Shown here piece after piece: positions 1 through 64,000 of a stretch of 64,000 nt of DNA. Every line of letters begins with the position of its first letter. Within the stretch, counting starts at the first letter, position 1. This DNA comes from Brenneria rubrifaciens (GTDB taxonomy: Bacteria > Pseudomonadota > Gammaproteobacteria > Enterobacterales > Enterobacteriaceae): contig NZ_CP034035.1 in assembly GCF_005484945.1 (NCBI RefSeq), positions 3,720,001 to 3,784,000 on the forward strand. Reading direction: 5' to 3'. The notes below the pieces were generated by a model, which saw only the letters and a list, made by a program, of their open reading frames with translations, searched no databases and was not told the origin of the DNA. The position numbers and the translations under genes were made by a program.

Positions 1-612
1 AAGCACAACCGTATCCGGTGGCTCAGGTAAACGTAGCCAGGGGCGCAAAAGATTTTGCAAATCGGCAATTGAGATAGTCTCCCCCTGCAATTTTGCTTCC
101 GCCAATTCAACCAGCTCTGATGAGCCGAGTGATAATATCTGGCAATCATGCGCAAAACGGGCGATAAGTTCGTGCGTATAAGGACGCTGCACCGTCGCAC
201 GGGTCGCCAGCAGGCCAACAATGCCATTACGCGTCAGTTTCGCCGCCGGTTTAACCGCAGGAACCACACCCACTACAGGGAAAGTAAAACGCTCACGCAA
301 GGCGGGAAGAGAAATGGTACTGGCGGTGTTACAGGCAATCACAACCAATGCCAGTTGATGACGCTGCTGAATGGCAGTAACGATCTCGACAACACGTTCG
401 ACAATAAACTGTCTTGGCTTTTCACCGTAGGGAAACGCTTCATTATCGAATGCATAAATATAATGGAGATCCGGCAAAAGTTGCCGGATCTCATCATAAA
501 CAGACAACCCGCCCACGCCGGAGTCAAACACCAGAACCGTAGGTCGGGATAGCAGATCAGAAGGTATAGCTTCCGGTGAGATAGTATTCTCGCCCTGCCG
601 TTCGGTAGCCAT
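1..612 (-). CDS. murI: Glutamate racemase MurI (3' end cut by window edge)
   Basis: MurI interconverts L- and D-glutamate in the cytoplasm, supplying D-glutamate for peptidoglycan. The reading frame contains the family motif VFDSGVGGLSVYDEI followed by a stretch nearly identical to E. coli MurI, and the first catalytic cysteine region (VIACNTAST). The ATG at 612, reading MATERQGENT, is chosen because the E. coli gene also starts inside btuB with a similar MAT- start. The first 56 bases overlap the 3' end of btuB in another frame, so the two genes are probably translationally coupled. The 204 codons present lack the second catalytic cysteine and the C-terminus, which lie outside the window. 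Confidence 0.95.
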   Translation of the reverse strand, partial: MATERQGENTISPEAIPSDLLSRPTVLVFDSGVGGLSVYDEIRQLLPDLHYIYAFDNEAFPYGEKPRQFIVERVVEIVTAIQQRHQLALVVIACNTASTISLPALRERFTFPVVGVVPAVKPAAKLTRNGIVGLLATRATVQRPYTHELIARFAHDCQILSLGSSELVELAEAKLQGETISIADLQNLLRPWLRLPEPPDTVVL

Positions 613-2398
613 ATGCCGTCTCGTACTCTTTATCAAACAGGTTGGCAATTCTACCACGAACCGTTAGTTGAGAGGTTATCGGATATGACGCGGCGAAATC
701 GACCGTGCTGTAGCTTGGGAGGCGACGTTGATGAGAGTTAAACAGATTTGGGCTGTTATCGTATCGTTTACCGTTGTACTGATAAGCGATATTTATATCG
801 ACATCAAACATAGTCCAGTCAATCTGATAAGAAGCTTTTTGCTTGGATCGACGTGACAACACGCTATTATCCGAATCCCGTCTTGGGTTCAGGTATTCTA
901 ATATTAAACGATGACTAAATATCCCTGTATCAATGTAACCCGTCCACTCAATGCCTTTCAGGGTTGCTTTATCCGTATTGAAATACTTGTTAGTCGTAAA
1001 ATCGTAATCTATAAGGTTATCAATTTTGTTGCGATAAGCGGATAAACGCCATGATAGCGGTCCCGTGAGGCCTTCCAGCCCGGCTTCCCATTGGGATGAC
1101 TCTTCTGCTTTAATATCTTCATTACCCCAAGTACCGTATATCTGACCGAATGCGGGGGCACGAAACGCAGTACCATAAGACACAATGAAACGATAGTCCG
1201 GCATAAACGCCCAACCCGCGGCGGCCTGCCAAGTATTATGCCGATCGTATTGGCTACTCTCGTCTGTACGTATAGCCCCTTCTAACGTCACTTGCTCAAA
1301 ATACTGCTGTTGGGCGGTAATATAAAGCCCCGTATTATCGCGCGTATGTCCTTGATTACTCGTACCCGGTTTGTTTTCTTCTCTACGCCAATCAACGCCA
1401 GCACTGACCGAACCATTTAGAATCTGTAGCGTATTGCCCCACAATAAACTTTGTTGCGTAACTTCATTTAACGAGTAGCCGGGAACATAATTACCTCTGG
1501 CAGATTCAAAATTATAATCTTTGTACGTCTGGTAGCTTCCAATAAGCTGCGATGCAAAATCGCTATGCTGGAATCGTAGACCGCCATCAAAATTTCGGCT
1601 GTATAACTGTCGCTCATCGCTGGAGTCCGCAACAACCTGATCATAATCGGTTTTATTACCGTAACCATACAAACGCGCAAAACCCGAAAATGAATCGCTG
1701 AATCTCTGTTCTACGCTTCCCCAAAGGGCCTTACTACGAAAACCGTCATTATCGTTATCGGCTGGAACGGATGATGCAGAGTACACATTAAAACCCCGCA
1801 TCTCTTCAAAAGAGCCCGCTAAACTTAGCGCAGTATTATCACCAATATGCTGTCGTATGCTGCCATCATAGAGTTGATATTTATTTGAGCCAACGCCAGC
1901 CTCTAGTTTTCCGCCGTCAGTTCCTTTCCGAGTAATGATATTTATCACTCCGCCGATGGCCTCCGGGCCGTAAACGGCTGAGCGAGGTCCCCGGATATAC
2001 TCGATACGTTGCACCAAAGACATCGGTATCTGATTAAAATCCACGCTGCCGGTAACGCCAGGTGAAGCCATTCGAATGCCGTCAATCAGGACGAGTATAT
2101 GGCTGGAATTTGCGCCACGAATGAACATCGACGCACTTTGTCCACGTCCACCATTCTGTGCGATATCCACCCCAGGAAGCCTCCGCATAACATCGGTCAG
2201 GCTTTTAACCTGCCAACGCTCAATATCATCGCGAGTAACAATATCCATTGGGGCAAGTACAGAGGAAACAGGTTGCTGGAAGCGATTTGCCGTTATTACC
2301 ATGTTTTCAGAAGAGTTTTGCGATAAATTGCCGTCTTGCGTCCAAGCAGGAAAAGCTGTGACAGAAAGCGCTGTCAGCAGCGTTGTTTGTTTAAACAT
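557..2398 (-). CDS. btuB: Vitamin B12 TonB-dependent outer-membrane receptor BtuB
   Basis: BtuB is the 22-strand outer-membrane barrel that imports cobalamin using TonB energy. The start MFKQTTLLTALSVTAF (613 residues) gives a signal peptide ending near AWTQD and fits the E. coli protein. A TonB box-like ENMVITA follows, then the plug domain (LPGVDIAQNGG, FIRGANSSHILVLIDG, IEYIRGPRSAVYG) and a barrel ending in the aromatic C-terminus GSYTF. An in-frame ATG 27 bases upstream is less likely because it would precede the signal peptide. A cobalamin riboswitch lies directly upstream, so expression should fall when adenosylcobalamin is plentiful. murI overlaps its end. Confidence 0.97.
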   Translation of the reverse strand: MFKQTTLLTALSVTAFPAWTQDGNLSQNSSENMVITANRFQQPVSSVLAPMDIVTRDDIERWQVKSLTDVMRRLPGVDIAQNGGRGQSASMFIRGANSSHILVLIDGIRMASPGVTGSVDFNQIPMSLVQRIEYIRGPRSAVYGPEAIGGVINIITRKGTDGGKLEAGVGSNKYQLYDGSIRQHIGDNTALSLAGSFEEMRGFNVYSASSVPADNDNDGFRSKALWGSVEQRFSDSFSGFARLYGYGNKTDYDQVVADSSDERQLYSRNFDGGLRFQHSDFASQLIGSYQTYKDYNFESARGNYVPGYSLNEVTQQSLLWGNTLQILNGSVSAGVDWRREENKPGTSNQGHTRDNTGLYITAQQQYFEQVTLEGAIRTDESSQYDRHNTWQAAAGWAFMPDYRFIVSYGTAFRAPAFGQIYGTWGNEDIKAEESSQWEAGLEGLTGPLSWRLSAYRNKIDNLIDYDFTTNKYFNTDKATLKGIEWTGYIDTGIFSHRLILEYLNPRRDSDNSVLSRRSKQKASYQIDWTMFDVDINIAYQYNGKRYDNSPNLFNSHQRRLPSYSTVDFAASYPITSQLTVRGRIANLFDKEYETAYGYRTAGREYYLTGSYTF

Positions 2399-2406
2399 GA
2401 ATCGAG

Positions 2407-2682
2407 CATCCAAACCATATATCAAGGATGCCGCATTACCACGATCGATAGCACGCGATGGTCATGGTGACTGCGACGTATACCGGCAGGTCTTCGGGCT
2501 TGGGTGCCGTTGTTACCATGACTCAAAGCGAAGGCATGGTTAACAACAAAGAGCGATGACTTCCCATCTTTAAAAAGACAGTGTCTGCAATCATGCTATT
2601 GCTCTGGCTTTCCCTTACCGCTGCGCGTCAGCTCCAGATTCACACTGGATTCCCTTTTAACTCGTGATACGAGGCCGGACGC
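2407..2682 (-). promoter_or_regulatory. Cobalamin riboswitch of btuB
   Basis: On the minus strand the leader contains the conserved core AAGGGAATCCAGTGTGAATC, then GAGCTGACGCGCAGCGGTAA, and the B12 box AAGCCCGAAGACCTGCCG, all closely matching the E. coli btuB leader. The aptamer is roughly 2483-2682. The expression platform (2407-2432) is a GCATCC/GGATGC hairpin just before the btuB start, expected to hide the ribosome binding site when ligand is bound. The 5' limit is approximate. Confidence 0.93.
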
Positions 2683-2825
2683 ACATGCTACGATCGCGCT
2701 ATGCAGATGTCTAGACTGCCATTTCGTTGCAAGACGATCACGCAACAAAACTGGACTTCCCAGCGGGATTCCCTACAATTCCCCGCCAATAAGCCCTTTC
2801 TAGACGCTGTTCGGACGAGAAAACC

Positions 2826-3929
2826 ATGACGCCAGAAATCCTGCCTATCGATCAATATGACGACCAGCTTGCACAAAAGACTGAACGTCTGTGCGGGATG
2901 ATGGCGCCTTTTAATGCCCCGCGGCCTGCGGTTTTCCGCTCGCCCGTCAGCCACTATCGGATGCGGGCGGAATTCCGCATCTGGCATGACGGCGACGAGC
3001 TCTATCACATCATGTTTGATCAGCAGACAAAACAGCGGATCCGGGTCGATCAATTTCCCGCCGCCAGTGAACTGATTAACCATCTGATGCCCGCGCTGAT
3101 TAGCGCATTGCGGCCTAACCCGGTCCTGCGCCGCAGGCTGTTCCAGATTGATTATTTATCCACGCTGAGCGGCGAGGTAGCGGTATCGCTGTTATATCAC
3201 CGCGCGCTGGACGATGTGTGGCGTCAGCATGCCGATGCGCTGCGCGCGAGTCTGCGCGCGCAAGGCTTCCGCTTACAGCTCATTGGGCGTGCGACAAAAA
3301 CCAAAATTTGCCTCGAACGGGATTACGTTGACGAATGTTTGCCCGTGGCGGGCCGGAATATGATTTATCGTCAGGTAGAGAACAGTTTTACTCAACCTAA
3401 CGCGGCAATGAATATTCAGATGCTGGAATGGGCGTTGGAGGCGACTGAAGGATCAAAAGGGGATTTGCTGGAGCTTTACTGCGGTAACGGAAACTTTTCG
3501 CTGGCGCTGGCTCGAAATTTTGATCGGGTACTGGCCACCGAAATCGCCAAACCTTCCGTCGCGGCGGCGCAACATAACATTGCGGCAAACCAGATTGGTA
3601 ACGTACAGATTATCCGTATGGCGGCAGAAGAGTTCACTCAGGCAATGCAAGGCGTACGAAAGTTTAATCGATTGGAGGGTATCGATCTGACGAGCTATCA
3701 GTGTGAAACCATTTTCGTCGATCCGCCGCGTAGCGGGCTTGATTCGGAAACAGTCAGATTGGTACAGGCTTACCCGCGCATTCTTTATATTTCCTGCAAC
3801 CCGGAAACGCTGTGCCACAACCTGGAAACACTGAACGAAACCCATCAAATTCGCCGTCTGGCGCTGTTTGATCAGTTCCCTTATACCCATCATATGGAAT
3901 GCGGCGTGCTTTTGGAAAAACGTTCGTAA
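2826..3929 (+). CDS. trmA: tRNA (uracil-5-)-methyltransferase TrmA
   Basis: TrmA uses S-adenosylmethionine to make ribothymidine (m5U54) in the T-loop of tRNAs. The 367 residues match the family length. The N-terminal half carries [16 protein letters not shown]; the C-terminal methyltransferase fold has [16 protein letters not shown] as SAM loop, [10 protein letters not shown], and ISCNPETL with the catalytic cysteine. It is divergent from btuB, as in E. coli, so its promoter lies beside the riboswitch leader. The start ATG at 2826 gives [12 protein letters not shown], like homologues. Confidence 0.97.
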
Positions 3930-3974
3930 TTCAAACTTGCCGCTGGCGACGTGCAACCGCCAGGTTCGATGTCC

Positions 3975-4346
3975 TTATGGCGTATCGCTCTCTTTTGTTA
4001 ACTTTCTGGCGCGCAGTTTGAGGCCGATCCAGAACACCAGCGCCACACAAAGCAACGAAGGGACAAAGTTGGAACCGATGGCCGGATATTCAACACGGAC
4101 AATCGCGCTGTAGAGGAGCAACCCCAACAGAAAACAGGCCGCGGCCAACATCGGTACCCCTTCCTGCATGCTGTGATTCATATAACGCTGATGCAAGCAG
4201 TAGATAGATAAAACCAGCGCAATCAGAGGAAACATCGAAAACGGAACGATTGAGCTGAACAGCGCGGCAAATGAGCCGTTTACGGACAGGCCGGCAGCTA
4301 ACGCTAAAATCAGCGTGCCTTTTTCTGAATGAGGTTGTTCTATCAT
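3975..4346 (-). CDS. yijD: YijD family inner-membrane protein (DUF1422)
   Basis: A small membrane protein of 123 residues with about four hydrophobic segments (around residues 12-32, 33-50, 65-82 and 89-106) and a basic C-terminus (RARKLTKES). Its place directly downstream of fabR on the same strand, 39 bases after the fabR stop, is the E. coli fabR-yijD arrangement, and that synteny is the main basis for the name. Its function is not known; co-transcription with fabR suggests a link to envelope lipid metabolism, which is inference. Confidence 0.88.
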
Positions 4347-4385
4347 CGTTTCTCCCTTCTCATTTAGACTCCTAGAGCTTTTTAC

Positions 4386-5015
4386 CTATGGAAGACTGAA
4401 ACTGCTGTCATGCTCTTTTCTGTACCAGTAATAGGCGCCCTTGGCGATCATGCGCAATTGCAATACCAGGCGCTCCTCCAGCTTCCTGCGCTGTTCCAGA
4501 TCGACATCCAGCGCCTCAGCCCCGGCGCTGAAAACAATGGTAACCATTGCTTCCGATTGCGCCTCCGCAAAACTGCGGGGAATATGATTTTCAACTTCCA
4601 GATAGTCCGCCAGCTCTGCGATGAAATGCTGTATCTCACGTGCGACGGCCGCACGAAATGCAGCGGACGTTCCCGAACGCTCACGCAATAACAATCTGAA
4701 AGCGTTAGGGTTATTGCCAATAAACTCCATAAAGGTGGAAACTGAGGTTCTGATTACGCTACCACTTTTGGCGATACGCTGCCGGGCCTGACGCATTAGC
4801 TGGCGCAGCATCAATCCACTTTCATCCACCATCGTCAGCCCCAGTTCATCCACATCACGAAAATGGCGATAGAAAGAGGTTGGAGCAATGCCGGCCTCAC
4901 GCGCAACTTCACGCAAGCTCAGGCTGGCAAAACTGCGTTCAGCGCTTAACTGGCTGAACGCCGCTTCAATCAGGGAGCGGCGCGTTCGTTCTTTTTGTTG
5001 TGCTCTGACACCCAT
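4386..5015 (-). CDS. fabR: TetR-family repressor of unsaturated fatty acid synthesis FabR
   Basis: FabR represses fabA and fabB in response to the acyl chains available, tuning membrane fluidity. The protein begins [20 protein letters not shown] (209 residues), nearly identical to E. coli over the TetR helix-turn-helix ([21 protein letters not shown]). A longer frame exists upstream, but conservation starts at this methionine. The C-terminal ligand/dimer domain ([20 protein letters not shown]) is intact. It is divergent from sthA and followed by yijD. Confidence 0.96.
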
Positions 5016-5209
5016 TATCCTACCCAAATCAATTACTCTCCTTTCCAAAAAAGCACTATAACAAACTTTACTCTGAGCATACTGAGACAAAGTTTGTCTT
5101 ATTAAAATGCGACCACCGTTACCCATCATAAAAACAAGGATAATTGGGTTGTGTATCCGCTGATGTTACAATCAAGTTATTATTTTATATAACACAGGGT
5201 TAGCCTACC

Positions 5210-6616
5210 ATGACCATACAAAAGCAGTTCGATTATGATGCGATAGTGATTGGTTCCGGCCCCGGCGGGGAAGGCGCCGCCATGGGATTAGCCAAACAGG
5301 GCGCCAAGATTGCAGTGATTGAGCGGCATTATAATGTTGGCGGTGGCTGTACCCATTGGGGAACCATTCCCTCCAAAGCGCTACGCCACGCTGTTAGCCG
5401 TATTATCGAATTCAACCAAAACCCACTGTACAGTGATAACGCCCGCATCATCCGCTCTTCTTTTTCTGATATTCTTCGCCATGCCGATAGCGTTATCGGC
5501 CAGCAAACCCGGATGCGTCAGGGGTTTTATGAACGTAATCAGTGTGAGTTGTTTTCTGGTGAAGCGCGGTTCAGCGATCCGCATACCATCGCCATAGACT
5601 ATCCCGACGGCACTCAGGACACGCTGACCGCCGCGAATGTCGTCATCGCCACGGGTTCACGCCCATACCATCCGGCGGAAGTGGATTTCTCCCACCCTCG
5701 TATCTACGACAGCGATTCCATTCTGCAACTGGATCACGAGCCACAGCACGTCATCATCTACGGAGCCGGCGTCATCGGCTGTGAATACGCGTCAATCTTC
5801 CGCGGCATGAACGTCAAGGTCGACTTAATCAATACCCGCGACCGCCTGCTGGCTTTTCTCGATCAGGAGATGTCGGATGCCTTGTCCTATCACTTCTGGA
5901 ACAATGGCGTGGTTATCCGCCATAACGAAGAGTTTGAAAGCATTGAGGGGTTGCCTGACGGCGTTATCGTCAATCTGAAGTCCGGCAAGAAGATGAAAGC
6001 GGATTGTCTACTCTATGCCAATGGCCGAACCGGTAACACCGAAACGTTGGATCTGGACACGATCGGCCTGAGCACCGATAGTCGCGGGCAGATCAAGGTC
6101 AACAGCATGTATCAGACCGGCCTGGCGCATATTTACGCCGTGGGTGATGTCATCGGTTATCCCAGCCTGGCTTCCGCGGCTTACGATCAAGGACGCATTG
6201 CTGCGCAGGCGATGACCAAAGGCGATGCCGCCGCGCATCTGATCGAAGATATTCCCACCGGGATTTATACCATTCCTGAAATCAGTTCTGTGGGCAAAAC
6301 CGAGCAGCAGCTCACGGCAATGAAAGTCCCCTACGAGGTGGGCCGCGCACAGTTCAAGCATCTGGCGCGCGCGCAGATTGTCGGGATGAATGTGGGAAGC
6401 CTGAAAATTTTATTCCACCGGGAAACGAAACGGATACTGGGTATCCATTGTTTCGGTGAGCGTGCGGCTGAGATCATTCATATCGGTCAGGCCATCATGG
6501 AGCAAAAAGGCGAAGGCAATACCGTCGAATATTTCGTCAATACCACCTTCAATTACCCAACGATGGCGGAAGCCTACCGGGTTGCGGCATTAAATGGTTT
6601 AAACCGTCTGTTTTGA
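5210..6616 (+). CDS. sthA: Soluble pyridine nucleotide transhydrogenase SthA
   Basis: SthA (UdhA) is a cytoplasmic FAD protein that transfers hydride between NADPH and NAD+, mainly to drain excess NADPH. The 468 residues show the FAD-binding [17 protein letters not shown], the [13 protein letters not shown] motif in which the usual disulfide partner cysteine of this flavoprotein family is replaced (typical of SthA), the NAD site [13 protein letters not shown], and the dimerisation domain ending NGLNRLF. It is divergent from fabR and its last 18 bases overlap the convergent oxyR gene. Confidence 0.97.
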
Positions 6617-7516
6617 CAGGTTATCCATATAGCCCTGCATATGTTCGCGGATGGTATCGGCAAGTTGCTCATAACGTCCGCGCAGCGGAGAGCCAGGGCG
6701 GTAAACCAGTGCGATGGTACGCTTTGGCTCCGGTTTGTAGCAGTTCAAATAGCAGACGCCATCACGCTCGCGTTGATGCGGTACTGACAGTGACGGTAAC
6801 AGCGTGATGCCGCTTCCTGCCGCTACCATGTTACGCAGCGTTTCCAGACTGGTCGCCCGGAAATGGGTATCTTCATCCGCACCCGCCTGGAAACAGAATC
6901 CCATCGCCTGATCGCGCAGACAGTGCCCATCTTCCAGCATCAGCAATTTCTCGCCAGCCAGATCGGCCATGGCAACCCGCTCACGATTTGCCCAGGGATG
7001 ATCCTGATAAATCGCCAGTCTCATCGGCTCATCAAATAAGGGAACTTCGATAAAGGCTTCAGACTCTTTCACCATCGCCAATATCGCGCAATCCAGTTTG
7101 CCGCTATCCAGTTGCGCTAATAGCTGATGAGTTTGTGCTTCATGCAAATACATTTCAAGCTTGGGAAATGTACGGTGCAGCATCGGAATAATTTGCGGCA
7201 GCAGGTAGGGGCCTACCGTCGGAATCAGGCCGATATGCAGAGGGCCTGACATTGTTTCCCCCTGCTGGCTTGCCATTTCTTTCAATACTTTTACTTCACG
7301 GAGTACGGTTCGCGCTTGTTCAACCAGTAACAATCCGGCCTGGGTAAACAAGACTTTCCGACTGGTCCGTTCCAACAACATAACGCCGAGTTCATCTTCC
7401 AACTTACGAATTTGTCCGCTGAGTGTTGGCTGACTAACGTGGCAAGAGTCCGCGGCACGGCGAAAATGACGATGTTCCGCCAGCGCCACAAGATACTCTA
7501 AATCCCGAATATTCAT
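6599..7516 (-). CDS. oxyR: Hydrogen peroxide-sensing LysR regulator OxyR
   Basis: OxyR is the thiol-based peroxide sensor that activates catalase, alkyl hydroperoxide reductase and related genes. The 305 residues begin [29 protein letters not shown], the LysR helix-turn-helix, and contain the redox pair in [12 protein letters not shown] (the Cys199/Cys208 equivalents). The start overlaps no other gene. An OxyR operator lies 21-57 bases upstream, consistent with the autorepression known in E. coli. The 3' end overlaps sthA convergently by 18 bases. Confidence 0.97.
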
Positions 7517-7536
7517 TTATTATTCTCCTTATCATG

Positions 7537-7573
7537 ATAGCAAATGGCGATAAATAGAATAGCAATGAACGAT
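7537..7573. promoter_or_regulatory. OxyR operator upstream of oxyR
   Basis: Four quarter-sites occur at exact 11-base spacing: ATAG (7537), CGAT (7548), ATAG (7559), CGAT (7570). This matches the OxyR consensus ATAG-N7-CTAT-N7-ATAG-N7-CTAT with one change in each second element. The position upstream of oxyR fits autoregulation. In E. coli the same site also drives divergent oxyS; I see no OxyS-like RNA here. Confidence 0.7.
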
Positions 7574-7709
7574 TATCCCTATCAATACACAAATTGAATA
7601 ATATGTTCCATCGCATGTATCTACTTCTTTCTACATAAATTTCACAAGGGTTTTATCATTAAGATTAAGCCATGTTTACCTACGGCGTTTACACCGCCTG
7701 TGCTTCTAA

Positions 7710-8853
<1,144 letters not shown>

Positions 8854-8890
8854 CTACCCCATTCACCGATACTGTTATTATCATTCTCAT

Positions 8891-8914
8891 AAACGTCTAT
8901 ACGTTTAGACGTCC
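8891..8914. promoter_or_regulatory. MetJ box array upstream of metF
   Basis: Three contiguous 8-base met boxes AAACGTCT, ATACGTTT and AGACGTCC (consensus AGACGTCT) lie 44 bases before the metF start. A fourth, weak repeat may follow to 8922. MetJ with S-adenosylmethionine should bind here cooperatively and repress metF. Confidence 0.88.
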
Positions 8915-9047
8915 ATATAGAAAATGACGGAATCCACTTAAAGAGTCAACGCTTTTAATCAGCATAGGCAGTGATGATTGCTCAATCTACATGAAGAAAA
9001 TTCATAATGGCGGCGAAAGAAGGAATGAGATCGTACGGCAGGTCAGG

Positions 9048-9077
9048 AGATGCGCAGAAAGCCGTTTCTGCGCATCT
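9048..9077 (-). terminator. Stem-loop at the end of the metBL operon
   Basis: A perfect 13-bp inverted repeat AGATGCGCAGAAA / TTTCTGCGCATCT with a four-base loop lies 11 bases after the metL stop. There is no clear U-run on the minus strand, so it may act as a 3'-end stabiliser or as a weak terminator. Confidence 0.55.
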
Positions 9078-9087
9078 GAGAGTTAGG

Positions 9088-11523
9088 CTAAAGCAGTTGC
9101 GCCAAACGGTTTAAATCCGATTGAATGGCGCCGGCGGTAACATCGCGCCCCGCGCCCGGACCGCGGATCACCAAGGGGTTGTCCCGATACCAGCGGCTTT
9201 CGATGGCGAACACGTTGTCGCAGGGCAGCAGCGCCGCCAACGGGTGATCCGGCCTCACGGCCTCCACCCCCACCCGTGCTTTGCCATTGCTGTCAAACCG
9301 GGCAACATGCCGCAGCACCAACCCCATCTCCTGGGCGGCTTCCAGACGCTGTATCATTTGTTCGTTAAGCGATTCGCCATTCTCGAAGAAGTGATCGACA
9401 GACCCTTCCTCACAGCCTGGCGGCACCAACGATTCGACTCTAACCTGGCTCGGTTCGATTTCATATCCTGCCTCTCGCGCCAGAATCACCAGTTTACGCA
9501 TAACATCCTGCCCCGACAGATCCACTCGCGGATCGGGTTCGGTCAACCCCTGCTGGCAGGCCTGATCCACCAGATCGATGAATGGCACCGAGCCATCGAA
9601 TTGCAGAAACAGCCAGGAAAGCGTGCCGGAAAAAATGCCGCTAATAGCAAGAATAGTGTCGCCGCTTTCGCGCAGATCCCTGACGGCAAAGTTCACCGGC
9701 AACCCCGCCCCCACCGTTGAATTATACAACCAGTAGCGGCCCGTCTCGGCAAAAGCATCCCGAATTTGACGATAGTTGTTGCCGCCGGACGCCCCTGCCA
9801 GTTTGTTCGCACTAATGACGTGAAAACCATAACTGGCGAAATCAAGATACAAATCGGCGACCGATTCACTGGCCGTGACGTCGAGCACCACCAGATCGTC
9901 AAACGGATGCGCGCGCATCCACAGGAACAGATCTTCCCCATTCCGCTCCTGTGCTTCATTTGCAAAGAAGGCCAATACCCGGCTGGCATCCAGGCCATCG
10001 TAATTCAGCAGGCTGCGGGTACTGTCCACTACACCCGCCAGCACAAACTCAAAACCGGTGCGGGCAGAGATATTACTCTGCTCACGGGCAAACAGTTCAA
10101 GCCAGCGAGAACCGATATTCCCTTTACCGAATAGCACCAGACCAATTCGTTTTTCCGCACGGAACAAGGAATGATGAAGACCACGTATCAGATGCTCTGT
10201 CGGCCCGACGCGCAAAACGGCGACCAGACTGATCCCATCTTCCGATTGCCAGACAAACTCGACCGGCTGGTCTTTCAACTGCTGATAAAAGCGATGGCTG
10301 TGCAACGGATTCTTACTCACGCCGGCCCCCACCACAGCGACCAGCGCCAGTCCCTCCCGCTTGTGCAATCGCATCGGCAAGGCCGCCTGTTCCAGACACG
10401 CCCAGGCGCTGTCCACAACTTCAGAGGTGAAGCAGAGTTGCAGCAGATTACGATCCTGATGAACCCCTTTCGCCAACGGTTTTAGCTGCACCCGGTTCAG
10501 TAACTGTTCAATTTCCCGCTGGATCAGAGAGAAATCGTGTTCCGTAGGCAGTTGAATTTCAATCAGGCAGACATCATCATGGCTGGTGACAATCCGGGCG
10601 CCGGTCCCGGAAGCCAGCACGCGTTCGATACGCGTCGATCCCAGCTCCGGCTGATAACTACAGCGCAATTGCAAGTCGATATCGCTGCCGGAAACGGGTT
10701 GCAGCGTGCGCGTATGCAACACTGGCGCCGCCAGCCGCGCCAGTTCGCTGGCTTCGTCCAACCGCAGCAGCGGCAGCAGACAGGCATCTTTTACTTTGCG
10801 TGGATCGGCGCTGTAGACACCGGCGACGTCACTCCAGATGGTCACGCGTTCCACGCCCGCCAGCGCACCGATTTGCGTCGCGGAATAGTCACTACCGTTG
10901 CGTCCCAGCAGGACCGTCTCACCCGCGTCGTTACGGCAGATAAACCCGGTCATCACCAGACGGTGCCCCGCGTGCTGCGCCAGGCATTGTTGCAACAACG
11001 GCCAGGAACGGCTCTCATCCACCTGAGGCTGAGCGGCGCGTTCCGCACGCAGAAAATCACGCGCGTCCAGCCAGGAGGCCTGCATGTCCAGATGGTTAAG
11101 CAAGGCGGACATCAGACGCGCAGACCAGATTTCGCCGTGTCCCACCACTTCGGCGTACGCGGCATCGGTAATTTTGCCATCCAGCAACGCCGCTAAACGC
11201 TCCAGATCGCGGATAAACTGGGAAATCAACGGCTCAGCCACATCAGGAGGGAGCAACCCGGCGATCAGATCGCTCTGGTATCGACGCAACGCCTGCTGAA
11301 TCTGATGGGCGGAAAGGCGATCGCTCTGACTCAGCTTTAACCAGCTAATCAGTTGATTCGTGGTACTGCCCGCAGCGGACACCACCATCAAATCGCCCGG
11401 ATGACTATACTCAGCCATGATCTCCGCCACACGCTGATAGCACTTCCCATCGGCCAAACTGCTGCCACCAAATTTGTGCAGTTGCCGGCCTGTCGCCGAC
11501 GCCGCTACGCCTAATGCACTCAT
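9088..11523 (-). CDS. metL: Bifunctional aspartokinase II / homoserine dehydrogenase II
   Basis: MetL catalyses the first and third steps from aspartate to homoserine for the methionine branch. The 811 residues contain an N-terminal aspartokinase (LHKFGGSSLADGKCY, VLLGRNGSDYSATQIGA), a central regulatory region, and a C-terminal NADP-dependent homoserine dehydrogenase (LVLFGKGNIGSRWLELF, VISANKLAGA, STVGAGLPV, GIFSGTLSWLF). It begins two bases after the metB stop, so metB and metL form one MetJ-repressed operon. Confidence 0.97.
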   Translation of the reverse strand: MSALGVAASATGRQLHKFGGSSLADGKCYQRVAEIMAEYSHPGDLMVVSAAGSTTNQLISWLKLSQSDRLSAHQIQQALRRYQSDLIAGLLPPDVAEPLISQFIRDLERLAALLDGKITDAAYAEVVGHGEIWSARLMSALLNHLDMQASWLDARDFLRAERAAQPQVDESRSWPLLQQCLAQHAGHRLVMTGFICRNDAGETVLLGRNGSDYSATQIGALAGVERVTIWSDVAGVYSADPRKVKDACLLPLLRLDEASELARLAAPVLHTRTLQPVSGSDIDLQLRCSYQPELGSTRIERVLASGTGARIVTSHDDVCLIEIQLPTEHDFSLIQREIEQLLNRVQLKPLAKGVHQDRNLLQLCFTSEVVDSAWACLEQAALPMRLHKREGLALVAVVGAGVSKNPLHSHRFYQQLKDQPVEFVWQSEDGISLVAVLRVGPTEHLIRGLHHSLFRAEKRIGLVLFGKGNIGSRWLELFAREQSNISARTGFEFVLAGVVDSTRSLLNYDGLDASRVLAFFANEAQERNGEDLFLWMRAHPFDDLVVLDVTASESVADLYLDFASYGFHVISANKLAGASGGNNYRQIRDAFAETGRYWLYNSTVGAGLPVNFAVRDLRESGDTILAISGIFSGTLSWLFLQFDGSVPFIDLVDQACQQGLTEPDPRVDLSGQDVMRKLVILAREAGYEIEPSQVRVESLVPPGCEEGSVDHFFENGESLNEQMIQRLEAAQEMGLVLRHVARFDSNGKARVGVEAVRPDHPLAALLPCDNVFAIESRWYRDNPLVIRGPGAGRDVTAGAIQSDLNRLAQLL

Positions 11524-11525
11524 TC

Positions 11526-12683
11526 TTACCTCTTCGCAGCCTGAAATGCACGATCCAGATCGGCAACCAGGTCATCACCGTCTTCAATTCCGGTTGAAAT
11601 ACGCAACAACGTTTCGGAGATCCCGGCAGCGGCACGCGCTTCGGGCGACATGCCGGCATGGGTCATGGTTGCGGCATGGGAAATCAGGCTTTCCACGCCC
11701 CCCAGGGATTCTGCCAGCGTAAACAATTCCAGCGGTTCCAGAAAACGCCGCAGCGTCTCTTCGTCGCCATCCAGCTCAAAACTTAGCATGGCGCCAAACC
11801 CGGATTGCTGACGACAGGCAATTTCATGACCGGGATTTTGCGGTAGTGACGGATGATATAATTTTTTCACTAACGGCTGCTGTTGCAGGTATTCAACCAG
11901 TTGTAACGCATTGCGCTGTGCAGCGGCCATACGCGGCGCCAGCGTGCGCAGACCGCGCAACAGCAGATAGCTGTCAAACGCGGCGCCCGTGACTCCGATA
12001 TTGTTAGCCCACCAAGCCAGCTCGGTCACCGTTTCCTGATCGCTAGCAATCACGGCGCCAGCCACGACATCGGAGTGGCCATTCAGGTATTTGGTACAGG
12101 AATGGACAACCAAATCCGCACCCAGCGCCAGCGGCTGTTGCAAAGCAGGACTCAGGAAGGTGTTATCCACCACGCTAACGGCTCCCGCCGCGCGAACGGC
12201 ACGGCAAATCGCCGCAATATCCACCACGCGCAGTAAAGGATTGCTGGGGCTTTCTATCAGCACCAGTTTGGGGTTTTCCGCCAGCGCGGCATTCAGTGCC
12301 GCTTCGTCGCCCTGATCGACAAACTTCACGCGAAATGCGCCGCGTTTATTCAGGCTGTCGAACAGGCGGTAGCTGCCGCCGTAGCAGTCATGAGGCGCCA
12401 CCAGTAAATCCCCCGGACGCAGAAATACTGTGCAAACCAACAGGATAGCCGACATCCCGCTGCTGGTCATCACGCCGCCCGCGCCACCTTCCAGTTCGGC
12501 CAGCGCCCGTTGCACAACATCGCGCGTCGGGTTACCGCGGCGAGAATAATCATGGGCTCTTGGCTGATTGAATCCGGTAAAGTTATAGGTGCTGGAAAGG
12601 TGAATCGGGGGGACGACACAGCCATATTGCTCATCATCATTTAACCCGCTGCGAACTGCGATCGTGGCCTGTCTACGCGTCAT
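11526..12683 (-). CDS. metB: Cystathionine gamma-synthase MetB
   Basis: MetB is a PLP enzyme that joins O-succinylhomoserine and cysteine to give cystathionine. The start MTRRQATIAVRSGLNDDEQY matches E. coli MetB; an upstream in-frame methionine is not conserved. The 385 residues include YSRRGNPTRDVVQRALAELE, PHDCYGGSYRLFDSL, the PLP lysine in HSCTKYLNGHSDVV, and the conserved ESLGGVESLISHAATMTHAGM. It is the first gene of metBL and divergent from metJ across a four-box MetJ operator. Confidence 0.97.
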   Translation of the reverse strand: MTRRQATIAVRSGLNDDEQYGCVVPPIHLSSTYNFTGFNQPRAHDYSRRGNPTRDVVQRALAELEGGAGGVMTSSGMSAILLVCTVFLRPGDLLVAPHDCYGGSYRLFDSLNKRGAFRVKFVDQGDEAALNAALAENPKLVLIESPSNPLLRVVDIAAICRAVRAAGAVSVVDNTFLSPALQQPLALGADLVVHSCTKYLNGHSDVVAGAVIASDQETVTELAWWANNIGVTGAAFDSYLLLRGLRTLAPRMAAAQRNALQLVEYLQQQPLVKKLYHPSLPQNPGHEIACRQQSGFGAMLSFELDGDEETLRRFLEPLELFTLAESLGGVESLISHAATMTHAGMSPEARAAAGISETLLRISTGIEDGDDLVADLDRAFQAAKR

Positions 12684-12743
12684 CGGCTTTTTCCTCGCTG
12701 GAGGCTGAATCATAGGAGGTTAAAGAGTAAACCCAGTTTTAAT

Positions 12744-12775
12744 AGACGTCAATACATCTAGACTTCTAAACTTCT
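12744..12775. promoter_or_regulatory. MetJ operator between metB and metJ
   Basis: Four contiguous met boxes AGACGTCA, ATACATCT, AGACTTCT and AAACTTCT lie 61 bases from the metB start and 96 from metJ. The shared operator should repress metBL and autoregulate metJ. Confidence 0.9.
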
Positions 12776-12870
12776 TTGCGTATAGATTGAGCATAAGCAT
12801 AATAACCGCTAGAATCTTGGTATTTCATGGCAAATGCTGTCTTCATTACGATTAATATTTAAGGTATCCC

Positions 12871-13188
12871 ATGGCTGAGTGGAACGGCGAGTATGTCAGC
12901 CCTTACGCTGAACACGGTAAAAAAAGCGAACAGGTAAAAAAGATCACGGTATCTATTCCGCTGAAAGTCTTGAAAATATTGACGGATGAACGGACAAGAC
13001 GCCAGGTTAACAACCTGCGGCACGCAACAAACAGCGAACTCCTGTGTGAGGCGTTTTTGCATGCCTTCACCGGACAGCCTCTGCCAAATGATGAAGATTT
13101 GCGTAAGGAACGCAGTGATGAAATTCCTGAAGAAGCAAAAATCATCATGCGGGAGATGGGGATTGACCCCGATACCTGGGAATATTAA
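12871..13188 (+). CDS. metJ: Methionine repressor MetJ
   Basis: MetJ is a ribbon-helix-helix dimer that uses S-adenosylmethionine as corepressor to shut off the methionine regulon. The 105 residues are close to E. coli Met[21 protein letters not shown], the DNA-contacting beta-strand [20 protein letters not shown], and the C-terminal GIDPDTWEY. It is divergent from metB, with the operator in between, and converges with rpmE. Confidence 0.98.
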
Positions 13189-13298
13189 GCAAGCAGGCTG
13201 TTGGAATCCGCTGCCGGTCGAAACTGCCTGCGGTTTTCTTGCATATGCAGATGATTCCCCGCCCAGAATGATTACCCGCCGTACCAGATACCGGAAAA

Positions 13299-13328
13299 CA
13301 GCAAGGGCGCCCGTAGGCGCCCTTGCTG
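13299..13328. terminator. Bidirectional terminator between metJ and rpmE
   Basis: A 13-bp perfect stem (CAGCAAGGGCGCC / GGCGCCCTTGCTG) with loop CGTA is followed by short T-rich tracts in both directions. It lies between the convergent metJ and rpmE genes, 24 bases from the rpmE stop. Confidence 0.85.
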
Positions 13329-13351
13329 GCTTTTACTGCTAACCTGAAAAC

Positions 13352-13567
13352 TTATTTTTTGATGCCCGGCATGGTGAAACGCTTGTTGAAGCGCTCAACA
13401 CGTCCACCAGTATCAACAACACGTTGTTTGCCGGTGTAGAACGGGTGGCACTCGCCACAAACGTCCAGGTTCAGGTCGCGACCCACAGTAGAGTGAGTTT
13501 TGATAACATTACCGCAAGAGCAAGTTGCAGTAACTTCAACGTAATTCGGGTGAATACCTTTTTTCAT
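13352..13567 (-). CDS. rpmE: 50S ribosomal protein L31 (zinc-binding type)
   Basis: L31 is a small protein of the large ribosomal subunit near the intersubunit bridges. The 71 residues start [19 protein letters not shown] and keep the cysteine pairs CSC and CGEC, so this is the zinc-containing C+ form, which a zinc-free paralogue elsewhere could replace under zinc limitation. It is divergent from priA, as in E. coli. Confidence 0.98.
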
Positions 13568-13738
13568 GGGAAACCTCTGTTAAGGCCGTGTCGCTATCCA
13601 GCCCTGTTCCGCCAGACACCACACGAAGTTGAGTAAGTGAGTTCATTATGCAAACAGCACAATGGCGGCGGATCATACAGAAACTGATAACCCGATGCAA
13701 TCGCATCCACACATTATTACCTGCAACATGTACACTAG

Positions 13739-15976
<2,238 letters not shown>

Positions 15977-16247
15977 CATTTTCACGCCTGACAGTCAGTG
16001 ACAAATTATTGCGAATCACATCGAAAAACCGATATAAGTCACGTTTTCTATGCAAATTAAGCAACAAAAATTGCGTTCAATCTGTTAAGAGTGTTTGCGA
16101 AGGCAGTATTGTGGAAAAGATTGCGGCACAAAATATTACAACTGTCATTAAGCAATGGCGGCCGCTCATATTTCGGCCTGAACTGGGGGAAACGCGATAA
16201 CCCGGGCCGGTAACGCCAGTTCAGGCTGACGCAAGGAGAAAAAAGCG

Positions 16248-17291
16248 TTGGATCAGAAGAAAGACGTCGCCACAGCGACAATGAAAGACGTAGCGGACAA
16301 GGCCGGCGTATCCACCGCCACGGTTTCCCGCACGTTGATGAATCCAGAAAAGGTCTCCGCGGCCACCCGAAAAAAAGTGGAACAAGCGGTCGTTACCGTA
16401 GGGTACTCTCCCCATGCACTGGCCAGAAACCTGAAACGTCATGAAACGCGAACCATCTTGACCATCGTGCCGGATATCTGCGATCCCTTCTTTTCTGAAA
16501 TATTCAGAGGCATTGAAGAGACAGCGGCAGAGCATGGCTATCTGGTTCTCATTGGCGACTGCGCGCATCAACGCCAGAAAGAAAAAACCTTTGTTGATTT
16601 GTTCCTCACCAAACAAATTGACGGCATGCTGCTGCTGGGTTCAGACCTGCCGTTCGATGCCGGAAAAGAAGAACAGCGCAACCTTCCCCCGATGGTCATG
16701 GCCAATGAATTTGCACCGGAATTGGAATTGCCGACGGTCCATATCGATAACCTGACCGCCGCATTTGAAGCCGTGCATTACTTGCAACAGCTCGGCCACC
16801 AGCGGATCGCCTGTATCGCCGGCCCCGAGCATATGCACCTGAGCCGATATCGGCTACAGGGTTATGTGCAGGCACTCCGCCGCAGCGGGATCACGATCGA
16901 TAACCAATACATTTTCCAGGGCGACTTCACGTATGAAACCGGGGTCAACGGACTGATTGCATTAATGAAACATCCGCTGCCCCCCAGCGCGATTTTCTGC
17001 CATAGCGACATCATGGCCCTGGGCGTGCTATCGCAGGCGAAAAAGATGGGGCTGGATATACCGCGAGATATTTCCGTGATCGGTTTTGACGACATTGCTC
17101 AGGCGCGGTATTGCTGGCCGCCGCTAACAACGGTGGCACAGCCACGTTATCAGATCGGACGCGAGGCAATGCTGCTACTATTGGAGCAACTACACGGCAA
17201 TACCGTACGCAGCGGCTCACGGCTGATGACCAGTGAGTTGGTAATACGAGAAAGCTCGGCAGCCCTGAATTATTCACGTAACAGGCTTTAA
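16248..17291 (+). CDS. cytR: LacI-family repressor CytR (TTG start)
   Basis: CytR represses nucleoside uptake and catabolism genes together with CRP and is relieved by cytidine. Residues 12-32 (MKDVADKAGVSTATVSRTLM) are the LacI helix-turn-helix; the sugar-binding-like domain includes TIVPDICDPFFSEIFRGIE and CHSDIMALGVLSQAKKMG. Translation most likely begins at TTG 16248, with AAGGAG 11 bases upstream. The start is placed there because E. coli CytR has a similar lysine-rich stretch before the helix-turn-helix. Confidence 0.95.
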   Translation: MDQKKDVATATMKDVADKAGVSTATVSRTLMNPEKVSAATRKKVEQAVVTVGYSPHALARNLKRHETRTILTIVPDICDPFFSEIFRGIEETAAEHGYLVLIGDCAHQRQKEKTFVDLFLTKQIDGMLLLGSDLPFDAGKEEQRNLPPMVMANEFAPELELPTVHIDNLTAAFEAVHYLQQLGHQRIACIAGPEHMHLSRYRLQGYVQALRRSGITIDNQYIFQGDFTYETGVNGLIALMKHPLPPSAIFCHSDIMALGVLSQAKKMGLDIPRDISVIGFDDIAQARYCWPPLTTVAQPRYQIGREAMLLLLEQLHGNTVRSGSRLMTSELVIRESSAALNYSRNRL

Positions 17292-17375
17292 GAATTCAGG
17301 TGCTGGTCAAATATTTTAGGGTTCAGTAACATGGCCTTCTAATTTCCCTTAAATTCAATTCACAGCGAAACGACA

Positions 17376-18194
17376 GTGGCACAAAGAGACTATGTCAGCC
17401 GGGGCCGTTCAGGTACGCGCCGAAAAAAGACAACCAGCCGAAGAAAAAGCAACGCCTCAGGAACATCCAAAATCATGGTGGCTCTGGCTGTCGCCGTGTT
17501 GGTCACTTTTGCGGGGGGGTTGTACTTTATCGCCAATAATAAACCAGAAGAAACGCCGGTACTGCCGCATCAAAACGCGGCGGGTAAAGGCAGCGGGTTG
17601 CCGCCTAAGCCGGAGGAGCGTTGGCGTTATATTAAGGAGTTGGAGAACCGTCAGTTAGGCGTCACGTCGCCTACCGAACCCTCTGCCGGCGGAGAAATCC
17701 AGTCACCGGTGCAACTGACGGATGAACAGCGTCAGTTGCTGGAGCAAATGCAGTCGGATATGCGGCGCCAGCCAACGCCGCTCACGGAAGTGCCTTATAA
17801 CGACCAGACTCAGGTTCCGCGCTCACAGGTGACAATCAAGCCGCCCTCGCCGCAAACGCCCGCAGACACTACACCGCCGCCCGCGGCGAAGGCCCTTGTT
17901 ACCCCGGCGCCAAAACAGGAAACGGATAAACAAGCGCCGGTAAAACAGCCGTCGGAAAAAGAGAAAACGCAGCGTTGGATTGTTCAATGCGGTTCGTTCA
18001 AAACCATGGAGCCGGCCGAGTCGGTCAGAGCGCAACTGGCGTTTGCCGGTGTGGAAAGCCGTATTTCATCCAACGGTGGCTGGAATCGCATTATGCTGGG
18101 TCCTTATAACAACCGAGCCGCAGCTGACAAAATGTTGCGGCGTCTCAAAGAGATCGGTACTTCCAACTGTATCCCGCTCGCCAGTGGGGGTTGA
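17376..18194 (+). CDS. ftsN: Cell division protein FtsN (GTG start)
   Basis: FtsN is the late divisome protein that triggers septal peptidoglycan synthesis by FtsWI. It starts at GTG 17376 (MAQRDYVSRGRSGTRRKK), with a basic cytoplasmic tail, one membrane segment (about residues 32-54, MVALAVAVLVTFAGGLYFI), the essential helix region (LPPKPEERWRYIKELENRQ), a Pro/Gln-rich linker, and a C-terminal SPOR domain (WIVQCGSFKTMEPAESVRAQ). At 272 residues it is about 45 shorter than the E. coli protein, the difference falling in the linker. Its stop overlaps a heat-shock type promoter for hslVU. Confidence 0.96.
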   Translation: MAQRDYVSRGRSGTRRKKTTSRRKSNASGTSKIMVALAVAVLVTFAGGLYFIANNKPEETPVLPHQNAAGKGSGLPPKPEERWRYIKELENRQLGVTSPTEPSAGGEIQSPVQLTDEQRQLLEQMQSDMRRQPTPLTEVPYNDQTQVPRSQVTIKPPSPQTPADTTPPPAAKALVTPAPKQETDKQAPVKQPSEKEKTQRWIVQCGSFKTMEPAESVRAQLAFAGVESRISSNGGWNRIMLGPYNNRAAADKMLRRLKEIGTSNCIPLASGG

Positions 18195-18219
18195 AAAACT
18201 CCACGCCTTACCCCATTTA
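18191..18219 (+). promoter_or_regulatory. Sigma-32 type promoter of hslVU
   Basis: TTGAAA (18191) and CCCCATTTA (18211) are separated by 14 bases, matching the heat-shock sigma-32 consensus (CTTGAAA, CCCCATNTA). The -35 element overlaps the ftsN stop codon. This agrees with HslVU being a heat-shock protease in E. coli. Confidence 0.8.
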
Positions 18220-18236
18220 TAAATTCAATATGCCTC

Positions 18237-18259
18237 GCCCTCGCGGCGAGGGCCTTTTT
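18237..18259 (+). promoter_or_regulatory. Stem-loop in the hslVU leader
   Basis: GCCCTCG-CGG-CGAGGGC is followed by CTTTTTC. It looks like an intrinsic terminator for ftsN, but it lies downstream of the sigma-32 promoter, inside the hslV 5' UTR. I recall an E. coli hslVU leader hairpin described as a transcript-stabilising element, so it may act as that, as a partial terminator, or as both. Confidence 0.65.
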
Positions 18260-18281
18260 CTTCCGTAACGGGGGATTACTC

Positions 18282-18812
18282 GTGACAACTATTGTAAGTG
18301 TACGCCGCAACGGCCACGTGGTCATTGGCGGTGATGGGCAAGCCACGCAGGGCAACACCGTCATGAAAGGAAACGTGCGTAAAGTTCGCCGTCTCTACAA
18401 CGATCACGTTATTGCAGGCTTTGCGGGCGGTACGGCGGATGCGTTTACCCTGTTTGAACTTTTCGAGCGCAAACTGGAAATACATCAAGGGCACCTGGTG
18501 AAAGCGGCAGTAGAGCTGGCGAAGGACTGGCGTACCGATCGCATGCTGCGCCGGCTTGAAGCCTTACTTGCCGTTGCTGATGAAAATGCTTCACTGATTA
18601 TCACGGGTAATGGCGATGTCGTGCAGCCGGAAAACGACCTGATTGCTATCGGCTCTGGTGGTCCGTACGCCCAGGCCGCCTCTCGGGCCTTACTCGAAAA
18701 CACAGAATTAAGCGCACGGGATATTGTCGAGAAGTCGCTAGGGATTGCTGGCGATATCTGCATCTACACCAACCAGTTCCACACGATTGAAGAATTAGCC
18801 TCGAAGGCGTAA
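18282..18812 (+). CDS. hslV: ATP-dependent protease proteolytic subunit HslV (GTG start)
   Basis: HslV (ClpQ) is the threonine peptidase of the bacterial proteasome-like HslVU complex. After the initiator (GTG 18282, Shine-Dalgarno GGGGA upstream) the chain starts [20 protein letters not shown], so removal of Met exposes the catalytic N-terminal threonine. The 176 residues match the family and keep [20 protein letters not shown] and [19 protein letters not shown] sequence. It precedes hslU by 9 bases in a heat-shock operon. Confidence 0.98.
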
Positions 18813-18821
18813 GGATCAACT

Positions 18822-20153
18822 ATGTCTGAAATGACCCCGCGCGAAATAGTCAACGAACTTGATAGCTATATTGTCGGTCAGCACAAGGCCAAACGTGCCG
18901 TGGCGATTGCCCTGCGTAACCGCTGGCGTCGGACGCAACTGGAAGAAACGCTGCGCCATGAAGTCACGCCTAAAAACATTCTGATGATCGGTCCGACCGG
19001 CGTCGGTAAAACCGAAATTGCCCGCCGCCTGGCTAAACTGGCCAATGCGCCATTCATCAAGGTCGAAGCCACCAAGTTCACCGAAGTCGGTTATGTGGGT
19101 AAAGAAGTCGACTCGATCATCCGCGATCTGACGGATTCAGCGATAAAAATGGTACGTCAGCAGTCCATTGAGAAAAACCGTTACCGCGCAGAAGAACTGG
19201 CGGAAGAGCGTATTCTTGATGTCCTGATCCCGCCGGCGAAAAACAACTGGGGACAGTCGGAGGAAAACCCTGAACCTTCCGCTGCTCGTCAGGCTTTTCG
19301 CAAGAAGCTGCGCGAAGGTCAGTTAGACGATAAAGAAATTGAAATCGATCTGGCCGCCTCACCGGTAGGGGTTGAAATCATGGCGCCTCCCGGCATGGAA
19401 GAGATGACCAATCAGTTGCAATCCATGTTTCAGAACCTGGCGGGTCAAAAACAGAAAACCCGTAAAGTGAAAATCAAGGAAGCGTTCAAATTGTTGGTGG
19501 AAGAAGAAGCCGGCAAGCTGGTGAATCCTGAAGAGCTGAAACAGCAAGCTATTGAGGCGGTCGAACAACACGGCATCGTTTTTATTGATGAGATCGATAA
19601 AATCTGTAAACGCGGCGAAAGCACCGGCCCGGACGTCTCCCGTGAAGGCGTACAGCGCGATCTGCTGCCACTGGTTGAAGGTTGTACCGTCTCGACCAAA
19701 CACGGCATGGTCAAAACCGACCATATCCTGTTTATCGCGTCAGGCGCCTTCCAGGTTGCCAGTCCGTCCGACCTGATCCCGGAATTGCAGGGGCGGTTGC
19801 CGATTCGTGTTGAATTGCAGGCGCTGACGACGGAAGATTTTGAGCGGATCCTGACGGAGCCGAGCGCATCACTGACTGAGCAGTATAAAGCGCTGATGGC
19901 GACGGAAGGCGTCGACATTGAGTTTTCCGCAGAGGGTATTCGCCGTATCGCTGAAGCCGCATGGCAGGTTAACGAACGTACCGAAAACATCGGCGCACGT
20001 CGTTTGCATACCGTTTTGGAGCGTCTGGTTGAAGATATCTCTTATGATGCCAGCGAAATGAATGGTCAAAATGTTACCATTGACGCAGATTACGTACGTA
20101 GTCACCTGGATGAACTAGTAGCAGATGAAGATCTGAGCCGATTTATCTTATAA
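18822..20153 (+). CDS. hslU: HslU AAA+ ATPase subunit
   Basis: HslU (ClpY) unfolds substrates and feeds them to HslV. The 443 residues contain [17 protein letters not shown], Walker [16 protein letters not shown], the pore loop GYVGKEV, the charged inserted I-domain (about residues 110-230), Walker [13 protein letters not shown], sensor/arginine region [19 protein letters not shown], and the C-terminal tail EDLSRFIL that docks into HslV. It ends in a terminator at 20188. Confidence 0.98.
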
Positions 20154-20187
20154 TCCGTTTTACGGATCGTCCTGTTAACTATTGAGC

Positions 20188-20215
20188 GGGGGGCCTTGGC
20201 CTCCCGTTTGTGTTT
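20188..20215 (+). terminator. Terminator of hslVU
   Basis: GGGGGGCC-TT-GGCCTCCC forms an 8-bp stem with one G-U pair, followed by a T-rich stretch, 35 bases after the hslU stop. Confidence 0.8.
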
Positions 20216-20240
20216 ATTGTTCTGTAATTAAAGAAATTAT

Positions 20241-20347
20241 TATACCCAATAGATTTCGAGTTTCAGGTCGGCACAACCGGAAGACAAATTCATCGGGAAC
20301 GAATTTGACCAGCCAACGCATCGGCAACTTGCATGAAGTCGGGTACA
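20241..20347. repeat. MITE-like palindromic repeat upstream of menA
   Basis: A 107-base element is bounded by TATACCC at the left and the near-inverse GGGTACA at the right, with an internal CAAATTC/GAATTTG palindrome. Its left end (TATACCCAATAGATTTCGAG) resembles an intergenic repeat I recall from several Enterobacterales. A collapsed copy with the same ends occurs at 36175-36206. It occupies most of the hslU-menA gap, so it may supply or disturb the menA promoter. Confidence 0.65.
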
Positions 20348-20376
20348 ACTCATAAACAATAAAATTGAAGCACACT

Positions 20377-21902
<1,526 letters not shown>

Positions 21903-21934
21903 TCTTCATCACGCCAAGAAAGCGCATTAGGCTT

Positions 21935-21970
21935 ATAACGCCATCCCCACCGAAGCGGGGAAGGCGTTAT
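21935..21970 (+). terminator. Stem-loop after rraA
   Basis: ATAACGCC-AT-CCCC pairs with GGGG-AA-GGCGTTAT around an eight-base loop, between the convergent rraA and zapB genes. There is no U-run, so terminator function is uncertain. Confidence 0.5.
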
Positions 21971-22021
21971 ATGACGTCGGCAAAACTTAAAAACAGGTGA
22001 GCGCCCGACTTCGCTAAAAAA

Positions 22022-22261
22022 TTAAACTTCTTCCATCTTGCCGAGCAGCGCACGCAAACGGTCTTGCCATACCTGCTGCTCTTCTTTCAGTTGTTCGTTC
22101 TCGCGTACCAGCGCTTCACGGGAACCCGCCGCTGACTGGACCTCTTGTGACAACGCGCTGTTTTGTTCTTTCAGCTCTTCGATTTCCATTTGTAACAGCG
22201 TGATCGTATCAATCGCCTGCTGAACTTTCGCTTCCAGCTTTTCAAACACTTCAAATGACAT
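22022..22261 (-). CDS. zapB: Z-ring associated coiled-coil protein ZapB
   Basis: ZapB is a small, almost wholly coiled-coil division factor that links the Z-ring (through ZapA) to MatP on the terminus. The 79 residues ([20 protein letters not shown]) show uninterrupted heptads rich in Leu, Gln and Glu ([20 protein letters not shown]). Its position next to glpF and rraA is the E. coli arrangement. Confidence 0.97.
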
Positions 22262-22775
22262 TCTTCAAACCCCTTTTAATCACTCGGCATAAATCGGTTA
22301 ACGCTGTGTCATCATATCCGCATAACCACAACGCAACAGCACACCCTAAACGATGCTCGTTCAATACGCCTCTGGAGATATCCTGATGGCGAAACTGGCC
22401 GTTGCTGAATTGTATGTAGCCAATGAACCCCTGTCTAGCAGACATCCCACACAACGCCGAGTCTGACCGTTTTTCTTTATCACCACTATCAGCACAAACT
22501 GAAACAATGGATGCGCTATCCGCCGCCTCACGAACAACAAATGTTAATCATTGCATCGATTGCTTAACATCCGCTGGGCGTTACCAACCGCCAAATCACA
22601 AAAAGATAATCGAATCCGCACATTTTGTTGACCAACAACACACAATTTAATTTCGATATTTCTCGATTTCGAGCATTAACGATAAATTAACATAATAGGT
22701 ACGTTAAAACAGAGGCCGCCGTTTACGGTGACCTTCAAGACCCACTACTCTGTCTCCTAGCAGCAGGAAACCATT
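22262..22775 (+). promoter_or_regulatory. zapB-glpF intergenic control region
   Basis: I see no convincing gene in these 514 bases. About 120 bases before glpF lies an AT-rich stretch with TCGA-centred repeats (TTTCGATATTTCTCGATTTC, then GAGCATTAACG at 22652-22682) that resembles tandem GlpR half-sites; the operator call is tentative. Short frames on both strands here have no recognisable features. Confidence 0.35.
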
Positions 22776-25183
<2,408 letters not shown>

Positions 25184-25191
25184 CGCTACGC

Positions 25192-25220
25192 CGGGCGCGA
25201 CTACCGCGCCCGTTTTTTTT
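25192..25220 (+). terminator. Intrinsic terminator between glpK and glpX
   Basis: CGGGCGCG pairs perfectly with CGCGCCCG across a five-base loop and is followed by eight Ts. It begins eight bases after the glpK stop and should largely separate glpFK from glpX, so glpX either relies on read-through or has its own promoter in 25221-25310. Confidence 0.92.
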
Positions 25221-25310
25221 ATAGCCTGCCATTGACTCCCCAGACAAGCCATTGTGATAAAATCCCGCCCTTATTCCTTTTGTACCCCAATCGACAATAG
25301 ACAGGTATCC

Positions 25311-26321
25311 ATGAAACGTGAATTAGCCATCGAATTCTCACGCGTCACTGAAGCGGCGGCGCTGGCAGGCTACAAATGGTTAGGCCGTGGCGACAAAAAT
25401 GCCGCCGACAATGCAGCGGTACAGGCCATGCGCATTATGCTCAATCAGGTCAATATCAATGGTCGGATTGTGATTGGCGAAGGAGAGATCGACGAAGCGC
25501 CGATGCTTTTTATCGGCGAGCAAGTGGGCACCGGACAGGGCGACGCCGTGGATATCGCCGTTGATCCCATTGAAGGCACGCGTATGACCGCCATGGGTCA
25601 GGCCAATGCCCTCGCCGTACTGGCCGTCGGTGAAAAGGGCGCGTTTCTGCACGCGCCGGATATGTATATGGAGAAACTGATTGTCGGGCCTGACGCAAAA
25701 GGAGCGATTGATTTGGCGCTTCCGCTGGCGGATAACCTGCGCAACATCGCCAAGACGCTGAATAAGCCGCTTGACCAGTTAACCGTGATTACCCTGGCTA
25801 AGCCGCGCCACGATACCTGCCTTGCTGAAATGCAGCAGTTGGGCGTGAAAGTGTTCGCCATTCCTGATGGTGATGTCGCCGCGTCTATTCTTACCTGCAT
25901 GCCGGACAGCGAAGTCGATGTGCTATACGGCATTGGCGGCGCGCCGGAAGGGGTCATTTCCGCCGCCGTCATCCGGGCGCTCGACGGTGACATGCAGGGT
26001 CGGCTGCTGGCACGCCATCAGGTGAAAGGCGATAGCGCTGAAAATCGCCGAATCGGTGAAGATGAACTGGCACGCTGTCAACAAATGGGGATTGAAGCCG
26101 GTAGCATACTGCGCCTCGGCGATATGGCCCGTAATGATAACGTGATTTTTTCAGCCACGGGCATTACCAAAGGCGACTTGCTGGAAGGCATCTCACGCAG
26201 GGGAAATATCGCCACCACCGAGACATTGCTGATCCGCGGCAAATCGCGGACGATTCGTCGCATCATGTCCACCCATTACCTCGATCGCAAAGATCGCGCG
26301 CTGCATGATTTCCTGCTGTAA
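25311..26321 (+). CDS. glpX: Class II fructose-1,6-bisphosphatase GlpX
   Basis: GlpX hydrolyses fructose 1,6-bisphosphate in gluconeogenesis, needed when glycerol is the carbon source. The start MKRELAIEFSRVTEAAALAG (336 residues) matches E. coli; the frame is open further upstream without homology. Metal and phosphate motifs are GEGEIDEAPMLFIGEQVG, AVDPIEGTRMTA and GIGGAPEGVISAAVIRALDG. It lies behind glpFK but after a strong terminator. Confidence 0.97.
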   Translation: MKRELAIEFSRVTEAAALAGYKWLGRGDKNAADNAAVQAMRIMLNQVNINGRIVIGEGEIDEAPMLFIGEQVGTGQGDAVDIAVDPIEGTRMTAMGQANALAVLAVGEKGAFLHAPDMYMEKLIVGPDAKGAIDLALPLADNLRNIAKTLNKPLDQLTVITLAKPRHDTCLAEMQQLGVKVFAIPDGDVAASILTCMPDSEVDVLYGIGGAPEGVISAAVIRALDGDMQGRLLARHQVKGDSAENRRIGEDELARCQQMGIEAGSILRLGDMARNDNVIFSATGITKGDLLEGISRRGNIATTETLLIRGKSRTIRRIMSTHYLDRKDRALHDFLL

Positions 26322-26473
26322 CCCGGCAATTCGGCCCGCGGTTTTCACTGAGTGATTGTTTAACAGTTGTTAATAAATAGCGTATCTTAAAGGCGGCAGA
26401 TGAATGGCCGCACTACCTCGCCGGCAATTGTATTAAGTAACAGCGGCAATAACAGAAACAGGAGCACAGCATT

Positions 26474-27220
26474 ATGGCTGAATGGGTGACCGGCAAAGTG
26501 ATTCAGGTGGAACACTGGACAGAAAGTCTGTTTAGCATCCGGGTAAATGCTCCCACCGATCCGTTCACGGCCGGACAATATGCCAAACTTGCGCTGGAGT
26601 TGAATGGTGAAAAAGTCCAACGCGCCTATTCCTATGTTAACGCTCCCAGTGACCGTAACCTTGAGTTCTATCTGGTTAACGTGCCAGAAGGAAAACTCAG
26701 CCCCCCTTTACATGCAATGCAACCGGGCGCGGAAATCATGATCACCAAAGACGCCGCAGGTTTTTTCGTTCTGGAAGAAATTCCGCCTTGTGAAACGCTG
26801 TGGATGCTGGCGACAGGTACGGCAATCGGCCCTTATCTTTCCATTCTCCAGGAGGGCAAAGATCTGGCGCGTTTCAAAAACATCGTACTGGTTCACGCTG
26901 CTCGTTTCGCCCGTGATTTAAGCTATCTGCCGCTGATGCAGCAGTTACAACAACGCTATAACGGCAAGTTACGTATTCAGACGGTGGTCAGCCGTGAGAA
27001 TGAGGCGGGTTCCTTGACCGGCCGTGTCCCGGCGTTAATCAGCAACGGCTCGCTGGAAGCCGCGGTAGGCTTGCCGATCGATGCGACAACCGGCCATGTC
27101 ATGCTGTGCGGTAATCCCCAGATGGTGCGCGATACGCAACAAATCCTTAAGGACGAACGGCAGATGACCAAGCACCTGCGTCGCAAACCGGGCCACATCA
27201 CCAGTGAGCATTATTGGTAA
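26474..27220 (+). CDS. fpr: Ferredoxin/flavodoxin-NADP+ reductase Fpr
   Basis: Fpr is an FAD enzyme that passes electrons from NADPH to flavodoxin and ferredoxin. The 248 residues show the FAD-binding RAYSYVNAPSD, the NADP-binding LWMLATGTAIGPYLSILQEG, and the C-terminus SEHYW that packs against the flavin. In E. coli it is SoxRS-induced; I did not find a convincing SoxS box here. Its terminator and a hrp box follow immediately. Confidence 0.97.
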   Translation: MAEWVTGKVIQVEHWTESLFSIRVNAPTDPFTAGQYAKLALELNGEKVQRAYSYVNAPSDRNLEFYLVNVPEGKLSPPLHAMQPGAEIMITKDAAGFFVLEEIPPCETLWMLATGTAIGPYLSILQEGKDLARFKNIVLVHAARFARDLSYLPLMQQLQQRYNGKLRIQTVVSRENEAGSLTGRVPALISNGSLEAAVGLPIDATTGHVMLCGNPQMVRDTQQILKDERQMTKHLRRKPGHITSEHYW

Positions 27221-27276
27221 CATTCCCCTCAAGACGCAAATACCGTTCACATAAGCTTAAGTCCGTTTTCCCCTCC

Positions 27277-27305
27277 AGCCCGGTTTTATCCTGACAAACC
27301 GGGCT
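27277..27305 (+). terminator. Terminator after fpr
   Basis: AGCCCGGTTT pairs with AAACCGGGCT across a nine-base loop, 57 bases after the fpr stop and directly before a hrp box. This isolates the following effector gene from fpr transcription. Confidence 0.75.
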
Positions 27306-27313
27306 CGTTACCT

Positions 27314-27341
27314 GGAACCGATTTTCATTTCAAGCCACTGA
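27314..27341 (+). promoter_or_regulatory. HrpL-dependent promoter (hrp box)
   Basis: GGAACC, exactly 15 bases, then CCACTGA: a perfect fit to the hrp box GGAACC-N15/16-CCACNNA recognised by the alternative sigma factor HrpL. It ends 21 bases before the first ATG of the lipase-like gene. Such boxes precede type III secretion effectors and apparatus genes in plant-pathogenic enterics and pseudomonads. Confidence 0.85.
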
Positions 27342-27362
27342 ACAGCCACTGCGCAGCCAGCG

Positions 27363-28829
27363 ATGCCCTGCCTGAAAAAGATTATCACTGTTATCAAGAT
27401 GGAACTTACACACAAAATGGTCAAAATACTCAGCACCGGTATGACGTCACTGTTTACCACACAAGGTATGCCTCATCCGGCTCCCGCCAATAAGGGTTAC
27501 TCCACCGGGACAAACAGAACGGTTCAAGCCTCGTTTGTCGCCCCGGATATTAAACCTGCAAGTGGGGAAAATGGCGCTTTATCCGTTAGTGAACGAACGC
27601 CAATTCCCTTATTTCAGGACAAGCCGCCAGCCAGTAGGCTATTGAGCAAATTAAGCGGCACCCTATACAAAACTGTGTCGAATACTTTCGCTTTCGTTAC
27701 AAATGAGCCTTCATTCACAACAGGACGTGAATTTACCCACATATACGCAGCGGAAAAAACATTGGCGTCGGGCGAAGCGTCAGACGAAATCAACCCAGCC
27801 CATGTTTACCTTTCAGACACTTTTCATGATGTGGATTTTTGTAACGACACGTCGGCCTGCAACGCCGGGAAACTAGACAGACAGCGCCGTGAACTTCTCG
27901 AATGTATGCGCAAATTTGCAGGAGAAGCCTATACGGAAAAACTTGAAGACATTCCAGATATCGGCAACATGAAACTCAGTACGGACAAGAGCACGCCCAC
28001 ATTCAAAATCTGGGAATCGACGTCACATCCGAAGGTCGTCTCTGTCGTACTGGGTTTTAGCGGCACACGTATGACGGAAAGCGCCGATCTGCTTTGTGAC
28101 ATTAGAGGACAGCTTCCCCTGGCGCATGTCAATTCCCTGAACACCGATTTGCCCAGTCTCGGACATATTGGCGCGGGCTGGCAGGAGCGCTGGCAATTCG
28201 AGGCCAGTAAAACCCGAAACGGCGAGCAGCTTGCAGATATTCTCACCCAGTACGCACAGCAGGCGCAGAAAGACAACAAGCTGTTATCGGTAAATGTTGT
28301 CGGACACAGCCTGGGAGCGGCGGTCGCTACGCTGGCAAGTATCGATATCGCCAATTTTCTACGGTCTAAAGGTGCGCAAGGGAAGATCAGCGCATACGTG
28401 TTCAACCCACCCCGGCTAGGTTTTAACGGCATTGCGCAAGCGTATCGTAACGCACTGGCACACCATTCTCATCAACAGGACGTTCTGCGATTTTCCCTGA
28501 TTCAGTTAACCCGCGAACTGGACCCGGTGCAGTCAATGCCGCTTTTTATGAACCACCCCGACTGGGCGCATCTTCGCGTTGGCAATAATATTTCGCATCA
28601 TCAATATATCAGCACTTTTAACGATAGATCAGCACACAGGGCAAACCTCGCGGTAAACCATGAACTGGAACCGTGGAAAAACGCCATTTGCTCTGGTATT
28701 TCAGCAGAAGCGCTAAAAACGCTGTTTGGTGAAAAGCCAGGTACGGAAGATCTGTTAATGGTTTCTCGCCGGGAGATGTTTCACATGATCCGGGTGAAAC
28801 TTTCTTCGCCCTTCAACCAGCAGGCATGA
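27363..28829 (+). CDS. Class-3 lipase-like protein, candidate type III effector
   Basis: A 488-residue protein in two parts. About residues 1-120 are Ser/Thr/Pro-rich with no recognisable fold, as in type III secretion leaders. About 140-440 resembles the class-3 (Rhizomucor-type) lipase fold: VVLGFSGTRMTES at the oxyanion position, the nucleophile elbow VVGHSLGAAVATL (Ser316), likely catalytic Asp in RELDPVQSMP (Asp387), and a His near HHQYIS. The perfect hrp box upstream and insertion between fpr and yiiR, neighbours in E. coli, suggest a horizontally gained, HrpL-controlled effector acting on host lipids; secretion and substrate are inference. Later in-frame methionines (27399, 27417) could be the true start. 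I cannot assign a named effector family. Confidence 0.7.
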   Translation: MPCLKKIITVIKMELTHKMVKILSTGMTSLFTTQGMPHPAPANKGYSTGTNRTVQASFVAPDIKPASGENGALSVSERTPIPLFQDKPPASRLLSKLSGTLYKTVSNTFAFVTNEPSFTTGREFTHIYAAEKTLASGEASDEINPAHVYLSDTFHDVDFCNDTSACNAGKLDRQRRELLECMRKFAGEAYTEKLEDIPDIGNMKLSTDKSTPTFKIWESTSHPKVVSVVLGFSGTRMTESADLLCDIRGQLPLAHVNSLNTDLPSLGHIGAGWQERWQFEASKTRNGEQLADILTQYAQQAQKDNKLLSVNVVGHSLGAAVATLASIDIANFLRSKGAQGKISAYVFNPPRLGFNGIAQAYRNALAHHSHQQDVLRFSLIQLTRELDPVQSMPLFMNHPDWAHLRVGNNISHHQYISTFNDRSAHRANLAVNHELEPWKNAICSGISAEALKTLFGEKPGTEDLLMVSRREMFHMIRVKLSSPFNQQA

Positions 28830-28895
28830 GGGCATGGTATCGCTATCATCGCGGTCAGTGATGGAATGCAAGCTTCGAGCATAGGTTAAGCGTAC

Positions 28896-29321
28896 TTAGC
28901 GGCGGATTGTGAACGGCGTGGTTTCAGGTCCAAACCGATTTCCCCCTTTCGTGCCCGAAAAAACGCCGCAGTCAAGTACCACCATGAGGCCAATCAGCGT
29001 TGGAATAAACCGGCCAACGCCCCATTGCCAGATAGCCGGCAACATATACCAGTTGCCGGCGGCCAATACCCAGGCGACGATAATCAACAACGCCCACCAA
29101 CCGCTTTTATTGCGGTCATGCAGGCGTTTTACTAAGATGGCCGCCGTCGGCCACAGTAACGCGACAATCAGAAATGCCGTGGTTTGGATATCCAGCCAGT
29201 TTTGGCCCGACAAGGTGAAAAGCGCCGCCATCAGCGCCAACCAGCAGGCAATCCAGACCCAAAAATCACGGCGGCCAACACGACCTTTAAACGAGAAACA
29301 CCATTGCTGTAGCGTCATCAA
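28896..29321 (-). CDS. yiiR: DUF805 inner-membrane protein (YiiR-like)
   Basis: A 141-residue membrane protein beginning with the DUF805 signature WCFSFKGRVGRRDFW and containing the conserved VKRLHDRNKSGWWALL between hydrophobic segments (about four). It lies between fpr and the DUF1454 gene, where E. coli has yiiR, so I use that name. Its function is unknown. The lipase-like effector gene separates it from fpr here. Confidence 0.85.
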   Translation of the reverse strand: MMTLQQWCFSFKGRVGRRDFWVWIACWLALMAALFTLSGQNWLDIQTTAFLIVALLWPTAAILVKRLHDRNKSGWWALLIIVAWVLAAGNWYMLPAIWQWGVGRFIPTLIGLMVVLDCGVFSGTKGGNRFGPETTPFTIRR

Positions 29322-29590
29322 ATACAGAATCCTGAATTACAGAGATAATCCCATCAGGCACAACGGGAAAGATATTGATCGATTATATTAATGAGAGACA
29401 GGCGAACCCGGCCAAACAGCGCTTGCCTGCACTCTCTCGTGCCGAGTTTACCTTAACTGATGAGCCTCGCGCCCGTAATCTTCACACGATTTTTGACAAT
29501 TACTCACGAATGCCGTTTTAATCAGATATCGCATTGTTATCGCCGACTATGGCCTCAACCGATCATCATGGCTTGCCTGATAAAACCCTT

Positions 29591-30181
29591 ATGACACGAC
29601 ACTGTATCGCTGCAATTTTTACGTTTTCCACTCTGATGCTCTACCAACCCTGCGCGTGGTCCGATCCCGTTTTACCCTCGAAAACCACAGCAACCGCTCC
29701 TTATCTGCTGGCGGGCGCGCCGACATTTGATCAAACCATTGTTCAGTTCCGTACACGTTATAACCTGAGCAATCCGTCATTGCCGATTGGGGAATTCCGG
29801 GTTGTCGACACCGGTAACATTTCCAGTCTGCTGACACGTGCCGCCAGCAAAATCAACGATCGCCTGTATGCGTCAACCGCGCTGGAGAAAGGCACGGGAA
29901 AAATCAAAACGTTGCAAATCACCTGGCTGCCGCAGCAAGAAGAGGCCGAAGCGAAACGCACACTGGCCATCAATTACATGGCGGCGCTGTCGCGGGCTTT
30001 TGTTCCATCACTGACGGAAGAACAAAGCATTGAAAAAGTTACCGAGTTACTGGCAAAAGGCCAAGGTCAGCGCTTTTACCAGCAAACGGAAGGGGCTCTG
30101 CGTTATGTTGTCGCAGATAACGGCGATAAAGGGCTAACGTTTGCTGTTGAACCGATTAAGCTAACATTATCTGAACCGTGA
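29591..30181 (+). CDS. yiiQ: YiiQ family exported protein (DUF1454)
   Basis: A 196-residue protein with a signal peptide MTRHCIAAIFTFSTLMLYQPCAWSD; the start at 29591 is chosen because it begins the signal peptide, while the frame upstream is hydrophilic. The mature part matches what I recall of DUF1454/YiiQ proteins in size, and it sits directly before tpiA as in E. coli. It is probably periplasmic; its role is unknown. Confidence 0.85.
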   Translation: MTRHCIAAIFTFSTLMLYQPCAWSDPVLPSKTTATAPYLLAGAPTFDQTIVQFRTRYNLSNPSLPIGEFRVVDTGNISSLLTRAASKINDRLYASTALEKGTGKIKTLQITWLPQQEEAEAKRTLAINYMAALSRAFVPSLTEEQSIEKVTELLAKGQGQRFYQQTEGALRYVVADNGDKGLTFAVEPIKLTLSEP

Positions 30182-30261
30182 TCAGCAGGGCAATTCATGA
30201 CGAAAAACCGAGCCACGACACCATTTCGTCTTTATACTGTCGGCAGGCAGTTTTCTATTGA

Positions 30262-31059
<798 letters not shown>

Positions 31060-31085
31060 ACCGCGCTCACGTCATCATTAACCAA

Positions 31086-31124
31086 CGCCGCCATTTTTTA
31101 TAAACAAATGGCGGCGATTTTTTA
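31086..31124 (+). terminator. Intrinsic terminator of tpiA
   Basis: CGCCGCCATTT pairs with AAATGGCGGCG across a nine-base loop, followed by ATTTTTTAT. It also lies just beyond the 3' end of the convergent aguA gene. Confidence 0.92.
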
Positions 31125-31147
31125 TGCAAGACAATATCGCTTTTCGC

Positions 31148-32251
31148 TTACTTCACCGCGGGGATTTGCTGCGTAATACAGTGGATGTTACCGCCGCCCA
31201 GCAGGATTTCACGGGCCGGCACACCGCTGATCAAATAATCCGGGAACATCTGTTGTAACAAATCGCGGGCGATATCATCCGTCCGCGCATCCAGCAGCGG
31301 GAAAATGATCTGCCGATTGCTGATCAGGAAGTTTACATACGATCCCGCCAGACGCGATCCGGCATTACGCTCCACCGCATTGCCGGTATCCACGCCGGCG
31401 GTTTCTTTCTGGGTCGCATATAACGGCCCCGGCGCGGGCAGTTTCCAGATTTTCAGTTGGCGGCCCTGTGCGTCTTTAGCGGTTGAGAGCACCCGGTATG
31501 CCGCCATTGAGCGCGCATATTGCGGATCGTGCTCGTCATCCGTCCAGTGCAGCGCCACTTCGCCGGGGCGTACAAAGCAGCACATATTATCGATGTGTCC
31601 GTCAGTTTCATCGTTATACACGCCCTCTTCCAACCAGATAATCGTCGATATCCCCAGATAATCGCGCATCAGCTGTTCGATCTGCATTTTGCTCAAATGC
31701 GGGTTACGGTTGGGATTCAGCAGACACTCAGCCGTGGTCAGCAATGTGCCTTCACCGTCGGTATGAATCGAACCGCCTTCCAGAACCAGAGGAGCGGCAT
31801 ACCGCGCACTTTGATGATAAGACAGCACCTGCGCCGCGACCTTTTCGTCCTGCCGCCAGTCGTCATACAGCCCCCCCCGTTCACCGCCCCAGGCGTTAAA
31901 CCGCCAGTCGATACCACGGCGCTCCCCGGCCTGACTCAGTACCATCGTCGGTCCGGTATCACGCATCCAGGCATCGTCACTTTCCATCTCGACCAGCGTG
32001 ACGTTGACGGGCATTACGCGCTTCGCGTCAGCCATGCAGTGTGCGGGCACCCCCATGATCACTGGCGTCGTCCGCATGATGGTTTCCGCCACCTGTGCAA
32101 AGGTTTTCTGGGCAGGAACGCCCTCTTCACGCCAATTATCCCGGCGATAGGGCCAAATCATCCATACAGCTTCATGCTGCGCCCACTCGGCAGGCATCGC
32201 AAAGCCGTCCTGACGAGGCGTAGTGAGATGAAATAGATCTGACTGTGACAT
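31148..32251 (-). CDS. aguA: Agmatine deiminase AguA
   Basis: AguA hydrolyses agmatine to N-carbamoylputrescine and ammonia. The 367 residues carry [47 protein letters not shown] and the catalytic-cysteine C-terminus [11 protein letters not shown] of the guanidino-modifying superfamily. The ATG at 32251 has GGAGATAA upstream; a TTG immediately before is also possible. It follows aguB by three bases, so the operon encodes both steps from agmatine to putrescine. E. coli K-12 lacks this pair at the site. Confidence 0.95.
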
Positions 32252-32254
32252 CAA

Positions 32255-33139
32255 TTATCTCCGGGTCTTGCCGTCGGAACTGGCAATCGCGCCATACATT
32301 TCCGGGCGGCGATCGCGGAACAGTCCCCAGGATGCACGCTGCGCGGCAATAGCGTCTAAATCAAACTCATGAACCAGAACGGCTTCATCCGTTTTGCCGG
32401 CCTGCGCCACCAGTTCACCCGTTTGATCGGCAATAAAGGAAGAACCGTAGAAGGTCATTTCCAAACCGTCGATAAACTTGCTGCATTCAGTGCCAATGCG
32501 GTTGGAGGTAATCACCGGAACCAGGTTCGCTGCCGCATGACCTTGCTGAACACGCGTCCAGTGCGGCTGGCTGTCGATCTCTGGGTAAGCCGGTTCTGAA
32601 CCAATGGCGGTTGGGTAGAAAATCAATTCCGCCCCTTGCAAAGCCAGGCTGCGCGCGGTTTCCGGGAACCATTGATCCCAGCAGATGCCGACGCCGATTT
32701 TCGCGTAACGGGTTTGCCAGACTTTAAAGCCGGTATCGCCTGGAATAAAGAATTGCTTTTCCTGATAGGCCGGGCCGTTCGGAATATGGGTTTTGCGATA
32801 CACATCGAGCACGGCGCCATCCGCGTCAATCACCACCAGTGAATTGTAATAAGCGTTGTTGGCTCGCTCAAAAAAGCTCAGCGGCAACACCACTTCCAGC
32901 TCAGCCGCCAACGCAGAGAAGTGTTGTATCAGCGGGCTGGTCTCCCGTTCCTGTGCCAACGCATAGTGCTCGGGACTTTGATCGATACAGAAATAAGGCG
33001 CGGCAAACAGCTCCTGAATCAGAATAATCTGCGCCCCTTTTGCATGCGCTTGCCGCACCAGTTTTTCGGCATTCTCAATGTTGCTGGGCAGGTCCCAGGA
33101 ACATGCCATTTGTGTTGCGGCGACGGTCACTTTTTTCAT
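32255..33139 (-). CDS. aguB: N-carbamoylputrescine amidase AguB
   Basis: AguB is a nitrilase-superfamily hydrolase that turns N-carbamoylputrescine into putrescine, CO2 and ammonia. The 294 residues show the Glu (IILIQELFAAPYF), Lys (VYRKTHIPNGPAYQEKQFF) and Cys (IGVGICWDQWFPE) catalytic motifs. Shine-Dalgarno GAGG lies before the ATG. It is the first gene of aguBA, expressed away from the type III effector locus. Confidence 0.96.
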   Translation of the reverse strand: MKKVTVAATQMACSWDLPSNIENAEKLVRQAHAKGAQIILIQELFAAPYFCIDQSPEHYALAQERETSPLIQHFSALAAELEVVLPLSFFERANNAYYNSLVVIDADGAVLDVYRKTHIPNGPAYQEKQFFIPGDTGFKVWQTRYAKIGVGICWDQWFPETARSLALQGAELIFYPTAIGSEPAYPEIDSQPHWTRVQQGHAAANLVPVITSNRIGTECSKFIDGLEMTFYGSSFIADQTGELVAQAGKTDEAVLVHEFDLDAIAAQRASWGLFRDRRPEMYGAIASSDGKTRR

Positions 33140-33405
33140 GCGAAAACCTCAGTAATATCTTCTATATATGCCAACGACGAACAACACGGTCTACGTTTGC
33201 TCCGCGGGGGTTACCACAACGAGTTTAGGCCAACAAACCGACCAATGCCTGACTTGATCATGCCTGAATCCGGCATTCACCGAAAATAGGCGAGACTATT
33301 ATGCCAGTTAATAGCGATAATTCACTATGAGGGATAAAAGGTTCAGTAAACACAGCGTTATAGAGGCATGGTCTTGAAGAAGAGATTCGGCGTTTTAGCG
33401 CCATC

Positions 33406-34419
33406 TTAATGAATCTTCAACTCAATGATCATCAATTGATCACGATCACCGCGTCCCAATATGTCGGATGGATAGGACAGTATCTTTCCTATCTGATTCA
33501 TAAAGGAGGTGAAGTTTGCTTTACTCTGAAAACTGAACATACCATTTTCAGGATCATAAAACGCATGCTGATTGTGACCGTCGCTGTATATCGCCATGAC
33601 ATGACTGTCAGTTTGAATCGACAAAAGTTGCTCTCGTCCTTCATGCAACACCTCTCTTACCAGGCCATCACCCAACGCCTCTCGGCGATTGAGCAACACA
33701 AACGGCGTTTCCCCTCTTACCGGAACCACGGACATTCTCGCCAGATTAGCAATACGTTGCGACACATCATAGCGGCGAACGACCGCAGAGGCGCCGTCAA
33801 AACGCCTGTCCAGATATTGACCGTCATAGCGTGCGCTGCTTTGAAACGTGTCCTGCACAACATAAACTTTCTCAAACCCGGTTTTCGCTCTGGCTTTGGA
33901 TGTGACCTCGTCGTTATCCGCATCGTACCCCAGTAAATTACCCATCACCTTACTGTCATCCAGACCGCTGTGACGCCCCAGCAACCAGAGATTCGTCAGA
34001 CCCAGGCACACGCCGTCTTCCACGCTTTCTACCTTTTCACGCATCTCGGGCATTTGGGCTTTTATCGTCTGAAGGTAGTCACGCTGTTCCATGTTGATGG
34101 TTTGCCCCGAATGCTGGTTACAGGCTAGCTCAAGATTCGATTCATAACGCCTTGACGTCCTGCCTGACATATTCATATCCCTGCTTTCCCCGCTTGATAA
34201 AAGATGACTCCTATCAGGCATCGAAATGGCAAACGGCATGGACGGCAGTTTGTTCATCAACCCTTGCAACGAAAAACTGGCATGTCCTTCTTTTTGGGTC
34301 AATGGCGTAAACGCCGCCTGCTCTTGCATGACACCCGACCGGGGCGCGCCCGACAGTTCGCTTTTTGCTTGTGACTGTGACGTGGTTATTTCAGGTAAAA
34401 CCGCTTGATGAATATGCAT
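33406..34419 (-). CDS. YopT-like C58 cysteine protease, candidate type III effector
   Basis: A 337-residue protein with a polar N-terminal ~120 residues and a C-terminal region fitting peptidase family C58 (YopT/AvrPphB). The presumed triad is Cys138 in DGVCLGLTNLWLL, His273 in DSHVMAIYSDG and Asp289 in HAFYDPENGMFSF; the 16-residue His-Asp spacing is that of YopT. C58 effectors are injected by type III secretion and cleave host proteins. The gene lies 57 bases after a CesT-like chaperone gene on the same strand, the usual effector/chaperone pairing. The locus interrupts the pfkA-tpiA interval. The true start may be the ATG at 34419; no strong ribosome site is seen, so coupling to the chaperone is possible. 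Target and activity are unknown. Confidence 0.72.
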   Translation of the reverse strand: MHIHQAVLPEITTSQSQAKSELSGAPRSGVMQEQAAFTPLTQKEGHASFSLQGLMNKLPSMPFAISMPDRSHLLSSGESRDMNMSGRTSRRYESNLELACNQHSGQTINMEQRDYLQTIKAQMPEMREKVESVEDGVCLGLTNLWLLGRHSGLDDSKVMGNLLGYDADNDEVTSKARAKTGFEKVYVVQDTFQSSARYDGQYLDRRFDGASAVVRRYDVSQRIANLARMSVVPVRGETPFVLLNRREALGDGLVREVLHEGREQLLSIQTDSHVMAIYSDGHNQHAFYDPENGMFSFQSKANFTSFMNQIGKILSYPSDILGRGDRDQLMIIELKIH

Positions 34420-34475
34420 AGCAACGATCTCGTGGAGCTAAATGAACACATGGCGATACTGGCGGAGCAGGCGTC

Positions 34476-34973
34476 TTAACGGGAAAAGGGAGACTGAAAC
34501 AAGTGCGCCCGATACCGGTCAAGACCGGATGACGGCAACGTTTTGACGTCGGGCGACGCCTTGCGAGCGGCCGCAACCGAAGCAAATTCTTCTCGTATAC
34601 GCAGACCGAGGCTCACCACATTTTCTATCCATGCGCTCAACGCCCGCTCATTAAAAGACAAAACATTCTGATGTGCCGTCAACATCAGATTGCGCTGTTG
34701 TGTTTCCAGACCGATTGCCGCACCGCACATCAAACCAGGCTCAAGATTTAACATCATACCTAACGCAAGCAGATCGCTATCCCGTTCAAAATCCAACGTA
34801 TAGATCGGCATAAAAACAAACAGGGTTTCCCGTGAGTCAGGCAACCTTAAAAAAAGCGTTTGCCCGTTGAATAGAACCTGAACGTCCGCTTCAATATCGG
34901 GCGTGCCGTCTACGCCCGCCTGTCTCTCAACCCAGCGTAACAATAGTGCCTTGGCATAGTTCGGCTCTGACAT
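34476..34973 (-). CDS. Probable CesT-type type III secretion chaperone
   Basis: A 165-residue protein with the pattern of class I effector chaperones: N-terminal helix (YAKALLLRWVERQAG), beta-strands around VQVLFNGQTLFLRLPDS and ETLFVFMPIYTLDF, then ALGMMLNLEPGLMCGAAIGL, and a C-terminal helix. A strong Shine-Dalgarno AGGAGG precedes the ATG. It is followed on the same strand by the C58 protease gene, its likely cargo. A degenerate hrp box lies about 75-100 bases upstream. Assignment rests on fold-like pattern and context, not on an identity I recall. Confidence 0.65.
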   Translation of the reverse strand: MSEPNYAKALLLRWVERQAGVDGTPDIEADVQVLFNGQTLFLRLPDSRETLFVFMPIYTLDFERDSDLLALGMMLNLEPGLMCGAAIGLETQQRNLMLTAHQNVLSFNERALSAWIENVVSLGLRIREEFASVAAARKASPDVKTLPSSGLDRYRAHLFQSPFSR

Positions 34974-35047
34974 GCCCCCTCCTGAACAATATAAAACGTA
35001 CCTGAAAAACCTGTTGTTGCGGCATATGGACGGTAAACACTTAATAG

Positions 35048-35075
35048 TGTGTGTCCGAAAAAACGCACGCGTTCC
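35048..35075 (-). promoter_or_regulatory. Degenerate hrp box upstream of the chaperone-effector pair
   Basis: On the minus strand GGAACG is followed after 15 bases by ACACACA; against GGAACC-N15-CCACNNA there are two mismatches (last base of the first block, first base of the second). The position, 75 bases before the chaperone start and downstream of the pfkA terminator, is right for a HrpL promoter. Confidence 0.45.
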
Positions 35076-35091
35076 CAGCCCAGCGCCGCTA

Positions 35092-35118
35092 AAAACAAAA
35101 CCCCCGAAAACCGGGGGT
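35092..35118 (-). terminator. Intrinsic terminator of pfkA
   Basis: On the minus strand CCCCCGG-TTTT-CGGGGG is followed by TTTTGTTTTT, about 54 bases after the pfkA stop. It separates pfkA from the effector operon. Confidence 0.88.
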
Positions 35119-35171
35119 CAGTCAATCATCTAATCCCGCTTTCATGGCAGGATTTACGACGCCATGGGGGG

Positions 35172-36134
35172 TCAGAATAATTTTTTCGCCGTTTCCAGCC
35201 AGTCGCCTTTAAAGGGGCGTTTCATGTTCTCAATAGCATCAATAATATCGTGATGAACCAGTTTTTCGTTCTGGATACCGACGCAACGGCCGCCATAGCC
35301 TTGCAACAGCAGTTCGATGGAGTACGCGCCCATACGGGAAGCCAAAATACGGTCATAAGCCACTGGAGAACCGCCGCGCTGAATGTGACCCAGTACCGTG
35401 GCGCGCGTGTCGCGCCCTGTCTCTTTCTGGATATATTTCGCCAATTCGTCGATATCGCAAATGTGTTCGGTAATCGCCACGATCGCGTGTTTTTTACCCT
35501 TTTCGATACCGCCTTTGATTTCACTCACCAGATCTTCCGGGCTGAAAGGCACTTCCGGCAGCACGATGAATTCGCATCCACCCGCAATCGCCGCCGCCAG
35601 CGTCAAATCACCGCAGTGACGCCCCATGACTTCAACAATCGAAATACGCTGGTGGGATGTAGACGTATCACGCAGACGGTCAATAGCTTCCAGAACCGTT
35701 TCCAGCGCCGTAAAGTAACCAATGGTGTAGTCCGTTCCTGCTACATCGTTATCGATGGTGCCTGGCAGACCGATACAGGGGAACCCCATTTCCGTCAGGC
35801 GCTTAGCCCCCATATAGGAACCATCGCCGCCGATGACAACCAGCGCATCCAGCCCCTGGTTTTTCATATTTTGAATGGCGGCTTCACGCACCTTTTCATC
35901 ACGGAACTCAGGGAAACGCGCCGAGCCCAGGAATGTCCCGCCGCGGTTGATCATGTCCGATACACTGTAGCGATCCAGTTCAATCATCCGATTCTCATAC
36001 AAGCCCAGATAACCATCATAAATACCAAACACTTCCAGCCCTTCCGTCAGTGCGGCTCGCACCACACCACGAATTGCCGCATTCATTCCGGGTGCATCAC
36101 CACCGCTCGTCAATACTCCGATTCTTTTAATCAT
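35172..36134 (-). CDS. pfkA: 6-phosphofructokinase I PfkA
   Basis: PfkA phosphorylates fructose 6-phosphate with ATP, the committed step of glycolysis, and is allosterically controlled by ADP and PEP. The 320 residues keep [35 protein letters not shown], the catalytic [17 protein letters not shown] and [20 protein letters not shown] Cra-like operator lies 149 bases upstream and a collapsed MITE between. Confidence 0.98.
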
Positions 36135-36174
36135 GACAACCTCTGGACTTGTAGATGTAATTTCGCAGGATACT

Positions 36175-36206
36175 TATACCCAATAGATTACGAGATGACG
36201 GGTATA
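36175..36206. repeat. Collapsed MITE copy upstream of pfkA
   Basis: A 32-base palindromic remnant, TATACCC at one end and GGGTATA at the other, enclosing AATAGATTACGAGATGAC. The left 20 bases match the start of the 107-base element at 20241 with one or two changes; the interior has been lost. It lies 41 bases from the pfkA start. Confidence 0.6.
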
Positions 36207-36282
36207 ACGCAAATTAACCGCCGTTTGTTACACGACAGCGACCTCTTATCTTTTATGAGCATACTATAACAAATACCCGTAG

Positions 36283-36296
36283 CTGAATTGATTCAG
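36283..36296. promoter_or_regulatory. Probable Cra (FruR) operator of pfkA
   Basis: The palindrome CTGAATTGATTCAG fits the Cra consensus TGAAWCGNTTCA apart from the centre. E. coli pfkA is repressed by Cra through a site upstream of the gene, so the context supports the call. Confidence 0.6.
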
Positions 36297-36376
36297 GTCA
36301 GGCTAATAAGTGCCCAAACTTCCACTGCATATCACGTTTTAAACATAAACGGGAAAGACCCCATCGCCGTCAAGGG

Positions 36377-37282
36377 CTACGACATCTTCAGGTGTCCTTT
36401 CTGCGCTTCCGGCACCGCCGAAACCGGGTCCAGATGAATAATAATGTCGGAGCCTGGAAATTGCTTGAGCAACGCCTGCTCTATGTCGTCGGCAATTTGA
36501 TGAGATTGCACCAGCGGCAGAGCGTCGTCCATCTCCAGGTGCAATTGAATAAAGCGGGTCTGACCGGAGCGCCGGGTTCGTAAATCGTGTGCACCGCGAA
36601 TACCCGGCCAGTTGGAGACAATCCTGACAATCATGTTACGTTCTGCATCCGGCAAGGCGTGATCCAACAGCGTCTGTACGGCCTCATAACCCATACGTAG
36701 TGCGCTGTATAAAATATAGACGCCGATACCCAGCGCGAATAACGCATCGGCGCGGGTGATGCCTTTCCAGCTCAATGCCAACGCAACCAGAATCGCACCG
36801 TTCATCAACAGGTCAGACTGATAGTGCAGCATATCCGCACGCACCGCCTGACTATGAGTACGCTTAACCACCCACCGCTGGAAAGACACCAGCAGCAACG
36901 TTGACAGCAACGCAATCACCGTTACCCACATCCCCACTTCCGGGGCACGCAGCGTCTGAGGATCTATTATATGCCGCAAGCCGGTGAGTATCAGAAACAG
37001 CGCAGAACCGGAAATAAACATACTCTGCGCCAGCGCCGCCAGTGATTCGGCCTTGCCGTGACCAAATGCGTGTTCAAAATCCGCTGGCTGAAGCGAGTAG
37101 CGAACCGCCAGCAGGTTGATCAGCGAAGCGGCAATATCAACCAAAGAATCCACCAGTGAGGCCAGCAGGCTTACCGATCCTGTGTACCACCACGCAAAAA
37201 CTTTCATGGTAAACAAAAGCAGCGCAACAGCCGTGGCGCCAAGCGCTGCCGTCGTCACCAGACGCGCATACTGTGAATTCAT
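36377..37282 (-). CDS. fieF: Cation-efflux pump FieF (YiiP)
   Basis: FieF is a cation diffusion facilitator that exports Zn2+/Fe2+ in exchange for protons. The 301 residues have six membrane segments, metal-site aspartates in [17 protein letters not shown] and [15 protein letters not shown], and the cytoplasmic zinc domain ([21 protein letters not shown]). It precedes pfkA as in E. coli and starts 11 bases after sotB, suggesting a sotB-fieF operon here. Confidence 0.96.
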
Positions 37283-37292
37283 AAGGTTCTCT

Positions 37293-38480
37293 TCAGTTTA
37301 TCACCGTATTGTTTAACACACGGGCATAGCGATTAAACGTGAAAATACACCATCCCAGCGCAACCACGCTCAGGGCTGCGCCAATGAAACCGACCTCCGT
37401 CAGATTCATATGGATAATCACCTGATTGCCCAGCAGTGCGCCAGCGCCAATGCCGATATTATAGATGCCGGAATAGAGCGACATGGCAACGTCTGTCGCA
37501 TCCGGCGCCAGCGTCAACACTTTGACCTGCATCCCCAGACTCAGCGCCATAATAGCTATCCCCCACACCACGCAAAGCAGCGAGACGCTCCATCCGCTGA
37601 ACGACAAGGGTAGCAGCAACATTAGACACAGCGTCAAAGACGCAATCGACGTGATCAGGAACCCGGAAGGATATCGGCTGCTATAGCGGCTAAAGATGAT
37701 GCTACCAATAATTCCGGCGCCGCCAAACACCAGCAGCAGCATGGTGATGAAGTTTTCACTCAGTAACGCCACTTTTTGGATGAAAGGTTCAATATAGCTG
37801 TAAGCAGTGAAATGCGCGGTAATCGTCACCACCGTCAAACCAAAAATACAGAGTAACGCAGGACGTTTAAACATTACCGGCAAGCTTTTTAACGAACCAG
37901 AATGCGTGCTGGGAAGCACGGGCAACAGCTTCATCATGACCAGCATAACCGCAGCAGCCACCACGCCAATAATTAAGAACGTACTGCGCCAGCCCAGATA
38001 TTGACCAACCACGCGTCCCAGCGGCAACCCCAGTACCATCGCCAACGCCGTGCCGGTCGCCAGCAGGCTCAAAGCCTGCGCTTTTTTATCCGCAGGCGCC
38101 AGACGCACCGCCAATGACGCGGTTATCGACCAGAAAACCGCGTGAGACAACGCCACGCCAATACGGGCGATCACCAATACCCAGAAATTCCACGCGATGC
38201 CGGATAGCAGGTTACTGACAGCAAACAAGATAAAAATTTTAATCAGCAAACCACGCCGCTCCATGTCACTGGACAGCAACATGCAGGGTAACGACGCCAC
38301 CCCGACAATCCAGGCATAGATAGTGATAATCAACCCTACCTGCGCCGCGCTCATCGAAAAGCTGACGGCGATATCTGAAAGTAACGCGACCGGAACAAAC
38401 TCGGCGGTATTAAAAATGAATGCCGCGAGAGAGAGGCTGACAACTCTCAACCAGGCGGCCGATCGGGGAGAACGGGTCAT
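37293..38480 (-). CDS. sotB: Sugar efflux transporter SotB (MFS)
   Basis: SotB (YdeA) exports arabinose, IPTG and related sugars. Starting at [21 protein letters not shown] (395 residues) it matches SotB throughout: [25 protein letters not shown]-like [45 protein letters not shown], and [21 protein letters not shown], with twelve membrane segments. A longer upstream frame lacks homology. sotB is not at this locus in E. coli. Confidence 0.92.
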
Positions 38481-38778
38481 GATATAGGTATCAAAAGTTA
38501 AAGAAAGAATATGCCGCCTTGTTCTGGCAGAGCCTGGCACGGTGGAGCAATGGCACAGAGAAAGTATGATATCGCCGTGTAAAACCGGCGGTCAACGGTG
38601 TTCAGCGTGCTTTTATGAGGGATCAAAAAGCCTGAAAACAGCTTGGGGAACACTCATGAGCATTATTTTTCGTTGATATTCTACTCCTTACTTGTCCCTC
38701 GCACTGTCTTTTTTCGTGCCGTTCTGTGCTAGGAGTCCACCCCCGCGGATCGTTTTTTGACGCTGACGCCCGCATCGT

Positions 38779-38805
38779 AAAAAAACCAGCCGTCACAGGC
38801 TGGCT
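38779..38805 (-). terminator. Intrinsic terminator after hupE
   Basis: On the minus strand AGCCAGCC-TGTGAC-GGCTGGTT is followed by a T-run, 37 bases past the hupE stop. The rest of the 361-base sotB-hupE gap (38481-38841) holds the sotB promoter region and no gene I can see. Confidence 0.85.
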
Positions 38806-38841
38806 TCTCGAGAAATAGCATCAGCACACAGTAGACGGGGA

Positions 38842-39432
38842 CTAAATCAAACTACCCAGTAAACCAAGGCCCAGTACGCAGGAACAGCCCCCGATCAGAC
38901 GCGGCCACCATATCGTCGATTTTGAAGCGATCAGCAGATATCCCATACCCAGCCCCAATAGGTGCAGCAGTGCGGTTGCAATTACCATCCCTGATAATAC
39001 CGCCGCCGAAGGGGAGAGCTCGGCGCCATGAGCCAGGCCATGAAATATCGCAAAGGCGCCGATACTCAGTGCGCCCGCGGCAGACCGCAGCTTCAACTGC
39101 ATCGCCACCATCAGACCGACACCCAGTAACGATGCCGCAACGATATGCTCCGCGGCAAGAATAGCAACTCCCGCCATACCGATCAGCGCCCCGACTAACA
39201 ACAGGGACGTAAACAACACCGGAGCCACCCACCACTTGCGAGTATTCATCGCACTCCATACCCCGACCAGCGTCATCGCAAACAGGTGATCCAAGCCGGT
39301 GAGAGGATGGCTGAACCCTTCCGCAAAGCCAAGCACATGGTGCGTGCCGCCGTCATTTCCGGTGTGAGCGAACACCAGTATCGGAAACAAAGTCACTACC
39401 AATACCAACGCACGTTTGACATTTATGCTCAT
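38842..39432 (-). CDS. HupE/UreJ family nickel/cobalt permease
   Basis: A 196-residue membrane protein with a leader peptide (VLVVTLFPILVFAHTG, probable cleavage after Ala) and about six membrane segments. The family signature histidine/aspartate motifs are present: HPLTGLDHLFAM (HX5DH) near the N-terminus and FAIFHGLAHGAEL later, the proposed metal path. It probably imports Ni2+ or Co2+ for urease, hydrogenase or B12 enzymes; the specific metal cannot be told from sequence. It lies between the CpxQ RNA and sotB, all on the minus strand. Confidence 0.85.
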   Translation of the reverse strand: MSINVKRALVLVVTLFPILVFAHTGNDGGTHHVLGFAEGFSHPLTGLDHLFAMTLVGVWSAMNTRKWWVAPVLFTSLLLVGALIGMAGVAILAAEHIVAASLLGVGLMVAMQLKLRSAAGALSIGAFAIFHGLAHGAELSPSAAVLSGMVIATALLHLLGLGMGYLLIASKSTIWWPRLIGGCSCVLGLGLLGSLI

Positions 39433-39661
39433 ATTTTCCGCCAGAATAATGTTGTTGTAATGAGTTTTACATCCCTATTTAGCTCAAAATTCAGGCGCCT
39501 CATTATGATTTAAATTAATTTTTATGAAAATCAGGCAAGGGAAGAGAAAAAAATAACTTCACCACTTTAATCCGGCGCGGTTTCACTACCCTGCTCATGC
39601 AACATAACTTTCAGGAAGAGCATGGAGGATACATAGGGTGGAAAATACTGGGAAAGCCCCC

Positions 39662-39709
39662 CAAAAAAAAGCCCTCCATCATGGAGGGCAAAAGACAGGG
39701 ATGGTGTAG
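39662..39709 (-). ncRNA. cpxQ: CpxQ-like small RNA (3' UTR of cpxP) with terminator
   Basis: On the minus strand the seed ACACCATCCCTGTCTT (39692-39707) is, as I remember it, identical to the conserved core of enterobacterial CpxQ. It is followed by a GCCCTCC/GGAGGGC hairpin and eight Ts (39663-39689). CpxQ is cut from the cpxP mRNA 3' UTR and represses envelope-protein mRNAs with Hfq. Sequence 5' of about 39709 no longer looks like cpxP, whose coding region would be expected there. The break marks the prophage junction; a second copy of this core should sit at the far end next to cpxP. Confidence 0.8.
39692..39709. other. Probable prophage attachment site (ogr-side end)
   Basis: Host sequence (hupE, CpxQ terminator) lies left and phage sequence right. 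The crossover core is placed at or within the CpxQ core, because homology to the cpxP 3' UTR stops there, while fieF, pfkA and the rest remain in E. coli order. The exact core cannot be fixed without the other end. Confidence 0.6.
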
Positions 39710-39784
39710 AATTTATCCCCGTATCGATATGAAATAAAAGGATTTATTTCTTTCAATGTCCACACGTTGACCACATCGACAAAA

Positions 39785-39815
39785 CGCCCGCAAAACCTGC
39801 GGGCTTTCTTTTTAT
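39785..39815 (+). terminator. Terminator near the phage attachment site
   Basis: GCCCGCA-AAACC-TGCGGGC is followed by TTTCTTTTT on the plus strand and by a shorter T tract on the minus strand. It probably insulates the prophage end from the host. The rest of 39710-39925 is AT-rich with no supported gene. Confidence 0.8.
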
Positions 39816-39925
39816 AGGCAGTAAGATGATGACTCAACTTGATATCAACAAAACCAAACCTAACCCATAACAATAAATACAGAGATATTTGTAAGTAAAT
39901 GTTATAAGTTTACCAAAGGAAAACA

Positions 39926-40753
39926 TTAATAAATTTCTGATCTGTTGACCTTTACATTCAATGAGTATTTATCACACAAAGATTTAACAACGTTAAAGAA
40001 CCAATTCGGCGCTGTTGGTGACACCCTAATCTCCTTGATTAAAGTGGAAAGGTTGATGTCAATATCTGTGCCAAAACTCATTCTTTCACCTCTAATATCT
40101 GTTGAAGGATTATATCCTAATATCCTGACTTCATTTTCGTAAGAATAAAAATGGGCTTTATGCATATATTGTGAAAGAATATGGTCATATGTGAAAGAAT
40201 CATTCTGATGAGAGATATATGCGATTTTAGCAATTATTAATTTATAGTCGGATGACTCAACAATACTGTTTATCAGTCGCTCTAAGTCAGTAACTATACA
40301 AACTGCGCAATCATCACCACCGTATATTTTCCACATCGCCATGCTTTCATGCTCATTGGAATGCCAGCAACTAACATCAATCCATTCATTATATTTATTA
40401 TAAATTACCTCATGACTCATTTCCTTATCAGGGATATCACCAAACACAGTATGATGCACTCTATTATCATATGCTAACGATGCATCTTCACGTAGTTTAT
40501 CATTTTGTTCTTTTTCTTCTTCTGTCAACTTTCTTACTGTGGGCATCGAAAAACTCACTGCTATATCGTACAGCATAGCATCCCCACTCCTTAATAAATC
40601 TGATTCAAATGTTAGACATCCTTCTAATTTATCTTCAAAACAAGACGCCTTAGACAAGAAAATTTTATTTCTATCAATTAAGTCAATGAATTTGGGGAAA
40701 CTCATATATCTTTGCAGTTCGGTAGAGCTATCTAAATCGCCGATAATTTCCAT
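39926..40753 (-). CDS. DUF2971-like cargo protein
   Basis: A 275-residue soluble protein showing the loose pattern of DUF2971: FLSKASCFEDKLEGC near the start, DVSCWHSNEHESMAMWKIYG in the middle, HFYSYENEVRILGY later and EIRVSPTAPNW near the end. It is much richer in A+T than its phage neighbours and lies alone between ogr and the attachment site, with an AT-rich promoter region upstream (40754-40860). This is typical of a moron/cargo gene carried for the lysogen. DUF2971 proteins have no settled function; a phage-defence role is possible but only inference. Confidence 0.65.
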   Translation of the reverse strand: MEIIGDLDSSTELQRYMSFPKFIDLIDRNKIFLSKASCFEDKLEGCLTFESDLLRSGDAMLYDIAVSFSMPTVRKLTEEEKEQNDKLREDASLAYDNRVHHTVFGDIPDKEMSHEVIYNKYNEWIDVSCWHSNEHESMAMWKIYGGDDCAVCIVTDLERLINSIVESSDYKLIIAKIAYISHQNDSFTYDHILSQYMHKAHFYSYENEVRILGYNPSTDIRGERMSFGTDIDINLSTLIKEIRVSPTAPNWFFNVVKSLCDKYSLNVKVNRSEIY

Positions 40754-40896
40754 AACATTTTATTTTTTTTGTGATTACTCATAGCATTAATGTATACATC
40801 TTCAATTATTACACGTCAATCAACCTTATCACTTCATGTTGTGGCACCTAAATTATATAAGTGAAGATGGATGCCCCATTTCGTTGGGGTGATAAT

Positions 40897-41145
40897 CTAC
40901 AGGTTTAAATTAAGCTGATCACGGCCATAGTGTGATGAGGGAAATGCGTCTTTCGGTACAAAGTCCGGTGGCACATCCTCGCATTTGGTGCGGGCTGTAA
41001 CCAGGCGTTCAACGCTGTTAAGCGTCGTAAATGTGATGCTACATTCCAGATTTTGACATTGATGATACTGACGCACGGTCATTTCACTTAGCTGGCGGCT
41101 GGTACGTGTGCGGGCGACTGCGCCGCAGTGAGGGCAAATAAACAT
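40897..41145 (-). CDS. ogr: Ogr/Delta zinc-finger activator of late genes
   Basis: Ogr activates P2 late promoters by binding a TGT-N12-ACA element near -55 and contacting the RNA polymerase alpha subunit. The 82 residues have the family zinc site C-X2-C-X22-C-X4-C (CPHC; Cys30 and Cys35 in HQCQNLEC) and the conserved RTSRQLSEMTVRQYHQCQN. It follows D by 36 bases on the same strand, as in P2. A CCCCA/TGGGG stem-loop lies just past its stop (40874-40889). Confidence 0.95.
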   Translation of the reverse strand: MFICPHCGAVARTRTSRQLSEMTVRQYHQCQNLECSITFTTLNSVERLVTARTKCEDVPPDFVPKDAFPSSHYGRDQLNLNL

Positions 41146-41181
41146 GATTGAATCCCCGGCGGGGTTTGACTCAATTCCATT

Positions 41182-42324
41182 CTAGTCACTTTCTGCTATC
41201 CAGTCAGCAATCTTTGCCTCCAGTTCCAGACGGGAAGTAAAACCGCTCCCATCAATGACATGTTCTATACGTGATATTATCCATTCCTGATTATCAATGT
41301 CTGATTTAAATCCTCTGACTGAAACCGGCACTTCCGGGTAAAGGTCAGCACGGCCACGCGCTAGGGTGATCGAGAATTGCGCCGCGCCGCGTTGGAGTTG
41401 TTGCCATTTCGCTGCCGCAGCACGATTCGCCGCCGTTTCATTCTGATAGGTTTTGCGCAGCACGTAGACATTCCCGTCTTCACCTTCCATATAATCACCT
41501 TCGCGGCTGCTGCTTTTTTCCTGTTTCTTTTTTGCTGTCCGTTTTTTTACGCTGACCTTTTTCTTTTTCCCGAAGTTCAGATCCAGCCAGTAAGCGCGCA
41601 CGCCGGTATAGGCATCACGATCTGCAATGCGGAAACTGTGCCGGTCGCCGCTGGAACGGGTGATTTCAGCCGCTGGTAAGGGCTTACCGGATGCACTGAC
41701 GCCGCCGCCGGGCAGGATAAACAACAAACATCCGTTTTTAATCGTGGCGATAGCGCCCAGCATTTCCGCCATGCGGGTTAAAAACGACATATCGCTTTCT
41801 TGGGTTTGATCTGCATGGTCAATTTCCAGATCCATCAGTTGCGCACTGATTAAGGGCTTTAGGCTGTATCGATGGGCGATTGCCGATACTACACGCTCAA
41901 CCGTTACGTCATGCCAAGACACTTCGCGCTTGACGTTAAATTCGTCACGAAAGTCGGCGCTTCGGGCGGTGATCTCGATGGCGTCCGGTGGCCCTGTGTG
42001 TGCGACCTCATCAACAACAAAAATGCCTTTGTGAACCAGCGCTTCACCCTTCCATCCCAGCGACACGGATAATTCGGCGCCACGCGGCGGCAGGTCAATG
42101 CGTCCGTCCGCATCATCAACGGAAATTGTTAACTGGTCGGCATCAAAGCCCCGGTTATCTGTCATTGAAAGCGAAATCAGTCGTTCATCAAGCAACAGCA
42201 GCGTTTCCCCGCCCATTGTGATGTTAAAGCCTGGAACCTTAACGGCTTCCGTCAGTGCGTTATCAAGATCTGAAAGCCCCGATTTCAGCGTTTGCTGAAT
42301 ATCCGTCAAATTACTGAATGCCAT
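41182..42324 (-). CDS. D: Late control / tail protein gpD
   Basis: gpD is the P2 tail-tip hub protein (gp27-like part of the baseplate). The 380 residues match P2 gpD in length and contain RGAELSVSLGWKG, SDMSFLTRMAEMLGA and the C-terminal NQEWIISRIEHVIDGSGFTSRLELEAK; a lysine-rich linker (KKKKVSVKKRTAKKKQEK) lies near residue 260. In P2 it directly follows U on the same strand, whereas here it is divergent from FI. It starts 57 bases from a symmetric Ogr box. Confidence 0.94.
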   Translation of the reverse strand: MAFSNLTDIQQTLKSGLSDLDNALTEAVKVPGFNITMGGETLLLLDERLISLSMTDNRGFDADQLTISVDDADGRIDLPPRGAELSVSLGWKGEALVHKGIFVVDEVAHTGPPDAIEITARSADFRDEFNVKREVSWHDVTVERVVSAIAHRYSLKPLISAQLMDLEIDHADQTQESDMSFLTRMAEMLGAIATIKNGCLLFILPGGGVSASGKPLPAAEITRSSGDRHSFRIADRDAYTGVRAYWLDLNFGKKKKVSVKKRTAKKKQEKSSSREGDYMEGEDGNVYVLRKTYQNETAANRAAAAKWQQLQRGAAQFSITLARGRADLYPEVPVSVRGFKSDIDNQEWIISRIEHVIDGSGFTSRLELEAKIADWIAESD

Positions 42325-42380
42325 TTTTAACCCCCGGCGCTGATAGTTTCATGCGTGCGCGAAACGACAAACAGCCGTTT

Positions 42381-42402
42381 GTTGTCGCCGATCTGTAACA
42401 AC
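42381..42402. promoter_or_regulatory. Ogr box between D and FI (divergent late promoters)
   Basis: GTTGT-N12-ACAAC matches the Ogr/Delta binding element. Its centre is 80 bases from the FI start and 67 from the D start. Placing transcription starts about 55 bases away on either side gives leaders of roughly 25 and 12 bases. An AATATC -10-like element fits the FI side; TATCAG fits the D side less well. The same box occurs between O and P. Confidence 0.75.
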
Positions 42403-42471
42403 CCTAAGCGCGTGTCTGGCCTGTTGTTTTCGGCGAATATCACGGTGAACTCACTGACGAGGCGGCAAGAA

Positions 42472-43656
42472 ATGACCGACAATTTTTTCCACGGCGTTCG
42501 CGTCCGGGAAAACACCGATCTGGTAACAGCCATCAATGACATTGACTCGACAGTCATTGGTATCGTGGCGGTTGCGAACGATGCAGACCCGGATACGTTT
42601 CCGTTAAATACTCCCGTACTTATCACCCGCGTTAACAATGTGTTGGGTAAGGCCGGCATGACCGGATCGCTTTATAAAAGCCTGAGAGCGATTTCTGACC
42701 AGTGCAGCCCTAAAGTTATTGTGGTGCGAGTGGCTCAGGCTGTTGAAGGGGAAGACAATCCGACGCAATCACAGCTTGTGATTGGCGGCACTGCTGCTGA
42801 TGGTAGCTATACCGGCATATATGCGTTTTTAACGGCAGAACAGAAAACCGGCTATCGCCCGCGTATTCTGGCCGTTCCCGACCACGACACGATCGAGGTT
42901 GCTACACAACTTTGCGTTATCGCGCAGAAACTGCGGGCATTCGTTTACGCGCACTGTCACGGCTGCGAAACCATTGCGGAAGCGAAGGCATACCGCACCA
43001 CACTGAACTATCGCGAAGTGATGACAATCTGGCCCAACTTCATCGCGTACAACCCGTTGACCGGGCAAAACGAAGAATTCCCGGCCACGGCCTATGCCTG
43101 CGGTCTGCGGGCGCTGATCGATAACACCCAGGGTTGGCACAAATCCTTGTCCAACGTTGCTGTTAACAATGTGCTGGGGATTGCAAAAGATGTGTTCTGG
43201 GCGTTGCAGGCGGAAGACAGCGACGCCAACGAACTCAACGCTAACGAGATCACCACGCTGATTAAACGCGACGGGTTCCGATTCTGGGGCAACCGTACCA
43301 CTGATCCCGATAAAGAATACATCTTTGAGGTGTACACCCGCACCGCGCAGATCCTGGCTGACAGTATCGCAGAGGCGCAATTTACCACTGTCGATAAACC
43401 CATGACGCCAGGCAACGTCAAGGACGTGGTCAGCGGCATTGACGCCAAATTACAGGCGCTGGTGACCGCCGGGAAACTGATCGGCGCGGCCTGCTGGTTC
43501 GATATCGAGGACAACCCGACGACCGGGTTACGGCAAGGCAAGTGTATTGTGCGTTACAACTATACGCCCGTGCCGCCGCTGGAAGATCTGAGTCTCTACC
43601 AGACGTTCACCGATCAGTATTTTGAAACAGCTTTTTCTTCATTAGGGGGCGCGTAA
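42472..43656 (+). CDS. FI: Contractile tail sheath protein gpFI
   Basis: gpFI forms the contractile sheath around the P2 tail tube. The start MTDNFFHGVRVRENTDLVTA (394 residues) matches the P2 length of 396; an in-frame extension 39 codons upstream crosses the Ogr box and is rejected. Conserved segments include STVIGIVAVANDADPDTFPL and the C-terminal PPLEDLSLYQTFTDQYFE. First gene of the FI-FII-E-T-U operon, which here runs on the plus strand. Confidence 0.96.
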   Translation: MTDNFFHGVRVRENTDLVTAINDIDSTVIGIVAVANDADPDTFPLNTPVLITRVNNVLGKAGMTGSLYKSLRAISDQCSPKVIVVRVAQAVEGEDNPTQSQLVIGGTAADGSYTGIYAFLTAEQKTGYRPRILAVPDHDTIEVATQLCVIAQKLRAFVYAHCHGCETIAEAKAYRTTLNYREVMTIWPNFIAYNPLTGQNEEFPATAYACGLRALIDNTQGWHKSLSNVAVNNVLGIAKDVFWALQAEDSDANELNANEITTLIKRDGFRFWGNRTTDPDKEYIFEVYTRTAQILADSIAEAQFTTVDKPMTPGNVKDVVSGIDAKLQALVTAGKLIGAACWFDIEDNPTTGLRQGKCIVRYNYTPVPPLEDLSLYQTFTDQYFETAFSSLGGA

Positions 43657-44172
43657 ATGTCCGTACCTAAAAAGCTCCGCCTGTTTACGTGCTACGTGGA
43701 CGGCGACAACCATATCGGGAAGATCCCCAGCGTAACGCTACCTAAAATCACCCGCAAAACGGAAGATTTTCAAGGCGGCGGAATGATTGGCGCCGTTGCT
43801 GTTGATCTCGGCCTGGACTCCGGCGCGCTCGATGCGTCAATGCAGGTCGGCGGCTTTGAGGAACAACTGATCCTGAAATATGGCGGCGACATTGACGAAC
43901 TGAAATTGCGCTTTGTCGGTGAGTTTTACACCGGCGGCACCAGTTCCATCGTTGAAGTTGAGATGCGCGGACGGATCACGGAAATCGACCCCGGCGAATC
44001 AAAACAGGGTGATGACACCAATCACACTTACGCCATCAAAAACACGTATTACAAACTGTCTATTGATGATCAGCCATTGCTTGAATTTGATTTACTCAAT
44101 TTCATTTACAAGCGAAACGGTCAAAACCTGTACCCCGACCGCGTTCGCTCCGCGCTGGGGCTGGGCGGTTAA
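43657..44172 (+). CDS. FII: Tail tube protein gpFII
   Basis: gpFII builds the inner tail tube. The 171 residues (P2: 172) begin MSVPKKLRLFTCYVDGDNHI and include RGRITEIDPGESKQGDD and LEFDLLNFIYKRNGQNL near the end. The ATG abuts the FI stop. A 65-base repeated hairpin element follows 16 bases after the stop. Confidence 0.96.
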   Translation: MSVPKKLRLFTCYVDGDNHIGKIPSVTLPKITRKTEDFQGGGMIGAVAVDLGLDSGALDASMQVGGFEEQLILKYGGDIDELKLRFVGEFYTGGTSSIVEVEMRGRITEIDPGESKQGDDTNHTYAIKNTYYKLSIDDQPLLEFDLLNFIYKRNGQNLYPDRVRSALGLGG

Positions 44173-44188
44173 CCAATAACACTATCAC

Positions 44189-44253
44189 CATGCTGTCGGG
44201 CCGCGGCATAGCGATACCGGCAAACATAGTTATGACTGACTATTCCGGCCAAC
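44189..44253 (+). repeat. Repeated hairpin element, copy after FII
   Basis: This 65-base segment is closely similar to 62098-62161: it begins CATGCTG and ends TGACTATTCCGGCCAAC in both. It folds as CCGG...ATAGTTA-TGAC-TGACTAT...CCGG; the other copy has ATAGTCA, so the stem is conserved while one base changes. Both copies lie just after a late-gene stop codon. Confidence 0.7.
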
Positions 44254-44298
44254 TCTCAATATTTAAACGGTGGCACTCGCCGCCCGGAGATAAAAAAC

Positions 44299-44607
44299 AT
44301 GACTGTAAGCAAAATCACGCTTTCGGTGCCCATCAAGCGCAAGGGCAGCGAAATCACGCAGATTGAAATCACCCCGGCAATTAAGCAGGCCGGATCGCTG
44401 CGCGGGTTGCGGCTGGGTGACGTCATTAACCTGGACTTTGACGCCGTGTCAACGCTGCTAACCCGCGTCACTGCGCCAGCGCTTACCCTGCCCGAAATCG
44501 CCAGCCTGCCGACTTCCGATTTTGTTCGACTGAATGAGGTGTTAGTTCCTTTTTTAGCTCCGCAGGCGCCTGCCGAACAGAGCGAGGCGGAGACGGAGGA
44601 TCAGTAA
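44299..44607 (+). CDS. E: Tail assembly protein gpE
   Basis: gpE is a small tail-assembly protein made alone and as an E-E' frameshift fusion, the P2 counterpart of lambda G/GT, which chaperones the tape measure. The 102 residues end in an acidic tail. A slippery T-TTT-TTA heptamer in the zero frame lies at 44550-44556, and GGAG precedes the ATG. The acidic C-terminal stretch EQSEAETEDQ is translated only without the shift. Confidence 0.88.
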   Translation: MTVSKITLSVPIKRKGSEITQIEITPAIKQAGSLRGLRLGDVINLDFDAVSTLLTRVTAPALTLPEIASLPTSDFVRLNEVLVPFLAPQAPAEQSEAETEDQ

Positions 44608-44768
44608 CCGTCCTGCTGTTTGACCGCGTGGAGGATCTGATAGCAGATATCGCCACAATTTTTCATTGGCCGCCCTCGGAAATGTACGGCATGGAGCTTT
44701 GCGAGCTGATAGCCTGGCGTGAGCGGGCGGCTATCAGAAGTGGAGCCAATAAGGATGAAGAGCCTTGA
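44556..44768 (+). CDS. E': E' extension reached by -1 frameshift from E
   Basis: After a -1 slip on T-TTT-TTA (44550-44556) the frame stays open to TGA at 44766 and encodes VLLFDRVEDLIADIATIFHW, then PPSEMYGMELCELIAWRERA, the typical E' sequence. There is no start codon of its own at the right place. The fusion would run 44299-44768 and overlap the start of T by 14 bases. Confidence 0.85.
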   Translation, partial: SSAGACRTERGGDGGSVTVLLFDRVEDLIADIATIFHWPPSEMYGMELCELIAWRERAAIRSGANKDEEP

Positions 44769-47700
44769 TATCCGTGTCGCATTCAGCGCCATCGATAAAT
44801 TTACCCGCCCAGTCAATGCCGCCCGCAACAGCACGGGCGGTCTTTCTGAATCCATCAAAAAAACGCAGGCCGCGATCAAAAGCCTGGAATCCCAAAGCAC
44901 CTCTTTTCAGAAGCTGCGCAACAGCACCAACGACACCGCACAAAAACTGAACCGGGCGCAGCGCGAAGCAGCAGGGCTGAGCCAGCGGCTGAATGAAACC
45001 GGCACATTGTCAGAGGCGCAGCGGGCCAAACTCGATGGTCTGAGAACAAAGATCACCAAGCTGACCACTGCCTACAGCGCACAGACCGCCAAACTCCGGG
45101 AAGGTGTGCAGGCATTGCGCCAGCACGGGATCACGCTGACCAGCGGCAGCGGGGCGATACAAAGCGCTATCCGACGCACAGAACAATACAGCCAATCACT
45201 TGAACGAGAGCGGCGCCAGCTTGCCGCTGTCACTCAGGCGCGCGCCCGTTATGACAAGATGCAGCAGACCGCAGGCAATTTACGTAGTTCAGGCACCGGA
45301 GTCGCATTGGGCGCGGCTGGCGCGGGGTATGCCGGAGGGCGCTTTCTGGCACCTGCCGTGGGTTTTGATGAGGAAATGTCACGCGTTCAGGCGCTAACCC
45401 GGCTGGATAAAGGCGATCAGCAAATGGGCGCATTGCGCGCTCAGGCGAAGAAACTTGGCGCTGAGACAGCATTTAGCACGCGCGACGCCGCCAGCGGCCA
45501 GGCTTTTTTAGCAATGGCGGGTTTTACGCCGCAATCTATTCAAGACGCCTTACCAGGCGTTCTTAATATGGCGCTGGCTGGCGGTATGGATCTGGGCGAA
45601 TCCGCTGATATTGGTTCTAACGTCCTCTCTCAGTTTGCGCTGGATGCCAGTCAAATGGATCGCGTCAGTGACACCCTGACCGCCGCATTCACCCGCACCA
45701 ACACTGATTTACGCAACCTGGGCGATACGATGAAGTATGCCGGGCCTGTTGCATCCAAGCTAGGTATCAGCCTTGAAGATGCGGCGGCAATGGCCGGTAT
45801 GCTGGCTAATAATGGCATTCGGGGCAGCGATGCAGGTACAGCAATGCGCGCCAGTCTTTCCCGTTTGGCATCACCCCCCAAAGCAGCCGCTAACGCGTTG
45901 AAAGAGCTTGGCGTATCTGTCGCTGACGCTCAGGGCAAAATGCGCCCAATGCAGGATGTATTGGGTGATTTGTATAAAGCCACAAAAAAATACGGAGACG
46001 TCGATCAGGTATCGTTCTTTAAAGATATTGCGGGAGAAGAGGCATTTGTAGGCCTGCAAACGTTAGTCCAAGCGGCGGGCAGTGGCGCATTAGGAAAACT
46101 TGCCAGCGAAATGAAAAACGCCAGCGGTGAAGCAGCAGCCGCTGCTAAAACAATGGCCGACAATCTTAGCGGTGATCTGAAAGAACTGGATAGCGCATGG
46201 GAAGGGTTTCGCATACAGATTGAAGAGACTATCGACGGCCCATTGCGCCTACTCACACAAAGCCTCAGTAGCGTCATCAATAGCATGATGGAATGGGCTA
46301 AAGAAAACCCCGAACTTACGCAGACATTACTACTTGTTGGCGGCGGCGCCCTGGCTCTTACTGCCGCAATTGGCGTGACCTCCCTTGCTATAGGGATACT
46401 GATGGGGCCATTGGCTAAACTGCAACTTGGTTTCACTCTGTTGACTGGCGGGCGAGGCATCGGCGGCACGATCGCCATGTTCCGCACGCTCGGCGGCGTG
46501 GCGGGCAGTTCTATGGCGCGGATCGGCGGCTGGTCGCAGGTGATGAAGTCGCTGGCCGCAGGATTTGGCCGTCTGCCGGGATTGCTCATGCCGTTGCGCG
46601 GAATGTTGCTTGCTGTATTTACCTCGCCGTTATCGTCGCTCGTCTCCCTGGCGAAAGGCATTGGTCTGTTACTGCTAAGACTCACCGGCCTGCCTGCATT
46701 ATGGGGGCTGATTAGTGGCGCGGTATCTGTTCTGGGTGGGGCATTATCATTGCTACTTAGCCCCATTGGTCTGATTGGCGCGGCCTTTGTTGCGGCTGGC
46801 TTGCTTATCTGGCGATTCTGGGAACCGATTAAGGCATTTTTCAGCGGGTTCTTTTCCGGGGTGATGCAGGCGCTGCAACCACTCCGCGACACTTTCGCTT
46901 CTCTATCACCTGTTTTTGATGCCATCGGCGCAGCCGTTTCCCGCGTCTGGGATTGGTTTAAGCAACTCTTTACCCCGATAGAGTCTTCCCGCGAATCACT
47001 GGAAAAATGCACCAGCGCCGGGGAAACTTTCGGGCGCGTGCTGGGTACGGCGCTTAATGTGCTTCTCTGGCCGCTGCAAAAACTGATGGAGGGTATCGGC
47101 TGGGTACTGGAAAAACTCGATCTTATCCCTTCCGGGCTGGAAGCTGCGCGCCTTAAAGCTGAAAGCCTCAAGAAAGATCCCGTCATGTGGGAATGGGACG
47201 AAAAACAAGGGAAGATGGTTAAAAAGAGATGGGATTGGTCGCCCAAAGGTGCCAGCAGCAATCCTCCTGTGATTACAACCCCGCCGCAGCCATTGACAGG
47301 GGAAACAGGCACCCAGCGGAGACTACAGAAAATCTCTGACAATACCAGCGGATTACTGGATGAAACCAAAAAACAGATAGGGCCGGGGGATATCGTTTTT
47401 AAAAACCTTCCCCGCGCTTTTGCCGTGCAAGGCGCCTGGCAGGAAACACGTGTCGCTGCGCAGAAAGTCCCGCGCGTTATTTCTCAGCAGATGCAGGACA
47501 TTACTACGCAACCTATCCGGCAGGCCCAAACCGCGCCTGTGTCTGCATCACCCAGCGCGGCGCCATCGTTCAGCCTGGTATTTAACGATGTTGGCAAACA
47601 AGATCCGCGCGAACTGGCACAGCTTGTTGAACAGAAAATAAGGCAAATCCTCAACGAAAGAGAACGCAATCAGCGCGGTTCATTCCGTGATGCGGATTAA
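44755..47700 (+). CDS. T: Tail tape measure protein gpT
   Basis: gpT sets tail length. The start MKSLDIRVAFSAIDKFTRPV (981 residues) is preferred over an upstream in-frame ATG because a Shine-Dalgarno lies before it and P2 T starts similarly. It has an N-terminal coiled coil (about 20-170), the conserved tape-measure core (FAMAGFTPQSIQ-like FLAMAGFTPQSIQDALPG; MKYAGPVASKLGISLEDAAAMAG), several hydrophobic stretches (about 530-700) and a polar C-terminus. At 981 residues it is longer than P2 T (about 815), implying a somewhat longer tail. Confidence 0.95.
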   Translation: MKSLDIRVAFSAIDKFTRPVNAARNSTGGLSESIKKTQAAIKSLESQSTSFQKLRNSTNDTAQKLNRAQREAAGLSQRLNETGTLSEAQRAKLDGLRTKITKLTTAYSAQTAKLREGVQALRQHGITLTSGSGAIQSAIRRTEQYSQSLERERRQLAAVTQARARYDKMQQTAGNLRSSGTGVALGAAGAGYAGGRFLAPAVGFDEEMSRVQALTRLDKGDQQMGALRAQAKKLGAETAFSTRDAASGQAFLAMAGFTPQSIQDALPGVLNMALAGGMDLGESADIGSNVLSQFALDASQMDRVSDTLTAAFTRTNTDLRNLGDTMKYAGPVASKLGISLEDAAAMAGMLANNGIRGSDAGTAMRASLSRLASPPKAAANALKELGVSVADAQGKMRPMQDVLGDLYKATKKYGDVDQVSFFKDIAGEEAFVGLQTLVQAAGSGALGKLASEMKNASGEAAAAAKTMADNLSGDLKELDSAWEGFRIQIEETIDGPLRLLTQSLSSVINSMMEWAKENPELTQTLLLVGGGALALTAAIGVTSLAIGILMGPLAKLQLGFTLLTGGRGIGGTIAMFRTLGGVAGSSMARIGGWSQVMKSLAAGFGRLPGLLMPLRGMLLAVFTSPLSSLVSLAKGIGLLLLRLTGLPALWGLISGAVSVLGGALSLLLSPIGLIGAAFVAAGLLIWRFWEPIKAFFSGFFSGVMQALQPLRDTFASLSPVFDAIGAAVSRVWDWFKQLFTPIESSRESLEKCTSAGETFGRVLGTALNVLLWPLQKLMEGIGWVLEKLDLIPSGLEAARLKAESLKKDPVMWEWDEKQGKMVKKRWDWSPKGASSNPPVITTPPQPLTGETGTQRRLQKISDNTSGLLDETKKQIGPGDIVFKNLPRAFAVQGAWQETRVAAQKVPRVISQQMQDITTQPIRQAQTAPVSASPSAAPSFSLVFNDVGKQDPRELAQLVEQKIRQILNERERNQRGSFRDAD

Positions 47701-47712
47701 GGAGAAAATATT

Positions 47713-48204
47713 ATGATGATGGTATTCGGTATGTTTGTTTTTGCCCTCAAAACCGTACCTTATCAGCAATTGCAGCAGTCCCAGCAGTGGCGCCATGTCA
47801 AGAATGATCGCATTAACCGATCGGCAAGTTGGCAATATATCGGCTCCGGGGAATCTCAGATCACGCTGAGCGGCGTTCTCTACCCGGAAATCACCGGTGG
47901 TAATCTTTCGCTCTCCGCGCTAACGACGATGGGATATATGGGGCGTCCCTGGCCGCTGATTGAAGGGAGCGGAAAGATCTACGGGATGTATGTTTTAACC
48001 GGCTTGCAGCGTACCGGGGCGGAGTTTGACCGGTACGGCAATGCGAAAAAAATAGAGTTTTCCATCAGCCTGCAACGGGTTGACGAAGATTATCGCGAAC
48101 GGCTGCAATCACAGTCATTCAGCGACATGCTGACCAATATCCGCAGCAGCGCAACGGAAGCATATAATGCGGTTAATGCTTCGGCCGGTGGGCTGCTTTC
48201 CTGA
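47713..48204 (+). CDS. U: Tail completion protein gpU
   Basis: gpU is a small tail protein of the P2 FI-U operon. The 163 residues start MMMVFGMFVFALKTVPYQQL and include SWQYIGSGESQITLSGVLYPEITGG and WPLIEGSGKIYGMYVLTGLQRT, typical of the family. In P2 it is followed by D on the same strand; here it ends at a palindrome facing the convergent tail-fibre operon. Confidence 0.95.
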   Translation: MMMVFGMFVFALKTVPYQQLQQSQQWRHVKNDRINRSASWQYIGSGESQITLSGVLYPEITGGNLSLSALTTMGYMGRPWPLIEGSGKIYGMYVLTGLQRTGAEFDRYGNAKKIEFSISLQRVDEDYRERLQSQSFSDMLTNIRSSATEAYNAVNASAGGLLS

Positions 48205-48205
48205 C

Positions 48206-48245
48206 TACCAGCTGACACAGTCATAACTGGCTGTGTCAGCTGGTA
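48206..48245. terminator. Bidirectional terminator-like palindrome between convergent late operons
   Basis: TACCAGCTGACACAG and CTGTGTCAGCTGGTA form a perfect 15-bp stem with a ten-base loop, starting one base after the U stop. There is no strong U-run on either strand. The remainder of the 103-base U-fibre gap holds nothing else recognised. Confidence 0.6.
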
Positions 48246-48307
48246 ACATAGACATCAATATCTATGCTTCAGTAAAAACCTAAACAATTCCCGTCTATGC
48301 TAATTAA

Positions 48308-48589
48308 CTAATAAGAAATAACCATATCTGAGCAAACCGCACGTATAGCTTCTTTTAGCAGTGCTTCTTCGGAGTCGTCTTTATTTTCAGGTTTTGTTAT
48401 GAGCACAGGGAAACTAAAAACTCGCTCTCTCATATTATTATCGGCGTATATCGCTATATATCCTTGTATCTCCGTACCGCAATCTATTTGTTCATCAACG
48501 AGGCCAACGGCATTTTCATAGCCTATATATAAATCAGGGTTTTCATCTACAGCCTGATAGCTTTTGAATGGGCCAATAATATTCATCAC
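48308..48589 (-). CDS. Small protein downstream of the tail fibre, unknown function
   Basis: A 93-residue acidic protein (MMNIIGPFKSYQAVDENPDL) whose ATG overlaps the tail-fibre stop by four bases, so it is translationally coupled. In P2 this place is taken by G, the fibre assembly chaperone; this protein is far smaller and I see no similarity to gpG. A chaperone or partner of the fibre is a reasonable guess from position only. Confidence 0.6.
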   Translation of the reverse strand: MMNIIGPFKSYQAVDENPDLYIGYENAVGLVDEQIDCGTEIQGYIAIYADNNMRERVFSFPVLITKPENKDDSEEALLKEAIRAVCSDMVISY

Positions 48590-50607
48590 AGTATCCTTTG
48601 AAAATTAAACATGACCGACATAGACGCCTGCGATCCCTGCACCGCATAAAGCGTTAAGTTTGTGACGGACAAAGTTACGCCCGTCACCGTGTTGTCAACC
48701 AACGTCACTTCCGATGCAGACACATAAATCAGACATTCCCCGCTCACGCCATTCAATGCCCCAGAAACCGTAACCCGCCAGACCTCTTTTGTCGCCGTTA
48801 CTGTGCCGTCACCAATTTTTGAAAATGTGCGAACACCCGTGGTAGCAGATTGTAATAACGTTAAAAAGACTTCGGTTCCATATATACGATAGCTGCGCAT
48901 ATATAAATGACGGTAGGGTGCAATATATTTATCGTTAATATCTAATACATAATTATCTTTATAGGCATCACGTAAGGAAAGAATTGAACTGGAATGCACC
49001 CATTGTGCGCCGTTTATTCCGTTTGTTTTGGCGTCGTTACTATTAGCAAAATGGTAAACGCTGCTATGGAGAAGCCCCCCAACGATACCGCCGCAATAGG
49101 ATGCATATATCGTACATTTACCAAACGCACTGCCGGTAAAATCGTGAATAATATCAGGATACCATTCCGCAGAATCCGGCGTTTTTACCGAATTAACAGC
49201 AGAAGCCCAACTGCTGTCTGAGTTTGTGATCTCATCATCAGAAGAAAAATAACTCCCATCGTTAGATACGTCATGGCCCTCTGCGATCAACAGTTTATAG
49301 GAGCCAACAGGCTGCTGGTAAAATGCAATAACTTCTGCTGTATTTGATCCGTTTGTAACGGTATCTCCCCGAACCAGTACCCCCTCAGGATTAACGGTAA
49401 CAGCAACCTCAGATAAAAAACGACCGTTAAAATCGAATAAACCCCGCACATCACTGTATTGTGCCCCGTCGCGGAGAAGCGTCCCGCCACGTTTAAAGCC
49501 AGTGATAAAATTCACATCAATTATGTGGCCCTCAACGATGGGCTTTATACCATCCGATCCTTTTTGCAGCCATATTCCTATACCCGTTCCGTCACTCCAG
49601 TATCCCCCAGTTATTCTGTTTGACGCTGACGGCCAGGTAATGTTTTTCGGGACATACCCGTTAACCACATTGGTTAAACGTTCAGCGTGAAAATGCGAAC
49701 CGCCACAGCCTTGCGCGACAACGTTTACCCAGTCGGCTTTATCGCCGCCATTGACATAATCACAGCGAATATCTAAACCAACCATGCCGCCATTACCCCC
49801 GACAGAAATCAGAGGCTTGGCATTTTTCCAGTTATCATAATTCGGCCAGGTGTTATGCGCCCGCAGGCTGCGCAAGTGCATTTTAAAACCGTAAGCAAAG
49901 TTGGTTATTGTCAGCGATGCCGATATTGCATAATCACCGTGACCAATAATTGCACGTTTAGCCCCACTCGTTTTTAAGTATTCAATGGCGGTCTGTATGG
50001 CAATCGTATCATCAGCGACACCATCCCCGATGGCGCCAAACATTTCAGGGGTTAAAAACAATATTGCATCCTGAACCGTTCCACCTTGCGCCAGCCCGAT
50101 TATCTTCGCGCCATCATTTTCAATTTTCTGTTGTATTACAATAACTGATTCATCTACATAGCGGCGCGTTGCTAACACAACGGACGGATCAATCTTCAGC
50201 GTTACTGCATCAGTGCTGCTGACTATTAGAATCATGCGCACGGTCTGAACGCGGCCAGATCCTTCCTGCAATCTTGGCTTGTAGGTTTCCGGGCAATTGG
50301 CGATAGCGATTAGGTCGCCTTCATCGTCGTATAGACCGATTTCACGTATCCAGAATCCACCATCAGACTCCGGTATCACCTGCTCCGCAATAATCTGGCT
50401 GTCATTGGCGGGATCAATGCTCAACATATTGAGCGCAGCACGGCGCCTTTCATTAATCAATGCGGTTTGCGCAGTGTTTGGGGTTGGTAAAATACCACCG
50501 CCATCACCGACCGCCATTTCAGTAATACTTAATTGAGTACCCAGCGCGGCGGCATTTGCCAGCTTTGCGGTGCCGGTGATTGTTAATAATGCAAAGTATG
50601 TGCTCAT
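48586..50607 (-). CDS. H: Tail fibre/tailspike with gpH-type head and pectate-lyase-like body
   Basis: The receptor-binding protein, 673 residues. Residues 1-155 resemble the virion-attachment part of P2 gpH (MSTYFALLTITGTAKLANAA; GGFWIREIGLYDDEGDLIAIANCPE). From about 185 it changes to a right-handed beta-helix start, LTPEMFGAIGDGVADDTIAIQTAIE, typical of pectate-lyase-superfamily tailspikes, followed by repetitive strand-rich sequence. This suggests a spike that binds or degrades surface polysaccharide rather than a slender fibre. Catalytic residues cannot be picked out by eye. Confidence 0.88.
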   Translation of the reverse strand: MSTYFALLTITGTAKLANAAALGTQLSITEMAVGDGGGILPTPNTAQTALINERRRAALNMLSIDPANDSQIIAEQVIPESDGGFWIREIGLYDDEGDLIAIANCPETYKPRLQEGSGRVQTVRMILIVSSTDAVTLKIDPSVVLATRRYVDESVIVIQQKIENDGAKIIGLAQGGTVQDAILFLTPEMFGAIGDGVADDTIAIQTAIEYLKTSGAKRAIIGHGDYAISASLTITNFAYGFKMHLRSLRAHNTWPNYDNWKNAKPLISVGGNGGMVGLDIRCDYVNGGDKADWVNVVAQGCGGSHFHAERLTNVVNGYVPKNITWPSASNRITGGYWSDGTGIGIWLQKGSDGIKPIVEGHIIDVNFITGFKRGGTLLRDGAQYSDVRGLFDFNGRFLSEVAVTVNPEGVLVRGDTVTNGSNTAEVIAFYQQPVGSYKLLIAEGHDVSNDGSYFSSDDEITNSDSSWASAVNSVKTPDSAEWYPDIIHDFTGSAFGKCTIYASYCGGIVGGLLHSSVYHFANSNDAKTNGINGAQWVHSSSILSLRDAYKDNYVLDINDKYIAPYRHLYMRSYRIYGTEVFLTLLQSATTGVRTFSKIGDGTVTATKEVWRVTVSGALNGVSGECLIYVSASEVTLVDNTVTGVTLSVTNLTLYAVQGSQASMSVMFNFQRIL

Positions 50608-51212
50608 GCGGTTACGCTCATATTGTCGATAATGTGAATGCCTGCCCCGGCTGCGCTGTGTCCGGTAGCGCTGATAACTTCCGGCATGTATGGGTAAACA
50701 GTAAGCTCATCACCCAGATAACCCACCGCAGCAGCAGATATCACACCGTTAACGTCAAGGTTGATGGATAGCGCGGTAAGATGCCGGGAACATGGACGGG
50801 TTTGGTCTATAAGCCGCTCAATTTCCCAATAAACCTCATTTGTAATACCCTGCTCGTTAACACCGACATCAATCTGAAACGTGCCGGGTTCACCGCCATA
50901 CTGAAACCACTCAGCAACACGAACGAGATAGCCAAACGGCTCGATTGCACGCCGTATGGCGGCGATAGTTCCCTTTTGACGGTGTACCAGCCATGCCGCC
51001 TTAATTACCTGGCGTTTGGTTTGCTCCGACCAGCGTTTGTCCCAGCGATCAACTGACAGCGCCCAGGCCAGATAGGGCAGCAGTTCGAGCGGACATTTAT
51101 CCGCGTTCCATAACGTATTGAGATCGACTGGCAGACGGCTAAGGCGGCTGGCACCCGTCGCCACATTGCGCATAAAACCGCTGGCAGAAGGCGGCAGCAG
51201 GCTATTACTCAT
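50604..51212 (-). CDS. I: Tail/baseplate protein gpI
   Basis: gpI is part of the P2 baseplate wedge. The 202 residues include LPVDLNTLWNADKCPLELLPYLAWALSVDRWD, the family core, and GTIAAIRRAIEPFGYLVRVAEWFQYG. It overlaps J by eight bases and H by four, so J-I-H are translated as a chain. The fibre attaches near gpI and gpJ in P2. Confidence 0.95.
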   Translation of the reverse strand: MSNSLLPPSASGFMRNVATGASRLSRLPVDLNTLWNADKCPLELLPYLAWALSVDRWDKRWSEQTKRQVIKAAWLVHRQKGTIAAIRRAIEPFGYLVRVAEWFQYGGEPGTFQIDVGVNEQGITNEVYWEIERLIDQTRPCSRHLTALSINLDVNGVISAAAVGYLGDELTVYPYMPEVISATGHSAAGAGIHIIDNMSVTA

Positions 51213-52101
51213 CCGTACCCCCGTCTTCTATGGTGAAGGCTTCGCAGTATCCCGCCTGGGTATCGCTGATAACGATATCCGCCACAGGCTCCAGCAGTTC
51301 AACACGCTGCACACCCTGCACATGCAGCGCCGCCATGATTGCCGAGCGAACCACATCACGCCCAATTTTCCCTTGCTCACTGATCCACGATTCCAGCGCC
51401 TTTTGTGCCGCATTGTGTATCGGCTCTGATTCCGGGCCGGGGTAAAGATAAAGCAGGGCGTTAATCTGATAACTGACGATCTCCGCGCTCTGCACGGTCA
51501 ATCGGTCACCGACCGGTCGCTTATCCTCGGCAGAAAGTGCCGCTTCAACGGTAGCCAGCAATTCAGTAGATGCGCCGCCGTTCCCCTCGGAAGAAAGCAC
51601 CGACACAACCACCGCAGCCGGTGACGGGCTGGTCGCTTTAGCGTCTTTGACTTTTCCGTTCGCACTCTTAGCAAAATACTCATATGCCGCCGTTGGCCCG
51701 GCCACGCTAAGCCCTTCAAATGCCGCTTGTGCGCGCAGGCGAAACGCCTCATCACTCTCCATGATGGCGTCAGCCGTTTCTGTGTCTTCCGTAATGACTA
51801 ACCGCTCCGTGTTCAGATTTGCCGCTAGGTTATCCAGATCGCCGGAAACCGCATGACTTAGCATGCAAGCTGCGGCACCGTCATTAATCCGCTGCCGCAA
51901 CATCAATTCGCGATACGTGATGACCTGCGCTAGTTGGTTTAACGGCTCAGACTCCAACGCAAGCGCGGCAGTCACGGACGCCTGCTGATCGTCGGGGAAG
52001 GCGGCGATCATAACTGCTTTTACGTCCAACAAAATCGCTTCAAAATCCAGCGTCTCGATGATCTGCGGCTGGGGTAACTGCGATAAATCAACCGTTGCCA
52101 C
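51205..52101 (-). CDS. J: Baseplate wedge protein gpJ
   Basis: gpJ is the P2 baseplate wedge protein (gp6-like). The 298 residues begin MATVDLSQLPQPQIIETLDF, with AVMIAAFPDDQQASVTAALALESEPLNQLAQVITYRELMLRQRIN as the conserved core. It overlaps W upstream and I downstream. Confidence 0.95.
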   Translation of the reverse strand: MATVDLSQLPQPQIIETLDFEAILLDVKAVMIAAFPDDQQASVTAALALESEPLNQLAQVITYRELMLRQRINDGAAACMLSHAVSGDLDNLAANLNTERLVITEDTETADAIMESDEAFRLRAQAAFEGLSVAGPTAAYEYFAKSANGKVKDAKATSPSPAAVVVSVLSSEGNGGASTELLATVEAALSAEDKRPVGDRLTVQSAEIVSYQINALLYLYPGPESEPIHNAAQKALESWISEQGKIGRDVVRSAIMAALHVQGVQRVELLEPVADIVISDTQAGYCEAFTIEDGGTDE

Positions 52102-52456
52102 TGTCGCCCCCTTTTATCGTTATTGATCCGCTGCTTAATTCCATCGTTTCAGTAATCAGCCCGGTTAAATTCGCTTCTACTTTGCCGGATGCGGAATAGA
52201 CAATATCTATCACGTTCAGCGCAATCCTCGGCTCCCAGCGCGTTAACGCAATCACTGTTGCGCTCATCAGTTGCAGGCGTGTTACCTCGTTTTGTGGGGC
52301 ATCAATCAAATCAGGCACGATCGACCCAAAATCACGGCGCATCACTCTGGAGCCGATCGGCGTAGTCAGTATGTCGCGCGCGGACTGCCACAGATGATCG
52401 CTGTCTGTCAGCGTTCCCAGCCCGTCTGGGTTCATGCCCGTATAGCGCGTGCTCAT
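52088..52456 (-). CDS. W: Baseplate protein gpW (gp25-like)
   Basis: gpW is a small baseplate protein of the T4 gp25/lysozyme-like fold, at the start of sheath assembly. The start MSTRYTGMNPDGLGTLTDSD (122 residues) overlaps the V stop as ATGA, preferred over an ATG six codons upstream. Conserved: SARDILTTPIGSRVMRRDFGS. Confidence 0.94.
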   Translation of the reverse strand: MSTRYTGMNPDGLGTLTDSDHLWQSARDILTTPIGSRVMRRDFGSIVPDLIDAPQNEVTRLQLMSATVIALTRWEPRIALNVIDIVYSASGKVEANLTGLITETMELSSGSITIKGGDSGNG

Positions 52457-53034
52457 CTTGTGCCCGCCGTCCAACTTGGCCCGCTCTCTACTGCGCCGTG
52501 CGCGTGATCGTCAACCTGCACACCGTTTGACTTGAACGCGCCGCTCTGATGATTGACGTCGCCGCGCATTTCTCCGCCCTCGGTGATTGCGAAAGTTTTG
52601 GCAATCAGATGATTGGTGCATTCAACGATCGGCGTATCAATCGTGACTCCCACTGACGCGACGATGCGTGCCGTTTTCATTCCGTTGGCTTCAAGCGCGC
52701 CGGCGGCAGCGTTATAACGCAACGTTGCGCCGTCCGGGGCTTTGATCACCAATTCGCTGATGCTGCCACCTGGGGCCGGGGTTTCATCGCTGTACAAACT
52801 GCCGAGAATAACGGCTGTTTCCGGGTTTCCGCCGATACAGCCGAGCAAAACCTGTTCGCCTACGGACGGCGGGAGCCAGATACTGAAAGCGCCTGCGCGT
52901 GTCGTTTGCCAACGCAACCAATCCGTGTTCAATTCCCCCGAATTGACACGGACTCGCCAATCGTCCACGTCTATTTCTGTCACCGTGCCGACCCGCAGCA
53001 CATTCCCCAGCAACCGGAGTAGTTCAGCAGTCAT
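52453..53034 (-). CDS. V: Baseplate spike protein gpV
   Basis: gpV is the membrane-piercing spike at the tail tip. The 193 residues show the OB-fold start (VGTVTEIDVDDWRVRVNSGELNTDWLRWQTTRAG) and PPSVGEQVLLGCIGGNPETAVILGSLYSD; the C-terminal HDHAHG-like stretch (VDDHAHGAVESG) is typical of the iron-binding spike tip. It overlaps S by four bases; there is no separate V promoter of the kind P2 has. Confidence 0.94.
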   Translation of the reverse strand: MTAELLRLLGNVLRVGTVTEIDVDDWRVRVNSGELNTDWLRWQTTRAGAFSIWLPPSVGEQVLLGCIGGNPETAVILGSLYSDETPAPGGSISELVIKAPDGATLRYNAAAGALEANGMKTARIVASVGVTIDTPIVECTNHLIAKTFAITEGGEMRGDVNHQSGAFKSNGVQVDDHAHGAVESGPSWTAGTR

Positions 53035-53669
53035 GACAACCTCATTGATTCAATCATTTTATCTGCAACAATCCGCCGGTCTGATTCGCTCAATCCCAGC
53101 AGCACACGGCGCGGGTACGTCACCGACGCATTGCCACCGACCTTATCTTCCAGCCCAAACTGATGTGCACGAGCAATGCGGGCGGATACACCTGAAAAAC
53201 CCACCGTAGCGCCTGCTGCATCTGCTTTAGTGCGCAGCCATTTGGCTGCTCTGAGACGGCGGAACATCGGATCGGTTTTTGTCGTATCCTTTTTGGTTTG
53301 AGCAAAATTAATATTGAGATAGCGCGCTATGTCGGCGCGATAAAATGAGCGTACAGCCCCGCGATCCTCATCGAAACCGGTCAGCATTCGCCCACGTTTC
53401 CCACGGGTAGCACGCCAGTTTTTCAGGTGCCGTGTTTCATCGTTCCAGATAAAGCTGATCCCGGTCTGTGAGCGCAGCACCTTGCGGCGGCGCTTCTCAT
53501 ACTTTGAGCCGTCCGGGTTCTGCTGCCCTGCAATGCGTTGCTGCTGGCTACGGCGCAGGGCGATCGCGATTGTCCTGGCTGATGCGCGGCGCCCTTGTAC
53601 GGATATTCCTGCCAGGATGCCGTTGAATACCTCATCAAGCTGAAGAAACAGCGCATCATTGTTGCTCAT
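53031..53669 (-). CDS. S: Tail completion protein gpS
   Basis: gpS is a P2 tail completion/virion morphogenesis protein. The 212 residues are basic and contain the family features ARTIAIALRRSQQQRIAGQQNPDGSKYEKRR and SARIARAHQFGLEDKVGG. It starts four bases inside the end of R and ends four bases inside V. Confidence 0.92.
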   Translation of the reverse strand: MSNNDALFLQLDEVFNGILAGISVQGRRASARTIAIALRRSQQQRIAGQQNPDGSKYEKRRRKVLRSQTGISFIWNDETRHLKNWRATRGKRGRMLTGFDEDRGAVRSFYRADIARYLNINFAQTKKDTTKTDPMFRRLRAAKWLRTKADAAGATVGFSGVSARIARAHQFGLEDKVGGNASVTYPRRVLLGLSESDRRIVADKMIESMRLS

Positions 53670-54127
53670 GACCGGGCCTCTTGCGCCATTTCACCGTCAA
53701 AAACAGCGTCCCATTCGCCGCCGCCCAGACGAGGGCGAGACTCGGCCAGGTGTTCGGCGGTCACCGCGCCGTTCTCGTCGCGCGTGACGATGACTCGCTC
53801 CCAGACGGGGATTTTAAATAGCACGTCTGCGGTGTCGTCGCTGGCAATATCCGCATCGAATTCAATCAGTTTGTTCTTATCGGGGTTTAGCAGCAGGTCG
53901 GGCTGATTAATGCGCAGCCAGTCCAGAATCGGCAAAGTGAGATCGTCAATATTGCCGGGATAGTCCATTGCAAAAACGCTTATCGGATAGCGGTACATGA
54001 AAGAGCTATCATCACCGGCTATTTCAATAGAGCCTTTTTCAACCCAGACGGTTACGCCCTCCGGGTTGGCTTTGCACCAACGGTTTTTTTCTGTCAGCGC
54101 TGCGCGCAATGATTCAGCCTTTAGCAT
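53666..54127 (-). CDS. R: Tail completion protein gpR
   Basis: gpR works with gpS in finishing the P2 tail. The 153 residues start MLKAESLRAALTEKNRWCKA and include VYRYPISVFAMDYPGN-like SSFMYRYPISVFAMDYPGN and WDAVFDGE near the end. It follows the lysis genes by ten bases and overlaps S. Confidence 0.93.
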   Translation of the reverse strand: MLKAESLRAALTEKNRWCKANPEGVTVWVEKGSIEIAGDDSSFMYRYPISVFAMDYPGNIDDLTLPILDWLRINQPDLLLNPDKNKLIEFDADIASDDTADVLFKIPVWERVIVTRDENGAVTAEHLAESRPRLGGGEWDAVFDGEMAQEARS

Positions 54128-54137
54128 GGTTTAACCC

Positions 54138-54425
54138 TTATTCCCGCTTCTGATTTAATCCTGTCGGCGCATCTGCGCGATCCTGACAGGCGATAGTGAG
54201 ATCAACCTGATCGGCACAGTCAGCCAGGGCCGCTTCTGTTTCATCAAGCTGGTTATTCAGTTCGCCGTTGGTCTGCGGACTGGATGCCGGAAACCGGCAC
54301 GGCGTCAGCTTCGGACAACCATTTACGGTAAGCACTACCGCCGGTGAAGCCGGGACGTTGCCGCAGCCTGACAATATCAGCAGGCAAAGGAGTATCAGAC
54401 CACCGCTTAAGCTCTTGATTATCAC
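54138..54425 (-). CDS. lysC: Outer-membrane spanin lipoprotein (LysC/Rz1-like)
   Basis: A 95-residue lipoprotein with a signal sequence and lipobox LILSGC (Cys21), proline-containing and small when mature, as expected for the o-spanin that fuses inner and outer membranes at lysis. More than half of it is encoded inside lysB in another frame, the classical nested Rz/Rz1 layout also used by P2 lysB/lysC. Confidence 0.85.
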   Translation of the reverse strand: MIIKSLSGGLILLCLLILSGCGNVPASPAVVLTVNGCPKLTPCRFPASSPQTNGELNNQLDETEAALADCADQVDLTIACQDRADAPTGLNQKRE

Positions 54426-54702
54426 GTTTTAACCTCTCAATCAGTTTCTGCCTGTCGGACAATGCCGCGTGATTCTTTGCCGCCAACTCACGCAGCCGCG
54501 CCTGTTCTTCATCACTGCGTTTCAACTGGCCGGCCAGCGCGGTAATCTGGCTATTTTTTTCATCCAACGCATTCCGCTGCTGTTTTAGCGTCTCGCTTTG
54601 CTGGTTATTCAGTTCTTGCGCATTACTGAGTCTTAGCGATTGCACGCCAAGACCGGACAGCAGCAGCAAGACTGCTACGCCAATAATCAGCGCAGTCTTC
54701 AT
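54253..54702 (-). CDS. lysB: Inner-membrane spanin (LysB/Rz-like)
   Basis: A 149-residue protein with an N-terminal membrane anchor (LIIGVAVLLLLSGLGVQSL) and a long periplasmic coiled coil (ELNNQQSETLKQQRNALDEK onwards), the i-spanin pattern. It overlaps the lysozyme gene by four bases upstream and contains lysC downstream in another frame. Confidence 0.87.
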   Translation of the reverse strand: MKTALIIGVAVLLLLSGLGVQSLRLSNAQELNNQQSETLKQQRNALDEKNSQITALAGQLKRSDEEQARLRELAAKNHAALSDRQKLIERLKRDNQELKRWSDTPLPADIVRLRQRPGFTGGSAYRKWLSEADAVPVSGIQSADQRRTE

Positions 54703-55187
54703 GCGATTTGCCCACCTGCCTGCCGGTAGGCAACCAGCAGGCGATCAAGGTTATGCTCACGCTGTCCATATCCGGCGCCCGGTAACGACGCCCAGATGTT
54801 CCGGCACTTCGATACGGCACGGTCAAACCGTCCGGCGATCACATCATTTAGCGCGCCGCGTTCAGTGATCAGTTGTATCGCCAGCCTGTCCTGTGATTCG
54901 GGGCTGAAATCCGGTAATGCCAACTGCGCCTTGTATTGCGGCCAGTACCGGTAAAGCTGCTGGTAACGCCCGGCCGCCGTTGATCGCTGCCTCTGTTTGT
55001 TGAATACCTTGCCTGGTCGCCCAGATGCAAAAGGGTGATCGCTGTAGTCGGTGAAAACCTCCGGCTTGCCATCCATGCCGGTTACGATCACGTCATAGCC
55101 ACAATTACGCGTCAGCGGGTGATAGGCCGTGCCTTCCGAAAAGGCCAGCATGTCAAGAAATGCAATAACATTCGGATGGTTAGCCAT
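54699..55187 (-). CDS. K: Phage endolysin (lambda R-like transglycosylase)
   Basis: Degrades peptidoglycan at lysis. The start MANHPNVIAFLDMLAFSEGT (162 residues) matches lambda R and P2 K relatives; 16 codons of upstream frame overlap the holin gene and are not used. Conserved motifs: NCGYDVIVTG, FTDYSDHPF, STAAGRYQQLYRYWPQYKAQL and CRNIWASLPGAGYGQREHNLD. It lacks a signal peptide, so it relies on the holin. Confidence 0.93.
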   Translation of the reverse strand: MANHPNVIAFLDMLAFSEGTAYHPLTRNCGYDVIVTGMDGKPEVFTDYSDHPFASGRPGKVFNKQRQRSTAAGRYQQLYRYWPQYKAQLALPDFSPESQDRLAIQLITERGALNDVIAGRFDRAVSKCRNIWASLPGAGYGQREHNLDRLLVAYRQAGGQIA

Positions 55188-55503
55188 TTTCGCCCCCGCT
55201 TGCCTCATCGTTTTTCTTTCCCAATTGATTGGCACGCCGCCGGATCAGTAACTCAATGGTTTGGTAACCGGCAATCCCCAGCATGGAGCCAATGCCGCAT
55301 ATGGCTGTAAGTGGCAGATTCGGAAACTGAACCAGCACCACACCGGCCACCATTGATACAAACCCGCCCAACAACATGCGCCCGATAAATAATCTCAAGG
55401 TGATCGGTTCACCACCGGCTAATACTTTTCCCACTGCTATCAACACACCGATAACAAACAGCGTGACGACGCTTTTTTCCGCTTCATTCACAATTAGCTC
55501 CAA
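55180..55503 (-). CDS. Phage holin
   Basis: A 107-residue membrane protein with about three hydrophobic segments (SVVTLFVIGVLIAVGKVLAG; LLGGFVSMVAGVVLVQF; AICGIGSMLGIAGYQTIELLI) and a charged C-terminus, matching the pattern of lambda S-type holins (GIGSMLGIAGYQ). It times lysis by opening the inner membrane for the endolysin. It overlaps X upstream and the endolysin downstream. Confidence 0.87.
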   Translation of the reverse strand: MELIVNEAEKSVVTLFVIGVLIAVGKVLAGGEPITLRLFIGRMLLGGFVSMVAGVVLVQFPNLPLTAICGIGSMLGIAGYQTIELLIRRRANQLGKKNDEASGGENG

Positions 55504-55694
55504 AGCTGGATGATTTGCGGCTCTTCGGCCTCAACGCTATCCGGCATTTCGACTGACTGACCCGCAGCCAGAAATAATTGACCACTCAGGCCGGGGTTGG
55601 CGGCAATAACCGCCTCGGTTACGCCTTCCGTGCGTCCGTAATGCCGGTAACACAGTTGGTCGACGGTATCGCCCTGTAGCGCTTTCACTTTCAC
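55494..55694 (-). CDS. X: Tail protein gpX (LysM-like)
   Basis: gpX is a 66-residue tail protein essential in P2. The sequence MKVKALQGDTVDQLCYRHYG and NPGLSGQLFLAAGQSVEMP is the typical LysM-like domain. The ATG overlaps the L stop by one base. Confidence 0.93.
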   Translation of the reverse strand: MKVKALQGDTVDQLCYRHYGRTEGVTEAVIAANPGLSGQLFLAAGQSVEMPDSVEAEEPQIIQLWS

Positions 55695-56191
55695 TAAAAC
55701 GCCTCCGCAAAGTTGCGTACAGCGCCGCGAATGTCTGCTATCGCCCAGCGGGCATCACGCCATAGATCTGCCGCCTGCAAAGTCAGCGCGCTGGCGTGCT
55801 TCTCGCCAGCGTCCCCGGTGGTGTCAACATCGCGATAGTTCTCAATAAGCAATGCGCGCGCGATACTGAACACGGCGCGGCGGTAACGGTGTACTTTCAC
55901 GCTTTCGCCGTTCACCTGCTTTGCCGGTACGTCAGCCAGCGTTGAATAACTGTTGCTTTCCTGGCTAACCTGCCACTTTTCCAACTGGTCGGTGACATGC
56001 GCGACCGCTTCAATCACGACGTGTTTTAGCCGGGTAGTGGTCACCGCACCATTGATGCGCATTTCCATACGAGCGGCACTCAATGAAATATCCGGCCAGA
56101 ACGCGCTAACGCTGACTTTCTCGCCGTTATCATCGATATCAGGCACATCGTCAGCGGCGGCGGTGACGGTGCGTCCGGCAACAAGGCTCAT
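55694..56191 (-). CDS. L: Head completion protein gpL
   Basis: gpL completes DNA-filled heads before tail joining. The 165 residues contain ISLSAARMEMRINGAVTTTRL-like and YRRAVFSIARALLIENYRDVDTT segments and DLWRDARWAIADIRG. A 102-base gap separates it from M, where the frame of M's basic tail ends. Confidence 0.92.
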   Translation of the reverse strand: MSLVAGRTVTAAADDVPDIDDNGEKVSVSAFWPDISLSAARMEMRINGAVTTTRLKHVVIEAVAHVTDQLEKWQVSQESNSYSTLADVPAKQVNGESVKVHRYRRAVFSIARALLIENYRDVDTTGDAGEKHASALTLQAADLWRDARWAIADIRGAVRNFAEAF

Positions 56192-56293
56192 AGCCCAATC
56201 TCCTTAAAAGTTGGCGGTGAGCGAGTGGAGAAAAGCGCACGCGATACGTTGCAGATCTCCGCCCGCGCCGCCAGCGCACGGGGCGCAAGTCGT

Positions 56294-57208
56294 TTATTCG
56301 GTTTTTTCGGTCTCTGTTTTCTTAGCCGCGGCCTTGCGGGGCGTTGTTTTCCTGGCTGTCGCCGCCGTTTTGCGGGTTGAGGTCTTATTCGTTGCCATGG
56401 CCACCACTGCCGCATTTGACGATGCTTCAGCGTTTCCGTCAGCCGTCACGCCTTCGGTTGCATCCCCGGCACTATTGGCAGCATTACCGGCATCCTCCCC
56501 GTTACCCGCGTCAGTTCTACCCTCTGCATCAACGGATTGGCTGGCTTTCTTAACCAGACGCGCCAGGCGTTCGATTTCTTTCTTCACACCCGCGCCCGCA
56601 TCCAGCTTTAACGCTTCGCGCAGGTATTCCAGCGCCGTCGCCTGGTCTGCCTCAGTTCCGCCACGTAGCGCAAAGGCGCGGGTTTTAAACAGTTTGGCGC
56701 GCACCTGATCCGGCATGTCTTTGCTGTCAACAATCTGGGTGACGTCATCCAGCACAGTCAGATAACTGGAAATATCGGCGCTATCGTCGGCTTTCACCTG
56801 TACCAGAATCGGATCGCAGATTTCTTCAACCAACACGGTCGGCGCAGTACGGTTAAAGCGGTCTGGCATGGCGAGGCCGTGAGTAACAACATAGCGGCCA
56901 ATACGCACCGCAAGCGGATAATCAGCGGCATCGATCGCCCACACCATCAGAGTGACAATCACTTCATCCTGTCGCCCGCTGTCGCCTTCAATCGTTCCGT
57001 CAATCCAGCCCTCATACTGCGGCAGCAACCGCTGTTTCATGGCAGCTTTCGCCTGGTCGGACTGCACTTTGCGCAATGCACTCTGATCCATGCGCAGCCG
57101 GTGCATAATTTGTTCATGTGCGGTGCGGGCGGTGTCCGTCTGCGTTTCCGCGTTGCCGTGGCGCTCGGCCATGACCCTTTGAAAATGTTTTTGTGCCGGT
57201 GTCAGCAT
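56294..57208 (-). CDS. M: Terminase small subunit/endonuclease gpM with basic C-terminal tail
   Basis: gpM cuts cos with gpP. Residues 1-220 match P2 gpM (MLTPAQKHFQRVMAERHGNA; WAIDAADYPLAVRIGRYVV; ALEYLREALKLDAGAGVKKEIERLARL). At 304 residues it is about 57 longer than the P2 protein: the extension is an Asp/Glu/Ala-rich stretch followed by a Lys/Thr/Ala/Arg tail (ATARKTTPRKAAAKKTETEK) like histone H1, probably binding DNA nonspecifically. Confidence 0.92.
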   Translation of the reverse strand: MLTPAQKHFQRVMAERHGNAETQTDTARTAHEQIMHRLRMDQSALRKVQSDQAKAAMKQRLLPQYEGWIDGTIEGDSGRQDEVIVTLMVWAIDAADYPLAVRIGRYVVTHGLAMPDRFNRTAPTVLVEEICDPILVQVKADDSADISSYLTVLDDVTQIVDSKDMPDQVRAKLFKTRAFALRGGTEADQATALEYLREALKLDAGAGVKKEIERLARLVKKASQSVDAEGRTDAGNGEDAGNAANSAGDATEGVTADGNAEASSNAAVVAMATNKTSTRKTAATARKTTPRKAAAKKTETEKTE

Positions 57209-57253
57209 TATCCTGTCCCCGAATAGCGGCGGGCATGGCCCGCCTGCGTGTCA

Positions 57254-58300
57254 TTAACCGCCGTTTTCTGCCTGCGCAAAGGTGATGCCGTCGATAAATG
57301 CCACGGCGCCGTAATCCTCCACGACAAAATCATCGTTAGACGATTGGTAGGTAGCGACGCGGTTATATTCCGGCTCTTCCTTGATGGTGCGGCGCAGCCC
57401 GCCGTTCTGGTAATACAGCGACAGGTTTTTAAACGGCGTGATCAGAATGCCGCTGACCGGAAAGTACGGCGCGATAAAGGTCGGCATGTTTCCCACGCGT
57501 TCGCGGGCCACAATCAACTGACCGGCCAACATTTCGCTGTTGGGGTTGGTTTGACTCATGGCGTTAATGGTCGGGAAGCTACTGGTTGTCAGTAGATCAC
57601 CGGCCAGGATCACCACGTTATCCGGGTTACGCTTGTGCCACTCATCCATCAGACTGTTTTTCGCGTCATACACGGCGGCGTCCACGTTGCCATAGGTGCC
57701 GGTCGCGATAATGCCGTTGTTCTGGTCGCGCGAAGTGATGGTCACGCCGCTGATAATGCGGTGTGATGCCTCGTTGCGGATTTTTTGCAACCAGCCAATC
57801 CCGCAATCCTGCAACAGCGGATTGGCTGTGCGGTCTGACGGATCGGCATAACTGGTGCCGTTAAAGCCGATCATGATGCGGTCAAGCGACATCTGGCGCA
57901 CCATCGCCGCGCTGATCAGCGGCTGGAAATTAGGCCGATGCGCCCAGGCGTCCAACTGTGCGTATTTAATCGCATAGTCGTAGTTGACCTTACGGCACAT
58001 ATAATCGTAAGGCGTCATGCTGCCGTTGGGGGCGGGGTTGCGGCGCGTGGTTGTGCTGTTGTTCACGCCGGCCAATGGCCCCTTACTGCCGATCAGGATT
58101 TTTTCACCAATCTGTTCATTAACGCCGAATACGTTGATTTGTTTCAGGAAAGCATCACTTTCCTGTGCCGCCGCTTCCATCCTTTGCTGTACGCTGGGAT
58201 CGACGTTGAACCGCGCCGCCACCGAGTTCACGGTGACGCCATTCAGCGACGCCTGTTGGGACACATACTGATCAAACAGTTTGCGAGTGTCATTTCTCAT
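57254..58300 (-). CDS. N: Major capsid protein gpN
   Basis: gpN forms the P2 icosahedral shell after proteolytic trimming by gpO. The start MRNDTRKLFDQYVSQQASLN (348 residues; P2: 357) is chosen on P2 similarity; 18 upstream codons overlap O. Conserved segments: MIGFNGTSYADPSDRTANPLLQDCGIGWLQKIRNEA and NSEMLAGQLIVARERVGNMPT. Confidence 0.96.
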   Translation of the reverse strand: MRNDTRKLFDQYVSQQASLNGVTVNSVAARFNVDPSVQQRMEAAAQESDAFLKQINVFGVNEQIGEKILIGSKGPLAGVNNSTTTRRNPAPNGSMTPYDYMCRKVNYDYAIKYAQLDAWAHRPNFQPLISAAMVRQMSLDRIMIGFNGTSYADPSDRTANPLLQDCGIGWLQKIRNEASHRIISGVTITSRDQNNGIIATGTYGNVDAAVYDAKNSLMDEWHKRNPDNVVILAGDLLTTSSFPTINAMSQTNPNSEMLAGQLIVARERVGNMPTFIAPYFPVSGILITPFKNLSLYYQNGGLRRTIKEEPEYNRVATYQSSNDDFVVEDYGAVAFIDGITFAQAENGG

Positions 58301-58322
58301 GTCTGGGTTCTCTCGTATTGAA

Positions 58323-59156
58323 TTAGAATTCAGCCAGTTGACCGGCGTCGCCACCGCTGGCAGGCGGGCGGCGGCTGAAATTACCGTCCGTGGTTTCCAG
58401 CTTCCGTTGCAGCGCGGTCAGATCAGTGGTCAGCTTTTCGATGGCCTGTTTATTGCTGGCGCATTCCTGCTCTGCGGTACTGAACTGGTCACTTAAATCG
58501 GCCTGTGACTGTGCAACCACTTCAACCGCCTGATGCACCTGACTGAATCGCTCATCGTCGGTTTTCTTGCCTTTACCCAGGATGCCCATCACGCGGGAAA
58601 ACCACTCTTTGCCGGAGTCGGCGCGCGCCTGCTCTGCCTGCACCAAATCAGCTTCAATAGCTGCGGTAAACATGGTTGGTACAGCATCTACCACGTTGAA
58701 CCGCATAATTTCACTGCGTTTTTCAGCGGCAAATTTCAGCTTGTCAGTTCCCAGGCTGGCCGGTGTATCAGTCATTGCCAGGCCGACCAGATACGGGCCG
58801 TTAGTCAGAGAGAATTTGGGGTGAATTTCGACGCTGGAATAAATCTTTTTCCCATCGTCGGTCATGGTTTTCATGCGGTCAGTAGGTTCAATTTCGGCAA
58901 ACAATGCCGCTTCGCCTGTTAATGGCCCCTCAGCGATATCCTCGGCGGACAGGGCCATCACATCGCCCATTGCACAAAATGTGCTGTCCGGGAATGGCGA
59001 CAGATAATGCTCAATATTGACGCGAGCGCCATAAACCGCCGGGTTATATGCCGCCGCCATCGCATGAATTTGATCGCGACTGACGCTACGGCCATCAATA
59101 GTGGTGCCGGAGGTCATCACGCGGAATTTTTTACGGGTACTCGTTTTGCCTGCCAT
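58323..59156 (-). CDS. O: Capsid scaffold and protease gpO
   Basis: gpO is the internal scaffold that cleaves N, L and itself during head maturation. The 277 residues have the protease part (KFRVMTSGTTIDGRSVSRDQ; YGARVNIEHYLSPFP, with the catalytic His-containing IEH; LVGLAMTDTPASLGTD, with the nucleophile Ser) and a C-terminal coiled-coil scaffold. First gene of the long leftward late operon; an Ogr box lies 75-96 bases upstream. Confidence 0.95.
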   Translation of the reverse strand: MAGKTSTRKKFRVMTSGTTIDGRSVSRDQIHAMAAAYNPAVYGARVNIEHYLSPFPDSTFCAMGDVMALSAEDIAEGPLTGEAALFAEIEPTDRMKTMTDDGKKIYSSVEIHPKFSLTNGPYLVGLAMTDTPASLGTDKLKFAAEKRSEIMRFNVVDAVPTMFTAAIEADLVQAEQARADSGKEWFSRVMGILGKGKKTDDERFSQVHQAVEVVAQSQADLSDQFSTAEQECASNKQAIEKLTTDLTALQRKLETTDGNFSRRPPASGGDAGQLAEF

Positions 59157-59230
59157 GTTCGCTTGCTCACGAATTTGTTGAGTTCCCGATGATGATGGCA
59201 GGGCGGTAGCTGTCCTCTCAACACCTTGTT

Positions 59231-59252
59231 GTTGTAGGAGAAATCAGACAAC
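59231..59252. promoter_or_regulatory. Ogr box between O and P (divergent late promoters)
   Basis: GTTGT-AGGAGAAATCAG-ACAAC is a perfect TTGT-N12-ACAA element. Its centre is 85 bases from the O start and 76 from the P start, so activator placed about 55 bases from each transcription start would serve both directions, as I recall for the P2 O and P promoters. Confidence 0.85.
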
Positions 59253-59317
59253 CGTAGCCGCAGGAAAACACCCGCGCGCGCGGGTTAACCTCCCCATCAG
59301 TAAATGAGGGGACGGCA

Positions 59318-61039
59318 ATGACGGTTCAGGAAGCATTCATCAGGCAGCGGGCGAGACAGCTTTACTGGCAGGGATACCCCCCGGCGGAGATCTCGCGTCT
59401 GATGGGTATCAACCAAAATACGGTCTATGCCTGGAAAAAGCGCGACGAATGGGACGAAACGCCGCCGATTCAACGGATCACCACGTCCATTGATGCGCGA
59501 CTGGTGCAACTGACCAGCAAGGAAAAAAAGACCGGCGGAGACTTCAAAGAAATCGACCTGCTGACGCGTCAGTTGAAAAAGCTGGATAACGGCACAGCGG
59601 CCACTCAACCGAAAAAAAAGATCCGCAAGAAACAGAATTTTTTTTCAGAGGCGCAGATCGCCGCGCTGCGTGAAAACATCCTTAGTTCGCTGCACTGGCA
59701 TCAGCAGGGCTGGTACGACAATCATCATCACCGTAATCGGGCAATCCTTAAATCTCGTCAGATTGGGGCGACCTGGTATTTCGCCCGCGAAGCGTTATTA
59801 CGGGCGCTGACAGATGAGGTGAAGTACAAGCATCAGCGCAACCAGATATTTCTGTCGGCCAGCCGTCGCCAGGCGTACCAGTTCCGCAGCTTTATTCGTT
59901 CTGCTGCGGAAGAGGTTGACGTTGAGTTGAAAGGCGGCGACATGATCCAACTTGCCAACGGTGGCGAGCTTCATTTTCTCGGCACCTCGGCGGCGACGGC
60001 GCAGTCTTACACCGGCAATCTGTATTTTGATGAGTTTTTTTGGGTCGGTCGGTTCGCCAACCTCAAAAAAGTGGCGGGCGCAATGGCAACCCTGAAAGGG
60101 TTAACGCGCACCTATTTTTCTACCCCATCTGCTGAAAGTCATGAGGCTTATCCGTTCTGGACAGGGGAAGCCTTCAACAAGGGGCGCACACACGCAAAGC
60201 GCGTTGAATTCGATACCTCATGGAAGACGCTCAACAGCGGCCTGATGTGTCCCGACAACATTTGGCGGCAGATTGTCACCCTACAGGACGCCATCGATCA
60301 CGGCTGGGATCTCACTGACATTGACGAAATCCGCCAGGAGAACAGCCCGGAGGAATACAACAATCTTTACGATTGCCAGTTTATTAAAAACGGCGAATCG
60401 GCTTTCGACTACAACATGCTGCTGACCTGCGGCGCTGATGGTTATGACGACTGGCCGGACTGGAAACCGTATGCAATGCGGCCAATGGCCGATCGCCCGA
60501 TATGGATTGGTTACGATCCCAACGGCGCCAGCGGGAAAGGTGATAGCGGCGCTATTTCAGTCAGTGCGGCGCCGTTGGTCGGCGGAGGCAAATTCCGCAC
60601 CATTGAAACGTTACGTATCCGGGGCATGGAGTTTGAAGAACAGGCCAACCTGATTATTGGCATGTTGTCACGCTACAACGTTCAGCACATTGGTATTGAC
60701 GGCAGTGGGATTGGTGAGGCGGTTTACCAACTGATAAAGAAAAGATTCCCGGCGGCAGCCTGCTATCAGTTCTCACCAGCCAGCAAGCGGATGCTGGTAT
60801 TGAAAATGCAACAGATAGTCCGGGGTGGGCGCTGGGAGTATGACAGGGGAGAATATGACCTGATCACAGCGTTCAGCGCTGTTCGCAAGATTGTTACCCC
60901 CGGCGGGGTTATAACGTATGACACCGATCGCACACGAGGCGTTAGCCACGGCGATCTTGCCTGGGCGACCATGCTCGCAATTATTAACGAACCGCTGGGG
61001 CAAGACGGCGGCAGCACAATGACGGTTATGGAGTATTAA
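59318..61039 (+). CDS. P: Terminase large subunit gpP
   Basis: gpP is the ATPase that packages DNA into proheads. The 573 residues (P2: 590) begin MTVQEAFIRQRARQLYWQGY with an HTH (PPAEISRLMGINQNTVYAWKKRD), followed by ATPase segments SRQIGATWYFAREALLRAL and SYTGNLYFDEFFWV (Walker B-like DE), and a C-terminal nuclease-like fold starting IWIGYDPNGASGKGDSGAI. Divergent from O; followed by Q. Confidence 0.96.
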   Translation: MTVQEAFIRQRARQLYWQGYPPAEISRLMGINQNTVYAWKKRDEWDETPPIQRITTSIDARLVQLTSKEKKTGGDFKEIDLLTRQLKKLDNGTAATQPKKKIRKKQNFFSEAQIAALRENILSSLHWHQQGWYDNHHHRNRAILKSRQIGATWYFAREALLRALTDEVKYKHQRNQIFLSASRRQAYQFRSFIRSAAEEVDVELKGGDMIQLANGGELHFLGTSAATAQSYTGNLYFDEFFWVGRFANLKKVAGAMATLKGLTRTYFSTPSAESHEAYPFWTGEAFNKGRTHAKRVEFDTSWKTLNSGLMCPDNIWRQIVTLQDAIDHGWDLTDIDEIRQENSPEEYNNLYDCQFIKNGESAFDYNMLLTCGADGYDDWPDWKPYAMRPMADRPIWIGYDPNGASGKGDSGAISVSAAPLVGGGKFRTIETLRIRGMEFEEQANLIIGMLSRYNVQHIGIDGSGIGEAVYQLIKKRFPAAACYQFSPASKRMLVLKMQQIVRGGRWEYDRGEYDLITAFSAVRKIVTPGGVITYDTDRTRGVSHGDLAWATMLAIINEPLGQDGGSTMTVMEY

Positions 61040-61040
61040 A

Positions 61041-62087
61041 TTGAGCAGACGAAAATCACCGCGTGCGCGGCGGCAATCCGGGACGGATCTGGCCGCAGAA
61101 CTACAAAAACTCCCCGGCCTGAACACGTTTACGTTTGACGGCCCCTGGCCGCTCACATCGTCCTATGACTTGTTGGACTCGATGTATTGCGCCGACAATG
61201 GCCGGTACTACGAGACGCCGATCAATTGGTACGGTCTGGCGCGACAATTCGGTCATGCCAGTTGGCACCAGTCGGCGCTGATATTCAAGCGCAATGTACT
61301 GGCTGGCTGTTTCATTCCTCACAAGCTGCTGTCCCGCCAGATGTTCTCCGCGTTTGCGCTTGACTGGCTGGTTTTCGGCAATGCCTATCTTGAATTACGA
61401 AAGAACGTGTTTGGTGGCCCGCTATCATTACGTCATGTCCTGGCAAAATACACCCGGCGCGGTTCCGATCTGGATACCTACTGGTTTATTCAGTCTGGGC
61501 TGGATGATTATTCGTTTAAGACCGGTGATGTTTGTCACGTTATCAATCCTGATATTCATCAGGAAATCTACGGGATGCCGGAATATCTGGCGGGGCTGCT
61601 GTCCGCCAACCTGTCTCACTCTGCCGATATGTTTCGCAAACTGTACTACGACAATGGCAGTCATGCGGGCTGCATCGTCTACGTTAACAGCGCCATTGCC
61701 GATCAGGAAAGCCTGGACAAATTAAAAAAGACGCTGACGGATACGCGACGGGGCGGGGCTTTCAAAAACATTCTGCTACATGCGCCAAATGGTGGTAAAG
61801 ACTCCGTGCAGATCCTGCCGTTTAGTCAGATATCGGCAAAGGATGAATTCATTGGCGTTAAGTCGGCAACGCGTGATGACATTCTGGCAGCGCATCGTGT
61901 GCCGCCTCAACTGATGGGCGCTATACCCGAAGGCAATGGTTCATTTGGTGATATCGAAAAGGCCGCAAAGGTATTCGCCATCAATGAACTTACCCCGGTC
62001 ATGGAAGCGATGAAGTATGTAAATGAATGGCTGGGCGAGGAAGTGATACGCTTCAACCCTTACGCGCTGCTGGATACCGACAAATAA
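61041..62087 (+). CDS. Q: Portal protein gpQ (TTG start)
   Basis: gpQ forms the dodecameric portal. The 348 residues match P2 Q (344): FIPHKLLSRQMFSAFALDWLVFGNAYLELR, CHVINPDIHQEIYGMPEYL, AAHRVPPQLMGAIPEGNGSFGDIEKAAKVF and the C-terminus FNPYALLDTDK. The frame begins at TTG 61041, one base after the P stop, so translation is coupled. A repeated hairpin element and the cos site follow. Confidence 0.95.
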   Translation: MSRRKSPRARRQSGTDLAAELQKLPGLNTFTFDGPWPLTSSYDLLDSMYCADNGRYYETPINWYGLARQFGHASWHQSALIFKRNVLAGCFIPHKLLSRQMFSAFALDWLVFGNAYLELRKNVFGGPLSLRHVLAKYTRRGSDLDTYWFIQSGLDDYSFKTGDVCHVINPDIHQEIYGMPEYLAGLLSANLSHSADMFRKLYYDNGSHAGCIVYVNSAIADQESLDKLKKTLTDTRRGGAFKNILLHAPNGGKDSVQILPFSQISAKDEFIGVKSATRDDILAAHRVPPQLMGAIPEGNGSFGDIEKAAKVFAINELTPVMEAMKYVNEWLGEEVIRFNPYALLDTDK

Positions 62088-62097
62088 TCATCACGGC

Positions 62098-62161
62098 CAT
62101 GCTGCCCGGCGGCGGCGTGGCGATCAGGATAACATAGTCATGGCTGACTATTCCGGCCAAC
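62098..62161 (+). repeat. Repeated hairpin element, copy after Q
   Basis: A 64-base segment homologous to 44189-44253, from CATGCTG to TTCCGGCCAAC, differing at scattered positions plus one indel. ATAGTCA-TGGC-TGACTAT forms a perfect 7-bp stem. It begins ten bases after the Q stop, mirroring the copy after FII, and may act as a 3'-end or attenuation element. Confidence 0.7.
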
Positions 62162-62366
62162 GCCCCGATAACTCCCCAAACATTATGCATCGAGCATAGC
62201 CACAACCGATCCATTTACCGCAGCCCATTAACCCCACACCAGACGCGACAGGCGGCACACTGGCGCGTTTTCTCACACCTATCCGATTGACGCACCGATG
62301 CGGTGCGCACCTCCCAGCAAGCGATTTAGGAGGCATCAGCCCCCTACCTACCCCCCAAAGCGCGCG

Positions 62367-62385
62367 CTTGCTCCCCCGCCTCGCC
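62367..62385 (-). other. P2-like cos site
   Basis: On the minus strand the 19 bases GGCGAGGCGGGGGAGCAAG share the first 12 bases and several more with the P2 cohesive end as I recall it (GGCGAGGCGGGGAAAGCAC). It lies about 280 bases past Q, where P2 has its left end. The GC-rich flanks (62162-62400) contain no gene I support and probably hold the terminase binding sites. Confidence 0.75.
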
Positions 62386-62479
62386 TGCGCGCTAAACATG
62401 CCTCTTTTTGTGCAATATATCAGGGTAGAGAAAACCGCGCCGTGACTGGCGCGGGATGGGATTCAATGATGTGAAAAAA

Positions 62480-62505
62480 TTGTGCAAATTTGTGCGGGAT
62501 TGTGC
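62480..62505 (+). repeat. Three TTGTGC repeats at 10-bp spacing beside cos
   Basis: TTGTGC starts at 62480, 62490 and 62500, exactly one helical turn apart, with a fourth TTGTGCAA at 62408. They sit between cos and the toxin-antitoxin terminator. Same-face spacing suggests cooperative protein binding, for example in cos processing or early control. Confidence 0.5.
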
Positions 62506-62518
62506 AGTGCTTTTCAGG

Positions 62519-62543
62519 CAAAAGAAAACCCGCCGAAGCGGGT
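62519..62543 (-). terminator. Terminator of the toxin-antitoxin operon
   Basis: On the minus strand CCCGC-TTCG-GCGGG is followed by TTTTCTTTT, a classical UUCG-loop intrinsic terminator, 16 bases past the antitoxin stop. Confidence 0.9.
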
Positions 62544-62557
62544 CAGTAGCAACATCA

Positions 62558-62926
62558 TCAAAGCGTCATTTGCTCAGGACGGCAGTGATAAAGTTCAGCC
62601 AGTTTTTCGCGGGTTTTTTTCTGCGGGCGGGAATCTTTCGCTTCCCACTGTGAAACCGCTGATTGTGTTGTCCCCAGCTTTTCGGCCACATCGTATTGTG
62701 ATAATCCGCGATGAATGCGCCAGGCAGCAAGCAGGCTAACATCATCACGGAACATGATTTCTACCACGTCATTAGGCACGGTTTCGTTATCGTGCTCATC
62801 AGCAACATAAGGAATGTCCTCATAGCCTGAATCGCTATCAGACAACATCTTTTCATACTCTTTGATTGATAATACCACGAACTGTGGTTTACCATTCACG
62901 TCATTGATAAATTGTAGTTTTGACAT
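62558..62926 (-). CDS. HTH antitoxin of a RelE/HigB-type toxin-antitoxin pair
   Basis: A 122-residue protein. The N-terminal half (SKLQFINDVNGKPQFVVLSIKEYEKML) resembles the Phd/YefM-like toxin-binding part seen in some HTH antitoxins; the C-terminal half is an XRE helix-turn-helix (LSQYDVAEKLGTTQSAVSQWEA). It lies 70 bases downstream of the toxin gene on the same strand and probably represses the operon by binding the palindromes upstream. Confidence 0.85.
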   Translation of the reverse strand: MSKLQFINDVNGKPQFVVLSIKEYEKMLSDSDSGYEDIPYVADEHDNETVPNDVVEIMFRDDVSLLAAWRIHRGLSQYDVAEKLGTTQSAVSQWEAKDSRPQKKTREKLAELYHCRPEQMTL

Positions 62927-62996
62927 AATTTCATCCGGGTGTCAGTGAGTCGCGGTGTATGTCATAAGGAAACTGGCGGGTTACCCCGCCTGATAA

Positions 62997-63257
62997 TTAG
63001 TAAGTTGTTGATGTTCTGCGCTTGACCGCCTGAACTTCACAGACAACTGGCTCACCTTTAATGATTTCAAAAATTACCCTGTAGTCTCCAGTCCGTAGCC
63101 TGAATTTACCCGCCTCACCCTTCAGCGTAGTAATATCCAGTTTGACGGCGGGGAAGTTCTCCAGTTCGGCAACTTTCTCACTTATGGTGTCCTGATATCT
63201 TCGGTCTATCGTTGAACGTTGTTTCAACGCTTTCCTTGTCCAGATTACCTTTACCAT
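62997..63257 (-). CDS. RelE/ParE-superfamily toxin
   Basis: An 86-residue basic protein starting MVKVIWTRKALKQRSTIDRR, with the superfamily core KLDITTLKGEAGKFRLRTGDYRVIFEII and GEPVVCEVQAVKRR. The methionine at 63257 is preferred over an upstream start at 63332, because the RelE/ParE fold begins there and the upstream piece crosses the operator region. The core GKFRLRTGDYRVIFEI fits either mRNA interferase (RelE) or gyrase poison (ParE) branches; I cannot separate them. The toxin gene precedes the antitoxin, as in higBA. Confidence 0.87.
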   Translation of the reverse strand: MVKVIWTRKALKQRSTIDRRYQDTISEKVAELENFPAVKLDITTLKGEAGKFRLRTGDYRVIFEIIKGEPVVCEVQAVKRRTSTTY

Positions 63258-63289
63258 CAGCTTCCTCGGTTTTTTAAAGAGCATATCCG

Positions 63290-63339
63290 CTTGGGATGAG
63301 ATAATAATAAGATATTTATCTAATCTTATCAATAATTAT
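63290..63339 (-). promoter_or_regulatory. AT-rich promoter/operator of the toxin-antitoxin operon
   Basis: The 82-base gap between the methylase and toxin genes contains an inverted repeat TAAGAT...ATCTTA (63308-63328) and further ATTATC/GATAAT repeats, very AT-rich compared with flanking genes. It is the expected operator for toxin-antitoxin autoregulation. Confidence 0.55.
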
Positions 63340-64000
63340 CTAATTATTTTGTGCTCTGACATCAACTTCACATAATGCCGTCATCACCGCCAGCCGTTCC
63401 GCTGGCATCATAGCCCGGTATTTTGCCGCCCATCGTTCCGCTTTTCGCTTGATACGCTGCCGATCAATGTAATCTTTACCAGCATATTTGGCGCTGTAGG
63501 CCGAGCTTTCTGGATAGTTCATCCATAGTTTTTCTGTCCTGGCCCCACCGCGCGTCATCACCTGGAACGTTACCGATCGCCAGCCCTTTAAAAGCTCGTC
63601 ATAGAGCGCTGACGGATAGCCGGAAATCATTACGCTGTAAGGAACCTGCTGTAGAATAGCGATTAAATCCCGATGATCATCAACAGTGTATTCATGCCGA
63701 TAGCGGGCGCGGCTGGTTCTGGTCTCCAGCAGATAGGGAGGGTCTGCATAAATCAAAGTACGACCCATTGGTTCGAGGTCGTGGCTTTGCAAAAAATCAA
63801 TGGCATCCTCATTTATGATTCTTAGCTGCGTATCTAGCCGATCTACAAAATCAGGATTGAACTGGCAAAACGCCTCAACGGTATCCGGATCAATATCAAT
63901 CCCAATATTTAACCTCGCGGGTGGTTTATTCAACATGATCGCACCGCCGCCCAGATGTGTTTCAACATACACATCATGCGGCGGCATGTTAGCGATAATT
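63340..64000 (-). CDS. D12-class DNA adenine methylase (5' end outside window)
   Basis: The frame is open through the window edge (IIAN before MPPHDVYVETHLGGG), so the N-terminus is missing. The catalytic motif DPPY is present in TLIYADPPYLLETR, and the SAM-region segment VYVETHLGGGAIML matches Dam-type N6-adenine methylases; the C-terminal part ends RAQNN. P2-type prophages often carry such a methylase near gene A; it may protect phage DNA from host restriction or shift Dam-dependent control. The GATC specificity is inferred only from family. Confidence 0.88.
   Translation of the reverse strand, partial: IIANMPPHDVYVETHLGGGAIMLNKPPARLNIGIDIDPDTVEAFCQFNPDFVDRLDTQLRIINEDAIDFLQSHDLEPMGRTLIYADPPYLLETRTSRARYRHEYTVDDHRDLIAILQQVPYSVMISGYPSALYDELLKGWRSVTFQVMTRGGARTEKLWMNYPESSAYSAKYAGKDYIDRQRIKRKAERWAAKYRAMMPAERLAVMTALCEVDVRAQNN

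Follow-up and report, generated by a model that had tools for sequence, protein, structure and literature searches.

The window, as we call the whole 64,000-nucleotide stretch of Brenneria rubrifaciens DNA analysed here, contains a P2-type prophage flanked on either side by direct repeats (28 and 18 bases); the element spans about 33.5 kb, from 39662 to 73228 in window coordinates. Matches to PHROGs and Pfam families identified Q, P, O, N, M, L, R, S, V, W, J, I, H, FI, FII, E, T, U, D and ogr, a gene content that places the element in the Peduoviridae. Its main features are as follows.

39662-39707: left direct repeat, likely attachment repeat of the prophage
40897-41145, minus strand: ogr, late activator gene (PHROG 603, transcriptional regulator); adjoins D as in relatives
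41182-42324, minus strand: D, tail protein of the late control D family (PHROG 52, 1.6e-153)
42472-43656, plus strand: FI, tail sheath, start of the block (PHROG 23, 1.4e-119); a longer ORF begins at 42355
43657-44172, plus strand: FII, tail tube (PHROG 55, 1e-54; the PHROG name for the family is head closure)
44299-44607, plus strand: E, tail protein (PHROG 103)
44719-47700, plus strand: ORF of T, tape measure, likely start ATG at 44755 (PHROG 28, 1.9e-195)
47713-48204, plus strand: U, tail protein, end of the block (PHROG 76, 1.6e-69)
48586-50607, minus strand: H-type tail fibre (Pfam PF12571)
right of H, minus strand: I, J, W, V, S, R, L, M, N and O (PHROGs and Pfam)
to 62087, plus strand: P and Q (PHROGs and Pfam), the usual divergent pair relative to O
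73182-73228 (window scale, outside the window): right direct repeat, likely attachment repeat of the prophage

The FI-FII-E/E'-T-U block (42472-48204) lies on the plus strand, whereas ogr, D and the genes from O to H lie on the minus strand, and all of these genes are open. The initial annotation had reported this opposition of strands from the letters alone, and the strands taken together with the PHROGs and Pfam identities bear it out, as they do its statement that D starts next to FI, across a divergent gap at 42325-42471. No internal stop was found in the 18 translated late proteins (ogr, D, FI, FII, E, T, U, H, I, J, W, V, S, R, N, O, P and Q). Within E there is an in-frame slippery heptamer, T_TTT_TTA, at 44550-44556, and the -1 frame (E'), with frames read by eye, is open to 44768; the E' frameshift looks to have been kept and E' to be intact.

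Several further observations concern the rest of the element. S and V overlap at window positions 53031-53034, leaving no room for a V promoter as in P2, and the O-to-S and V-to-H operons look to be fused in this prophage. Behind the fibre gene, in the place of a fibre chaperone, lies a 93-aa ORF (48308-48589) with no PHROG or Pfam match. A DUF2971 protein, likely a cargo gene, is encoded at 39926-40753, between ogr and the left repeat. A small HTH-like protein and, next to it, a RelE/ParE-like protein are encoded between Q and the replication gene (62558-63332) and may form a toxin-antitoxin pair, and the ORFs past the right repeat resemble CpxP, CpxR and CpxA.

Distribution and stability of the arrangement

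The gene order of P2 is often taken as the plan of the family. In that order FI to U form one operon on the same strand as D, which is not the order of the window prophage; other phages filed under the Peduoviridae depart from it likewise, and order is not decisive for family membership. Comparison with P2 and P2-like relatives, which the initial annotation had proposed, finds the block inverted with respect to P2 and arranged as in the nearest relatives. In P2, 186, Fels-2 and ENT90, as in ST512-KPC3phi13.2, Dobby, Musica and vB_YenM_06.16-2, the genes are homologous to those of the window, but FI-U is on the D strand, as the initial annotation had stated for P2 and its close relatives, and FI is 48-51% identical. 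Klebsiella phage 3LV2017 (Reginaelenavirus, NC_047817; genera here follow the taxonomy lines of the phage records) agrees with the window in the order and strands of ogr, D, FI, FII, T, U, the fibre gene and I to Q, and has an FI 81% identical to that of the window and, like the window, perfect Ogr-type boxes (described below) in the P/O and D/FI gaps; unlike the window, it carries extra fibre-region genes, another early region and a third perfect box at 33600. The same inversion is present in Enterobacter phage phiT5282H (Novemvirus), which unlike the window has a weak box, in Escherichia phage P88 and Citrobacter phage Shae_phiSM (both Xuanwuvirus), which differ from the window by a variant box and by an invertase next to U, and in Salmonella phage SEN5 (Senquatrovirus), which differs from the window in keeping the S/V gap, with a third dyad, and in its P2-type J. 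In Serratia phage KSP20 (AB452988), a 6-kb record of part of a phage, D is opposite to FI-FII-E-T and FI is 78% identical. The window prophage shares the relations that mark the inverted lineage, D divergent from FI and U convergent with the fibre genes.

We determined the extent of this arrangement by scoring the orientation of D, U and J against FI with tblastn in 433 loci, many of them near-copies. D was opposite to FI in 162 loci (including the window's own, L001, and one disrupted locus, L272), on the same strand in 210 and not scorable in 61. When the scan was seeded with the window FI, all of the best 80 among the 95 nearest viral-contig relatives were opposite. The 78 loci found with SEN5 FI comprised 71 opposite, five same-strand (distant, with FI 40-44% identical to the window) and two lacking D; in one of these U and J are oriented as in inverted phages, and in the other J is oriented as in collinear phages. 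Among the matches listed for P2, Dobby and ST512 FI, the best 80 loci in each case gave 66, 64 and 65 on the same strand and 14, 15 or 16 unscorable (14 for P2, 16 for Dobby, 15 for ST512), and none opposite. Genomes near the window contributed 20 loci (four opposite, one of them the window's own; two same; 14 unscorable), and annotated phages 15 (seven opposite, CP052639 included; eight same). P2 order was found in none of the scored loci inside the inverted lineage. All of these scans were seeded by FI similarity and cover the lineages near the FI seeds used.

The arrangement is also common in host genomes. In the host-genome collection it was found at 12 of 12 loci, and inverted loci came from Brenneria, Enterobacter, Kosakonia, Klebsiella, Raoultella, Pantoea, Serratia, Erwinia, Symbiopectobacterium and Yokenella. 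The D/FI joint of P88 was present in 1104 of 5426 complete E. coli genomes, about a fifth, counting a genome when one place covered at least 80% of the 2443-base query on a single strand, which requires the inverted relation. FI matched 373 records of the phage collection, with an identity of at least 60% in 45; the layouts read for seven of these 45 comprised the six named phages above, all inverted, and CP052639, where D stands to the start of FI as in the inverted phages but a further flip breaks FI. In two metagenomic contigs, L104 and L105, N, O, P and Q come about 2.3 kb after FI and a shortened FII match, and the interval between them has no match to T, U or any gene from H to R; these contigs may represent a deletion, a satellite-like element or a misassembly.

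The initial annotation had named an assembly error at the joints as a way in which its observation might fail, and we found no point in support of such an error or of local prophage decay. The same D/FI relation occurs in the independent relatives L002 (98%), L003 (94%) and L004 (77%) and in L434, from Brenneria alni, and the same joint recurs in sequenced phages and in the complete E. coli genomes counted above; the 18 late genes are open and direct repeats bound the 33.5-kb element. Error is thus very unlikely, to the point of being negligible, given the same joint in independent genomes, and the assembly of the joints appears sound; a minority of the opposite orientation in this strain is a matter for its reads. 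The open late genes and the lineage-wide arrangement likewise support the view, already taken in the initial annotation, that intact genes at both joints speak for a stable rearrangement and not for decay.

Its suggestion of a switchable inversion, with FI-U flipping in some virions or cells, fared differently. Recombination machinery does lie nearby in the family, since DNA invertase genes stand beside fibre genes in the relatives P88 and Shae_phiSM and likewise in the collinear Fels-2 and ENT90. Against this, none of the scored loci of the lineage is in P2 order, and reversal would part D from the box. In a mechanical scan of 40.0-50.5 kb that used no crossover-site model, 48 inverted-repeat pairs were found, and the 25 longest included no pair that joined 42.3-42.5 with 48.2-48.3 kb. 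No invertase was found among the 30 window proteins scanned against PHROGs and Pfam, the part of the element right of 64000 being represented by its ORFs only. On the census of both orientations, the flanking repeats and the invertase scan we rejected switchability, which we hold to be highly improbable. The nearest thing to a switch is the disrupted Klebsiella locus L272 (CP052639.1, 6405-9759), in which FI is split and its first approximately 250 codons, with D and ogr, are reversed against the rest. This flip concerns a different segment (ogr, D and the first part of FI) and leaves FI broken. Its two junctions share a near-palindromic sequence of 14 letters that is close to part of 3LV2017 FI, so that FI may have recombined with a site beyond ogr, possibly att; an artefact is the alternative.

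The palindrome that the initial annotation placed behind U, facing the fibre operon, is real.

48206-48245, in the convergent gap between U and the fibre gene: palindrome with 18-base arms and a 4-nt loop, possible two-way terminator

It folds with -33.1 kcal/mol (z -6.9); no T run follows it, and it is not among the terminators listed by the scan. Stems of at least 12 pairs were found in 22 of 135 distinct 120-nt stretches after U vs 32 of 135 control stretches inside T, and stems of at least 16 pairs in five and none, respectively. We therefore rejected a strong U/H hairpin as a feature of the lineage, there being no general signal; the window's own palindrome is unusual.

The observation is thus true, ordinary within its lineage and without sign of switching. 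The initial annotation had also allowed that the arrangement might prove common and already described: it is common in sequenced phages, but a verbal description of the inversion was not found in the accessible portions of the literature, comprising text passages of PMC3091744, PMC5261728, PMC9826266, PMC4553209, PMC11632088, PMC5285337, PMC6456863, PMC3931495, PMC5694545, PMC5322425, PMC6379469 and PMC10612066. One of these mentions a different rearrangement for Smp131, affecting its V and F operons (PMC3931495).

Phylogenetic history of the inversion

For a tree of D, FI, FII and U, the 219 loci with all four genes were dereplicated to 54 rows, of which 32 were inverted and 22 collinear. All inverted rows, with the window among them, form one side of a single branch (100/100), requiring one change of orientation. 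In quick single-gene trees with 41 rows, 14 of them inverted and 27 collinear, D, FI, FII and U likewise each required a single change. Long branches, and an outgroup that was not one side of a branch, drew warnings from the tree program, and the root is uncertain; the split between inverted and collinear phages is independent of the root, while the direction of change was read from collinear outgroups. Since the inverted phages make up one branch without P2-order loci, the trees argue for a single, lineage-defining inversion. Judged in this way, it is one old inversion in a common branch of enterobacterial P2-type phages, and the proposal in the initial annotation that the arrangement marks a phage lineage finds support in the locus census, the host-genome loci and the trees alike.

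The baseplate gene J tells another story. Its quick tree, from the same 41 rows, required three changes, with SEN5-type phages carrying a P2-like J, and in L024, L216, L225 and L240, which are SEN5-type and inverted, J groups with P2-type J, unlike D and FI-U; by its tree this is a swap of the baseplate module in SEN5-type phages. The different history of J implies that modules move in the P2-type group, and FI-U might by the same token have been imported in reverse from another P2-type phage instead of being flipped in place. The long stem of the inverted branch (0.8 changes per column) leaves an early exchange of this kind possible. Against it, D as well as FI, FII and U each place the inverted set on one side of a branch, and an early reverse import is less likely because D shares the split; the spacing between box and FI is kept, as expected if the FI promoter travelled with FI. 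On balance we consider import unlikely.

Ogr-type boxes in the late gaps

According to the accessible part of one source, the four late promoters of P2 have the consensus TGT-N12-ACA, and in Smp131 two divergent promoters share one TGT-N12-ACA site (PMC3931495). The record of P2 itself gives a single activator site (3057-3087) for pO and pP, which start at 3127 and 3016, each 55.5 nt from the centre of the box found there, and one for pF. Putative sites of this type occur at the expected spacing in the window prophage.

42325-42471: divergent gap between D and FI, proposed shared late promoter region (PD/PF)
42382-42401: perfect Ogr-type dyad TTGT-N12-ACAA, its centre 80.5 nt from the FI start and 67.5 nt from the D start
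59157-59317: divergent gap between O and P, proposed PO/PP, with a second perfect dyad at 59232-59251

The number of perfect dyads is ordinary (two in 64 kb vs 1.0 expected, with two or more in 30 of 100 shuffles), yet both copies lie in the two divergent late gaps. The looser TGT-N12-ACA was at chance over the window (10 found vs 12.4 expected), as were sigma-70 promoters over 40-50 kb (11 vs 11.8). P2 has a perfect dyad at 32844, outside its late region, which implies that perfect dyads also arise by chance. SEN5 has them in P/O, S/V and D/FI, and P88 has none but carries the same one-letter variant, TTGT-N12-AGAA, in both P/O and D/FI.

The position of the box relative to FI is conserved across both arrangements. 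P2 and 186 have it at in effect the same distance from FI as the window (82.5 and 81.5 nt, respectively, from box centre to FI start). Among distinct regions, 122 of 125 inverted and 127 of 188 collinear ones contain a box of at least seven of the eight letters at 78-90 nt before FI, vs 0.7% (inverted) and 0.6% (collinear) of letter shuffles; these counts leave out L272, loci without D and those with less than 160 nt upstream or in which the FI start was not reached. After clustering by FI the figures become 14 of 17 inverted clusters vs 15 of 31, or 7 of 9 vs 7 of 17. The two halves of the box behave differently: of the 127 boxes in collinear regions, 125 have TTGT as the FI-distal half, while the FI-proximal half of collinear boxes is variable; in 119 of the 125 inverted regions ACA is present in the FI-proximal half, the one facing D. 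Perfect dyads are commoner in the inverted regions (82 of 125 vs 36 of 188 collinear), with a smaller difference after clustering by FI (9 of 17 vs 4 of 31, or 3 of 9 vs 0 of 17); the inverted set being one lineage, this counts as one event. The box reaches only six of eight letters in phiT5282H, L004 and L098, and the D-facing half is poor in L440, L442 and L444, as well as in phiT5282H.

A proposed route for the inversion

These observations can be joined in a single account, to which we give a probability of roughly 0.7: one ancient inversion, running from PF through U, was fixed in one branch of P2-type phages, and its dyad box can serve both FI and D. The original break points would have lain behind the fibre operon and at the boundary of U and D, and the inverted segment would have taken PF along, placing its putative Ogr-binding box between FI and D. 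If Ogr binds there, the dyad could activate promoters on both sides, as the single P/O box does in P2, so that in one inversion FI-U would keep their own promoter and D would gain a new one. A single PF-to-U inversion would account for a box-to-FI distance the same as in P2 and 186, and would leave D not stranded, allowing the arrangement to persist. The flip was probably viable since a symmetric activator site travelling with the block can serve both sides. The late region would then be run from divergent hubs at P/O and D/FI (in SEN5 also S/V), with convergent ends at U/H. From the start proposed for D in this scheme, the predicted leader is only about 12 nt long, a point against it.

The weakest point of the shared-box reading is the members with a poor D-facing half. 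The inversion may have happened as described with D served by another promoter, the dyad mattering for FI only. PF of P2 carries a box without a divergent partner, collinear phages also have perfect dyads before FI (the 36 of 188 above), and phiT5282H, L440, L442 and L444 have the poor halves just noted, all of which would fit; against it, P/O, the other divergent late gap, has a perfect box of the same form in the window, and P88 has its variant in both gaps. We regard a separate promoter for D as rather doubtful. Returning to the shared box, we put forward tentatively, at somewhat short of an even chance, that PF became a two-way promoter capturing D and that the D-facing half-site was later improved in most members, giving rise to divergent Ogr hubs.

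For the annotation of prophages, a D gene divergent from FI is normal in the inverted group and no sign of decay. A common lineage, present in about one-fifth of complete E. coli genomes and in several genera of Enterobacterales, appears to have had its sheath-to-U block reversed once and to have kept it so. If the reading of the hubs is true, it would represent a way of rewiring phage operons of which we found no description in the accessible portions of the literature. If the shared-box reading is true, a symmetric activator site would let a whole operon flip without loss of expression, and what is useful beyond the observation itself is a testable account of how such a site may have made the flip of an operon tolerable.
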